Source of the DNA: Betaproteobacteria bacterium
GTDB taxonomy: Bacteria > Pseudomonadota > Gammaproteobacteria > Burkholderiales > CAIKXV01
Reading direction: 5' to 3'
DNA length: 42,586 nt
Assembly: GCA_947458835.1 (NCBI GenBank)
Contig: CANHBC010000005.1
Location: forward strand, 1-42,586
The notes beneath the pieces are model-generated. The model saw only the letters and a list, made by a program, of their open reading frames with translations. It was not told where the DNA came from and ran no database searches. Shown here in pieces: positions 1 to 42,586 of the stretch. A program made the translations under genes and the position numbers. Within the stretch, counting starts at the first letter, position 1; the number at the start of each line of letters is the position of its first letter.

Positions 1-1
1 C

Positions 2-889
2 GAGCCGCCGCTGCCGGTCCCGGTGCCAGCTTCTGCGCCCGCGGCGGTGGTGCCGCCGGCACTCGCGCCGCGCCGGCTGTCGGTCAGTGCCTACCAGTCA
101 CTGGTCGACTGCCCCTACCGCTTCCATGCGCAGTTCCTGCTCGGGCTGCGGCTCGCGGAGGAGGTGACTGAAGCACTCGAGAAGTCGGACTTCGGTGAGG
201 CGGTCCACGGCATCCTGGCGCGCTTCCATGCCGACGTACCGAGCGTCACCGACCTGGGCGAGGCGGTTGCGATCGAGCGCCTGCAGGCCCTGTCGCAGGC
301 GCATTTCGCCCATGCGATGGCACGCAACTTCCTCGACCGTGCGTGGCTGCTGCGCTGGATGGCGCATATCCCCGCATACATCGAATGGCAGGTCGCACGC
401 GAGGCCGAGGGCTGGCAGGTCGCCGAGTGCGAGGCCGATCGCACGCTGCGGATCGAGACACCGGCAGGCCGCCCGCTCGAACTGCGCGGACGGCTGGACC
501 GTATCGACCGCCGGCCGGATGGCGCGGGTGGGCAGGTGCTGTCGGTGGTTGACTACAAGGCGCAGGCGGCCAGCGACCTGCGCAAGCGGGCCGCCGATCC
601 GTCGGAGCATGTGCAGCTGCCGTGCTACGTGCCGCTGGCGGGTACGGACACGGTGCAGACGCTGTTCCTGTCGATCCAGGGCGAGGCGGTGTCCTCACAG
701 CCCGGTCCTGGCGACCCACGTCCGGCCGCGCGGGCGAACCTGCAGCGGCTGGGCCGCCTGGTCGACCGCATCCACGACGGGACCCCGATGCCGGCCAACG
801 GCATCGAGGCGACCTGCAGCCACTGCGACATCCGCGGACTGTGCCGGCGCGACCACTGGTCGGCGCCGGCCGGAGGCGAGGCGCGATGA
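2..889 (+). CDS. addB: AddB-like PD-(D/E)XK nuclease, C-terminal part (5' end outside window)
   Basis: This is the C-terminal nuclease end of an AddB/RexB-type subunit, which with AddA processes double-strand DNA ends for recombination. The frame is open to the window edge, so the N-terminal helicase-like part lies upstream. The nuclease core is seen as GRLDRID followed by VVDYKAQ, where families usually have DYKTG. Four cysteines typical of the AddB iron-sulfur staple are present: one in CPYRF (codon at 110) and three near the end in a C-x2-C-x5-C arrangement (codons at 815, 824 and 842). The stop overlaps the start of addA as ATGA, which suggests translational coupling. A GTG at 23 is an internal codon, not a convincing start. 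The order addB-addA matches the known pairing. Confidence is high for the family; full length and the exact subfamily cannot be judged. Confidence 0.85.
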   Translation, partial: EPPLPVPVPASAPAAVVPPALAPRRLSVSAYQSLVDCPYRFHAQFLLGLRLAEEVTEALEKSDFGEAVHGILARFHADVPSVTDLGEAVAIERLQALSQAHFAHAMARNFLDRAWLLRWMAHIPAYIEWQVAREAEGWQVAECEADRTLRIETPAGRPLELRGRLDRIDRRPDGAGGQVLSVVDYKAQAASDLRKRAADPSEHVQLPCYVPLAGTDTVQTLFLSIQGEAVSSQPGPGDPRPAARANLQRLGRLVDRIHDGTPMPANGIEATCSHCDIRGLCRRDHWSAPAGGEAR

Positions 890-3800
890 CCGGGCAGCAG
901 GCACTGGTGAGCACGGCCCTGGACCCGCGGCGCTCGGTGGTCGTCTCGGCGTGCGCGGGCAGCGGCAAGACCTGGCTGCTGGTGTCGCGCATCTTCCGCC
1001 TGCTGCTCGACGGGGCCGAACCGTCGTCCATCCTGGCGATCACCTTCACCCGCAAGGCAGCGCAGGAGATGACCGCACGCCTCGACCGCCTGCTGGAAGA
1101 AGCGGCGATGGCCGACGACGGCCGGCTCGACCAGCTGCTGCAGGAGCGAGACGTCACGCTGCCCCCCGATGCCCCCGCGCGGACGGCGCTGCGCGAGCGA
1201 GCGCGCTGCCTGTTCGAACGGGTGCTGGTCGCCCAGCCGCCGCTGACCATTTCCACGTTCCATGGCTGGTTCATGCAGCTGGTCCAGCGGGCACCGCTCG
1301 AGGCCGGTACGCTGTCCGGGCATTCGCTGACCGAGGAGGGCAGCGCGCTGGTCGCCGAGGCGATGCGCCGCTTCGGCGTGAAGGCGTCGCGCACGCCGGT
1401 ACTGACCGAGGCGCTGGACCGGCTGTTCGAACGCTGCGGGCTCGAATCGACGCGGGCGCTGCTGCGCTCGTTCATCGACCAGCGGGCGTCCTGGTGGGCG
1501 ATGACCCGCGGTGAACCGGAACCCCTGCAGGCGGTCATTGCCACGCTGGCCGGCGCGTTGCCGGCGCCGCTGCGCGACGATCCGTCCCTCGATCTGCCGC
1601 TGCAGGCGCGTGGCGACGGCCCGCTGCTGCGCGACCTCGAGGCCTTCCGGGTGCTGCTGTCGACCAACAACCCGACCGCGACCGACCTGGAGCGTGCCGC
1701 GCGGCTGGAGGCGGCCGCCGCGACCGCCGACCCGCGGCGCTGGCACCAGTGCGTGCGATCGGCTTTCTACACGGACAAGGGCAAGGGCAAGCCGTTCTCC
1801 TGCAAGTCGACCGAAGCCCGGCGCAAGCGCCTCGGCGCGGAGGGGGAGGCGCGCTTCATCGATCTGTTCGAATCGATTACCGGGCAGCTCGATCGGCTGG
1901 CGGGGCTGCTACGCGAACAGGCGGCCTTCCACCTCGACGTGGCGGCGTTCACCTGCGCGGTGGAATTGCTGTCGCAGTTCGATGCGGTCAAGCAGCAGCG
2001 GCAGGCGGTCGACTTCAACGACCTCGAACAGCAGGCCTGCCTGCTGCTGACCGACGAGGACCATGCGGCCGGCTTGCATGCGCGCCTCGATGCCCGCTAC
2101 CGGCACCTGCTGCTCGACGAGTTCCAGGATACCAATCCGCTGCAGTGGATGGCGCTGCGTGCCTGGCTCGACGCCGCCCAGGCAGCGGGTGAGAAGCCCA
2201 CCGTGTTCCTGGTCGGCGACCCGAAGCAGTCGATCTACCGATTCCGCGGCGCCGAGGCACTGCTGTTCGATGCTGCCCGCGACTTCCTGCAGGTGCATTT
2301 CGATGCACGCCTGCTGGACCAGGACTGCTCGCGCCGCTGCAGTGCGCCGGTGATCGACCTGGTCAACGCGCTGTTTGACGGCAACCCGGCGTTCGCCGGC
2401 TTTCGCACGCACGAGCCGTTCGACCGTGCGAAGGACGGTTGCATCGAGGTGCTGCCCCTGGTCGGCGCTCGCGAGCGGCGGCCGCGCGCGAGCGCCGATG
2501 AAGATGATGCGGACGATCCGGCCGAGGGTGTCGGACCACTGCGCGACGCGCTCGACGCCCCGCGCGCCGAGGAAGAGGATCTGCGGGTGGCGCTCGAGGC
2601 TGCGCAACTGGTCGAGGGGCTGCGCCGCTGGCTGGGGCACGCGGTGATCGGCGACGACGGCCAGCCGAGGCCGGCGCGCTGGCGCGACATGCTCGTGCTG
2701 GTACGCACGCGCACCCGGCTCGAGGCCTACGAGCGTGCGCTGCGCGATGCCGGCATCCCGTGCAGCAGCTCGCGCCAGGGCGGGCTGCTCGACACGCTCG
2801 AGGTGCGCGACATGGTGGCGCTGCTGCGCGTGCTGGTCGCGCCCGGGGACGGACTGGCGCTGGCCCATGCGCTGCGCTCACCGGTGTTCTCGCTGTCCGA
2901 TGCCGAACTGGTCGAGATCGTGGCCGAGGGTGCCGTGCCGCAGGTCGATGGCGGCGTCCGACCGTGCGCGCCGCACGAACTGCACCAGCGGCTGCAGGCG
3001 CGCGCCGGCGTGCCCGATGCGGGCCCGGCCGTGCGCCGCGCGGCCCGGCTGCTCGAGCGATGGTCATCTCTCGCCGCCACGCGCCCGGTGCACGACCTGC
3101 TCGATGCGATCTACTTCGATGCCGACGTGCTGGCACGCTACCGCGGCGCCGTGCCTGCCGCGGCAGCAGGTGCGGTGGAGGCCAACCTGCTGGCGCTGCT
3201 CGAGCATGCGCTCTCGGCCGATGCGGGGCGCTTCCCGACGCTGGCGCGTTTCGTCGATGAACTCGACGAACTCGCCGGTCGGCCGGCGCAGGAGGCGCTG
3301 GACGAACCCGCGACCGATGCCGGCGACGCGGTTCGATTCATGACGATCCACGGCGCGAAGGGGCTGGAGGCGCCGATCGTCTGGCTGCTCGATACGGCCT
3401 CGCGTGGCCAGTCCGCGCGTGGCTACCAGTCGCTGGTGGAATGGCCCGCCGATGCCGCCGGTCCGTCGCATTTCTCGTTCTGGACGCGCGAGGCCGCGCT
3501 GTCGGAGTGCCAGCGTGCGGTGTCTGACCGCGCGAAGGCGCGGGCTGCGCGCGAAGAGCTCAACCTGCTCTACGTGGCGGTCACCCGCGCGAGGCAGGTG
3601 CTGGTGGTCAGTGGCCACCATCGCAACGGCGCCGACGGCGGCTGGCACGCGAGGCTGCGCGAGGTGGTGCTGCGGCTTCGTAATGAGGCTTCCGACCCTG
3701 GGGGCATCCTGTCCCACGGTCCCGGGCTGCCGCCGGCCGCGCCGCTGGCCAGCGGCGATCCGGCCGCGCCATCGCATGCCACGGCCTGGTCTCCGCTCGA

Positions 3801-4398
3801 CCCGGAAGACGCACCGACGCCCGATCCGCGGATGAACTGGCCGCTGCCCGTCGCCCCCGCGCCTGCGGTCGCGCCGGTCCTCAACCGGGCCGGCATGCGC
3901 TACGGCGACTGGTTCCACGCACTGATGGAGCGGCTCACTGAGTCGTCGGCGATGGTCGAGCCGCTGCCCGGCGCCTCGATGGCTGCGCGGCTTGCGCGCC
4001 TGGATGCCGCGCAGCGCGAGCGGATGCGCGAGGCCATCGGCATCGATGCCGATGCCGTCGCCAGCCTCTGGAAGCAGGCGCTGTGCGTGCTCGGCAGTCC
4101 GGCGCTCGCCCGCTTCTTCGATCCAGCGCTGTTCCGTCGCGCCCGCAACGAGGTGGCCTACCTTGACGCCACGGGCGCGCTGCGCCGGGTCGATCGCCTG
4201 GTCGAGTTCGACGACGAGGTCTGGGTCATCGACTACAAGACCGGCGACCCGGCCGCGATGGCGCCGTGGCTCGATGGCTATCTCGCGCAGGTGGCCGGCT
4301 ATGCGGTGGCGATGGCCGGGCTGCATCCGGGTCGCTCTGTCCACGCCGGACTGGTGTTCGGAGACGGCACGATGGTGCGCTGGGTGCCTCCCGTATAA
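886..4398 (+). CDS. addA: AddA-like UvrD-family helicase/nuclease
   Basis: This 1170-residue protein is a superfamily 1 helicase with a C-terminal RecB-type nuclease, the AddA partner of the preceding gene. It would unwind and degrade double-strand breaks in the cytoplasm. Visible motifs in order are Walker A (ACAGSGKT, residues 22-29), motif Ia (TFTRKAA), Walker B (DEFQDTN from 411), motif III (VGDPKQSIYRFRG from 443), motif V (TIHGAKGLE), motif VI (YVAVTRAR from 896) and the nuclease IDYKTG (from 1115). The ATG at 886 is chosen because it overlaps the addB stop and places Walker A at the usual distance from the N-terminus; the frame is open further upstream but that part overlaps addB. All catalytic motifs are intact and the length fits the family (about 1100-1250). 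Confidence 0.93.
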   Translation: MTGQQALVSTALDPRRSVVVSACAGSGKTWLLVSRIFRLLLDGAEPSSILAITFTRKAAQEMTARLDRLLEEAAMADDGRLDQLLQERDVTLPPDAPARTALRERARCLFERVLVAQPPLTISTFHGWFMQLVQRAPLEAGTLSGHSLTEEGSALVAEAMRRFGVKASRTPVLTEALDRLFERCGLESTRALLRSFIDQRASWWAMTRGEPEPLQAVIATLAGALPAPLRDDPSLDLPLQARGDGPLLRDLEAFRVLLSTNNPTATDLERAARLEAAAATADPRRWHQCVRSAFYTDKGKGKPFSCKSTEARRKRLGAEGEARFIDLFESITGQLDRLAGLLREQAAFHLDVAAFTCAVELLSQFDAVKQQRQAVDFNDLEQQACLLLTDEDHAAGLHARLDARYRHLLLDEFQDTNPLQWMALRAWLDAAQAAGEKPTVFLVGDPKQSIYRFRGAEALLFDAARDFLQVHFDARLLDQDCSRRCSAPVIDLVNALFDGNPAFAGFRTHEPFDRAKDGCIEVLPLVGARERRPRASADEDDADDPAEGVGPLRDALDAPRAEEEDLRVALEAAQLVEGLRRWLGHAVIGDDGQPRPARWRDMLVLVRTRTRLEAYERALRDAGIPCSSSRQGGLLDTLEVRDMVALLRVLVAPGDGLALAHALRSPVFSLSDAELVEIVAEGAVPQVDGGVRPCAPHELHQRLQARAGVPDAGPAVRRAARLLERWSSLAATRPVHDLLDAIYFDADVLARYRGAVPAAAAGAVEANLLALLEHALSADAGRFPTLARFVDELDELAGRPAQEALDEPATDAGDAVRFMTIHGAKGLEAPIVWLLDTASRGQSARGYQSLVEWPADAAGPSHFSFWTREAALSECQRAVSDRAKARAAREELNLLYVAVTRARQVLVVSGHHRNGADGGWHARLREVVLRLRNEASDPGGILSHGPGLPPAAPLASGDPAAPSHATAWSPLDPEDAPTPDPRMNWPLPVAPAPAVAPVLNRAGMRYGDWFHALMERLTESSAMVEPLPGASMAARLARLDAAQRERMREAIGIDADAVASLWKQALCVLGSPALARFFDPALFRRARNEVAYLDATGALRRVDRLVEFDDEVWVIDYKTGDPAAMAPWLDGYLAQVAGYAVAMAGLHPGRSVHAGLVFGDGTMVRWVPPV

Positions 4399-4399
4399 T
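4394..4399 (+). promoter_or_regulatory. Possible -10 element (TATAAT) overlapping the addA stop
   Basis: A perfect TATAAT hexamer sits across the addA stop codon (TAA at 4396-4398), 24 bases before the ATG at 4424. No good -35 hexamer is visible 16-18 bases upstream. It could give a short leader for the DUF2520 gene. A match to a six-base consensus in GC-rich DNA is suggestive but not proof. Confidence 0.4.
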
Positions 4400-4423
4400 C
4401 GGCGGCACCTTCCTGAGCCGACC

Positions 4424-5362
4424 ATGCCCGCCATCGAACCCGCCGCGCCGATCGTGCTCAACGTGCTGGGATGCGGCAAGGCAGGGCGCTCGATCGTACG
4501 CCTGCTGCACGAACGCGGCCTGTGTACCGTCGGTGGCATCGCGAATCGCTCCCTGGACAGTGCGGTCGCCGCCAGCGCGTTCATCGGCGCGGGCATGCCT
4601 TGCACCGATGTCGGTGCGATGGCGCCGGCCGGACTGTGGCTGGTCGGCACCAGTGACGACTCGATCGCAGCCATCGCGGCGGCGCTCGCGGCCAGCGGAC
4701 GCCTGCGTGCGGGCGATGTCGTGTTCCACCTGAGCGGCGCCACCAGTTCGGCCGCCCTCGCTCCCTGCGCCAGCGCGGGTGCCGCGATCGCCAGCGTGCA
4801 CCCGGTCAAGAACTTCAGCGACCCTGAAGCGAGCGTGCGCAGCTTCGCAGGCACCTGGTGCGGCTGCGAAGGCGATGCCGCCGCGCTCGCGCTGCTGCAG
4901 CCGGCGTTCGCAGGCCTGGGTGCCCGGCTGTTCCCGATCGACCCGCGCTACAAGGCGCTGTACCACGGCGGCGGCGCCTTCGCCTGCAACTTCGTGCCGG
5001 TGCTGGTCGAACTGGCGCTGCGCTGTGAAGAGCGCGCCGGGATACCGCGCGCGGTCGCGCTCGAGATGTTCGAGCCGATCGCGCGCGAGACGCTCGACGC
5101 GGTGTTCCGCCAGGGCATCGCGCCGGCGGTGGCCGGGCCGATCTCGCGTGGCGACGCCGGCACCGTCGCGCGCCACCTGGCGGCGATGCGTGCATGGGAT
5201 CCCGCCGTCGCCGATGTCTACGTGCGGCTCGGCCAGGTCGCCCTCGAACTCGTGGGCTCGCTCGGTCGGGTCGATGTCGACCGGATCGAGGCCACGCGCA
5301 TCGCGATGCTGTCGCCGGCCGGCGCGGCCGCATGTACCGTCCCCCAGGAACCGACCCGATGA
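4424..5362 (+). CDS. Rossmann-fold DUF2520-family protein
   Basis: This 312-residue protein matches the Rossmann-like plus DUF2520 architecture. The N-terminus has a dinucleotide-binding loop (VLGCGKAGRS, about residues 13-22) of the GxGxxG type, followed by WLVGTSDDSI and FHLSGATSS, typical of this NADP-reductase-like family. The second half carries SVHPVKNF and a helical C-terminal domain of the 6-phosphogluconate-dehydrogenase-like type (YHGGGAFACNF). The reaction of the family is not established; resemblance to pyrroline-5-carboxylate reductase and ketopantoate reductase suggests an NAD(P)-dependent oxidoreductase. The start at 4424 avoids overlap with addA and follows a possible -10 element. 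The stop overlaps the next ATG as ATGA, so it is probably cotranscribed with the hotdog gene. Confidence 0.8.
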   Translation: MPAIEPAAPIVLNVLGCGKAGRSIVRLLHERGLCTVGGIANRSLDSAVAASAFIGAGMPCTDVGAMAPAGLWLVGTSDDSIAAIAAALAASGRLRAGDVVFHLSGATSSAALAPCASAGAAIASVHPVKNFSDPEASVRSFAGTWCGCEGDAAALALLQPAFAGLGARLFPIDPRYKALYHGGGAFACNFVPVLVELALRCEERAGIPRAVALEMFEPIARETLDAVFRQGIAPAVAGPISRGDAGTVARHLAAMRAWDPAVADVYVRLGQVALELVGSLGRVDVDRIEATRIAMLSPAGAAACTVPQEPTR

Positions 5363-6345
5363 ACGACAAACGTCCGTCCCCGACCCTGCCGGATGCCGCC
5401 GCCGACGCGCTGCGCAACCGTGTCCTGCAGGCGATCGCCGACAACCGCACTCCCGGCCTGCATTTCGTCGGCCACCTGATGGGCACGAACTGGGACGAGG
5501 TCACGGCGGCGCAGGCGCGGCTGTCCATCGAGGTCGCGCCGCAGGTCGCGGACGCCGATGGCGAAGCCAACCTGGTGGTGGTCACGACCCTGGTCGACAT
5601 GGCGCTGGCCAATGCGATCCGTGCGCGCCTGTCGATGGAATCGGGCATGCGCCTGGGGACGGTCAGCCTGCACATCGCGTTCACCGGCGTGCCGCTCGCC
5701 GGATGCCTGGAGGCGGTGGCGCACTGTGAGGGCTGGGTCGAGGGCGCATTGACGCGGCAGGGCATCGCACACTGCCGACTCAGCGCCGGCGGGCGTGTCG
5801 CCGCGATCGCCTCCGGGACGTTCATGGAACTGCCGCCGCCGGTCGGGGTGACCCTGGCGCCGCTGCCGTGGCAGCCGGGGGGGCGCCCGCCCGGTGACAC
5901 GATCGCCCTGCGCGACCTCGACGCGCGCGAACGCGGCATCTGGAAACGCGCCGACGAAGCGATCCGGCGGGCCGATGGTCGCACCGGTTTCATCGAGCAC
6001 CTGTTCGCGCAGTTCGCGGTACCGGACGGCGCCGGGCGGGCGCATTGCCGGATGCCGATGGGGCTGCACGCCGGCAACCGCGTCGGCCACGCCCAGGGCG
6101 GGGTGACCTTCGCGCTCGCGGCACGCACGGCCTGCGCAGCCGCGCCCGCTGGCCACCGGCTGGTCGAGGCCTCGGCCTGGTACCTCAGTCCCGGCGAGGG
6201 GCGGTCGCTGAAGGCGGCCGCGAAGGTGAGCCGTGCCGGGCGCCGCCTGTCGGTGGTCGATACCGTCGTCAGCGGCAAGGGCAACAGCCGCACCCTCGAG
6301 ATGGTGTCGTCGCATTGTGCCTGCGAGGTGCCGTCCGCCGGCTGA
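5359..6345 (+). CDS. Tandem hotdog-fold thioesterase-like protein
   Basis: This 328-residue protein appears to contain two hotdog domains of the PaaI/4HBT thioesterase type in a row. The first spans about residues 30-160 and the second about 210-328. The second has the clearer signature: GLHAGNRVGHAQGGVTFALA, then a strand-rich tail ending in MVSSH. In PaaI-like enzymes the HxGxxxG-type segment positions the catalytic water and the CoA thioester. In the first repeat the corresponding stretch reads VTTLVDMALANAIR, so it may be only structural. The ATG overlaps the previous stop. Substrate is unknown; acyl-CoA hydrolysis is inferred from the fold. The protein is longer than single-domain thioesterases (130-160 residues), which is why a duplication is proposed. 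Confidence 0.72.
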   Translation: MNDKRPSPTLPDAAADALRNRVLQAIADNRTPGLHFVGHLMGTNWDEVTAAQARLSIEVAPQVADADGEANLVVVTTLVDMALANAIRARLSMESGMRLGTVSLHIAFTGVPLAGCLEAVAHCEGWVEGALTRQGIAHCRLSAGGRVAAIASGTFMELPPPVGVTLAPLPWQPGGRPPGDTIALRDLDARERGIWKRADEAIRRADGRTGFIEHLFAQFAVPDGAGRAHCRMPMGLHAGNRVGHAQGGVTFALAARTACAAAPAGHRLVEASAWYLSPGEGRSLKAAAKVSRAGRRLSVVDTVVSGKGNSRTLEMVSSHCACEVPSAG

Positions 6346-6413
6346 ATGGGACAGCCGCGGGGCACCGGCCGGCGAATGCTGGCCGCGCGGCGCAGGAAGT
6401 GGCACGATAGACC

Positions 6414-6854
6414 ATGGACTCGCTACGCGCCTACATCGATCGCTTCACCGCCGACACGCTCGACCGCTGCACCCGATGCGGACGCTGCTTCGAGGCCTGT
6501 CCGATGACTGCCTATGCACCAGGCCTGGCCGGGGCTTCCCCTTCTGCCGTGGTCGAGGGGCTGCTGCCGCTGCTGCAGGGCGGGCAGGGCAGCGAAGCGG
6601 CGGTCTCGTGGGTCAAGGTCTGCACCCAGTCGTCGCGCTGCACCGAGGCCTGCCCGGAAGGCATCAACGCGATGCTGATGGTGCGCGTCGCGCGCATGGG
6701 TGCGCTCGGGTCGCTGGGTGCCGAGGCGCAGATGAAGCCCACCGAGGACCCGCTGTTCTTCCGCAAGATCGAGGCGTTCGCCGCCACGCAGCTCGCCCCT
6801 GACGAGATCCAGCAGTGGCATCGTGCGGGCCCCCAGGAGCGCAAGGCATCATGA
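6414..6854 (+). CDS. HdrC-like two-cluster ferredoxin subunit
   Basis: This 146-residue protein has two cysteine motifs. The first is a standard [4Fe-4S] motif, C19-x2-C22-x2-C25-x3-C29-P. The second is C70-x5-C76-x3-C80-P-x-G, with serine 73 where a fourth cysteine would normally stand. That second pattern resembles the [3Fe-4S] site of succinate dehydrogenase SdhB rather than a ferredoxin site. There is no signal peptide or membrane segment. It overlaps the following HdrB-like gene by ATGA, so the two probably form a complex that passes electrons. A flavin subunit (HdrA, GlpC/LutB or dehydrogenase) is not adjacent. The electron donor and acceptor are therefore unknown. Confidence 0.8.
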   Translation: MDSLRAYIDRFTADTLDRCTRCGRCFEACPMTAYAPGLAGASPSAVVEGLLPLLQGGQGSEAAVSWVKVCTQSSRCTEACPEGINAMLMVRVARMGALGSLGAEAQMKPTEDPLFFRKIEAFAATQLAPDEIQQWHRAGPQERKAS

Positions 6855-7750
6855 GTGACAGGGTAGTGTTCTGGTACGGCTGCAACGTGGTTCGCCACGG
6901 CGACATCATCCACGGCTCGATCGAGATCCTGCGCGCGATCGGCCTGGAGGTGGCACCGGTCGGCGGCCCCGGCTACTGCTGCGGCACGTCGAAGGACGCA
7001 AACCTGCGCGCCGCCGATGGCATGGCGCAGCGCACGGTCGGGAAGTTCAACGACCTCACCCTGCGCCTGGTCGAGGATCGCCCGGCGGACCCGGCGGCGA
7101 CCGGTTCGCCCGCGGTAGCGCCGGCGTCGGTGGTCACCTGGTGCCCCTCGTGCCATCGGCACATGAACCAGTTCATGGAAGGCTACACCGACCCGCAGTT
7201 CCCGATGTCGCACTTCACCCAGGTCGTCCACGCCGCGCGCGAGCGCCTGCGCGAACGGCTGGTGCATCCGGTGAACCGGCGCGTCGTCCTGCACCGGCAT
7301 TTCGGTTTCCGCGAGGTCGACGTGAACCCGCTGGTCGAGGACCTCCTGCGGCTGGTGCCCGGCCTCGAGCTGGTCGACAGTGACGTCGCGGTGCCGGGTC
7401 ACATGTGTTCGGCGCTGGCTTCGGTGCCCGCGGCGCTGAAGGACGTCACGCGCGGGGTCTGCGACCTGGCGCGCGAGGCGCGTGCGGACACGGTGGTCAC
7501 CGTGTTCCACTCCTGCCAGCGCATGCTGTGTGCCCTCGAGGCGAGCGAGCCGTTCGCGGTGGTGAACTACGTGTCGCTGCTGTGCGAGGCGATGGGTCTG
7601 CCGCTGCAGGACGAATACAAGGCGTGGAAGCTCGCCGGCAGCGAGGCGGCGGTGCTCGAGTGCATCGGCGCCGAGCGCGTGGCACAGTTGGGCGAGACCT
7701 TCGTGCGCGAGCAACTGGTGCCGGAACTGCTGCGTCCGCCCCAGAAGTAG
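6851..7750 (+). CDS. HdrB-like CCG-domain protein
   Basis: This 299-residue protein belongs to the heterodisulfide-reductase-related group with cysteine-rich CCG domains. The first domain is complete: C11, C43-C44 (GYCCG), C98 and C101 (WCPSCH), although about 20 extra Ala/Pro-rich residues separate CCG from CxxC. The second domain is degenerate: H148/H150 stand where the first cysteine is expected, HMC186 replaces CCG, and the last pair is C222-x4-C227. A single catalytic cluster is therefore more likely than two. The ATG overlaps the HdrC-like stop, which supports a two-subunit complex. Known relatives (HdrB, GlpC, LutA) couple Fe-S chemistry to disulfide or hydroxy-acid oxidation. The role here is not determined. 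Confidence 0.8.
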   Translation: MSDRVVFWYGCNVVRHGDIIHGSIEILRAIGLEVAPVGGPGYCCGTSKDANLRAADGMAQRTVGKFNDLTLRLVEDRPADPAATGSPAVAPASVVTWCPSCHRHMNQFMEGYTDPQFPMSHFTQVVHAARERLRERLVHPVNRRVVLHRHFGFREVDVNPLVEDLLRLVPGLELVDSDVAVPGHMCSALASVPAALKDVTRGVCDLAREARADTVVTVFHSCQRMLCALEASEPFAVVNYVSLLCEAMGLPLQDEYKAWKLAGSEAAVLECIGAERVAQLGETFVREQLVPELLRPPQK

Positions 7751-7761
7751 TACCGGGCGTA

Positions 7762-7779
7762 CGTTCAGCGTTGCTGACG
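7762..7779 (+). terminator. Possible hairpin after the HdrB-like gene
   Basis: An imperfect stem (CGT-CAGC pairing with GCTG-ACG, one bulged T, three-base loop) lies 11 bases past the stop at 7750. There is no T-run after it, so a factor-independent terminator is only a weak possibility. Confidence 0.27.
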
Positions 7780-7879
7780 GGGTGCCGTCGGCGGACTGTC
7801 CATTCCCTCGATGCCGGGCGTGCCTTCGGGCATGCCGCGTGCGGGTACGTCGCACCGACACGGGCGAGAGGAGACGACG

Positions 7880-8110
7880 ATGATCAGGCTGTTGACCGGA
7901 CTGGCCGTGCTGGCCGCGGGGGCGGCGACGCTGGTGATGGGCGGTGCCCGCATCCGTTCGGAGCGAACGCTGGAGCACGAGACTGCACTGGCCCGCTGGG
8001 AAGACGACGGCGGACCACCGGCGGGCGTGCCGCAGGGCGTGGGCGCCACTGATCCGTCTGGCATGAGCGCGGACTGGCCCCGATCCGGCGCTGCCGGCAC
8101 GGACGGCTGA
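7880..8110 (+). CDS. Small protein with N-terminal membrane segment
   Basis: This 76-residue product is preceded by a good ribosome site (GAGAGGAGA, 5-6 bases before the ATG). Residues 3-21 form one hydrophobic segment rich in Leu, Ala and Gly, followed by a basic turn (RIRSER) and a hydrophilic, Gly/Pro-rich tail of about 50 residues. That layout suggests a single-pass inner-membrane protein or an uncleaved signal anchor. No family is recognised. It sits at the edge of a cluster of small stress and envelope genes, so a similar setting is plausible. Reality as a gene rests on the ribosome site and the membrane segment; it could be lineage-specific. Confidence 0.5.
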   Translation: MIRLLTGLAVLAAGAATLVMGGARIRSERTLEHETALARWEDDGGPPAGVPQGVGATDPSGMSADWPRSGAAGTDG

Positions 8111-8258
8111 CGCGTCCTGGCGGTGCCTGCAGTCCTGGACTCGGTGGCGTCTGGACCAGAGGCGGCGACTTCGGCGCAGGCAAGGGGTCTGCGGGAGCGC
8201 GCTGTCGGGCGCAGCGTAGCGCAGTCACGGACGGCAAGGGCGGGATGTGGGCCTTTGT

Positions 8259-8594
8259 TCATTCTGGCCCTCCCGCCGAGGCATGGCCGCGGTCGATCGG
8301 TGCGGGGGCAGGACTGTGGGCGTGTCCGCCGCCCACCGGCAGGCGCCCGCGTCGCCCGCGGGGCGCCTCGTATTCGCGCAGTCGGTTGCAGAGCGTTTTC
8401 AGGCTTACGGCGAGGGCCGCCGCCGTACGCTCGCGGCGCCCACCGAAACGCGCCAGCGTGGCGAGCATCACCTGCCGCTCGATGTCCGCCAGGTCGGTAC
8501 CCACTTCGAAGGCCAGGTGCAGGGGATCCTCCCCGGTCCCCGGGCCGGATGCGAGGACGCCGTGTGGCTCCTCGACCTGCGGTGCGCCGGGCAC
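8259..8594 (-). CDS. Orphan Fis-type helix-turn-helix protein, possible remnant of a sigma-54 activator
   Basis: About 111 residues if the GTG at 8594 is used. Residues 32-75 match the C-terminal Fis-type DNA-binding domain of NtrC-family regulators: VGTDLADIERQVMLATLARF, then GGRRERTAAALAVSLKTLCNRL, where the second helix-turn-helix is clear. The receiver and AAA+ sigma-54-activating domains are absent; only about 100 bases of open frame lie upstream before a stop at 8694-8696, and no ATG is present there. It may be a stand-alone DNA-binding protein or a decayed end of a larger regulator. It is divergent from the yqjD-like gene at 8672, whose promoter it might control, and an rpoN gene lies 5 kb away. 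The start codon is uncertain. Confidence 0.55.
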   Translation of the reverse strand: MPGAPQVEEPHGVLASGPGTGEDPLHLAFEVGTDLADIERQVMLATLARFGGRRERTAAALAVSLKTLCNRLREYEAPRGRRGRLPVGGGHAHSPAPAPIDRGHASAGGPE

Positions 8595-8671
8595 GTCCGT
8601 TGCCTGCGTAAGGACGGGCAGGGGTTGCCGAGCCGCGCGACCCCGTCGATCGACACCACTGGAGATCCAAC

Positions 8672-8977
8672 ATGAACACCACGTCCGACAGTGTCAGCAT
8701 GACCAACAACGACAGAGACCCGGCCATCGCGCGTACCGCAGCGAAGGCGCACGAGACGGTGGACCGTGTCGCAGCTTCCGTGACACCCGTGATCGACCGC
8801 GTACGGTCCAGCGCTGAGGATGCCACCCACCAGTTGCAGGCGCGGGCGCACGACCTGATGGAGACGCGCGACCAGTGGCTCGACGACATGCGTGTGTACG
8901 TTAAGGAACGGCCATTGACGACCATCGGCGTGACCGCCGTGGTGGCCTTGCTGCTCGGTCGCTTCTGGGCGAGATAG
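8672..8977 (+). CDS. YqjD/ElaB-type (DUF883) membrane-anchored protein
   Basis: This 101-residue protein is mostly hydrophilic and helical, with a C-terminal hydrophobic anchor after the signature VKERPLTTIGVTAVVALLLG and a final basic tail (RFWAR). That layout matches YqjD/ElaB/YgaM proteins, C-tail-anchored inner-membrane proteins of E. coli that are linked to stationary phase and ribosome binding. The ribosome site GGAG lies 7 bases before the ATG. The stop overlaps the next start (TAGTG), so it heads a yqjD-yqjE-type operon. Binding of ribosomes is known for the E. coli protein and only inferred here. Confidence 0.82.
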   Translation: MNTTSDSVSMTNNDRDPAIARTAAKAHETVDRVAASVTPVIDRVRSSAEDATHQLQARAHDLMETRDQWLDDMRVYVKERPLTTIGVTAVVALLLGRFWAR

Positions 8978-9411
8978 TGGACGCCGCCGGTGCATCCGGC
9001 GCGAGGCCGGAGACCGCGCGAGATCCGCGTTCGATGAGCTGGAAGCGCGCGATCGACGACGTGTTGGGCAGCCTCGGCGTGGCCGCTGGCGCGCGCATGC
9101 GCGTGCTGCGACTGGAAGCCCGGCGCGCGAGGCGCCTTTCGGTTATTGCCCTGCTCTCGGGGGCGGTTGCCGCGCTGATGATCCTGACTGCCTGGTTCGC
9201 GCTGGTCGGCGCGATCGTCACCTGGGCCGTCGCCGCTGGCTTCCGATGGCCCTGGGTCCTGCTCGCGGTGGCGGTGGCCTGCCTGCTGCTCGGCTGGATC
9301 GGCGTGCGCAGTGCGCGCGCGGCGGCGGTCGCCATCCGCTTTGACGGGACCGCTCGTGCGCTGTGCGCTTCGGCGGCGCGAAGCGCGCCGACAACCGAGG
9401 CATCGCGATGA
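8977..9411 (+). CDS. YqjE-type (DUF1469, 'phage holin family') membrane protein
   Basis: This 144-residue protein has two strong hydrophobic segments (about residues 54-80 and 88-109) between a basic N-terminus and a basic tail, matching YqjE/DUF1469 proteins. Databases often call these 'phage holin', but no phage genes are nearby and the setting is the conserved yqjD-yqjE pair. The GTG start shares one base with the previous stop (TAGTG). An internal ATG at 9034 would give 125 residues and cannot be excluded. The stop overlaps the next start as ATGA, so three genes form one unit. Confidence 0.78.
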   Translation: MDAAGASGARPETARDPRSMSWKRAIDDVLGSLGVAAGARMRVLRLEARRARRLSVIALLSGAVAALMILTAWFALVGAIVTWAVAAGFRWPWVLLAVAVACLLLGWIGVRSARAAAVAIRFDGTARALCASAARSAPTTEASR

Positions 9412-10304
9412 GCGTGGCCGATCCGATGTTCGACCGTGAACTGCGTGAGGCTCTGCTGGAGGTCTACCAGGCCGATACCGCGCTGCGCGGCCGCCTCGAT
9501 CGCCTGCGTGCCCATGCGCGCCGTCCGGCCAGCTATGCCGCGCCGATGGTGGCGTTGGGCGGCCTGGTCGCGTTCAGGCTGGCGCGACGGTTGTTCCGTC
9601 GCCCCCGGCGCGTGGCCACGAGCAGCTCAGCCGCGCCAGCGAAGGCGGGCCTGGCCGCGCTGCTGTTGAGGCTGTCGCTGCCGGCCGTCGTTGGCTTCGC
9701 TCGAGAGCATGCCGGCAACGGGCGGCGCGGTGTAACACCGGCTCGGCCGGGATTCGCCGGGCCCGGCGCGGGCGCCCCCGCCGCGCGGGCACGTCCACTG
9801 CCCAGGGTGTCAGGCAGTCTCCATCGTGGGCGCTTCGCCGGCCGCTGGTTCGAGGTGGCGAGCCTCGACGGTCAACGCGATGCACCTGTACCGTCCGGCG
9901 GGAGCGCCGGTGGCAGCAGGGTGGCGGCGATGCCCTCGCTGGTCTTCGTCCCGGTGCCTGACGGCTTCGATGTCGAATACAGCACACCGGTGGTGGATGT
10001 GCACGGGGGAAACCGCGTGCACACCCGCCGCGGCGTACTTCGTCCGACCGATCCGTCCGGGCGAGCTTCTGAACTGTCTCTGTCGTGGGCCCCCGCGTGG
10101 GCCCGATGGTTGCCTGTGACCTGGAGCGACTACTGGGTGCTCGAGATCGACGCCGGCTATACGTTCGCCCTGATCGGCGATCGGGACCGAACCTCGCTGT
10201 GGCTGCTGTCGCGAACGCCGGTCATCGACGAGCAGGCATTCGGGCAGTTGCTGCGGACGGCAGGCGAGGAAGGCTACCCGGTGGAACACCTCCGGCGCCG
10301 GTGA
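9408..10304 (+). CDS. Lipocalin fused to an N-terminal membrane-associated domain
   Basis: This 298-residue protein has two parts. Residues 1-100 are an acidic/basic helix followed by two hydrophobic stretches (about 44-60 and 79-96), in the position that yqjK occupies in the E. coli yqjDEK operon. Residues about 130-298 are a lipocalin of the Blc type: GRWFEV with the G-x-W motif at 145-147, VEYSTP, SDYWVLEIDAGYTFALI and DRTSLWLLSRTP, which closely follow bacterial lipocalins. Blc is normally a separate outer-membrane lipoprotein of about 170 residues; there is no lipobox here. If the N-terminus anchors to the inner membrane, the barrel would be held there. The start overlaps the YqjE-like stop (ATGA). 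The 3' end runs directly into a decayed gene on the other strand. Confidence 0.75.
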   Translation: MSVADPMFDRELREALLEVYQADTALRGRLDRLRAHARRPASYAAPMVALGGLVAFRLARRLFRRPRRVATSSSAAPAKAGLAALLLRLSLPAVVGFAREHAGNGRRGVTPARPGFAGPGAGAPAARARPLPRVSGSLHRGRFAGRWFEVASLDGQRDAPVPSGGSAGGSRVAAMPSLVFVPVPDGFDVEYSTPVVDVHGGNRVHTRRGVLRPTDPSGRASELSLSWAPAWARWLPVTWSDYWVLEIDAGYTFALIGDRDRTSLWLLSRTPVIDEQAFGQLLRTAGEEGYPVEHLRRR

Positions 10305-10602
10305 TCGGCCCGGCGATCGCCAGGCCGAGTCCGGGTGCCGCGATGGCGGTGCCGACCTCCACGACCGCGACCGCGCCCACGACGGCACCCGGCACGCCGA
10401 CGCCCTCGGCCGCCTTCCAGCCCAGATCGATCTAGAGCGTGCCTTCGCTGGTGAAGTACCGCTTGCGTGTCTCGTCCGATATCACGACGTTCCCGTCGTC
10501 CTTGTCATGGCCGTGTGCACTCTGGTGAGACAACGCGCGTTCGGCGCTGTCGCGATCGGGGAAGGCCCCGATGAACATGCGTCGGCTGGAATCCATGGTC
10601 AT
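10291..10602 (-). pseudogene. Decayed general-stress glycine-zipper gene (amber stop plus lost 3' end)
   Basis: The first 56 residues begin at an ATG (10602-10600) with AGGAGA just upstream; an ATG at 10623 is less well placed. The text RRMFIGAFPDRDSAERAL and NVVISDETRKRYF resembles YflT-like general stress proteins, which continue into a glycine-zipper membrane part. Here a TAG at 10434-10432 interrupts the frame, but the same frame continues with DLGWKAAEGVGV and IAAPGLGLAIAGPI, exactly the expected next part. Similarity stops near 10291, where the frame runs into the end of the lipocalin gene. So one nonsense codon and a 3' truncation are seen. The short 56-residue product may still be made. 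The family assignment is from memory of its characteristic text. Confidence 0.65.
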
Positions 10603-10744
10603 GGAAGTCTCCTGTCCGTTCATCGAAGCGGATTGCTTCGTCGGAGGCGTTCGCCATCAGACGGCGGACCGCGGCACCGACCTGCACCGGTGCCGGGCAT
10701 GGTGATTGCGCCCTCGTGGTGCTCTATCTGCGCGAGGCATCGAA

Positions 10745-11014
10745 ATGGCCTTTATCGTGTGGCTCGTCATCGGTGGCCTCGTCGGCTGGATAGCCAGCCT
10801 CATCATGAAGACGGACCTGAAGCAGGGTCTGTTGCTCAACGTGGTGGTCGGCAGTTTCGGCGCGGTGCTGGGTGGCTGGGTGATCGGGCCGCTGCTCGGC
10901 CTAGGGTCCTTCAATCAGTCGGGCTACAGCCTGGCTTCGATCTCGGTGTCTGTCCTGGGCGCGATGATCCTGCTCGCCCTGGTCAGCCTGGTGCGGCGGC
11001 CGAGCGCGCGGTAG
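10745..11014 (+). CDS. GlsB/YeaQ/YmgE-family stress membrane protein
   Basis: This 89-residue protein starts MAFIVWLVIGGLVGWIASLI, the hallmark of the GlsB/YeaQ/YmgE (transglycosylase-associated) family. Three hydrophobic segments are visible (about residues 2-19, 28-50 and 62-82), with the family's polar turn (MKTDLKQG) after the first. These small inner-membrane proteins are linked to general stress, but their biochemical role is not known. The ATG at 10745 is chosen because the family begins there; upstream in-frame codons look random. The ribosome site is weak (GAGG). The gene is slightly longer than the usual 80-85 residues. Confidence 0.85.
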   Translation: MAFIVWLVIGGLVGWIASLIMKTDLKQGLLLNVVVGSFGAVLGGWVIGPLLGLGSFNQSGYSLASISVSVLGAMILLALVSLVRRPSAR

Positions 11015-11035
11015 CCCGTCGGTCAGGGCCCGCGC
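11006..11035 (+). terminator. Possible terminator hairpin at the end of the GlsB/YeaQ gene
   Basis: GCGCGG-(TA)-GCCC pairs with GGGC-CCGCGC around an eight-base loop, giving a ten-pair GC stem with a two-base bulge that contains part of the stop codon. No T-run follows. It may end transcription of the GlsB/YeaQ gene. Confidence 0.35.
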
Positions 11036-11046
11036 GGAATGCGAGG

Positions 11047-11490
11047 TCAGCCACGCCCGCCTGGCGCGGTCGTGCTGCCTGGGTCGTGGCTGCCTGTCCG
11101 TGCGAGGACGTCGGTGGACGATACCGGGTAGAGGTAGCGTACCTCGCCGCGGTCGATCAGCAGGCGCTTGAGTACCGGTACCGAGGCGGGATCCGACGGT
11201 GCTGAGTCGCATCTCCCTGAACGGCGATCGTCGCTCGCCGTCTCCAGCGCAACGCGTGCGCCGCTCAGTTCCAGACCCTCGATCACTGAAGGAGGGATCA
11301 CGGCTCGGGTCTGGTGCGATGTCGGGCGTTCGCGATGCCTCGGGCAGCGGGTCCGGCGCGAGCGGCAGGACGGACTGCGGTTCGAGCGGAACCCCTGGCG
11401 GGGCGACCGGCAGCGGCAGGTGCTGAGTCCTTGGGGGTGGTCCGCGACGGATATCGCGGATCGGCCCACGGGCCAGCGCAGGCGAGCCGG
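11047..11490 (-). pseudogene. Probable frameshifted coding remnant, function unknown
   Basis: This is the only gap over 300 bases without a clear gene. On the minus strand two neighbouring frames each show coding-like third-position GC. The upstream part (about 11450-11305) reads as a proline-rich stretch (LPLPVAPPGVPLEP). The downstream part, in another frame, reads as a normal-looking globular tail (VIEGLELSGARVALE and LKRLLIDRGEVRYLYPVS) and ends at 11047. Joined, they would be one protein with a frame change near 11300. Alternatively, only an 84-residue product from a GTG at 11301 is real, but it lacks a ribosome site. No family is recognised. Confidence 0.33.
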
Positions 11491-12312
11491 TCAGATGGAA
11501 GTGTCGGCCGGTTCCACCGCACCCAGCGGCTCGAGGTCCGGGCGCCACGCGGTCATGCGAATGGCACCGAACAGCGTCGCAAAGGCCACGTCCGCCGCAT
11601 CGCGTGCCGTGCCGATCCGGATGAAGTCCGCTTCCGGGGCGAGCCGTGTCGGATCGAACAGGATCCAGCCGTGCCCGAGCCACGCCTCGAAGATCGCATG
11701 GAAGTCCGGAGGCGGGTCCTCGAAGTGCGCGTAGCCGGTGACCAGCCGGGCTGGAATGTTCAGCGCGCGGCAGAAGGCGATGCAGACATGCGCGAAGTCG
11801 CGACAGACACCGGCGCGGTTGAGCAGCACGTCGCGTGCGGTCGTGCTGCCATCGGTGGTGCCGACCTGGTAGGTGATGTTGTCACGCGTCCAGTCGATGA
11901 TCGAGACCACCCGACCGTACCCCGGCGCAACATGGCCGAACAGACGCATCGCCAGCTTCATGAGCACGTCGGACTCGACATACCGGCTGGGATAGATGTA
12001 CGGCAGCACGTCCAGCGGCAGGGTCCTCACGGGTGCTTCGGGTTCGTTGCCGGTGGGGACCGGGCGCGGCTGCCGCCGCACGACGGCGCGGTATTGGATG
12101 CGCAGCGGGCCCAGTCCGGCATCGACGCGGACGAACCGGTTTCCGGTGCCCGGATCGGTGAAGCGGTCCAGCCTTGCCGGGGGCTCCACCACCAGCGTCT
12201 CGGACTCGACCTGCTGCCCCATGCCGCGCACGGCCTCGATGTTGAAGATCAGGTCCGCGGGCAGGGCATCGACCTGATAGGTCAGTTCACAGTCGACTCG
12301 GTGGCGGTGCAT
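11491..12312 (-). CDS. Transglutaminase-like cysteine peptidase-fold protein
   Basis: This 273-residue protein has the bacterial transglutaminase N-terminal beta domain (about residues 1-95) followed by a transglutaminase core. The catalytic triad is visible: C170 in GVCRDFAH, H205 in DFHAIFEAW and D220 in LFDPT. There is no signal peptide, so it acts in the cytoplasm. The ATG at 12312 is chosen because MHRHRVDCELTY begins the N-terminal domain; it lies within the end of the upstream metallopeptidase gene, a 31-base overlap. In other bacteria this type is often found with ATP-grasp and alpha-E proteins in predicted peptide-modifying clusters; those partners are not in this window. Whether it hydrolyses or crosslinks peptides is unknown. 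Confidence 0.85.
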   Translation of the reverse strand: MHRHRVDCELTYQVDALPADLIFNIEAVRGMGQQVESETLVVEPPARLDRFTDPGTGNRFVRVDAGLGPLRIQYRAVVRRQPRPVPTGNEPEAPVRTLPLDVLPYIYPSRYVESDVLMKLAMRLFGHVAPGYGRVVSIIDWTRDNITYQVGTTDGSTTARDVLLNRAGVCRDFAHVCIAFCRALNIPARLVTGYAHFEDPPPDFHAIFEAWLGHGWILFDPTRLAPEADFIRIGTARDAADVAFATLFGAIRMTAWRPDLEPLGAVEPADTSI

Positions 12313-13409
12313 GATGCCGCCGAGGGCGCAATCCGCGTTCCCGAAACCGGCGGCAGGCGGTCGCGGTATTCGTGTACCAGTGCGTCGATCAGTTCCATTT
12401 TCTCCGCGGCGACGCCGGTCAGCACGAACGGGTAGGCATCGGCGGTGCCGAGCGAGCGCGACAGTTCGTTGGCCAACTCCGCCAGCGGCAGCCAGCGCTG
12501 GATCATCACGCCGAAGCGGGATCGATCCTTCCGGCCTCGCCGGGTGCGCGGGCGGCCTGCAGCGGCCGGCTCTACGCCGGCCTCGGACGCCGACTGCAGC
12601 GTGTCCCGGATCAACAGGTAGTGCGCCCAGGTCTCCGCCCAGTCCTCCTGGGGGTGGGCCGTCGCATAGGTGCTGATGAACTGCCCGGGATCGGCCCTGC
12701 CGGCGGCCTGCCCTGCATAGTAGGCCGCCAGCGATACGTCGTAGTCCGAGTCCATGTCGCCGAAGCGGTCCTTTATGCGCCACTCGATCTCTGCGTTTGC
12801 GCTCGCGCGCAGGCGGTCGAGGTAGTAGTGCCCGCTCTCGTGGCGGAAATGTCCGAGCAGCGACCGGTAGGGCTCGCCCATCCCGGTGCGGATGCGCTCC
12901 CGTTCAACGTCGTCCGCCTCGAGGATGTTGATGCTGATCGTGCCCCCGTTGTGCGCGGTCATGAACCGATGGCCGGGCTCGATGTCGGCGCCGAAGGCGA
13001 ACTCCAGGCCATCGGGCGACTCCGACTTCGGGACCGGTCGCAGGCGCAGGTCAGCCAGGGTGAACAGCAACCGGCGCTTCGCGGCCTCGAGCCGTCGCCA
13101 GTACTCGACATGACGCGCCACCGAGAGCGAGGGGATCTGCTGCGTGAAGCGGCAGGCGCGGCACAGCGTCCCTGCCTGGTCTTCTTCCAGGATACCGTTG
13201 CAGACCGCATGCTCGACCGCGTTGCTGCACAGGCGCCAGGCGGGACCCTCGGGCGCCCTGACGTCGACCCATCGGCCTGCGTCGCGCGCCTCCAGTGCAG
13301 CCAGATGCATCAGGTCGGGCAGCAGCGCCAGGCGCGCCCCGCAGGCGAGGCACGCCCAGTTGTCGAAGTACACCCGGCTGCCGCAGCGGCCGCACCGCTG
13401 GCGCAACAT
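12282..13409 (-). CDS. Zinc-ribbon, putative zinc metallopeptidase (DUF2248/COG4307 type)
   Basis: This 375-residue protein begins with a zinc ribbon (C6-x2-C9 and C20-x2-C23) and has a second cysteine cluster (CSNAVEHAVC and LCRAC). The core carries HESGHYY (H190-E191-S192-G193-H194), a HExxH-type zinc site, with a downstream EDWAETWAHY that could give the third ligand. This is the COG4307 layout, whose proteins are predicted but not proven peptidases. It is cytoplasmic by lack of a signal. It overlaps the transglutaminase gene by 31 bases and lies 16 bases after rpoN in the same direction, so rpoN, this gene and the transglutaminase may be one transcript. The substrate is unknown. Confidence 0.8.
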   Translation of the reverse strand: MLRQRCGRCGSRVYFDNWACLACGARLALLPDLMHLAALEARDAGRWVDVRAPEGPAWRLCSNAVEHAVCNGILEEDQAGTLCRACRFTQQIPSLSVARHVEYWRRLEAAKRRLLFTLADLRLRPVPKSESPDGLEFAFGADIEPGHRFMTAHNGGTISINILEADDVERERIRTGMGEPYRSLLGHFRHESGHYYLDRLRASANAEIEWRIKDRFGDMDSDYDVSLAAYYAGQAAGRADPGQFISTYATAHPQEDWAETWAHYLLIRDTLQSASEAGVEPAAAGRPRTRRGRKDRSRFGVMIQRWLPLAELANELSRSLGTADAYPFVLTGVAAEKMELIDALVHEYRDRLPPVSGTRIAPSAASCTATESTVN

Positions 13410-13425
13410 CGACGTACGCCGCCGG

Positions 13426-14904
13426 TCAGGCCGCCAGTGCCGCCGACGAGGACAGCCGGCGCACCTCGACCGAGGGGATCTGCATCGAGTCCCGGTACTT
13501 CGAAACCGTCCTGCGCGCGATGACGATACCCTTGTCGGCGAGGGTCCGTGCCACCTTCACGTCGGAGAGCGGATGCCGCGGATCCTCGGCGGTGATGATC
13601 TGCCGGATCAGCGCCCGGACTGCCCGCGCGGAACACGCATGGCCGTCCGATTCCACGTGGCTGCTGAAGAAGTACTTCAGTTCGATCAGCCCGCGCGGGG
13701 TCATCATGTACTTGTTCGATGTCACGCGCGACACGGTCGACTCGTGCATGCCGAGCGTGTCGGCGATCTCGCGCAGGACCATCGGTCGCATCGCGATGTC
13801 GCCGTGTTCGAAGAATCGGCTCTGGCGGTCGACGATGGCCTGTGCCACGCGCAGGATCGTGCGGAAGCGCTGGTTGACGTTACGTACGAACCAGCGTGCC
13901 TCCTGCAGGTGGTGTCCGATCGGCGATGAACCCGAGCCCCGCTGCTCGCGCACCATCGAGGCGAACGACTGGTTGAGGTGGATGCGCGGCACCACCTCGG
14001 GGTTGATCCGGGCCACCCACTTGCCTCCGATCTTGCGCACCTGCACGTCGGCCACGACGTAGTCGGTGCGCTCGGGGCCGAAGATCGATCCCGGTTTCGG
14101 CGAACAGGCGCGTACGAGCTGGTATGCGGCGGCCAGTTCGCAGTCGATGCAGCCCAGGGTGCGCAGCAGCCTGGGCGTATCCGGCGTGACCAGCTCCGGC
14201 AGGTGGTCGCGAACGATACGGCAGGCGAGTTCGAGCCCCGGCGTGTCCTCGTCCCGGTCGCCCAGTTGCAGCAGCAGGCACTCCTCGAGCGAGCGGGCGC
14301 CGACCCCGGCAGGCTCGAAGCTCTGTACCAGGCGCAGGACGACCATCATCTCGTCCAGTTCCACCGCCTCCGAGGCCGGACACATCGCGATCAGGTCCTC
14401 GAGCGGCGTGCGCAGGTAGCCGTCGGGCTCGAGGGCATGGATCACCAGCTGCGCGAGCTGGCGGTCGCGGTCGTTGACCCTGCAGGCCGAGAGCTGTTCG
14501 AGCAGGTGGTCGCGCAGGCAGACCGACGCCATCGCGAAGTGGGTCGCGTCGGCATCGTCGCCGGAATGGCCACCCGCGCCCGCGGCCAGCGAGTCTTCGT
14601 AGCGGAACGATGCGTCGTCCCAGTCGCCGCTGGATCCATCCGGCTCGGCGATCACGTCGCCGGCCTCCGTCAGGGCCTCGGCGGTGAGCGTGGGCTCGGG
14701 ATGCGTCCCATCGGCCGCGGTGTCGCCGGTGCCGGCCTCGGGGCCCGGGAAGTCGTCGCGCTCCAGAAACGGGTTGTTCGCGAGCGTTTCTTCGATTTCC
14801 TGCTCGAAAGCCGCCGCCGACAGTTGCAGCAGGCGGATCGAGTGCTGCAGTTGAGGGGTCATCGCGAGCTGCTGGCTCGTGCGCCCCTGGAGGGATGGTC
14901 TCAT
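13426..14904 (-). CDS. rpoN: RNA polymerase sigma-54 factor
   Basis: This 492-residue protein is a full sigma-54. Region I is present (TSQQLAMTPQLQHSIRLLQL near residues 9-28), then a variable acidic region II (about 45-110), the core-binding domain, the helix-turn-helix and the RpoN box ARRTVSKYRD (residues 463-472). It would direct transcription from -24/-12 promoters with NtrC-type activators. In Betaproteobacteria rpoN normally sits in an lptB-rpoN-hpf-ptsN context; here it stands with stress genes and a metallopeptidase, so it may be a second copy. No full-length sigma-54 activator is in the window, only the orphan Fis domain at 8259. The short tail after the RpoN box ends SSSAALAA. Confidence 0.9.
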   Translation of the reverse strand: MRPSLQGRTSQQLAMTPQLQHSIRLLQLSAAAFEQEIEETLANNPFLERDDFPGPEAGTGDTAADGTHPEPTLTAEALTEAGDVIAEPDGSSGDWDDASFRYEDSLAAGAGGHSGDDADATHFAMASVCLRDHLLEQLSACRVNDRDRQLAQLVIHALEPDGYLRTPLEDLIAMCPASEAVELDEMMVVLRLVQSFEPAGVGARSLEECLLLQLGDRDEDTPGLELACRIVRDHLPELVTPDTPRLLRTLGCIDCELAAAYQLVRACSPKPGSIFGPERTDYVVADVQVRKIGGKWVARINPEVVPRIHLNQSFASMVREQRGSGSSPIGHHLQEARWFVRNVNQRFRTILRVAQAIVDRQSRFFEHGDIAMRPMVLREIADTLGMHESTVSRVTSNKYMMTPRGLIELKYFFSSHVESDGHACSARAVRALIRQIITAEDPRHPLSDVKVARTLADKGIVIARRTVSKYRDSMQIPSVEVRRLSSSAALAA

Positions 14905-14943
14905 CTCGGTGTCGCCCCGTATCCGTTCGCTGCCGACGAGGGC

Positions 14944-15111
14944 TCAGACCGAGGGCGGTCGTCGCCCGATGACGGCGAAGACCACGGCCAGGATCAGCCC
15001 GATCACGAACAGGGCCCAGGCGATGTTTGCCGCCGTACCCGCGATCCCGCCAATGCCCAGAACGGCTGCGACGATCGCGATGATGAGGAACACTGCTGCC
15101 CAATAGAACAT
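14944..15111 (-). CDS. DUF1328 (YtjA-type) small membrane protein
   Basis: This 55-residue protein reads [19 protein letters not shown], then [19 protein letters not shown], the signature of DUF1328/YtjA. Two membrane segments are separated by a glycine-rich turn. The start ATG at 15111 is preceded by GGGAG. It is expected in the inner membrane; the function of the family is unknown, though it recurs among stress-associated genes. It lies 39 bases upstream of rpoN in the same direction. Confidence 0.87.
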
Positions 15112-15169
15112 GGTCGACTCCCAGGGGTGCAGGTGCCCGGGTGGGCACTCGTTGGTCCGGCGTGCGCGC

Positions 15170-15301
15170 TCAGCGCCGCTTGTCGGCGCTGTCCTGCAGG
15201 CGCTCGCCGCCGCGCTCGATGTCCTTGCCCACGCCCTCGACGGTGTTGCAGCCCGCCAGGCCGAGCGCGGCCAGCAGTAGTCCGGCAACCAGGGTTCTCA
15301 T
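15170..15301 (-). CDS. Entericidin A/B-family lipoprotein
   Basis: This 43-residue precursor has a short basic start (MR), a hydrophobic stretch and a lipobox ending LGLAGC, with the lipidated cysteine at residue 18. The mature part, [20 protein letters not shown], closely matches entericidin-type peptides, in which this amphipathic tail is characteristic. Entericidin A and B of E. coli act as a small antidote and toxin pair in stationary phase. Only one copy is seen here, so that arrangement is not supported. The ATG at 15301 has a purine-rich GAGGAGAC-type site before it (complement of the 15303-15314 stretch). It belongs to the same stress cluster as DUF1328. Confidence 0.85.
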
Positions 15302-15499
15302 GACTGTCTCCTCGTATGGGGGTGTGCCCGTTCGACATTCCGCAACGCCTGTGCCCGCGCAGGCCACCGATGCCGGGCGCGTCCGCACGCGGAGGAGGTC
15401 TGCGTCCTGTGGCCGATGGCCAGGCGCCGCCGTTCGGACCGCAGCGCGGTCAGGCGTCGCCCGGGCTCTGGCTCGCGGCGTGAGCAGGCCGGCGAGCGC

Positions 15500-15736
15500 T
15501 CAGGCCGGGCGCCAGCGGACCCACGGGCCGATCAGCGCGGTGATCGCCAGCACGACAGGGGTGGCGACGAAGACCGCGTTGACGACGCGGAAGCTGTGCC
15601 ACGCAAAGCCGAGCGAGGCGATCAGCTGGTCGACGAACAGCCAGCGTGAAACGCCGTTTACGCTGCGCCACTGCGCTACGCCTGGCGGACGATGGCGGCG
15701 AACCGCACGAGGACGCTGCCACGGCTGCTGCGACAC
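15500..15736 (-). CDS. Possible small membrane protein
   Basis: Up to 78 residues from a GTG at 15736. The first 30 residues are basic and look like non-coding text. From about residue 30 the text is more protein-like: SRWLFVDQLIASLGFAWHSF, then a hydrophobic stretch VVNAVFVATPVVLAITALIG and a final WVRWRPA. One membrane span is likely. No ATG or clear ribosome site is visible for a shorter start, so the true beginning is unresolved. The rest of 15302-15845 shows no other convincing gene. The family is not recognised. Confidence 0.38.
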   Translation of the reverse strand: MSQQPWQRPRAVRRHRPPGVAQWRSVNGVSRWLFVDQLIASLGFAWHSFRVVNAVFVATPVVLAITALIGPWVRWRPA

Positions 15737-15845
15737 GGGCGATGCATTCGGCTCACTGGCTCCAGCTGAGTGCTAGGCCGGCGCGCTCCTGACTGACGTC
15801 TCGAGGCCCGACGCACGGAACATGCCCATTACCGAGGGCGAGGGT

Positions 15846-17051
15846 TCAGCGCGCGCGCAGCCGCCAGAGGGACACCTGCTCCGCCGCGCGGGCCGCATGA
15901 AGCGGGTCGCGCCGGTCCGCAGCCTTCGGATGCATCGGGCGGGTGTCGGTGCGTCCGGCCACCACGAGGCCGCCTGCTTCGAACATCGACTCCAGCACTG
16001 CCCGGCTGCGCAGGCCGAGGTGCTCCGCCAGGTCGGACAGGACCAGCCAGCCTTCGCCGCCCGGAGTCAGGTGCGCTGCCAGCCCGGAGAGGAAGCCACG
16101 CAGCATGCGACTGTCCGGGTCATAGACGGCGTGCTCGAGCGCAGAACTTGGCCGTGCCGGAAGCCAGGGCGGGTTGCAGACCACCAGCGGTGCCCGGCCG
16201 GGCGGGAACAGGTCGGCCTCCATCACCTGGACTGTCTGCGCCAGGCCGAGCCGGGCCACGTTGTCCTTCGCACAGGTGAGCGCGCGCGGGTCACGATCGG
16301 TCGCGACCACCTGCGCGACGCCGCGTCGCGCCAGCAGCGCGGCCAGCACGCCGGTACCGGTGCCGATGTCGAACGCCAGCGGCACGCCACCCTCGGGCAG
16401 CGGCGCGCGCGCGACCAGGTCGACATACTCGCCGCGGATTGGCGCGAACACGCCGTAGTGCGGGTGGATGCGCCCGGCCAGCGCGGGCACTTCGACGCCG
16501 TTGCGTCGCCATTCGTGGGCGCCAATGAGGCCGAGCAGTTCCCGCAGGGAAGTGACATAGGGCTCGTCGGAGGGCCCGTAGGCTTCCTCGCAGGCAGCGG
16601 CCACGTCTGGCGCGCGGCGCAGCGGGATCACATGGCCGGGGTCGAACGGGATGAGCAGCATCCCGAGCGTGTGCGCGCGCTGCGCCTGGGTCATCCGGTG
16701 CCGGTGGAAGGCGTCGGCGGGTGTGGCCGGCGCGGCAGCCGGCTGGTTGGCGGCCGCGCCCGCGCGGGTGCGTACCTTGTCGCGTGCGCGCTCCTTCGAC
16801 GGCCTGCGGTCGATCCGCCGGGCCAGCGCGATCAGCAACTGGCGGGCGTTCTGGAAGTCACCCTGCCACACCATGCCGGTGCCTTCGCTGGCGAGCCGGA
16901 ATGCGGTGTCGGCCGGCGTGGTGTCGTCTACCGCGACCACGCGTTTGGGTGGCGCGGTGCCGTTTCCTGATCGCCAGCGGACCGACTGGGGTCCGTCGGG
17001 CCCGTTCCAGGCGAGCACGGGATGTCCGGGGGAGTTGGGTGGCAGTGTCAT
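15846..17051 (-). CDS. Class I SAM-dependent methyltransferase (PrmC/RlmG-like core)
   Basis: This 401-residue protein has a SAM-binding motif I, AFDIGTGTG (residues 226-234), an acidic end of strand 2 (ATDRDPRALT), and NPPW (293-296), the motif of methyltransferases that modify a planar nitrogen, as in glutamine or adenine/guanine targets. Residues 1-200 form an unassigned N-terminal domain with a charged Ala/Pro-rich linker (about 84-112). The ATG at 17051 fits the start of conserved text. It is divergent from the Bug receptor gene at 17155. The substrate could be a protein glutamine or an rRNA base; the sequence does not decide. Confidence 0.78.
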   Translation of the reverse strand: MTLPPNSPGHPVLAWNGPDGPQSVRWRSGNGTAPPKRVVAVDDTTPADTAFRLASEGTGMVWQGDFQNARQLLIALARRIDRRPSKERARDKVRTRAGAAANQPAAAPATPADAFHRHRMTQAQRAHTLGMLLIPFDPGHVIPLRRAPDVAAACEEAYGPSDEPYVTSLRELLGLIGAHEWRRNGVEVPALAGRIHPHYGVFAPIRGEYVDLVARAPLPEGGVPLAFDIGTGTGVLAALLARRGVAQVVATDRDPRALTCAKDNVARLGLAQTVQVMEADLFPPGRAPLVVCNPPWLPARPSSALEHAVYDPDSRMLRGFLSGLAAHLTPGGEGWLVLSDLAEHLGLRSRAVLESMFEAGGLVVAGRTDTRPMHPKAADRRDPLHAARAAEQVSLWRLRAR

Positions 17052-17154
17052 GTGGCCGAGTATGCGCGATGTGCAGGATGGCCGCAGGCTGGACAAACCT
17101 CGGAGGCGTGCGCATGATCCTGCGCAAAAGAACCAGTCCACCAGGAGGAAGTCG

Positions 17155-18144
17155 ATGCCATCCGGAACGTTCATCCCGGCCGCCGCGCGGCCGCTGCTGC
17201 TGTCCCTCGGTCTGTCGCTGGCGGCGGTGGTGCCGACCGCACAGGCCCAGGTCACCTTCCCGGTCAAGCCGATCCGACTGATCGTCGGCAGCGCTGCCGG
17301 ATCGGGGCCGGACATCATCGGCCGCGCGATGGCCGATCGGCTGGGCGAGACCTGGGGGCAGCGGATGATCGTCGATCCGCGCCCGGGCGCAGCCGGAGCG
17401 ATCAGCGCAGACCTCGCGCTGGCTGCCGCGCCCGACGGCTACACAATGATGATGCTCACCTCTCAGCTGTTCGTCGCCTCGCAGGTGCTGTCCGGTCTGA
17501 AGTTCGACCTCGGCCGGGACTTCCAGTCGATCGCGCTGATCGGTACGGTGCCCTTCGTGCTGATGGCCAACACCCAGGTGCCGGCCAGGACGCTGAAGGA
17601 ACTGGTCGAACTCGCGCGCAAGGCGCCTGGCACGCTGCGCTACGGCTCGGCAGGCACCGGTGCGTCCGAGCACCTGTCGGGCGTGCTGCTCACGCAGCTG
17701 ACCCGCACCGACATGCTGCACGTCCCGTACAAGGGCGTGCCGCAGGCGATCGCCGATGCGATGGCCAACGAGGTCCAACTCACCTACGCGGTGGTGCCTG
17801 CCGCCATGCCGCATGTCCAGTCGGGCCGGCTGCGCGCGCTCGGCGTGACGACGCCGACGCGTGCCCCCCTGCTGCCCGACGTGCCGTCGATCTCGGAGAT
17901 GGTGCCCGGTTATGCGATGTACGGCTGGTACAGCATCGTTGCGCCGACCGGCACGCCCGCCGCTGTGCTCAACCAGGCCAGCAGCGAGATGGTGCGCGTG
18001 ATGAAGGAGCCTGCCTTCGGCGAACGGCTGAAGGCGCTCGGCGTGGACCTCGTCGCCGGCGACCGGCAGACGCTGGACAAGTGGCGCGCCGAGGAACTGC
18101 AGCGCATCCGCGCAGTGGTCAAGATGGCCGGGGCGAAGCAGTAG
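17155..18144 (+). CDS. Bug-family (TctC) periplasmic solute receptor
   Basis: This 329-residue protein is a tripartite tricarboxylate transporter receptor of the Bug family, which binds small carboxylates in the periplasm. The signal peptide probably ends at A31 (AQA before QVTFP). Two ligand-pocket loops are visible: SAAGSGPDIIGRA, in place of the common PFAPGGPTD, and VDPRPGAAGAIS, in place of VDNRPGAGGNIG; APDGYT also follows. This makes it the most divergent of the six receptors here. A strong ribosome site (AGGAGG) precedes the ATG. No TctA or TctB membrane subunits are adjacent, so it would share a transporter or act as a sensor. It stands alone rather than in the receptor run further on. 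Confidence 0.88.
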   Translation: MPSGTFIPAAARPLLLSLGLSLAAVVPTAQAQVTFPVKPIRLIVGSAAGSGPDIIGRAMADRLGETWGQRMIVDPRPGAAGAISADLALAAAPDGYTMMMLTSQLFVASQVLSGLKFDLGRDFQSIALIGTVPFVLMANTQVPARTLKELVELARKAPGTLRYGSAGTGASEHLSGVLLTQLTRTDMLHVPYKGVPQAIADAMANEVQLTYAVVPAAMPHVQSGRLRALGVTTPTRAPLLPDVPSISEMVPGYAMYGWYSIVAPTGTPAAVLNQASSEMVRVMKEPAFGERLKALGVDLVAGDRQTLDKWRAEELQRIRAVVKMAGAKQ

Positions 18145-18239
18145 CCTCAGGCAGCATTCGCCTCCACTCGTCCGCGTCAGCGGGCGGGTGGAGGTGATGG
18201 CCGGTCGCGATCATCCAAGCGGGCCATGGCTGCTCGAGA

Positions 18240-18566
18240 TCAACCCGGTGCGCGTCTTGAACGCGGCTCGCCCGGGTACCCGTCTGCCCTCGGGGCGGCG
18301 GCGTCGAAGTATGGATGGTTGTTCCGATGTACCCGTCCGGTGGTGATCGCCTCGTCGAGCGGTTCATCCTTCAGGATGCGCCCGCCAGGGACGAACCACG
18401 ATCCGCGGGCCGGCTCGTTGGTACGCAGGCCCATCAGCAGCCGCCCGACATCATCGGGGAGCACCAGGTCGATCGAGACCAGCGGTGCATCACGCACCAC
18501 GGCCAGGAACGCGTCGCGCGCGAGCGGCCGGGCCTTCGACGCACGCGGTGCGGGCGACTGCTTCAT
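18240..18566 (-). pseudogene. gmm: gmm (GDP-mannose mannosyl hydrolase) with internal deletion
   Basis: The first part matches GDP-mannose mannosyl hydrolases: DAPLVSIDLVLPDDVGRLLM, then LRTNEPARGSWFVPGGRI and KDEPLDEAI, the start of the Nudix box. The text then jumps to VHRNNHPYFDAA, which corresponds to the very end of the family, leaving out the rest of the Nudix box (the REUxEE part) and about 60-70 residues. Total length is 108, against about 155-160 for the intact enzyme. The reading frame is kept across the junction, so a peptide could be made, but the metal-binding glutamates are gone. It lies 4 bases after a small membrane gene on the same strand. No other nucleotide-sugar genes are nearby. 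Confidence 0.68.
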
Positions 18567-18570
18567 GTGC

Positions 18571-18759
18571 TCAGCGCCCCCGGTCTCGCCCGAGCCATAT
18601 CGTGGCGGCCAGCGAGGCGAACATCACGCACAGGACGATGCGCATCATCGGAAGCGGGGCGTCCGGGTCGGCTACGGTGGGCCAGGCCGAGTACGTCATC
18701 ACGGCCCAGTACAGGGCGAACGCAAGGCTGGTGGCGGCGGCGATCAGGGGGCGGCTCAT
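18571..18759 (-). CDS. Small two-span membrane protein
   Basis: This 62-residue protein has two hydrophobic segments, LIAAATSLAFALYWAVMTYSA (shortened span about residues 5-24) and RIVLCVMFASLAATIWLG (about 41-58), joined by an acidic, Pro-rich loop, and ends in a basic tail (RDRGR). The ATG at 18759 is chosen because it begins just before the first span; an alternative start at 18816 would add 19 unlikely residues. The stop is 4 bases before the gmm remnant's start, so the two may have been an operon. No family is recognised. Confidence 0.5.
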   Translation of the reverse strand: MSRPLIAAATSLAFALYWAVMTYSAWPTVADPDAPLPMMRIVLCVMFASLAATIWLGRDRGR

Positions 18760-18821
18760 CGGTGCATGCTGGAATGACGGAGGCACGAGGGTGAACGAGC
18801 GCCAGCCGCAGCGCAAGGGTC

Positions 18822-18850
18822 TTGCCGACCGATGTCCGATCGGCGATAAC
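18822..18850 (+). promoter_or_regulatory. Possible sigma-70 promoter for the RidA gene
   Basis: TTGCCG (18822-18827) and GATAAC (18845-18850) are separated by 17 bases and each matches its consensus at four of six places. The predicted start would leave a leader of about 60 bases before the ATG at 18918, with GAGGAGG as ribosome site. Confidence 0.42.
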
Positions 18851-18917
18851 GCGAGCGTTCCTTTACGCTTTTCCTCTCTGCGTTTCCTTCCCCCGCAATC
18901 CGATCCGAGGAGGCACG

Positions 18918-19406
18918 ATGGGCGTCATCGAGTCGAAGCTCGCGGCAATGGGCCTGTCCCTGCCGCCCACCCACCCGTACCCGAGTCCGAACCGCACGGC
19001 CGCCGTGAAGGTCGGCAACCTGCTGTTCCTGTCGGGACACGGCACCGGCCGCCAGGCGATGTCGCTCGGAATCAAGCAGTACGGCAAGGTCGGCGCCGAG
19101 GTCACCGAGCAGGAGGCGCAACTGTGCGCTCGGTCGGTCGCGCTCGCGATGATGGCCTCGATCAAGGCGGCGGTGGGTGACCTCGACCGGGTGCGGCGGG
19201 TGATCCGGCTGTACGGCATGGTGAACAGTGCGCCCGGCTTCGACCGCCAGTTCTCGGTGATCGATGGTGCCTCCGACCTCTTCCATGAGCTGTGGGGGCC
19301 GGAGTTCGGATGCCATGCGCGCGCCGCGGTCGGCATCGCCGAACTGCCGCGCGGGGCGGTGCTGGAGATCATGGGCGAGTTCGAACTGCATCCGGACCCC
19401 GCGTGA
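18918..19406 (+). CDS. RidA (YjgF/UK114) family protein
   Basis: This 162-residue protein is a RidA-type enamine/imine deaminase, of the longer (about 150-160) subgroup rather than the 128-residue canonical form. Recognisable text includes VKVGNLLFLSGHG near residues 32-44, the segment QLCARSVALAMMASIKAAVG and the closing AAVGIAELPRGAVLEI, which carries the usual A-x-x-V/I-x-x-LPxGA-VEIE pattern. The arginine of RidA's active site (RxAV near the end) is represented by CHARAAVG. There is a strong ribosome site, GAGGAGG. It faces the CMD gene tail to tail. Related proteins detoxify reactive enamines or act in catabolism; the role here is not fixed. Confidence 0.85.
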   Translation: MGVIESKLAAMGLSLPPTHPYPSPNRTAAVKVGNLLFLSGHGTGRQAMSLGIKQYGKVGAEVTEQEAQLCARSVALAMMASIKAAVGDLDRVRRVIRLYGMVNSAPGFDRQFSVIDGASDLFHELWGPEFGCHARAAVGIAELPRGAVLEIMGEFELHPDPA

Positions 19407-19462
19407 TGCCTGGCCCCGCGGGGTGGTGCCCGCCCGCGCTCTCGTCGCGTTAACTTCCCGCG

Positions 19463-19873
19463 TCAGCCGCTGGCCGCGGCGTCGAACGCCGCATCGACCG
19501 GTACCTGCAGGCCGGTGGCCAGCAGGTTGGTCCGGCCGGCCAGTGAAACGATCGCCAGCAGTTCTGCATGCTGAGCGTCGGTCATGCCTTTCGCGCGCGC
19601 GGCCGCAGTGTGCGAATGCACGCAGTAGCTGCAACCGTTGGCGATCGAGACGGCGACGTAGAGCATCTCTTTCACCAGCGGGTCGAGCGCGGTGGGCGTG
19701 GCCATCAGCGCCTTCACGTCGTTCCAGGTGCGTTCCAGCAGCGGGGGGTCGAAGGCGAGCGATCGCCACAGGTTGTTGACGAAGTCGGTCCTGCGGGTCG
19801 TGCGGATATCGTCGAACACCGCCTTCACGCGCGGATCGGATTCCGGGTCGGAGGGGGGGCGTACGGTGGTCAT
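19463..19873 (-). CDS. Carboxymuconolactone decarboxylase/AhpD-like protein
   Basis: This 136-residue protein carries the AhpD-like redox motif C81-S-Y-C84 followed by H88 (NGCSYCVHSH), with E69 in VKEMLYVAVS, the usual proton-relay partners. That makes a peroxidase- or thiol-related role more likely than lactone decarboxylation. The ATG at 19873 begins the conserved text MTTVRPP; upstream frame is less protein-like. It is divergent from the CocE-like gene at 20056 and convergent with RidA. No peroxiredoxin gene is adjacent. Confidence 0.85.
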   Translation of the reverse strand: MTTVRPPSDPESDPRVKAVFDDIRTTRRTDFVNNLWRSLAFDPPLLERTWNDVKALMATPTALDPLVKEMLYVAVSIANGCSYCVHSHTAAARAKGMTDAQHAELLAIVSLAGRTNLLATGLQVPVDAAFDAAASG

Positions 19874-19992
19874 GGTGTCTCGTCGAGGCGGCAGATGGAT
19901 CGGGTTCAGGCGCGTGCGGCGGGCGGGGTGGAGCAGGGCCGACAAGGATAGCAAGCGCGCGCGCGGGGGCGGCACGCAAGGACGGCACGCGG

Positions 19993-20022
19993 TTGACGCA
20001 GCGTCGAGCGGCGCACGATACT
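19993..20022 (+). promoter_or_regulatory. Possible sigma-70 promoter for the CocE/NonD gene
   Basis: TTGACG (19993-19998) and GATACT (20017-20022) are 18 bases apart. The -35 matches five of six consensus bases and the -10 four of six. A start near 20030 would leave a leader of about 26 bases to the ATG at 20056. Confidence 0.45.
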
Positions 20023-20055
20023 CCGACACCTTTCCAGCCCAGCACGTCCGACGCC

Positions 20056-21738
20056 ATGAGCCAGCCGCCCGAGACCATCGTCACCGACCATTTCATCCTC
20101 GAGCGGGACGTCGACGTCCCGATGCGCGATGCGGCAAGGCTCAAGGCAGACGTGTTCCGTCCGAAGGACGGTGGCCGGGTGCCCGCGCTGCTCAACTTCG
20201 GGCCCTACCAGAAGGACAAGCCGTGGACGCCGCCGGCCGACCTCGAGGAGAAGAACAATCCCTGGATGAACTGGGAGACGGTGAACCCCGAATGGTGGGT
20301 GCCGCGTGGCTACGCCTCGGTGCGCGTGGATGCGCGGGGCACCGGCAAGTCGTCCGGCCAGTACGACCCGTGGTCGCGCGCCGAATCGGTCGACTTCCAT
20401 GACGCGATCGAATGGGCGGCCGCGCAGCCGTGGTGCAACGGCAACGTCGGGCTGTCCGGCGTGTCCTACTATGCGATCAACCAGTGGTTCGCGGCCAACC
20501 AGCAGCCACCGTCGCTCAAGGCGATCGTTCCCTGGGAAGGGTTCGCCGACATCTACCGCGACGCGCTCTACCATGGCGGCATCCTGTCGCTGTTCATGAC
20601 CAACTGGTTCACGGCACACCTGCTGCACCACACGCTCGGCCGCGCGTCGCATATCCACCCCGACACCTGGCAGAAGAACACGCTGCACTTCTGGCTCACC
20701 AACAACCTCGACAGCGGCGCTTTCTATGGCGCACAGGCCCGCTGGGAGGACATCAAGGTGCCCTTCCTGTCGGTGGGCAACTGGACCGGCATGGGCCTGC
20801 ACTTGCGCGGCAACACCGAGGCGTGGATGCGCTCGAAGTCGCCGCACCGCAAATTGCGCATGCAGGGCGGCACGCACGTGCACCCGTACTACTCGGAAGA
20901 AGGCCGGCAGGACCAGCTGCGCTTCTTCGATTACTGGCTCAAGGGCGTGCAGAACGGGGTGATGGACGAGCCGCGCGTCAAGCTCGCCATCCGCCGCGGC
21001 AACAACCAGTACGACTGGCGGTTCGAGAACGAATGGCCGATCGCACGCACCCAGTGGACGAAGCTCTACTTCGATCTGTCGAAGCCGGCTGTGGATGACG
21101 TACCGCTGAGCGGCACGCTGGTCCCGCACAACCCTGCCGAGGCGAGCCAGGTCACCTATGCAGCGACCGGGCTCGGCTCGATGGGTTCTACCTCCGCGGC
21201 ATCCGCGCAGGTGATGGGCGGTGGCATCAAGCCCGGCATGGGCGTGGCCCTGGTCACCCCGCCGATGCCCGAGGACATGGAGGTCACCGGCCCGCTCGCC
21301 GCCACGCTCTGGGTGTCGAGCAGCACCGAGGACATGGACCTGTTCCTGACCCTGCGCCACTTCGACGCCGAGGGCCACGAGATCATGGAGACCGGCCAGC
21401 AGGGTACGCCCGTGCCGGTTGCCAAAGGCTGGTTGCGCGTGTCGCACCGCGAGCTCGACCCTGATCTGACATTGCCCTACCGTCCCTACCATCGCCACAA
21501 GCGCCGGCTGTTCCTCGAGCCGGGCGAAGTGGTGCAGGTGCAGGTCGAGATCTGGCCCACGTCGATGGTGTTCGCGAAAGGCCACCGGCTGCGCCTGGAC
21601 GTGCAGCCCCGCGACGGCGTGGGCAGCCAGTCCTACATGCACTATCACGCCGACTACAACACCGGCACCAACACGGTCCACGCCGGGGGTGAGTACGAGT
21701 CGTTCCTGCTGTTGCCGGTGATCCCCAAGGCGGGCTGA
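20056..21738 (+). CDS. CocE/NonD-family hydrolase (peptidase S15 type)
   Basis: This 560-residue protein has an alpha/beta-hydrolase core (about 1-330) and a C-terminal X-Pro-dipeptidyl-peptidase-like jelly-roll domain (about 360-555, with WVSSSTEDMDLFLTLRHF). The nucleophile is S137 in GLSGVSYYA. The likely histidine is in GGTHVHPYY. At the place where CocE has the Asp motif GWYD, this protein reads GNWTGMGLH, so the canonical acid is not seen, as in other members of the NonD group. There is no signal peptide. Members cleave esters, amides or antibiotics; the substrate is unknown. A candidate promoter lies just upstream. Confidence 0.85.
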   Translation: MSQPPETIVTDHFILERDVDVPMRDAARLKADVFRPKDGGRVPALLNFGPYQKDKPWTPPADLEEKNNPWMNWETVNPEWWVPRGYASVRVDARGTGKSSGQYDPWSRAESVDFHDAIEWAAAQPWCNGNVGLSGVSYYAINQWFAANQQPPSLKAIVPWEGFADIYRDALYHGGILSLFMTNWFTAHLLHHTLGRASHIHPDTWQKNTLHFWLTNNLDSGAFYGAQARWEDIKVPFLSVGNWTGMGLHLRGNTEAWMRSKSPHRKLRMQGGTHVHPYYSEEGRQDQLRFFDYWLKGVQNGVMDEPRVKLAIRRGNNQYDWRFENEWPIARTQWTKLYFDLSKPAVDDVPLSGTLVPHNPAEASQVTYAATGLGSMGSTSAASAQVMGGGIKPGMGVALVTPPMPEDMEVTGPLAATLWVSSSTEDMDLFLTLRHFDAEGHEIMETGQQGTPVPVAKGWLRVSHRELDPDLTLPYRPYHRHKRRLFLEPGEVVQVQVEIWPTSMVFAKGHRLRLDVQPRDGVGSQSYMHYHADYNTGTNTVHAGGEYESFLLLPVIPKAG

Positions 21739-21771
21739 GCGCGGCCGGCAGGGCTCATGCGCGCGGCGGCG

Positions 21772-21795
21772 CACCGGTGGCCGGCCTCACCGGTG
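21772..21795. terminator. Possible two-way terminator hairpin between convergent genes
   Basis: CACCGGTG (21772-21779) and CACCGGTG (21788-21795) are complementary because the octamer is its own reverse complement; the loop is eight bases. The right arm overlaps the stop of the SMP-30 gene. It lies between two converging genes, but no T-run follows in either direction. Confidence 0.38.
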
Positions 21796-22728
21796 CGAGC
21801 GCAGCACCCGGCCTGCTACCGGCACCGGCGCGGTGAGGATGCATCCTGCCTCTGAGTCGACGATGTACAGCGTGCGCCGGTCCGCGCCACCGTGGGCGAC
21901 GTTGGTCACCACATCGCTGGCCGGCGAATCGATACGCAGCAACGGCTCGCCGCGACGGTCGAACAGCCAGACGGCGCCCATGTCCGGGTGCGCCACGGCG
22001 AGACCGTCGGACTCGTCGATCGCCATGCCGTCCGGACCTCGCCCGCCGGAGAGCTGCACGAAGAGGCCCATCCGCGCGACACCGCCGGCCGGGTTCTGCG
22101 CGGTCGGGGCGAGCAGCGGCAGGCGCCATATTGCGTTGGCACGGGTGACCGCGACATGCAGCGTATCCTGCCGGCCGTTCAGTACCAGCCCGTTGGGGCT
22201 GGGCAGCTGGCCGGCGAGCCGGTCGAGCGCGCCGTCGGTGCGCAGCCGGTACACCCGCCCGGTCGGGTCGTCCAACGCGGTCTGTCCCTGGTCGGTGAAG
22301 TACAGGTCGCCGTTGTCCGCGAAGGTCAGGTCATTGAGGCCCTTGAACCGCTCGGCGCGATAGCCGTCGAGTACCTGCTTCACCTGGCCGCTCAGCGGAT
22401 CGAGTTCGAGCAGTCCCTGCCGGTAGTCGGCGACCAGGATGCGTCCGTCGGCATCGATGGCCAGTCCGTTGGGCTCGCCGTCGTACTCGGCCACCAGCGA
22501 GAAGGTACCGCCGGCGTCGACTCGGAAGATGCGGCCGTAGGGGATGTCGGTCACGTACAGGTTGCCGGCGCGGTCGAACGCCGGACCCTCGAGGAAGCAG
22601 CCGTTCCTGGGCACGCTGCGTCCCGACGCCATGCGTTGTGCGGACAGCCGGCGCGTGCGGAAGGTCGCCGGCAGTTCGGCGAACACGCGGGCGGTGATTC
22701 GCGGCGGAGGGGCGAACAGTGTGCTCAT
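21787..22728 (-). CDS. SMP-30/gluconolactonase-family lactonase
   Basis: This 313-residue protein is a six-bladed beta-propeller of the SMP-30/gluconolactonase/LRE type. The usual metal ligands can be located: E47 in LEGPAF, the asparagine in SPNGLVL, the asparagine/aspartate of FKGLNDLTF, and aspartate in GPDGMAIDESDGL. Repeated NLYVTD, GRILVADY and DLYFTD strands mark the blades. No signal peptide is seen. Such enzymes open sugar lactones, which suits the sugar-acid genes further on. The ATG at 22728 begins the conserved text and lies 25 bases after the GntR gene, so regulator and lactonase are probably cotranscribed. Confidence 0.85.
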   Translation of the reverse strand: MSTLFAPPPRITARVFAELPATFRTRRLSAQRMASGRSVPRNGCFLEGPAFDRAGNLYVTDIPYGRIFRVDAGGTFSLVAEYDGEPNGLAIDADGRILVADYRQGLLELDPLSGQVKQVLDGYRAERFKGLNDLTFADNGDLYFTDQGQTALDDPTGRVYRLRTDGALDRLAGQLPSPNGLVLNGRQDTLHVAVTRANAIWRLPLLAPTAQNPAGGVARMGLFVQLSGGRGPDGMAIDESDGLAVAHPDMGAVWLFDRRGEPLLRIDSPASDVVTNVAHGGADRRTLYIVDSEAGCILTAPVPVAGRVLRSHR

Positions 22729-22753
22729 CGGGGAATACGTTCCATCGGTCGGG

Positions 22754-23737
22754 TCAGAAGTGGGGCACAGCGTCCAGTTCGCCGCGGCCACCGGGGCCGA
22801 TTGCCGGTGGGTCGCTCCCGAGCAGGTCGGCCTTCACCTGGCGGATGTCCTCGAGGTGCGAACGCAGCAGGCGTGCCGCCTGCTCGCGCCGCCCCGCCTC
22901 GATCAGGTCGAGCAGTGCCAGGTGCTCGCGCGCGGCGGCGACGAAGGCGCGCGTCTCGCGGAACGGACGGTACACGATCAGCCGGCGCAGGCGGTTCGCA
23001 CGCTGGCTCGCCTCGATGAAGAAGGGGTTGCCGCAGCAGCCGACGATCGTCGCGTGGAAGCGCGTGCCGATGTCGAACCATTCGTTGCTGCTCAGGCGCG
23101 GCGTGCGTGACTGCACCAGTTCCTCCTGCTCGGCGCGGACCCTGGCGAATGCTGCGGTATCGATCCGGTAGCCGGGCTCGAGCAGCGCCGCCGGTTCGAT
23201 CGCCAGGCGGAAACGGTAGCTCGCTGCGTGGGCCTCCGCGGAATCGAGCACCGGCAGGAAGCGCCAGCCGTAGCCCGGACGGCGCTCGATCCAGCGCTCC
23301 TGGGCCATGCGGGTGAGGTTCTGGCGCAGCACCGCTCCGGTGACCCTGTAGCGCTCGGCGAGCAGGGTCTCGGTCACGAACTCCGGCAGCCGGCCGGCCA
23401 GCCGATCGGCCGCGATCTGCAGGTAGGGCTGGGTCGCCTCCGGTTCGGCCAGCGCGCGCACCGCCTGCGCATGGGCATCGCGGTCGCCGGTGACCACGAA
23501 GCCGCGGTGCGGCTCGCGCGCGGCGACGCCACCCGCCTCGAGCAGGCGCAGCGCGCGCTCGATCGGCGAGCGCGACACATCATGGCGCAGCGCGAGTTCC
23601 GCGCCCTTGAGCCGTGCGCCGGGTGGCAGCGCTCCGGATCCGATTTCGACCAGGATGCGCCGGGCGATGCGTCGCACCAGCGGCGTGGCGGGACCGTGTT
23701 CCAGCCACCCACCTGCGGACGTCGGGGATGCGGCCAT
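22754..23737 (-). CDS. GntR-family regulator with two winged-helix domains and FCD domain
   Basis: This 327-residue regulator is longer than the usual 220-260 of the FadR/FCD group. It begins with a GntR winged helix (about residues 18-84, with LKGAELALRHDVSRSPIERAL). A second winged-helix-like region follows (about 103-162, with LLAERYRVTGAVLRQNLTRM and a W-helix wing GYGWRF). Residues about 172-305 form an FCD effector-binding domain with histidines and aspartates expected to hold a metal (SNEWFDIGTRFHATIV, EHLALLDLIEAG). FCD regulators usually respond to carboxylic acids. It lies between the lactonase and the Ldh-family gene in one direction, 26 bases after the latter, and is a candidate binder of the inverted repeat at 24924-24955. 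Confidence 0.87.
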   Translation of the reverse strand: MAASPTSAGGWLEHGPATPLVRRIARRILVEIGSGALPPGARLKGAELALRHDVSRSPIERALRLLEAGGVAAREPHRGFVVTGDRDAHAQAVRALAEPEATQPYLQIAADRLAGRLPEFVTETLLAERYRVTGAVLRQNLTRMAQERWIERRPGYGWRFLPVLDSAEAHAASYRFRLAIEPAALLEPGYRIDTAAFARVRAEQEELVQSRTPRLSSNEWFDIGTRFHATIVGCCGNPFFIEASQRANRLRRLIVYRPFRETRAFVAAAREHLALLDLIEAGRREQAARLLRSHLEDIRQVKADLLGSDPPAIGPGGRGELDAVPHF

Positions 23738-23763
23738 GTGCGGGTCGTGGATGGCCGCGCGGT

Positions 23764-24861
23764 TCAGCCCGCAGCGAAGGGATCGCTGCGGCCGTCCGGG
23801 AGCGGCACTGCTGCACCTGCCGCCTCTTCGGCGAGCGCACGGATCACGTCTGCGGTAACCGGGATGCCGGTCACCGCCCGGTGCGCTGCGGTGCGTGCTT
23901 CCGGCTCGCCGGGGATGAGGATCTCGTCGCAGCCCTCCGCCCGCGGCATCGCCTTGGCGCGTTCGAACATCTCGTCCATCCGGTCGCGGAACTGTTGCAT
24001 CGGCATGAACAGGTCGGGCCGGAACGCGATGAACAGGTGTCCGACGTCCTGCGGTCCGGACAGGTCGAAGTACAGGCTCTTCACGCCGCCAGCGAAGGCC
24101 GAGCCGGTGAGCACGCCGGAGAAGACGTCCATCATGAACGCGATCGCCGAGCCCTTGACGCCGCCGAATGGCAGCAGCACGCCCTCGAACGCGGCCTGAG
24201 CATCGGTGGTCGGGCGTCCGTCGCTGTCGAGCGCGAGGCCGAGCGGGATCGGGTCACCCCGGCTGGCTGCGAGCCGGATCTTGCCGCGCGCGATCACGGT
24301 CATCGCGAGGTCGAGTACGTAGTCGCCATGGCGGCCACCGGGCGCGCCGACCGCCAGCGGCGCGGCGCCGTGGAAGTTGGTGCGCCCGCCCCAGGCCGGC
24401 ATCGCCGGCGAGGAATTGGTGAAGGCCATCGACACCATGCCGGCCTCGATCGCCTGCATCACATAGAGCGCGGCCATGCCGTAGTGGGTGCTGCGCCGGA
24501 TGCCGACCATGCCGATGCCGGTGGTGCGGGCGATCGCGACCGCTTCGTCCATCGCCCGGTGCCCGACCACGAAGCCGATGCCGTCGTCGCCGTCGATCGA
24601 TGCCACCGCGGCGGCCGGCCGCTCGATCTTCAGCACCGGCGTCGGGTTGATCGCCTTCGCGCGCAGTCGCTTGCAGTAGATCGGAATGCGCGCCACGCCG
24701 TGCGAGGCAAGGCCGCGCAGGTCGGCGGCGACCAGGTCGCGCGCAACCGTCGCGGCGTCCTCAACGGGCAGGCCATGTGCCGCGAATACTCCGGTGCCGA
24801 ACGTGACCAGTTCGTCCGTGCTGAAGTACCGTGTCCGCTCGCCGCGCTCGCTGGCTGTCAT
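23764..24861 (-). CDS. Ldh-family NAD(P)-dependent hydroxy-acid dehydrogenase
   Basis: This 365-residue protein belongs to the malate/L-lactate dehydrogenase family that is distinct from classic LDH. Seen are GVARIPIYCKRL near residue 60, the conserved histidine in STHYGMAALY, AFTNSSPAMPAWGG and LPFGGVKGSAIAFMMD. The family oxidises 2-hydroxy acids such as malate, lactate, sulfolactate, ureidoglycolate or 2,3-diketogulonate. The ATG at 24861 begins the conserved text. It is the first gene of a minus-strand unit, Ldh, GntR, SMP-30, and is divergent from the alpha/beta hydrolase at 24980. Its substrate is likely a hydroxy acid but cannot be named. Confidence 0.88.
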   Translation of the reverse strand: MTASERGERTRYFSTDELVTFGTGVFAAHGLPVEDAATVARDLVAADLRGLASHGVARIPIYCKRLRAKAINPTPVLKIERPAAAVASIDGDDGIGFVVGHRAMDEAVAIARTTGIGMVGIRRSTHYGMAALYVMQAIEAGMVSMAFTNSSPAMPAWGGRTNFHGAAPLAVGAPGGRHGDYVLDLAMTVIARGKIRLAASRGDPIPLGLALDSDGRPTTDAQAAFEGVLLPFGGVKGSAIAFMMDVFSGVLTGSAFAGGVKSLYFDLSGPQDVGHLFIAFRPDLFMPMQQFRDRMDEMFERAKAMPRAEGCDEILIPGEPEARTAAHRAVTGIPVTADVIRALAEEAAGAAVPLPDGRSDPFAAG

Positions 24862-24923
24862 CGTGGGCCTGCCTTCGGTGGATTGCATTGGCGCGCAGGA
24901 CGCACCGCCCTGCGTGCCTCCGC

Positions 24924-24955
24924 AGTTTGCATTTGCGAGACGGAAAATGCAAACT
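24924..24955. promoter_or_regulatory. Perfect 11-bp inverted repeat, candidate operator
   Basis: AGTTTGCATTT (24924-24934) and AAATGCAAACT (24945-24955) are exact reverse complements, separated by 10 bases. The block is AT-rich in a GC-rich genome and lies in the 118-base divergent gap, ending 24 bases before the hydrolase ATG at 24980 and about 63 bases from the Ldh ATG. Matching half-sites 21 bases apart (centre to centre) face the same side of the helix, as expected of a dimeric regulator. The adjacent GntR protein is the most likely binder. An RNA hairpin in the hydrolase leader is a second possibility. Confidence 0.65.
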
Positions 24956-24979
24956 TGGCGCCGACGAGGAGGAACGAAA

Positions 24980-25864
24980 ATGGCGATGTTCGAAGGTTTC
25001 CGCGAGATGATGGTGCCGACCAGCGATCCGCAGTGCCGGATCAAGCTGCGCGTCGGAGGCAAGGGGCCGGCGATCCTGCTGCTGCACGGCAACCCGCTCA
25101 CGCATGTCACCTGGTACAAGATCGCGCCGCGCCTGGCCGACCGCTACACGGTCGTGTGTGCCGACCTGCGTGGCTACGGCGACAGCGACAAGCCGCGCGG
25201 CCTGCCCGACCATTCGAACTATTCGTTCCGCCGCATGGGCCAGGACATGGTCGATGTCATGAAGGTACTGGGCTTCGACGAGTTCATGGTGGCTGGCCAC
25301 GATCGTGGGGCGCGCACCGCGCACCGGATGGCGCTCGACCATCCCGAGAAGGTGAAGAAGTTCGCCAGCATCGAGATCATTCCGACGCACTGGCAGCTCA
25401 ACAACATGAAGTGGACCTACGCGGCCCACTCCTATCACTGGTTCTTCTTCGCCCAGCCGTACGACTTCCCCGAGAAGCTGCTCGAGGGCAAGGAGGAGTA
25501 CTACATCCGTCGCAAGTTCGCCAAGCAGGGCGAAGGCAAGTTCAGCGACGAGACCATGGCCGAGTACGTGCGCTGCTGCACCCCCGAGCACATCCACGGC
25601 ATGTCCGAGGACTACCGGGCGACGCTGTCGGTCGACTTCCCGCTCGACACCGCCGACTGGGAGGCCGGAAAGCGGGTGACCTGCCCGGTGCTCGTGATGT
25701 GGGCGGAGAAGAGCCACACGCAGCGCGAGTTCAGCGCGGTCGACGCCTGGCCGCACTATGCGACCGACATCCGCGGCTTCCACAAGCTCCAGTGCGCGCA
25801 CTATCCGATGGAGGAAGCTCCGGACGAGACCTACGAGAAGCTGGCAGCCTTCTTCGACGAATAG
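24980..25864 (+). CDS. Fluoroacetate-dehalogenase-like alpha/beta hydrolase
   Basis: This 294-residue protein follows the haloacetate/fluoroacetate dehalogenase plan. The nucleophile is aspartate D108 in GHDRGAR, with R109 and R112 placed as the carboxylate-binding arginines. The halide-pocket His-Trp pair is present in SYHWFFFAQP, and H274 (CAHYPMEEAP) is the likely catalytic histidine. The acid residue, aspartate in known fluoroacetate dehalogenases, is glutamate here (E132 in SIEIIPT). There is a strong ribosome site (GAGGAGG) and no signal. The protein is divergent from the Ldh gene and followed by a Bug receptor, a setting for a small carboxylate substrate. Epoxide hydrolase activity is less likely because of the DRGAR pattern. 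Confidence 0.83.
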   Translation: MAMFEGFREMMVPTSDPQCRIKLRVGGKGPAILLLHGNPLTHVTWYKIAPRLADRYTVVCADLRGYGDSDKPRGLPDHSNYSFRRMGQDMVDVMKVLGFDEFMVAGHDRGARTAHRMALDHPEKVKKFASIEIIPTHWQLNNMKWTYAAHSYHWFFFAQPYDFPEKLLEGKEEYYIRRKFAKQGEGKFSDETMAEYVRCCTPEHIHGMSEDYRATLSVDFPLDTADWEAGKRVTCPVLVMWAEKSHTQREFSAVDAWPHYATDIRGFHKLQCAHYPMEEAPDETYEKLAAFFDE

Positions 25865-25946
25865 GCCCGTGCGCCAGAGGCCTGCCGGCAGCGCCGGCAG
25901 CACGCCCGGCCCTGCGCGCAGGCGAGGGCCGCACAGAAGGATCCAC

Positions 25947-26951
25947 ATGACTTCGACCGTCCCGCGCTCCGACGCTTCCCCGGCTCCGTTCGCCGCAACC
26001 CTGGCGGTGCTCGCACTGACCGCGGCCACGGCCGCACCGACGTGGGCGCAGGCCTGGCCGGCCCGTCCGGTGCGCCTGATCGTGCCTTTCGCTCCGGGCG
26101 CGGCCTCCGACATCACCGGGCGCCTGGTCGCGCAGAAGCTCTCCGAGGGCTTCAACCAGACGTTCGTGGTCGACAACCGACCAGGTGCGGGCGGCAACAT
26201 CGGCCATGACCTCGCGGCCAAGGCCGCCCCCGATGGCTACACGACAGTGCTCGCGAACGAGTCGCTCGCGATCAATGCATCACTCAGCCGCAAGCTGCCG
26301 TTCGACACGCTGCGCGACCTTGCAGCGATCAGCCTGGTGACCATCAACCCTCGCGTGTTTGTCGCTTCGGCCGCGTCGCCGCTGGAGTCGATCCGGGACG
26401 TGATCGCCGCCTCGCGCGCGAAGCCCAACAGCATCCGCTTCGGATCGTCCGGGGTCGGCACCGGGCCGCACCTCGCGGGCGCCATGCTGGCCAGCCTGGC
26501 GAAGATCGAGATGATCCACGTGCCCTACAAGGGCGCAGCGCCGGCGCTGGCCGATGTGCTCGGCGGCCAGATCGAGATGATCGCGACCACCATCCTGTCG
26601 TCGCAGCCGATGATCCAGTCGGGCAAGCTGCGCGCGCTCGCGGTGACGTCTGCGAAACGCTCCGGGACGCTGCCCAACGTGCCGACGGTGGCCGAGGGCG
26701 GGGTGCCGGGCTTCGAAGCGACCTCCTGGCTGATGCTGCTCGGTCCGGCGAAGACGCCCCGCGCAGTGGTGGCTCGACTGCACGAGGAGACCGCCCGTTT
26801 CCTCGAGCAGCCCGACGTGCGCAAGCGCATCGCCGCCGACGGTGGCGAGCCGGTCGGGTCGCCGCCGGACCAGGCCACGGCCTACCTGAAGTCACAGGTC
26901 GAGCGCTGGGCGCAGGTGATCCGCGCGGCGAACATCCAGCCGGAGTCCTGA
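25947..26951 (+). CDS. Bug-family (TctC) periplasmic solute receptor
   Basis: This 334-residue receptor has a long, hydrophilic start and a signal sequence that probably ends near A34 (TWA before QAW). Ligand loops are close to consensus: PFAPGAASDITGRL, VDNRPGAGGNIG, AAPDGYT and VPYKGAAPALADV. Alignment with the other receptors shows SS in place of the usual hydrophobic/aromatic stretch in TTILSSQPMIQSG. It follows the dehalogenase-like gene by 82 bases and may bind the same substrate, but this is only a guess from position. There is a GAAGGA ribosome site. Membrane subunits are absent. Confidence 0.88.
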   Translation: MTSTVPRSDASPAPFAATLAVLALTAATAAPTWAQAWPARPVRLIVPFAPGAASDITGRLVAQKLSEGFNQTFVVDNRPGAGGNIGHDLAAKAAPDGYTTVLANESLAINASLSRKLPFDTLRDLAAISLVTINPRVFVASAASPLESIRDVIAASRAKPNSIRFGSSGVGTGPHLAGAMLASLAKIEMIHVPYKGAAPALADVLGGQIEMIATTILSSQPMIQSGKLRALAVTSAKRSGTLPNVPTVAEGGVPGFEATSWLMLLGPAKTPRAVVARLHEETARFLEQPDVRKRIAADGGEPVGSPPDQATAYLKSQVERWAQVIRAANIQPES

Positions 26952-26980
26952 GCCCGTGGATGCAGGCGGGCCGCGCGCCC

Positions 26981-27068
26981 CGTATCGGCGCGCGCAGGCA
27001 CGTCGAAGCCGCGGCAGCCGCGAGCCTGGCATGTACCCGTCCGGACCATCGCAGCGGGCGCCGATACG
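26981..27068. repeat. Perfect 11-bp inverted repeat with 66-base spacer upstream of otnK
   Basis: CGTATCGGCGC (26981-26991) is the exact reverse complement of GCGCCGATACG (27058-27068). The spacer is 66 bases and contains further GC-rich self-complementary text. The right arm ends 24 bases before the otnK GTG at 27093. It could be a large leader hairpin, a pair of operator half-sites for looping, or chance in GC-rich DNA. Confidence 0.45.
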
Positions 27069-27092
27069 TGGCCAATACCTGAGAGCGCGATC

Positions 27093-28373
27093 GTGACGGC
27101 GCAACGCCTGGCGCGTCCGCTGCTCGGCTGCATCGCGGATGACTTCACCGGTGCGACCGACCTGGCGAGTACGCTGGTCGCGCAAGGCATGCGCACCGTC
27201 GTGCTGCCGGGCGAGCCGAGGCCCGGGCAGTCGGTGCCTGTGGCCGATGCGCTGGTGGTCGCGCTGAAGTCGCGGTCTGTGCCGGCCGGTGAAGCGGTCG
27301 CAGCGTCGCTGGCCGCGCTGCGCTGGCTGCAGGCCGCGGGCTGCGCCCAGTACTTCTTCAAGTACTGTTCGACTTTCGACTCGACCGACCAGGGCAACAT
27401 CGGTCCGGTGGCCGAGGCACTGCTCGATGCGCTCGGTGCGACGTTCACGCTGGCCTGCCCGGCGTTTCCGGCCAACGGCCGCAGCGTCTACCGCGGCTAC
27501 CTGTTCGTCGGCGACCAGCTGTTGTCCGAATCGGGCATGCGCGACCATCCGCTCACGCCGATGACCGATCCGTCGCTGGTGCGGGTGCTGTCGCGGCAGA
27601 TCCGCGGCGACGCTGGTCTGATCGGCTACGAGGCGGTGGATCGGGGTGCCGCCGCGGTGTGCACCGAGATGCAGGCCCTGCAGGCGCGCGGCGTGCGCAT
27701 CGCGATCGCCGACGCGCTCGACGAGCGTCACCTGCGCGTGCTCGGCGAAGCCTGCGCCGACCTTGCACTGGTCACCGGCGGCTCCGGGATGGCGATGGGC
27801 CTGCCCGCGAACTTCCGTGCGCGGGGCTGGATGCCGTCGCCCGACAGCGCACGGCTGCCGCCGGTCGAGGGTTTCCGGGCGGTGGTCGCCGGCAGCTGTT
27901 CGGTGATGACGCGTACGCAGGTCGCGGCGATGTCGCGCTGGGCGCCGTCGTGGTTCGTGGATCCGGCTTCGCTTGACGATCCCGACGACGCGGTGGCGCG
28001 GGCACTCGCCTGGGCGTTGCCGAAACTGTCCGCCGGTCCGGTGCTCCTGCATTCGACGGCGGAGCCGGAGCGGGTCCTTGAGGCGCAGCGCCTGCTCGGC
28101 GTCGATGCCGGGGCGCGCATCGAGCGGGTGCTTGCCGCCATCGCGTGCGGGCTGGTGGAGGCGGGCGTACGCCGCCTGGTCGTCGCCGGGGGTGAGACGT
28201 CCGGCGCGGTGGTCGGTGCCCTGGGCATTGCCGCCCTGCGTATCGGCCCGGTGATCGCGCCTGGCGTACCCTGGACGGCTGGGGAGGGCGACCGGCCGAT
28301 GTGGCTTGCGCTCAAGTCCGGTAACTTCGGTGACGCGGACTTCTTCCGCACCGCGCTGGAGGCTGCCGGCTGA
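27093..28373 (+). CDS. otnK: 3-oxo-tetronate 4-kinase (OtnK, DUF1537 family)
   Basis: This 426-residue protein is a DUF1537-type four-carbon acid sugar kinase. The N-terminal domain starts GCIADDFTGATDLAST (about 12-27), the strongest marker of the family; the second half carries the ATP-binding part with VVAGSCSVMTRTQV, VAGGETSGAVVGALG and LKSGNFGD. It would phosphorylate 3-oxo-tetronate made from threonate or erythronate. The GTG start at 27093 follows GAGAGCG, a moderate ribosome site; no better start is seen. otnC is 54 bases downstream. The family was characterised in this pathway in other Proteobacteria; here the function is inferred from sequence and pairing. Confidence 0.9.
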   Translation: MTAQRLARPLLGCIADDFTGATDLASTLVAQGMRTVVLPGEPRPGQSVPVADALVVALKSRSVPAGEAVAASLAALRWLQAAGCAQYFFKYCSTFDSTDQGNIGPVAEALLDALGATFTLACPAFPANGRSVYRGYLFVGDQLLSESGMRDHPLTPMTDPSLVRVLSRQIRGDAGLIGYEAVDRGAAAVCTEMQALQARGVRIAIADALDERHLRVLGEACADLALVTGGSGMAMGLPANFRARGWMPSPDSARLPPVEGFRAVVAGSCSVMTRTQVAAMSRWAPSWFVDPASLDDPDDAVARALAWALPKLSAGPVLLHSTAEPERVLEAQRLLGVDAGARIERVLAAIACGLVEAGVRRLVVAGGETSGAVVGALGIAALRIGPVIAPGVPWTAGEGDRPMWLALKSGNFGDADFFRTALEAAG

Positions 28374-28427
28374 CCCGGGCCCCGCGCCTGCCACGCCATG
28401 CCGCCACGAGGGAAGGAGCGAACGTCG

Positions 28428-29063
28428 ATGTCGAACGAAGACCGCCTGCGCGAGGAACTGGTGCTGCTCGGCCGTTCGCTGTACGAGCGCGGCCTGGCGC
28501 ACGGGTCCGCCGGCAACCTGAGCGTGAAGCTGCCCGATGGGTGGCTGATGTCGCCGACCCGGTCCTGCCTGGGCCGTCTCGACCCCGCCCGGCTGTCCCG
28601 GCTCGATGCGCAGGGGCGCCTGGTCGACGGCGATGCCCCCTCGAAGGAGACCTTCCTGCACCTCGCGATGTACGGCGAGCGCGCCGATTGCGGGGCCGTG
28701 GTCCACCTGCATTCGGTGCACGCGGTCGCGGTGTCCTGCCTCGCCGGGCTGGACGCGTCCGACGTGTTCCCGCCGATCACTGCCTATGCCGTGATGCAGG
28801 TCGGGCGCCTCGCCCTGGTGCCTTACTTCCCGCCCGGCGACCTCGCGCTGGCCGATGCAGTGCGCAAGGTCGCGTCGCGCCACAAGGCAGTGCTGCTTGC
28901 CAACCACGGGCCGGTGGTCTCCGGCAGTTCCCTCTCGGCGGCCGTCGACGCGGTGGAGGAACTCGAGCAGACCGCACGGCTGATGCTCCTGCTGGAGGGC
29001 CGGCGCACGTCGCTGCTTGACCCGGGACAGGTCGCGGAACTCGAGCGGCGCTTCCCCGCCTGA
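28428..29063 (+). CDS. otnC: 3-oxo-tetronate 4-phosphate decarboxylase (OtnC, class II aldolase fold)
   Basis: This 211-residue class II aldolase-family protein has the zinc site H93-x-H95 (VVHLHSVHA) with H160 (LANHGP) and the catalytic glutamate E74 in SKETFLH. Pairing with otnK in the same direction points to OtnC, which decarboxylates the phosphorylated oxo-acid to dihydroxyacetone phosphate. The start ATG at 28428 is preceded by AAGGAG. Other members of the family use fuculose or ribulose phosphate, so the call rests on the neighbour. The isomerase OtnI, if needed, is not in the window. Confidence 0.87.
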   Translation: MSNEDRLREELVLLGRSLYERGLAHGSAGNLSVKLPDGWLMSPTRSCLGRLDPARLSRLDAQGRLVDGDAPSKETFLHLAMYGERADCGAVVHLHSVHAVAVSCLAGLDASDVFPPITAYAVMQVGRLALVPYFPPGDLALADAVRKVASRHKAVLLANHGPVVSGSSLSAAVDAVEELEQTARLMLLLEGRRTSLLDPGQVAELERRFPA

Positions 29064-29155
29064 GGCCTTGCTGCGGCACAATACCGCCACAACAAGCACG
29101 GCATGAGGCTGGTCGGACAGCCGGCGCCGTCATGGACTGGACGGAGGAGAAGCAC

Positions 29156-30154
29156 GTGAGACATCCGAAGCACGTGAACGGAGTGCCGGGTTGCGCCGTG
29201 GCACTGTGTGCCGCCGCGACCCTGCTGGCCTCGCCCGCGGGAGTCCTCGCACAGCCGGCGTGGCCGGCCAAGCCGGTGAGGCTGGTGCTGCCGTTTCCGC
29301 CCGGAGGCGGCACTGACATCCTCGGCCGCACGATCGCCCTGCGGCTCGGGGAGGCCATCGGCCAGCCGGTGCTCACCGACAACCGGCCCGGCGCCGGCGG
29401 CAACCTGGGCACGGAGATCGTGGCCCGCGCTGCACCCGACGGCTACACCGCGGTGCTGGTGGCACCGGGCTTCGTGATCAGTCCCAGCATGTACCGCAAG
29501 CTCGGCTACGATCCGTTCAAGGACTTCGAGCCGGTCTCGCTGGTGGCCTGGATACCGAACCTGCTGGCGGTGCATCCGTCGCTGCCGGTGCAGAACGTGA
29601 AGGACCTGGTCGCCTATGCGCGCGCCAACCCGGGCAAGATCAGCTTCGGGTCCGGCGGCGTCGGCACCTCCAACCACCTGGGCACCGAACTGCTCGCGGT
29701 GCGTACCGGCACGCAGATGGTCCACGTGCCTTACAAGGGCGCGGCCACCGCGATGATGGACACTGTCGCCGGCAACGTGCAGGTGATCACCATCGGCACC
29801 GGTGCGGCGCTCGCCCAGATACGTGCCGGCAAGCTGCGTGCGCTGGCGACGCTGACGCCGGCCCGGGTGCCCAACGCGCCCGAAGTGCCCACCATCGCCG
29901 AGGCCGGATTTCCCGGCCTGGAGGTGCTGACCTGGTACGGCGTGTTCGTGCCGGCTCGGACGCCACGCCCGATCGTCGATCGCCTCAACGGTGAACTGTC
30001 CCGGCTGATGTTCGAGCCCGATGTCCGCGAACGCCTGTCGAGCATCGGCGCCGAGCCGATGAAGAGCACCACGACCGAGACCGCGCGCTTCATCCGCGAG
30101 GAGTTCAAGCGCTGGGCCGAGGTGATCAAGGCCGCCAGACTGCAGGTTGACTGA
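29156..30154 (+). CDS. Bug-family (TctC) periplasmic solute receptor
   Basis: This receptor is 332 residues from the GTG at 29156. That start is chosen because GGAGGAGA lies about 5 bases before it; an ATG at 29132 in the same frame would add 8 residues. The signal probably ends VLA before QPAW. Loops PFPPGGGTDILGR, DNRPGAGGNLG, AAPDGYT and VPYKGAATAMM are close to consensus. It follows otnC by 93 bases and heads the run of three receptors, an oxidoreductase and a fourth receptor, so it may serve the four-carbon sugar-acid pathway. No cysteines stand at the positions found in the next two receptors. Confidence 0.88.
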   Translation: MRHPKHVNGVPGCAVALCAAATLLASPAGVLAQPAWPAKPVRLVLPFPPGGGTDILGRTIALRLGEAIGQPVLTDNRPGAGGNLGTEIVARAAPDGYTAVLVAPGFVISPSMYRKLGYDPFKDFEPVSLVAWIPNLLAVHPSLPVQNVKDLVAYARANPGKISFGSGGVGTSNHLGTELLAVRTGTQMVHVPYKGAATAMMDTVAGNVQVITIGTGAALAQIRAGKLRALATLTPARVPNAPEVPTIAEAGFPGLEVLTWYGVFVPARTPRPIVDRLNGELSRLMFEPDVRERLSSIGAEPMKSTTTETARFIREEFKRWAEVIKAARLQVD

Positions 30155-30157
30155 ACC

Positions 30158-31135
30158 ATGAGCTCATGCACACTTCCCGGCCTTACGCTGGCCGCAGCCC
30201 TCGCCGCATCGATGCTGGCCCCGCTGGCGGTGGCACAGGAGTACCCGTCGCGCCCCATCCGGATCATCGTGCCGTTCGCCCCCGGCGGGCCGACCGACGT
30301 GGCCGCACGCGTGATCGGCCCGAGGATGGCAGAGGCGTGGGGCCAGCCGGTGGTCGTCGACAACCGCGCCGGAGCTGGCGGCAACATCGGCATGGCGCTC
30401 GCGGCCAAGGCGCCGCCCGACGGTCACACGGTGCTGTTCACCAGCAGTTCGGTGGTGGTGAACCCGACGTTGTATGCGAAGGCCGGCTATGACGTGTTCA
30501 GGGACCTCGTCCCGGTCACCCGCGCGAACACCACGCCCAACATCCTGGTCGTGCACCCGTCGGTTCCGGCAAGGACGGTCGCGGAACTGGTCGCGCTGGT
30601 GCGCGCCAATCCCGGCAAGTTCAGTTATGCCACTCCGGGCACTGGTACCACCGGGCACCTGAGCTGCGAGATGCTGCGCGTGGCCGCGCGCATCGACATG
30701 CAGCACGTGCCGTTCAATGGCGCGGCACCGGCGGTCACGTCGCTGGTCGGCAACCAGACTCCGATCGGATGCCTCGGTCTGCCGCCCGCCCAGCCGCAGC
30801 TCAAGTCGGGCGCACTGCGCGCGATCGCGGTCACCAGTGCCCAGCGCTGGAAGCAGAACCCCGATGTGCCGACCATGGTGGAGAGCGGCTTCCCCGGGTT
30901 CGTGAACGACCTGATGACCGGCGTCTTCGTGCCGGCCGGCACGCCGGCGGCCATCGTCAAGCGACTGCATGCGGAGATCGCGCGCATCGTGATGCTGCCC
31001 GACGTGCAGGACCGCCTGGGTCCGCTTGGCTTCGAACCCGTGGCCAATTCGCCGGCCCAGTTCGCCCGGCAGGTCCGGGAAGAAGTCGAGATGTACGGTA
31101 AGGTCATCCGTGAGGCGAAGATCCAGGCAGACTGA
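30158..31135 (+). CDS. Bug-family (TctC) periplasmic solute receptor, tandem pair member 1
   Basis: This 325-residue receptor starts only 3 bases after the previous stop. The signal probably ends at A26 (AVA before QEYP). Loops PFAPGGPTDVAAR, DNRAGAGGNIG and PPDGHT are recognisable; PPDGHT replaces the usual AAPDGYT. It is markedly similar to the next receptor: both share SSSxVVNP, PGKFSYA, LSCEML and NQxPxGC. Two cysteines, C170 (LSCEM) and C205 (IGCLG), align with those of the neighbour and are missing in the other four receptors, which suggests a shared disulfide or a recent duplication. Confidence 0.88.
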   Translation: MSSCTLPGLTLAAALAASMLAPLAVAQEYPSRPIRIIVPFAPGGPTDVAARVIGPRMAEAWGQPVVVDNRAGAGGNIGMALAAKAPPDGHTVLFTSSSVVVNPTLYAKAGYDVFRDLVPVTRANTTPNILVVHPSVPARTVAELVALVRANPGKFSYATPGTGTTGHLSCEMLRVAARIDMQHVPFNGAAPAVTSLVGNQTPIGCLGLPPAQPQLKSGALRAIAVTSAQRWKQNPDVPTMVESGFPGFVNDLMTGVFVPAGTPAAIVKRLHAEIARIVMLPDVQDRLGPLGFEPVANSPAQFARQVREEVEMYGKVIREAKIQAD

Positions 31136-31177
31136 ATCGGGGCGCCCCGTCCCGCTGCATCCAACGAGGAGATCGAA

Positions 31178-32185
31178 GTGGACATCATCCGACCCGCCCG
31201 CCGGGCGACCCTGGCGACGGCTGCCCTGCTGGGTGCCACCTGCCTGCTCGGAGCCGGCGCGGCTTTCGCCCAGGCGAAGGGCGCGGATTCCTTCCCGACG
31301 CGGTCGGTACGCATGATCGTACCGTTCGCACCGGGTGGTCCGACCGACATCGTCGCCCGCCTGCTGGCCCAGCGCCTGGGCGAGCTCTGGGGCCAGACGG
31401 TGCTGATCGACAACCGGCCGGGTGCCGGCGGTAACCTCGGCGTCGAGATCGCCGCGCGCGCCGCACCCGATGGCTACACGGTGCTGGTCACCAGTTCGAG
31501 CTACGTGGTGAACCCGGCTCTCTACGAGAAGCTGCGCTGGGATCCGGTGAAGAGCTTCGTGCCGGTCACCAATGCCGCGACTTCGCCGAACCTGATCGTC
31601 GTGCATCCGTCGGTACCTGCGAAGTCGATGAAGGAACTGGTCGCGCTGGTGAAGTCGCAGCCGGGCAAGTTCAGCTATGCGTCGCCCGGCCTGGGCACCA
31701 CCCCCCAGCTGTCGTGCGAGATGCTCAAGGGTCTGTCCGGCATCGACCTGCAGCACGTGCCCTATGGTGGCGCCGGCCCGGCCACCACTTCGGTGGTGGG
31801 CAACCAGAACCCGGTCGGATGCATGGCCCAGCCGCCGGCCGTGCCGCATGTCCAGGCTGGCAAGTTGCGCGCACTGGCGATCACCAGCGCGAAGCGCTCG
31901 CCCAGCCTTCCCGACGTGCCGACCATGGTCGAGCAGGGCTTCGCCGGCTTCGTCACCGACAACATGAACGGCGTGTTCCTGCCCGCCGGTGCCGCGCCCG
32001 CGCTGGTCACCCGGCTGCATGCCGACATCGTCAAGGCTCTGGCCACGCCCGAACTGCGCGACCGGCTGCAGGCGCAGGGCCTCGAGCCGGTGGGCGATTC
32101 GCCGCAGGCCTTCGCCGCTTACGTGAAGCAGCAGATCGCGCAGTGGACCAAGGTGATCCGCGACGCCGGCATCAAGGTGGAGTGA
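31178..32185 (+). CDS. Bug-family (TctC) periplasmic solute receptor, tandem pair member 2
   Basis: This 335-residue receptor begins at a GTG (31178) after GAGGAGAT. The signal probably ends AFA before QAKG (residue 31). Loops PFAPGGPTDIVAR, DNRPGAGGNLG and AAPDGYT are standard. C180 (LSCEML) and C215 (VGCMA), 35 residues apart, correspond to C170 and C205 of the previous receptor. The stop overlaps the next ATG (TGATG), tying it to the Gfo/Idh/MocA gene. The ligand is unknown, but close relation to the previous receptor suggests related carboxylates. Confidence 0.88.
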   Translation: MDIIRPARRATLATAALLGATCLLGAGAAFAQAKGADSFPTRSVRMIVPFAPGGPTDIVARLLAQRLGELWGQTVLIDNRPGAGGNLGVEIAARAAPDGYTVLVTSSSYVVNPALYEKLRWDPVKSFVPVTNAATSPNLIVVHPSVPAKSMKELVALVKSQPGKFSYASPGLGTTPQLSCEMLKGLSGIDLQHVPYGGAGPATTSVVGNQNPVGCMAQPPAVPHVQAGKLRALAITSAKRSPSLPDVPTMVEQGFAGFVTDNMNGVFLPAGAAPALVTRLHADIVKALATPELRDRLQAQGLEPVGDSPQAFAAYVKQQIAQWTKVIRDAGIKVE

Positions 32186-33261
32186 TGAAGCCGATCGGCC
32201 TGGGCATCATCGGCGCGGGCCGGATCGGCACGCTTCGGGCGCGGCTGGCGGCACGGCATGCGGGCGTGCGCTTCATCGCGGTGTCGGACAGCGATCCCGC
32301 GAATGCGGCGCGCACCGCCGGGCTGTGCGGTGCCGCGCTGCACGGCGTCGATAACGACGCGATCATCGACCATCCCGACGTCGATGCGGTGATCGTGTCC
32401 ACGCCAGAGGGCGAGCACGTCGCGCCGGTGCTGCGCGCGATCGCGGCGGGCAAGTCGGTCCTGGTAGAGAAGCCGGTCGCGCTGACGCTGGCCGATGCGG
32501 ACCGGGTGGTCGCCGCGGCCGAGCGGGCCGGCGTGGACCTGCGCGTGGGCTACAGCCGGCGCTACAAGGACCGCTACCTGATCGCGCGCGAGCAGATCCG
32601 CCAGGGGCGGATCGGGAAGATCCTCGGCGCCACCGCACGGGTCTACAACTCCCGCGCCCAGGCGCTCGCGATGATGGGCCGCAATCCGCATGCGACGCCG
32701 GTGGTCGATGCGCTCACCTACTACGTGGACCTCGTCGGCTGGTTCCTCGACGGCGAACCGCTGCGCGAGGTCTATGCGCGCGGGCAGAAGGGCGTGCTCG
32801 CCGCGGCCGGCCATCGTGCCGACGACGTCGACTTCGCGCTGCTGACCTACGAGCGAGGCACCGTCGCCAACCTCACCGTGAGCTACGCACTGCCGTCGAT
32901 GTATCCGGCGCTAGGCCATGCGGCGCGGGTGGAACTGATCGGCGACCAGGGCGTGATGATCCTGGACGACGACCACACCGACCAGCTGATGTATTCCGAG
33001 AAGGGCATGCCTCACGTGTACCTTCCTGATCACACGGTGAACATGGTGTTCCTGCAGAGCGGAACCCCCGGTGACTGGGCGCTCGGCGAGTTCTGGGGGC
33101 CGATCGCCAACGAGACCCGGGCGTGGATCGACTCGCTCGTGATGGGAGCGCCCTGCGTGCTTCCGGATGCGCGGACCGCGCGGGCGACGCTCGAGGCGAC
33201 GCTCGCGATCGAGGCATCGGTCGCCAGCGGCGCGGCGATCCACCTGCCGGCGGCGGCATGA
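32185..33261 (+). CDS. Gfo/Idh/MocA-family NAD(P)-dependent oxidoreductase
   Basis: This 358-residue protein has an N-terminal Rossmann domain with GIIGAGRIG (residues 7-15) and the family motif EKP (95-97, in VLVEKPVAL), followed by an alpha/beta substrate domain with RRYKDRY and HTVNMVFL. It resembles inositol 2-dehydrogenase-type members, which oxidise polyols or sugar derivatives. No signal peptide is seen, so it is cytoplasmic. It is translationally linked to receptors on both sides (one-base TGATG overlap before, ATGA after). This ties the receptor run to oxidation of a hydroxylated compound. The precise substrate cannot be read from the sequence. Confidence 0.87.
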   Translation: MKPIGLGIIGAGRIGTLRARLAARHAGVRFIAVSDSDPANAARTAGLCGAALHGVDNDAIIDHPDVDAVIVSTPEGEHVAPVLRAIAAGKSVLVEKPVALTLADADRVVAAAERAGVDLRVGYSRRYKDRYLIAREQIRQGRIGKILGATARVYNSRAQALAMMGRNPHATPVVDALTYYVDLVGWFLDGEPLREVYARGQKGVLAAAGHRADDVDFALLTYERGTVANLTVSYALPSMYPALGHAARVELIGDQGVMILDDDHTDQLMYSEKGMPHVYLPDHTVNMVFLQSGTPGDWALGEFWGPIANETRAWIDSLVMGAPCVLPDARTARATLEATLAIEASVASGAAIHLPAAA

Positions 33262-34268
33262 CCCGGAGCAACGCGATGTACACGATGAATGAGTCAGTCT
33301 GCCTGCGCACCACGGCAGCCATTTCCATCGCGGTCGCGGCAACGGCCGCAGCTGCACCGGTCGCGGCGCAGACCGCCTGGCCGTCGAAGCCGGTGCGGAT
33401 GATCGTCGCCTTCGTGCCGGGGGGCGGCACCGACATCGTGGCGCGGATGCTCGCACCGCGCTACGGCGAGGCGCTCGGCCAGACGGTGGTGGTCGACAAT
33501 CGGGGGGGAGCTGGCGGCAACATCGGCACTGAAGTCGCCGCCCGGGCAGCGCCGGATGGCTACACCCTGCTGATGGGCAACGTGGCACCGAACGCGATCA
33601 ACGTGAGCCTCGGTCCGGTGCCGTTCGACCCGGTGAAGGACTTCGCGCCGATCTCCCAGGTGGCGATCACGCCGAACGTGCTGGTCGTGCATCCGTCGCT
33701 GCCGGTGAAGGCGGTGAAGGACCTGCTGGCACTCGCGCGCGCGAAGCCCGGGGCGCTTGCCTTTCCGTCCGCGGGTAACGGCACGTCCTCGCACCTGGCC
33801 GGCGAACTGCTCAAGAACCTGGCGAAGATCGACATGCTGCACGTGCCGTACAAGGGCGGCGGCGCGGCGCTTGCCGACCTGATGGGCGGGCAGGTGCAGC
33901 TCATGTTCGCGACCACGCCCGCGGCGATGCCGCAGGTGAAGGCTGGCCGGCTGCGCGCGGTGGCCGTCACCACGCGGGTCCGCTCCCAGGCGCTTCCCGA
34001 CCTGCCGACGATGATCGAGGCTGGCGTCCCCGGCTACGAGGCTGCGACGTGGTACGGGCTGCTTGCGCCGGCGGCGACGCCGCGCGCGGTGGTCGAGCGG
34101 ATGCATGCGGAGACGGTGAAGATCCTCTCGCAACCGGACATGCGGGAGAAACTGGTCGCGCAGGGCTTTGAACCGGTGGGCAGTTCACCAGCGGAGTTCG
34201 CGCAATACATCCAGGCGCAGATCGAGACCTGGGCGAAAGTGATACGCGCGGCTGGACTGAAGTCGTAG
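33258..34268 (+). CDS. Bug-family (TctC) periplasmic solute receptor
   Basis: This 336-residue receptor starts with ATG at 33258, overlapping the previous stop; internal ATGs at residues 7 and 10 are alternatives. The signal probably ends VAA before QTAW (residue 37). Loops AFVPGGGTDIVAR, DNRGGAGGNIG and AAPDGYT are present; DNRGGAGG is a small change from DNRPGAGG. It lacks the paired cysteines of the two receptors upstream. It ends the receptor run, and a strong hairpin follows. Membrane subunits are absent, as for the others. Confidence 0.88.
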   Translation: MTRSNAMYTMNESVCLRTTAAISIAVAATAAAAPVAAQTAWPSKPVRMIVAFVPGGGTDIVARMLAPRYGEALGQTVVVDNRGGAGGNIGTEVAARAAPDGYTLLMGNVAPNAINVSLGPVPFDPVKDFAPISQVAITPNVLVVHPSLPVKAVKDLLALARAKPGALAFPSAGNGTSSHLAGELLKNLAKIDMLHVPYKGGGAALADLMGGQVQLMFATTPAAMPQVKAGRLRAVAVTTRVRSQALPDLPTMIEAGVPGYEAATWYGLLAPAATPRAVVERMHAETVKILSQPDMREKLVAQGFEPVGSSPAEFAQYIQAQIETWAKVIRAAGLKS

Positions 34269-34301
34269 GCCGCGCCGCGCGGTGGCTGCGGGGGCGGCAC
34301 G

Positions 34302-34321
34302 CGCGGGGCGCTGGCCCCGCG
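34302..34321. terminator. Terminator hairpin after the receptor run
   Basis: CGCGGGGC (34302-34309) and GCCCCGCG (34314-34321) are perfectly complementary with the loop GCTG. It lies 34 bases past the last receptor stop and 26 bases before the stop of the convergent DUF1993 gene. Only TT follows, so it is a strong hairpin without a T-run. Confidence 0.52.
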
Positions 34322-34346
34322 TTGACCACCCGCGGCAGTGCGTCGC

Positions 34347-34853
34347 CTATCCCCGTCCGATGAAGTCGCCCTTGCCGACCGCCACCCCGTTGTGTCGCAG
34401 CAGGTTGTATGCGGTCGTATAGTGAAAGAAGAAGTTCGGCAGGATGAAGCCGAGCAGGTAGGCCTGGCCCTTCATGTCGATCGGGTACTTGCCCATCATG
34501 TACGACACCTGCCGATCCTCGCTGCCGTCGATCTGGCCCGGGGTGAACGTCTCGATGTAGGCGATGGTCTTCTCGACGCGCGCCTTCAGTTCGGCGAAGG
34601 TCTGCTCGGTGTCCTCGAACCTCGGCGGCTCGACGCCGGCCAGGCGTGCGACGCCGGACTTGGCGAAGTCGGCGGCGACCTGCACCTGCTTCGCAAAGGC
34701 GAACATGTCGGGGAACAGGCGGGCCTGCAGCATCGCCGATTCGGTGATGTTGCAGGCTGCGCAGTGCGCCGCGGCCTTGTCGAGGATCGCGGCCAATGCG
34801 GTGAGGCTGCGCTTGAGGACGGGTGCCGAGGCGGCATGCATCGAGATCGTCAT
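34347..34853 (-). CDS. DUF1993-family protein
   Basis: This 168-residue protein matches DUF1993, a four-helix-bundle family related to DinB-like proteins, with the conserved opening MTISMHAASAPVLKRSL and the tail LPNFFFHYTTAYNLLRHNG. There is a possible metal-binding histidine near the end. No signal peptide or membrane segment is visible. The ATG at 34853 is preceded by AAGGAGCC 8-15 bases upstream, with a possible TATACT -10 element further on. The function is unknown. It is divergent from the TrmH gene. Confidence 0.85.
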   Translation of the reverse strand: MTISMHAASAPVLKRSLTALAAILDKAAAHCAACNITESAMLQARLFPDMFAFAKQVQVAADFAKSGVARLAGVEPPRFEDTEQTFAELKARVEKTIAYIETFTPGQIDGSEDRQVSYMMGKYPIDMKGQAYLLGFILPNFFFHYTTAYNLLRHNGVAVGKGDFIGRG

Positions 34854-34884
34854 GGTGGCGATGGCTCCTTGGGTTCGGTGCGAC

Positions 34885-34890
34885 AGTATA
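34885..34890 (-). promoter_or_regulatory. Possible -10 element for the DUF1993 gene
   Basis: On the minus strand TATACT (34890 to 34885) matches five of six -10 consensus bases and lies 31 bases before the ATG. No good -35 is seen at the expected distance. Confidence 0.32.
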
Positions 34891-34953
34891 GGCGTGCCCT
34901 GGCGGGCCCTGTAGCCGACGCACGCGGGGCAGTCGGGTTACCATGCCCCCTCG

Positions 34954-35793
34954 ATGGGCGACGTCATCCAGATCACTTCGCGGTCCAACCCGACCTTCCA
35001 GCGCCTGCGCCGACTGGCCACCGATGCGCGCGAGCGCAGCCGGGTCAACCGGACCCTGCTCGAGGGCGACCACCTGGTCGGCGCCTGGCTGGGGCAGGGG
35101 CATCCGTTGGTGACGCTGGCGGTGGACATGGCCGTGATCGAATCGCCGGCACGCTGGCCCGGCGCGACCCGGGTGCTCGACGAAGCCGGGCTGCTCGGCC
35201 TCGAGGTGCTTGCCTTTCCCGCTGCGCTGCTTGACCAGTTGTCCGGGCTGGAGTCGCCGTCGCGGCTGCTGGCCGAGGTCATGCCGCGCGAGGGCAGCAT
35301 CGAGGCGATGCAGGGCGAGGACGTGGTGCTGCTCGACCGGCTGCAGGACCCCGGCAACGTCGGCGCGATCCTGCGCACCTGTGCAGCGGCGGGCGTGCGC
35401 CATGCCGTCGCCGGACCCGGGTCAGCGGCCTTCTGGTCGCCCAAGGTACTTCGCTCGGCCATGGGCGCGCATGCGCTGCTCAATCTCGCGGCGGTCGACG
35501 ACCTGGCCGCTTGTTGCCGGGCGCTGGGTGTGCCCGTGTACGGCACCTCCTCCCATGCCGTCGGCACGATCGATGCGATCGACCTGCGGCCGCGCTGCGC
35601 CTGGGTGTTCGGTCACGAGGGCGCGGGGCTGGGGGCTGATGTGGCCGCTGCGGTGGCCGAATGCGGAGCGCTGGTGGCGATCGACCAGGCGCCCGGGGTG
35701 GAGTCCCTGAACGTGGCGGCGGCCGCGGCGGTGTGTCTGTTCGAGATGCGCCGCCAGCGGCGGGCGGCGGGCGGGGCGGTCGCTGCCTGCTAG
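34954..35793 (+). CDS. SpoU/TrmH-family RNA 2'-O-methyltransferase
   Basis: This 279-residue protein carries the three SPOUT motifs: motif 1 with N135 and R141 (DPGNVGAILRT), motif 2 FGHEGAGL (219-226) and motif 3 SLNVAAAAAV (251-260), which form the knotted SAM site. Residues 1-100 form the extra N-terminal substrate-binding domain (ITSRSNPTFQRLRRLA, NRTLLEGDHLV), typical of rRNA guanosine or uridine 2'-O-methyltransferases such as RlmB-like enzymes. It is cytoplasmic. The target base cannot be told from the sequence. The gene stands alone between DUF1993 and the tartrate-dehydratase-like gene. Confidence 0.9.
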   Translation: MGDVIQITSRSNPTFQRLRRLATDARERSRVNRTLLEGDHLVGAWLGQGHPLVTLAVDMAVIESPARWPGATRVLDEAGLLGLEVLAFPAALLDQLSGLESPSRLLAEVMPREGSIEAMQGEDVVLLDRLQDPGNVGAILRTCAAAGVRHAVAGPGSAAFWSPKVLRSAMGAHALLNLAAVDDLAACCRALGVPVYGTSSHAVGTIDAIDLRPRCAWVFGHEGAGLGADVAAAVAECGALVAIDQAPGVESLNVAAAAAVCLFEMRRQRRAAGGAVAAC

Positions 35794-35824
35794 ACTCGGC
35801 GCACCACGCTCAGGGGTACAGATC

Positions 35825-36988
35825 ATGCGCATCACCGACATCCGCGAAGTTGCCGTGCCGCTCAAGTCCAGCCTGCGCAACGCGGTGTTCGACTTCAGCG
35901 AGATGACCACCTCCGTGGTCGCGGTGCATACCGACCAGGTCCGTGATGGCCGCCCGGTCGTCGGCTACGCGTTCAATTCGACCGGTCGCTACGCCTGTGG
36001 CGCGCAGATGCGCGACCGATTCATCCCGCGCATCCTGAAAGCCGATCCCGGATCGCTGCTCGATGCCACCGGACGGAACATCGATCCTGCCCGAGTGCTG
36101 GCGGCGATGATGCAGCGCGAGAAGCCGGGCGGGCATACCGAACGTTCGGTGGCGATCGGCACCATCGAGGTGGCGGTCTGGGATGCGGTCGCGAAGATCG
36201 AGGAAAAACCGCTGTACCGCGTGCTGGCCGAGCGCTACAGCGGCGGGCAGGTGCCCGACCGCATCCCGTGCTACGTCGGCGGCGGATGGTACGAGCCGGG
36301 CAAGGGCATTCCGGAACTGCTCGACGAGATCCGATCCAAGTTCGACCAGGGCTACGACGTCATGAAGATCAAGGTCGGAGGCGCGCCGATCGAGGAAGAC
36401 ATCCGCCGTGTCGAGGCCGCCCTCGAACTGGTCGGCGATTCGAAGCGGCTGGCCGTCGACGCCAATGCCGGCTTCGACCGCGTCCGTTCGCTGGCCTATG
36501 CGCGTGCGTTCGGCCGCTACCAGCTCAAGTGGTTCGAAGAGCCGACCGATCCGCTCGACTATGCGCTGCTGTCGGAATTCTCGGCGACCTACGGCGCGCC
36601 GATCGGTACCGGGGAGAACCTGTTCTCGACCCAGGACATCGAGAACCTCATCCGCTTCGGTGGCCTGCAGCCGTCGCGCGACTTCATCCAGATCGACGTG
36701 CCGCAGAGCTACGGGATCGTGCAGTTCTCGCGCACCCTCGAGATGATGCAGCGGCATGGCTGGACACGCAGCCGGGTGTTTCCGCACGGCGGCAACCAGA
36801 TGACGCTACACGTGGTCGCCGGCTTCGGGCTGGGCGGTTGCGAAGCCTACCCCGGCGTGTTCGGTGCCTTCGCCGGCTTCGCCGACGACGCGAAGGTCGA
36901 TGGCGGCTGGCTGCGACTGCCCGACCGTCCCGGCATCGGCTTCGAAGCGCAGGATGCGCTCTATGCCCTGATGAAGGCGATCGACTGA
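35825..36988 (+). CDS. D-tartrate dehydratase-like enolase-superfamily enzyme
   Basis: This 387-residue enzyme is a mandelate racemase-type enolase. Acid-base residues are K183 in KIKVGG and H321 in FPHGGNQ. Magnesium ligands are D212 (AVDANAG), E238 (WFEEPTD) and E264 (GTGENLF). Text such as MMQREKPGGHTERS, YVGGGWYEPGKG and GIGFEAQDALY follows the D-tartrate dehydratase described from Bradyrhizobium very closely, with only small shifts in numbering. That enzyme removes water from D-tartrate to give oxaloacetate. Related sugar-acid dehydratases cannot be excluded. A TAGACT that overlaps the upstream stop may be a -10. It is tail to tail with the patatin gene. Confidence 0.85.
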   Translation: MRITDIREVAVPLKSSLRNAVFDFSEMTTSVVAVHTDQVRDGRPVVGYAFNSTGRYACGAQMRDRFIPRILKADPGSLLDATGRNIDPARVLAAMMQREKPGGHTERSVAIGTIEVAVWDAVAKIEEKPLYRVLAERYSGGQVPDRIPCYVGGGWYEPGKGIPELLDEIRSKFDQGYDVMKIKVGGAPIEEDIRRVEAALELVGDSKRLAVDANAGFDRVRSLAYARAFGRYQLKWFEEPTDPLDYALLSEFSATYGAPIGTGENLFSTQDIENLIRFGGLQPSRDFIQIDVPQSYGIVQFSRTLEMMQRHGWTRSRVFPHGGNQMTLHVVAGFGLGGCEAYPGVFGAFAGFADDAKVDGGWLRLPDRPGIGFEAQDALYALMKAID

Positions 36989-37001
36989 ACCGCTGCGGTT
37001 C
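36987..37001. terminator. Short hairpin between convergent genes
   Basis: GAACCG (36987-36992) and CGGTTC (36996-37001) pair with a three-base loop in the 18-base gap between two converging genes; the left arm overlaps the stop codon. It could act in both directions, but no T-run is present. Confidence 0.4.
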
Positions 37002-37006
37002 GCAAC

Positions 37007-38056
37007 CTAGAGGAAGCGCTCGCGGATATCGGTTGAGGACTCGACGCCGATCCGGTCGTAGTGCTCGTCCAGGAAGGCCTGGCCGCGCGCGCGGCCGAGG
37101 TCGCGCAGCCAGCACAGGAACGACCATTCCGCGTTGAGCTTGGAGGAGGTGGAGAGCCGGCGCATCTGGTCCTCGGCATCGACCGTATGGATGCGCATCT
37201 TGCGCAGGCGGCCGCCGTCGGTGAACCCCTTGTCGACCAGGTCGCCGACGAACTGTATCGCGCGCATCTCGCGCATCAGGTTCGAGTTGAACGAGATCTC
37301 GTTGATCCGGTCGAAGATCCCGGTCGCCGTGCGCGGCACCTCGGCCATGCGGATCGGGTTGATCATCACCAGCAGGATGTCCTGGGACGTCGATTCGTAG
37401 AAGAGCGGATACAGCGGTGGGTTGCCCATGTAGCCGCCGTCCCAGAAGTGCTCGCCCTCGATCTCGACCGCCTGGTAAAGGAACGGCAGGCAGGCGGAGG
37501 CAAGCACCCGTTCGGCGGTCATCTCGTGCGTGCGGAATACCTTGATCCGCCCGGTGTTGACGTTCGTCGCGCAGGTGAACAGCCTGATCTGGTCGTTGGT
37601 CCGGATGCGCCGGAAGTCGATCTGGTCGTGCAGGATGTCGCGCAGCGGGTTGAAGTTCGCCGGGTTGAGCTGGTAGGGCGATGCCACCCGGGTCAGCGCA
37701 TCGAACCACTGGAACGTCGGCGAGTAGTCGAGGTTGCCGACCGACATCCAGCGGTCGAGCGGCGAGGGCGTGACCGGCGAGAAGAGTGCCGCCTCGGACA
37801 CCGCGCGCCAGAACCGCTCCAGGGCCGCGCGTGCACCGTCTCGCCCGCCGACGACCAGGCCGTGCGCGGTGATCGCGGCGTTCATCGCCCCGGCGCTGGT
37901 GCCCACCAGTGCCTCGACCGTGATCCGGCCGTCTTCCAGCAGCCGGTCGATGACGCCCCAGGTGAATGCCCCGTGCGCGCCGCCGCCCTGCAGCGCGAGG
38001 TTGACGACCTTCGCGGCGCCGGGTTGCCCGGTCTCCTGCGACGGATGGGCCGTCAT
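37007..38056 (-). CDS. Patatin-like phospholipase (RssA type)
   Basis: This 349-residue protein has the patatin catalytic dyad: S54 in GTSAG (52-56) and D206 in DGG (WDGGYMG). The oxyanion loop is GGGAHG (24-29). The C-terminal part after residue 230 has INPIRMAEVPRT and a conserved RAIQFVGDL helix that is common among proteobacterial members. No signal peptide is seen, so it is cytoplasmic or peripheral. It is predicted to hydrolyse acyl chains from lipids; the target is unknown. It lies 9 bases after the dehydrogenase gene in the same direction, so the two are probably cotranscribed. Confidence 0.88.
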   Translation of the reverse strand: MTAHPSQETGQPGAAKVVNLALQGGGAHGAFTWGVIDRLLEDGRITVEALVGTSAGAMNAAITAHGLVVGGRDGARAALERFWRAVSEAALFSPVTPSPLDRWMSVGNLDYSPTFQWFDALTRVASPYQLNPANFNPLRDILHDQIDFRRIRTNDQIRLFTCATNVNTGRIKVFRTHEMTAERVLASACLPFLYQAVEIEGEHFWDGGYMGNPPLYPLFYESTSQDILLVMINPIRMAEVPRTATGIFDRINEISFNSNLMREMRAIQFVGDLVDKGFTDGGRLRKMRIHTVDAEDQMRRLSTSSKLNAEWSFLCWLRDLGRARGQAFLDEHYDRIGVESSTDIRERFL

Positions 38057-38065
38057 CGGTCGTCC

Positions 38066-38980
38066 TCAGCCGCGCCCGAGCAGGTCGAGGTAGCGGTCGA
38101 TCGCGGTGTGGTGCACCGAGGTGTCCTGGGCGGCGTCGAGCCTGCGCTCGGCCTCGTTCCAGACCTCGACCACGGTGCCGGCGAGCGCGGTCTCCATGCC
38201 GGTGGCCTGCGCCACCTCGAGCGCGGTGCGCAGGTCCTTGGCCATCAGCGCGAGCCCGAAGCCGTCGGCATAGCTGCCCGACAGCACGAACGGCTTCATC
38301 TTCACCAGGGTGCTGTTGTTCACGCCGGTGGAGGCATTGATGATGTCGACGATGGTCGCTGGTTCGAGGCCGAAGCGTGCGCCCGCGCGCACCGCCTCGC
38401 AGGCAGCCAGCAGGCCGGCCGCCGACACGTAGTTGTTGAGCGCCTTGATCGCATGGCCTGCGCCGAGGCCACCGGCCAGCATCGGCTTTCCCATCGGCGC
38501 GAACACCGGCGCCAGCCGCTCGACCACCTCCGGGTCGCCGCCGACCATGATCGCCAGCGTGCCGTCGACCGCTCGCCGCACGCCGCCGGACACCGGTGCA
38601 TCGACCAGCCGGATGCCGCGCGCGGCCAGCACCTCGCCCAGTTCGCGCGTGCCCACCGGCGACGACGAGCTCATGTCGACCACGATCGCGTCCTTGGCCA
38701 GGGTGCCTGCCACGCCGCCGGTGCCGTCTCCGGATTCGCCGAGCAGCACCTTTCGCACCGTGCGGCCGTCGGGCAGCATCGTGATCACCACGTCGCTGCG
38801 CGCGCCGAGGTCGGACAGCGAGGCCGCGGCCTGCTGGCCGAGTTCCGTGGCCAGTGCCTCGGTGCGCGCGCGGTCCAGGTCCAGCAGCAGCAGGCGGTGG
38901 CCTGCACCGGCCAGTCGTGCCGTCATCGGGCGTCCCATGTTGCCCAGCCCGATGAATCCGATCGTCAAGCCTTCCGTCAT
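38066..38980 (-). CDS. Beta-hydroxyacid dehydrogenase (3-hydroxyisobutyrate dehydrogenase family)
   Basis: This 304-residue enzyme has the NAD-binding loop GFIGLGNMG (8-16), the substrate motif DAPVSGG (127-133) and the catalytic lysine K179 in GHAIKALNNYVS. These are the marks of 3-hydroxyisobutyrate, tartronate-semialdehyde and L-threonate dehydrogenases. With otnK and otnC in the window an LtnD-like role on threonate is possible, but the gene is 9 kb away from otnC and on the other strand. There is a good ribosome site (AGGAGG) before the ATG at 38980. It is followed by the patatin gene. Confidence 0.87.
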   Translation of the reverse strand: MTEGLTIGFIGLGNMGRPMTARLAGAGHRLLLLDLDRARTEALATELGQQAAASLSDLGARSDVVITMLPDGRTVRKVLLGESGDGTGGVAGTLAKDAIVVDMSSSSPVGTRELGEVLAARGIRLVDAPVSGGVRRAVDGTLAIMVGGDPEVVERLAPVFAPMGKPMLAGGLGAGHAIKALNNYVSAAGLLAACEAVRAGARFGLEPATIVDIINASTGVNNSTLVKMKPFVLSGSYADGFGLALMAKDLRTALEVAQATGMETALAGTVVEVWNEAERRLDAAQDTSVHHTAIDRYLDLLGRG

Positions 38981-39018
38981 GTTTCCTCCTGTGTGTGCCG
39001 CGCGGCGTACGCTGGCGT

Positions 39019-39996
39019 TCAGCGGCCGGTCGGGCCGCTGCCGAAGGGCAGCGGTGTGCCGAGGCCGCGGGCGATGGCAAGGTCCAGCACCCGGCGGCCG
39101 GTGTAGAGGTCCTGCAGTGCCATGCCGTGCGATTCGTACAGCGTGACCTGCGCCGGCGCGGTCCGCCCCGGATGGCGGCCGATCATCACGTCGCCCAGCG
39201 TCGGGATGTTCTCCCAGTAGAGCAGGCCGGCCTCGAAGGCCGGCAACAGGTCGCCGCTCTCTCCGGCAGCGACCTCGACCGAATCCACGACGACCACGTC
39301 GGCGCGCTTCACGGTGGCGAGGTCGATCTCGCGCCGGTTGAGCGCATTGGCGCCGGTGGCGGCGATGAACTGGCCGGGCTCGATCCAGCGGCCGTCGAAC
39401 AGCGGCTCGTCCGCTCGCGTCATGGTGACGATGATGTCCGAGCCGCGGACGGTCTCCTCGCGCGAGGCCGCCGGCCGCACCCTGGCCGCGACCTTGTCCG
39501 ACAGCTCCGCGCAGAACGCCTCGACGCGCCCGACATCGCGACCGAACACCTTGACTTCGCGGATCTCGCGTACCGCGCACACCGCCTCGAGCTGCGTCTT
39601 TGCATGCTGCCCCGACCCGAACAGGCCGAGCACCGAGGACTCCGGCCGCGACAGCACCTTCGCTGCCGCGCCGGTCGCCGCGCCGGTGCGCATGCGGCCC
39701 ATCCAGTCCGCCTCCAGGATCGCGTCCAGGCTGCCCTGCTCATGGTCGAGCAGGTGGACCAGGAAGCTGCGTGACCGGCCAGGCCGAACGTAGTAGGCCT
39801 TGTAGCCGATCGTGTTGATCGCCGGTGCCGCACCCTGGACGACGTGCAGGTGCCCGCCAGGCTGTCGGGTGCGCCGCCGCGGGATGTCGAACGCCTTGCC
39901 GTTCGCGCGGTCGACGAACGCCCGTTCGACGCATTCGATCGCAATCGGCATCGTCAGCACCGACCGGATGTCGGCTTCGCTCAGGTACGTGGCCAT
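39019..39996 (-). CDS. Ornithine cyclodeaminase/mu-crystallin-family protein
   Basis: This 325-residue protein has the family's NAD-binding signature GSGQHAKTQLEAV and the N-terminal substrate part YLSEADIRSVLTM. The active-site lysine and arginine are expected near GYKAYYVRPGR and MRTGAATGAAA. Many members are not cyclodeaminases but reduce imines or ketimines, or make opine-like or alanine products, so the substrate is unclear. GAGGAG precedes the ATG at 39996. It heads the minus-strand unit with the dehydrogenase and patatin, 38 bases before the dehydrogenase. Confidence 0.87.
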   Translation of the reverse strand: MATYLSEADIRSVLTMPIAIECVERAFVDRANGKAFDIPRRRTRQPGGHLHVVQGAAPAINTIGYKAYYVRPGRSRSFLVHLLDHEQGSLDAILEADWMGRMRTGAATGAAAKVLSRPESSVLGLFGSGQHAKTQLEAVCAVREIREVKVFGRDVGRVEAFCAELSDKVAARVRPAASREETVRGSDIIVTMTRADEPLFDGRWIEPGQFIAATGANALNRREIDLATVKRADVVVVDSVEVAAGESGDLLPAFEAGLLYWENIPTLGDVMIGRHPGRTAPAQVTLYESHGMALQDLYTGRRVLDLAIARGLGTPLPFGSGPTGR

Positions 39997-40094
39997 GGGA
40001 TCTCCTCGTTGCCGCGGACGATACCACCGGTACGGCAATCCACTAAACTCCGGGCCATGGAGAAAGCCTCGATCGCCCGCGCCGGGAGCCGGGC

Positions 40095-41306
40095 ATGAAC
40101 GACAGGCCCGGGCCCACGCCCGGCGTAGCCGGGATGTCCGCGGGCCAGGGGCCGCTGTCGGGCATCCGGGTGCTCGAGTTCGGCCAGATCGCCGCGGGGC
40201 CGTTCTGCGCGATGCTGCTGGCCGATCTCGGTGCGGACGTGGTGAAGGTGGAGAAGCCCGATGGCGGCGACGACATGCGCCGCTGGCCACCGATGACCGA
40301 AGGACCCGATCCTTCCGCCGGCCGCTATTCCGAGAACTTCGCGTCGGTCAACCGCAACAAGCGCAGCATCGCGGTCGACCTGAAGAATGCGGTGGCGGTG
40401 GCGAAGCTGCGCCGGCTGGCCGCCGTCGCCGACGTGGTGGTCGAGAACTTCCGCCCCGGAGTGCTTGACCGCCTCGGGCTTGGCTACGATGCACTGCGCG
40501 CCGACAACCCGAAACTGGTCTACACCTCCCTCACCGGCTACGGCCGGACCGGTCCGTACGCCGGCCGTGGCGCGTTCGACGTGACCATCCAGGCGGTGAG
40601 CGGCTTGATGTCGGTGACCGGCGAGCCCGGCCGCGAGGCAGTCAAGGCGGGCGTCCCGGTGGGCGACTTCGTGGCAGGGCTGTACGCGGCCTTCAGTACG
40701 CTGGCAGCGGTCATGGCTGCGCGCGCGAGCGGCCAGGGCACGCGGGTCGACTGCTCCATGCTCGGCGGCCTGCTCGGCATCGCTCAGCTGCAGACGAGCG
40801 AGTTCTTCGGCACGGGTCGCATCCCGCAGGCGCTCGGCTCCGCGCACCCGCGCAACGCGCCCTACCGCGGCTTCCGTGCATCGGATGCGCCGTTCGTGAT
40901 CGCGGCCGGCAACGACAAGCTATGGCGCTCGGTCTGCGACGCGGTCACGCTGCCCGCACTGGCCGAGGACCCGCGCTTCGCCACGCAGGAGCAGCGTGCG
41001 CGCAACCAGGGCGAACTCTTCGACCTGCTGCAGCCGGTGTTCGAGACGCGGCCAGTCGCGCACTGGCTGGCCGAGTTCGACGCCCGCGGCGTGCCCTATG
41101 CGCCGATCAACGACTACGCCGAGATCCTCGACGACCCGCAGGTCGCACACCTCGGGCTGGTGCATCCGCTGACGCTGCCCAACGGGCGCGAGACGCGCAC
41201 CGTCGGCTTCCCGGTGCGGATCGACGGCTTCAACTTCCGCATCCATCGCCGCCCGCCGGCCCTGGGCGAACACAACGACGAAGTGGAGCGCGAATGGCTC
41301 GGGTGA
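40095..41306 (+). CDS. CaiB/BaiF-family CoA-transferase
   Basis: This 403-residue protein is a class III CoA-transferase. The catalytic aspartate is D191 in PVGDFVAGL. Other marks are RVLEFGQIAAGPFCAMLLAD at residues 25-44, NRNKRSIAVDL (87-97) and VVENFRPGVLDRLGLGYD (115-132). It would move CoA between carboxylic acids. The start ATG at 40095 follows GGGAG. The stop lies 13 bases inside the next gene, so it is translationally linked to the enoyl-CoA-hydratase-like protein. The acid it activates is unknown. Confidence 0.92.
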   Translation: MNDRPGPTPGVAGMSAGQGPLSGIRVLEFGQIAAGPFCAMLLADLGADVVKVEKPDGGDDMRRWPPMTEGPDPSAGRYSENFASVNRNKRSIAVDLKNAVAVAKLRRLAAVADVVVENFRPGVLDRLGLGYDALRADNPKLVYTSLTGYGRTGPYAGRGAFDVTIQAVSGLMSVTGEPGREAVKAGVPVGDFVAGLYAAFSTLAAVMAARASGQGTRVDCSMLGGLLGIAQLQTSEFFGTGRIPQALGSAHPRNAPYRGFRASDAPFVIAAGNDKLWRSVCDAVTLPALAEDPRFATQEQRARNQGELFDLLQPVFETRPVAHWLAEFDARGVPYAPINDYAEILDDPQVAHLGLVHPLTLPNGRETRTVGFPVRIDGFNFRIHRRPPALGEHNDEVEREWLG

Positions 41307-42031
41307 TGCTGCTGCCAGCCGGCGACGACGGCATCGGGACGCTGCGCCTGGAGCGCCCGGAGAAGGCGAACGCGCTGGACGCCGGCATGGTCGAGGCGAT
41401 CGGCGAGGCCCTGGACACCGTCGCGGCGGCACCGCCGCGCCTGCTGGTGCTGGAGGGCAGCGGGCGGAACTTCTGCGCCGGCTTCGACTTCACCGGCTTC
41501 GAGACGGCGAGCGAGGGCGAACTGCTCTGGCGCTTCGTGGCGATCGAGCAGGTGCTGCAGAAGCTGCGTGCACTGCCCTGCGTGACGGTCGCCTGCGTCC
41601 AGGGGGGAGCCTTCGGTGCCGGCGCGGACATGGTCGCGGCCTGCACCTTCCGCCTCGGCCTGCCCGGTGTGCGCTTCCGCTTCCCGGGCTTCCGCTTCGG
41701 CCTGGCGCTGGGCACCCGCGCGCTGGCCGCGCTGGTTGGGCAGCAGGCCGCCCGCGAGGTCCTGCTGTCCGGCGCGGTGATCGACCATGCACGTGCGCTG
41801 GAGATCGGCCTGCTGACCGGGCTGGTCGATACGGTCGAGGGGTTCGCCCCCGCGGTCGCGTCCCTCGCTGGCCGTTTCGCTGGCCTGGATGCCCCCTCGG
41901 TGCTGCTGGCGCTGCGCAACACCGAAGGACGGGACGCGGTGGCCGTGGATCGCGATCTGGCCGACCTCGTGCGCTCGGTGGTGCGGCCGGGCCTGCGGCA
42001 GCGGATCGCAGCCTACCGCGCCCAGGCCTGA
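41294..42031 (+). CDS. Enoyl-CoA hydratase/isomerase-family protein lacking the hydratase glutamates
   Basis: This 245-residue crotonase-fold protein has the oxyanion segments CAGFDF (61-66) and GGAFGAGADM (104-113). The two catalytic glutamates of classic hydratases are not seen: D112 stands in place of the first and G132 (FPGF) in place of the second. A simple hydratase is therefore less likely than another crotonase reaction such as thioester hydrolysis, racemisation or isomerisation. The ATG at 41294 overlaps the CoA-transferase by 13 bases. A CoA-transferase paired with a crotonase suggests activation and processing of one carboxylic acid. Confidence 0.83.
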   Translation: MARVMLLPAGDDGIGTLRLERPEKANALDAGMVEAIGEALDTVAAAPPRLLVLEGSGRNFCAGFDFTGFETASEGELLWRFVAIEQVLQKLRALPCVTVACVQGGAFGAGADMVAACTFRLGLPGVRFRFPGFRFGLALGTRALAALVGQQAAREVLLSGAVIDHARALEIGLLTGLVDTVEGFAPAVASLAGRFAGLDAPSVLLALRNTEGRDAVAVDRDLADLVRSVVRPGLRQRIAAYRAQA

Positions 42032-42123
42032 GCGACGTTCCGCGGGCCGGGAGCGGCTCAAGCCGTCGCAGCCGCGGTCGTTAGTGGACGCATACGGTCT
42101 TCCACACAGGCGAGGGGGCGAGC

Positions 42124-42586
42124 TTGAACAGAGTGTCCACGGTGCTGGCCGCAGCGATCACCTTAGCCGTGCTGCTGTCGGTCGGCGGTATCGGTACGGC
42201 CGTCGCGCAGACGCCCGAAGACAATCTGCGCAAGGTGATCGAGGCGAAGATGCCCGGCGAGCGGGTCCGCGAGATCCGCCGCACGCCGCTGCCCGGCGTG
42301 TACGAAGTGGCGTTCGGCAATCGCCTGTTCTACACGGACGAGGGCCTCAACTACCTGATCATCGGCCAGATCATCGAGTCGGCCACCAACCGCAATCTGA
42401 CCGACCAGCGCCTGCGGCAGCTCACCGCGATCGATACCCGGCAGTTACCGCTCGACGCCGCGATCCGCACCGTCCGCGGCGATGGCAAGCGCACCCTGTA
42501 CGTCTTCTCCGATCCGCTGTGCCCGTTCTGCAGCCAGCTCGAGCAGGAACTGCAGAAGATGACCAACGTGACGATCTACACCTTCC
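42124..42586 (+). CDS. DsbC-like thiol:disulfide interchange protein, 3' end outside window
   Basis: About 154 residues are visible from a TTG at 42124, preceded by GAGGGGGCG; a GTG at 42133 is the alternative. The signal peptide ends VAQ near residue 29. The N-terminal dimerisation domain follows (DNLRKVIEAKMPGERVREI, RLFYTDEGLNYLIIG), and the thioredoxin fold begins with the active site CPFC in DPLCPFCSQLE. It is a periplasmic disulfide isomerase of the DsbC/G type. The C-terminal half of the fold lies beyond the window. Its neighbour on the left is the enoyl-CoA-hydratase-like gene, 92 bases away, with no evident link. Confidence 0.87.
   Translation, partial: MNRVSTVLAAAITLAVLLSVGGIGTAVAQTPEDNLRKVIEAKMPGERVREIRRTPLPGVYEVAFGNRLFYTDEGLNYLIIGQIIESATNRNLTDQRLRQLTAIDTRQLPLDAAIRTVRGDGKRTLYVFSDPLCPFCSQLEQELQKMTNVTIYTF

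Follow-up and report, generated by a model that had tools for sequence, protein, structure and literature searches.

The window, that is, the whole stretch of 42,586 nucleotides analysed here, contains a divergent gap of 118 bp between the start codon of a gene for an Ldh_2 family dehydrogenase (23764–24861, minus strand, with the start at 24861 picked by comparison with relatives) and that of a gene for a dehalogenase-like alpha/beta hydrolase (24980–25864, plus strand). The Ldh gene is the first of a leftward row, in which a gene for a GntR regulator (22754–23737, minus strand) and one for an SMP-30/gluconolactonase-like protein (21787–22728, minus strand, with a chosen internal ATG as the start at 22728) follow in the same direction with gaps of about 25 bp. 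The hydrolase gene heads a rightward group and its product contains the motif GHDRGAR, as in enzymes of the fluoroacetate dehalogenase type, whose nucleophile is an Asp; 82 bp behind it lies a gene for a TctC/Bug-type substrate-binding protein (25947–26951, plus strand) that probably belongs to the same unit. Between 25947 and 31135, to the right, several genes for TctC/Bug-type binding proteins are found together with a pair of kinase-type and class II aldolase genes, pointing to the uptake and breakdown of organic acids.

In the gap, AGTTTGCATTT (24924–24934) and AAATGCAAACT (24945–24955) are exact complements separated by the 10-base spacer GCGAGACGGA, and together they form a 32-bp element (24924–24955, with no strand assigned), a predicted operator, whose core, TTGCAT-N14-ATGCAA, occupies positions 24927–24952. 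A sequence-only reading had described here a perfect 11-bp inverted repeat with AT-rich arms in a GC-rich setting, and both points hold, the GC content being 27% in the arms and 70% in the window. The same reading had centred the repeat in the divergent gap, next to the GntR gene. The gap is indeed divergent, but the repeat is off-centre in it, 24 bp from the start codon of the hydrolase gene and 62 bp from that of Ldh, and the regulator gene is not adjacent, being located behind Ldh in the same leftward row. The gap also includes a terminator-like stem of 5 pairs (24910–24925), and no sigma-70 promoter was found in it. A single half-site-like sequence, TTGCATTGGCG (24883–24893), lies in the Ldh leader, beginning 44 bp ahead of the equivalent bases in the left arm, and could be an extra half-site.

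By itself the repeat is not significant, since the window contains two perfect inverted repeats with arms of at least 11 bp and a spacer of at most 20, whereas 20 order-1 Markov sequences have an average of 1.1; the only other one of this class, at 2462–2498, has GC-rich arms of 12 bp and a spacer of 13 bp. Its significance comes from its conservation in the genus. Eleven genomes were searched with the repeat pattern, allowing up to three mismatches, and with the reversed pattern as a control: exactly one copy, with no mismatches, was found in nine of them, and the control gave none in any of the 11. All nine copies precede the hydrolase gene, with Ldh on the opposite side in the eight cases in which the contig extends far enough. 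When the nine gaps are aligned, the arms are invariant in all 22 columns and the spacer in none of its 10, and the two flanks have only 3 and 4 invariant columns out of 60 each; mean pairwise identity is 1.00 in the arms, 0.33 in the spacer and 0.49 and 0.54 in the flanks. Such invariant letters in the arms, within a gap that changes rapidly, argue for sequence-specific recognition and not for RNA base pairing. Two copies deserve a separate mention: in G001 the repeat is lengthened to arms of 18 bp, TCGCACGAGTTTGCATTT...AAATGCAAACTCGTGCGA (L037, 1188–1233), and in G009 (L043) the entire 32 bp are one palindrome.

The distribution of the regulator gene is largely the same as that of the repeat. 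GntR matches were found in eight of the nine site-bearing genomes, namely the window's own (100%) and seven others with 72–87% identity, the match in G008 being only a fragment (residues 163–310). The ninth, G007, has the repeat and no GntR gene was found in it; the completeness of this genome is 84%, and only 68 bp separate the repeat from the end of its contig. Two genomes do not have the site: G002 (84% complete) is also without the hydrolase gene, and G005 (97% complete) retains the divergent hydrolase and Ldh genes, with 86% and 78% identity, respectively. In G005 no GntR ortholog was found in the genome and no such repeat in the gap, and the Ldh gene is followed by a frame that, judged by eye from its translation, is cytochrome P450-like. 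The half-sites are therefore kept in nine of the 10 genus genomes that have the dehalogenase-like gene, the exception being also without a GntR ortholog, and this joint absence of regulator and site is what an operator of that regulator predicts.

The scan of the genomes for the motif also bears on the extent of the regulon. No second full site with up to three mismatches was found in the own genome, and the core TTGCAT-N14-ATGCAA has one extra match among the 11 genomes, in G003 (L138, 1501–1526; G003:C4:563930–563955), where it precedes a gene for a TonB receptor-like protein in a 3-kb locus in which no GntR gene was seen, and is probably the site of another regulator or a chance match. A larger regulon was considered and discarded for these reasons. 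With one copy per genome, the regulon corresponds to this divergon, and the proposal that the dehalogenase-like, Ldh, lactonase and regulator genes form one regulon is supported by this single site and by its place, which imply that it would govern the Ldh-GntR-lactonase row on one side and the hydrolase-Bug group on the other. That its reach might include the kinase-type (SBD_N/NBD_C) and aldolase genes further to the right (27093–29063) is a guess.

The architecture of the regulator is unusual. Its N-terminal winged helix (residues 19–82) is recognised by the Pfam GntR profile with an E-value of 3.1e-16 on the whole protein (residues 21–82) and of 7.5e-12 on residues 20–83, and its C-terminal part is an FCD ligand and dimerisation domain (5.2e-17 for residues 174–296; helices of the model at 167–306, approximately). 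Between the two, residues 100–165 match the same GntR profile with 24.4 bits (E 2.4e-5), below the cut-off of 27 bits, and the AlphaFold2 model, which is of moderate quality (mean pLDDT 69, pTM 0.48, built on 6 sequences), places the series helix-helix-helix-strand-strand twice, at 19–82 and 104–160, before the FCD helices. Together, the model and the profile indicate that the protein is a regulator with two tandem winged helices before the FCD domain. GntR proteins of the FCD (FadR/VanR) subfamily typically have one winged helix per subunit, from which this protein departs by its predicted second winged helix at 104–160. The best fold matches are solved chains of the GntR type of 198–271 residues, presumably with one winged helix each, and their TM-scores on the query are 0.21–0.36. 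The operator departs from the subfamily as well: instead of a palindrome with GT and AC separated by 2–3 nt, 18 nt separate them in the window and in the N14 sites of the homologs.

Homologs outside the genus allowed the association between regulator and core to be followed in other gene contexts. In the order, a search of 399 genomes gave 12 loci with proteins 32–44% identical, and TTGYAT-N14-ATRCAA is found near the regulator gene in four of them (L047, L048, L050 and L051), in one case behind the gene; three sites of this set match at 12 of 12 positions with the N14 spacing. An N15 spacing is present in L045 and in both sites of L111. In the class outside the order, no homologs besides the own genome were found among 369 sampled genomes at E 1e-45, and since the phylum sample contains several homologs in the class, the class sampling is thin, with scoring limited to a few best candidates in each genome. 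The phylum set (20 loci) gave a weak outcome, with one N14 site near the gene at 11 of 12. Homologs are also encoded in 140 plasmid records, 137 of them matching over at least 80% of the protein, and, where annotated, they are often beside genes for the uptake and breakdown of organic acids.

The preference for N14 was evaluated by scanning the 300 bp before the protein match, with distances counted from the start of the match rather than from a mapped start codon and expectations obtained from shuffles. In 28 plasmid loci, which were taken from the 140 records after the N14 spacing had been noticed, at least 11 of 12 positions match at N14 in five loci, against 0.05 expected, and all 12 in three, against 0.00. 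The 16 other spacings together gave eight matches at 11 of 12, above the shuffle mean, and matches at 10 of 12 also exceed this mean at other spacings. In 34 loci extended to 8–20 kb, the N14 spacing has 10 sites at 11 of 12, seven with TTGTAT (T-type) and five with TTGCAT (C-type) arms, the mixed sites of L054 and L055 being counted under both, and each of the other spacings from 6 to 22 has 0–2 of the T-type and 0–1 of the C-type; sites of the TGGTAT type are absent at N14 and number up to 3 at other spacings in this set, in which one locus has Arg at residue 46. Around 22 weaker GntR matches in the genus, taken regardless of their number of winged helices, no sites were found in 65 kb.

The N14-bearing homologs occur in alpha-, beta- and gammaproteobacteria, and the placement of their sites varies, some preceding the regulator gene, some following it and some preceding an operon. 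In L089, for instance, where the regulator gene follows acnA, the gap that separates acnA from a divergent lactonase gene contains TTGCAT-N14-ATGCAA.

A further line of evidence comes from the bases of the half-site, in which TTGTAT, TTGCAT and TGGTAT differ at positions 2 and 4. Residues 45 and 46 of the first winged helix were equated with Glu34 and Arg35 of FadR solely by their offset from the recognition-helix Arg (R56, taken as FadR Arg45), with the FadR numbers of PMC4494728 (Table 1), which lists the two residues as positions 27 and 28 and reports a preference of Arg at 28 for G/C. A set of 60 loci, which leaves out L082–L087 and L116 as repeats of others, was then examined for sites at N14 with 11 of 12 matches. 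The 33 proteins with Glu at 45 have TTGTAT in 4/33 loci and TTGCAT in none, the 19 without it have TTGCAT in 5/19 and TTGTAT in none, and those with Arg at 46 (8/60) have TGGTAT only, in two of their eight loci; in 49 of the 60 loci, none of the three types was found at 11 of 12 in the 400 bp upstream. On these comparisons, one operator base appears to covary with a residue of winged helix 1. The rule that links residues and bases was framed after most of the supporting sites had been seen; those recognised afterwards that agree with it are L125 and L117 (Glu, T-type) and L099 and L089 (Ala, C-type).

Among the other proteins with Glu at 45, L054 and L055 have an N14 site whose arms are of different types, T in one and C in the other; the N13 site of L134 is likewise mixed, in L123 the left arm of an N14 site at 10 of 12 is of the C-type, and the T-type match of L132 (Glu) is 6 kb away and may be due to chance. 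For L108 and L120, for which TTGCAT is predicted, no site was found in larger surrounding stretches. In a tree of 64 proteins, with the near copies L004, L005 and L006 left out, the non-Glu proteins with C-type sites fall into three groups: L050/L051, L099, and the clade that unites the window's genus with L088, L105 and L112. Since L050/L051 are firmly separate and the fork between the other two is unsettled, at least two changes are supported. Residue 60 (E or R) was also considered as the cause of the difference between TTGCAT and TTGTAT and was dropped, as L112 has R60 and L088 has G60 and both have TTGCAT. In L090, L091, L092 and L101, with Arg at 46, sites of the GGT-N18-ACC type are found upstream of the GntR gene, and on visual inspection there are two in L090 and two in L092, which suggests double operators.

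From these data, all of them computational, we consider it very probable that the repeat is an operator of the local tandem-winged-helix GntR protein and controls the divergent breakdown genes. The dimeric operator proposed from the first reading of the DNA is supported by the conservation in the genus, by the joint absence of site and regulator from G005 and by the same core and spacing near homologs. The GntR protein encoded behind Ldh would have the repeat as its only operator and would bind it as a dimer, gripping both arms with its first winged helices, while its second ones and the FCD domains would keep the arms about two helical turns apart, with 20 bp between the centres of the hexamers. 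The lack of conservation in the centre suggests a second winged helix that either sets the distance between the arms or makes contact with the backbone alone; its role as a ruler is an inference. The bound protein would most likely block transcription of the Ldh-GntR-lactonase row as well as of the hydrolase-Bug group, because the site stands between the start codons of Ldh and the hydrolase, 24 bp before the latter; since no promoter was recognised in the gap, we infer the sign of this regulation, repression rather than activation. A substrate or product of the pathway would then bind to the FCD domain and cause the release of the protein, repression relieved by an acid ligand being the usual mode of FCD regulators.

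The alternative that survives best is a variant of this reading, so that the probabilities of the two overlap. It is possible, if rather doubtful, that the GntR protein binds as two dimers or as a tetramer, each arm being a separate site and the second winged helix not being a ruler. Tetramers are known in the family, as in the case of Atu1419 (PMC7797058), and the tetrameric BusR also uses a fixed spacing (PMC8517857), as far as the available parts of these two sources describe them; however, a single arm is not a palindrome of the FadR type, and the recurrence of N14 around an unconserved centre suits one complex with two-fold symmetry. It is improbable that the repeat is instead the operator of another, unlinked regulator controlling the same divergon, as might be thought from G007, in which the repeat stands without a detected GntR gene, and from the second core of G003, which has no GntR gene seen nearby and thus indicates that the core can arise in another setting. 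Such a regulator is difficult to reconcile with a single full copy in each of nine genomes, with the lack of the repeat in the one genome that keeps the divergent pair without a GntR ortholog, with the same core and spacing near some GntR homologs that are found in other classes and beside other genes, and with the covariation of the core with a residue of winged helix 1. Finally, a function of the repeat as RNA, either a hairpin in the 5' UTR or a terminator, is very unlikely even though the arms are able to pair and lie just before the ribosome-binding site of the hydrolase gene, as no compensatory changes are seen and the arms are constant in nine genomes with flanks only about half identical, no T run follows the repeat, the one Rfam match in 24500–25300 is below threshold and outside the repeat, so that a riboswitch or RNA hairpin was set aside for want of an Rfam match at the repeat itself, and the site of distant homologs may precede the regulator gene, follow it or precede an operon.

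The operator reading of the repeat can be extended, as a moderately probable generalisation, to a branch of FCD regulators in Proteobacteria with two winged helices per subunit and operators of the form TKGYAT-N14-ATRCMA. In this branch the second winged helix would be a ruler that moves the FadR half-sites 15–16 bp apart, the T or C at base 4 of the half-site would follow the presence or loss of the Glu34 equivalent, and the T or G at base 2 an Arg at the place of Arg35. If base 4 and base 2 follow these two residues, the operator of an uncharacterised member becomes predictable from the two residues. GntR proteins belong to the most common regulators of bacteria, and the usual picture of a FadR-subfamily operator is a short GT-N2-3-AC palindrome (PMC4494728). 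A branch with such stretched sites, if true, would escape searches for these short palindromes; the fixed N14 and the two-residue code, as proposed, would make its targets predictable and testable and would give a job to the second winged helix. What is new here is the proposal of a stretched operator for FCD regulators with tandem heads: no regulator with tandem winged helices and an FCD domain, nor a stretched FCD operator, was described in the literature searched, which consisted of titles and the openings of abstracts and included few subscription papers.

Among known systems, the closest is the FadR (FCD) subfamily, whose boxes, TKGT/ACMA, have GT and AC mostly 3 nt apart and in some groups 2 nt apart, according to the part of the study by Suvorova and others that was available (PMC4494728). 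The regulator and its homologs, as a group, share with it a GntR winged helix joined to an FCD domain, half-sites of the TTGT/ACAA or TGGT/ACCA type, and the association of the extra G with an Arg at the place of FadR position 35, which is residue 46 in the numbering used here (PMC4494728). Unlike in that subfamily, 18 nt instead of 2–3 separate GT/GC from AC/GC (PMC4494728), two winged helices per subunit are present, and TTGC takes the place of TTGT in the proteins without Glu at the place of FadR Glu34. A second comparison is with Atu1419, a VanR-type FCD protein that, like the regulator proposed here, controls breakdown genes, in its case for hydroxycinnamic acids, and whose half-site ATGTAT resembles TTGTAT (PMC7797058). 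In the portion of that source at hand, Atu1419 differs in its contiguous 10-bp palindrome ATGTATACAT, in having one N-terminal DNA-binding domain and in forming a tetramer, which may loop the DNA between sites separated by 190 bp (PMC7797058). A third is BusR, a member of the GntR family that, as described in the accessible part of its report, recognises a bipartite site with a separation of 22 bp, set by a coiled-coil ruler (PMC8517857). In BusR, as predicted here, the GntR winged helices are held at a fixed wide distance on the DNA; the means differ, because BusR has an RCK_C domain and a coiled coil and is a tetramer (PMC8517857), whereas in the regulator of the window Pfam gives GntR, FCD and a sub-threshold MarR_2 and no RCK_C domain, and the spacer element would be the second winged helix.
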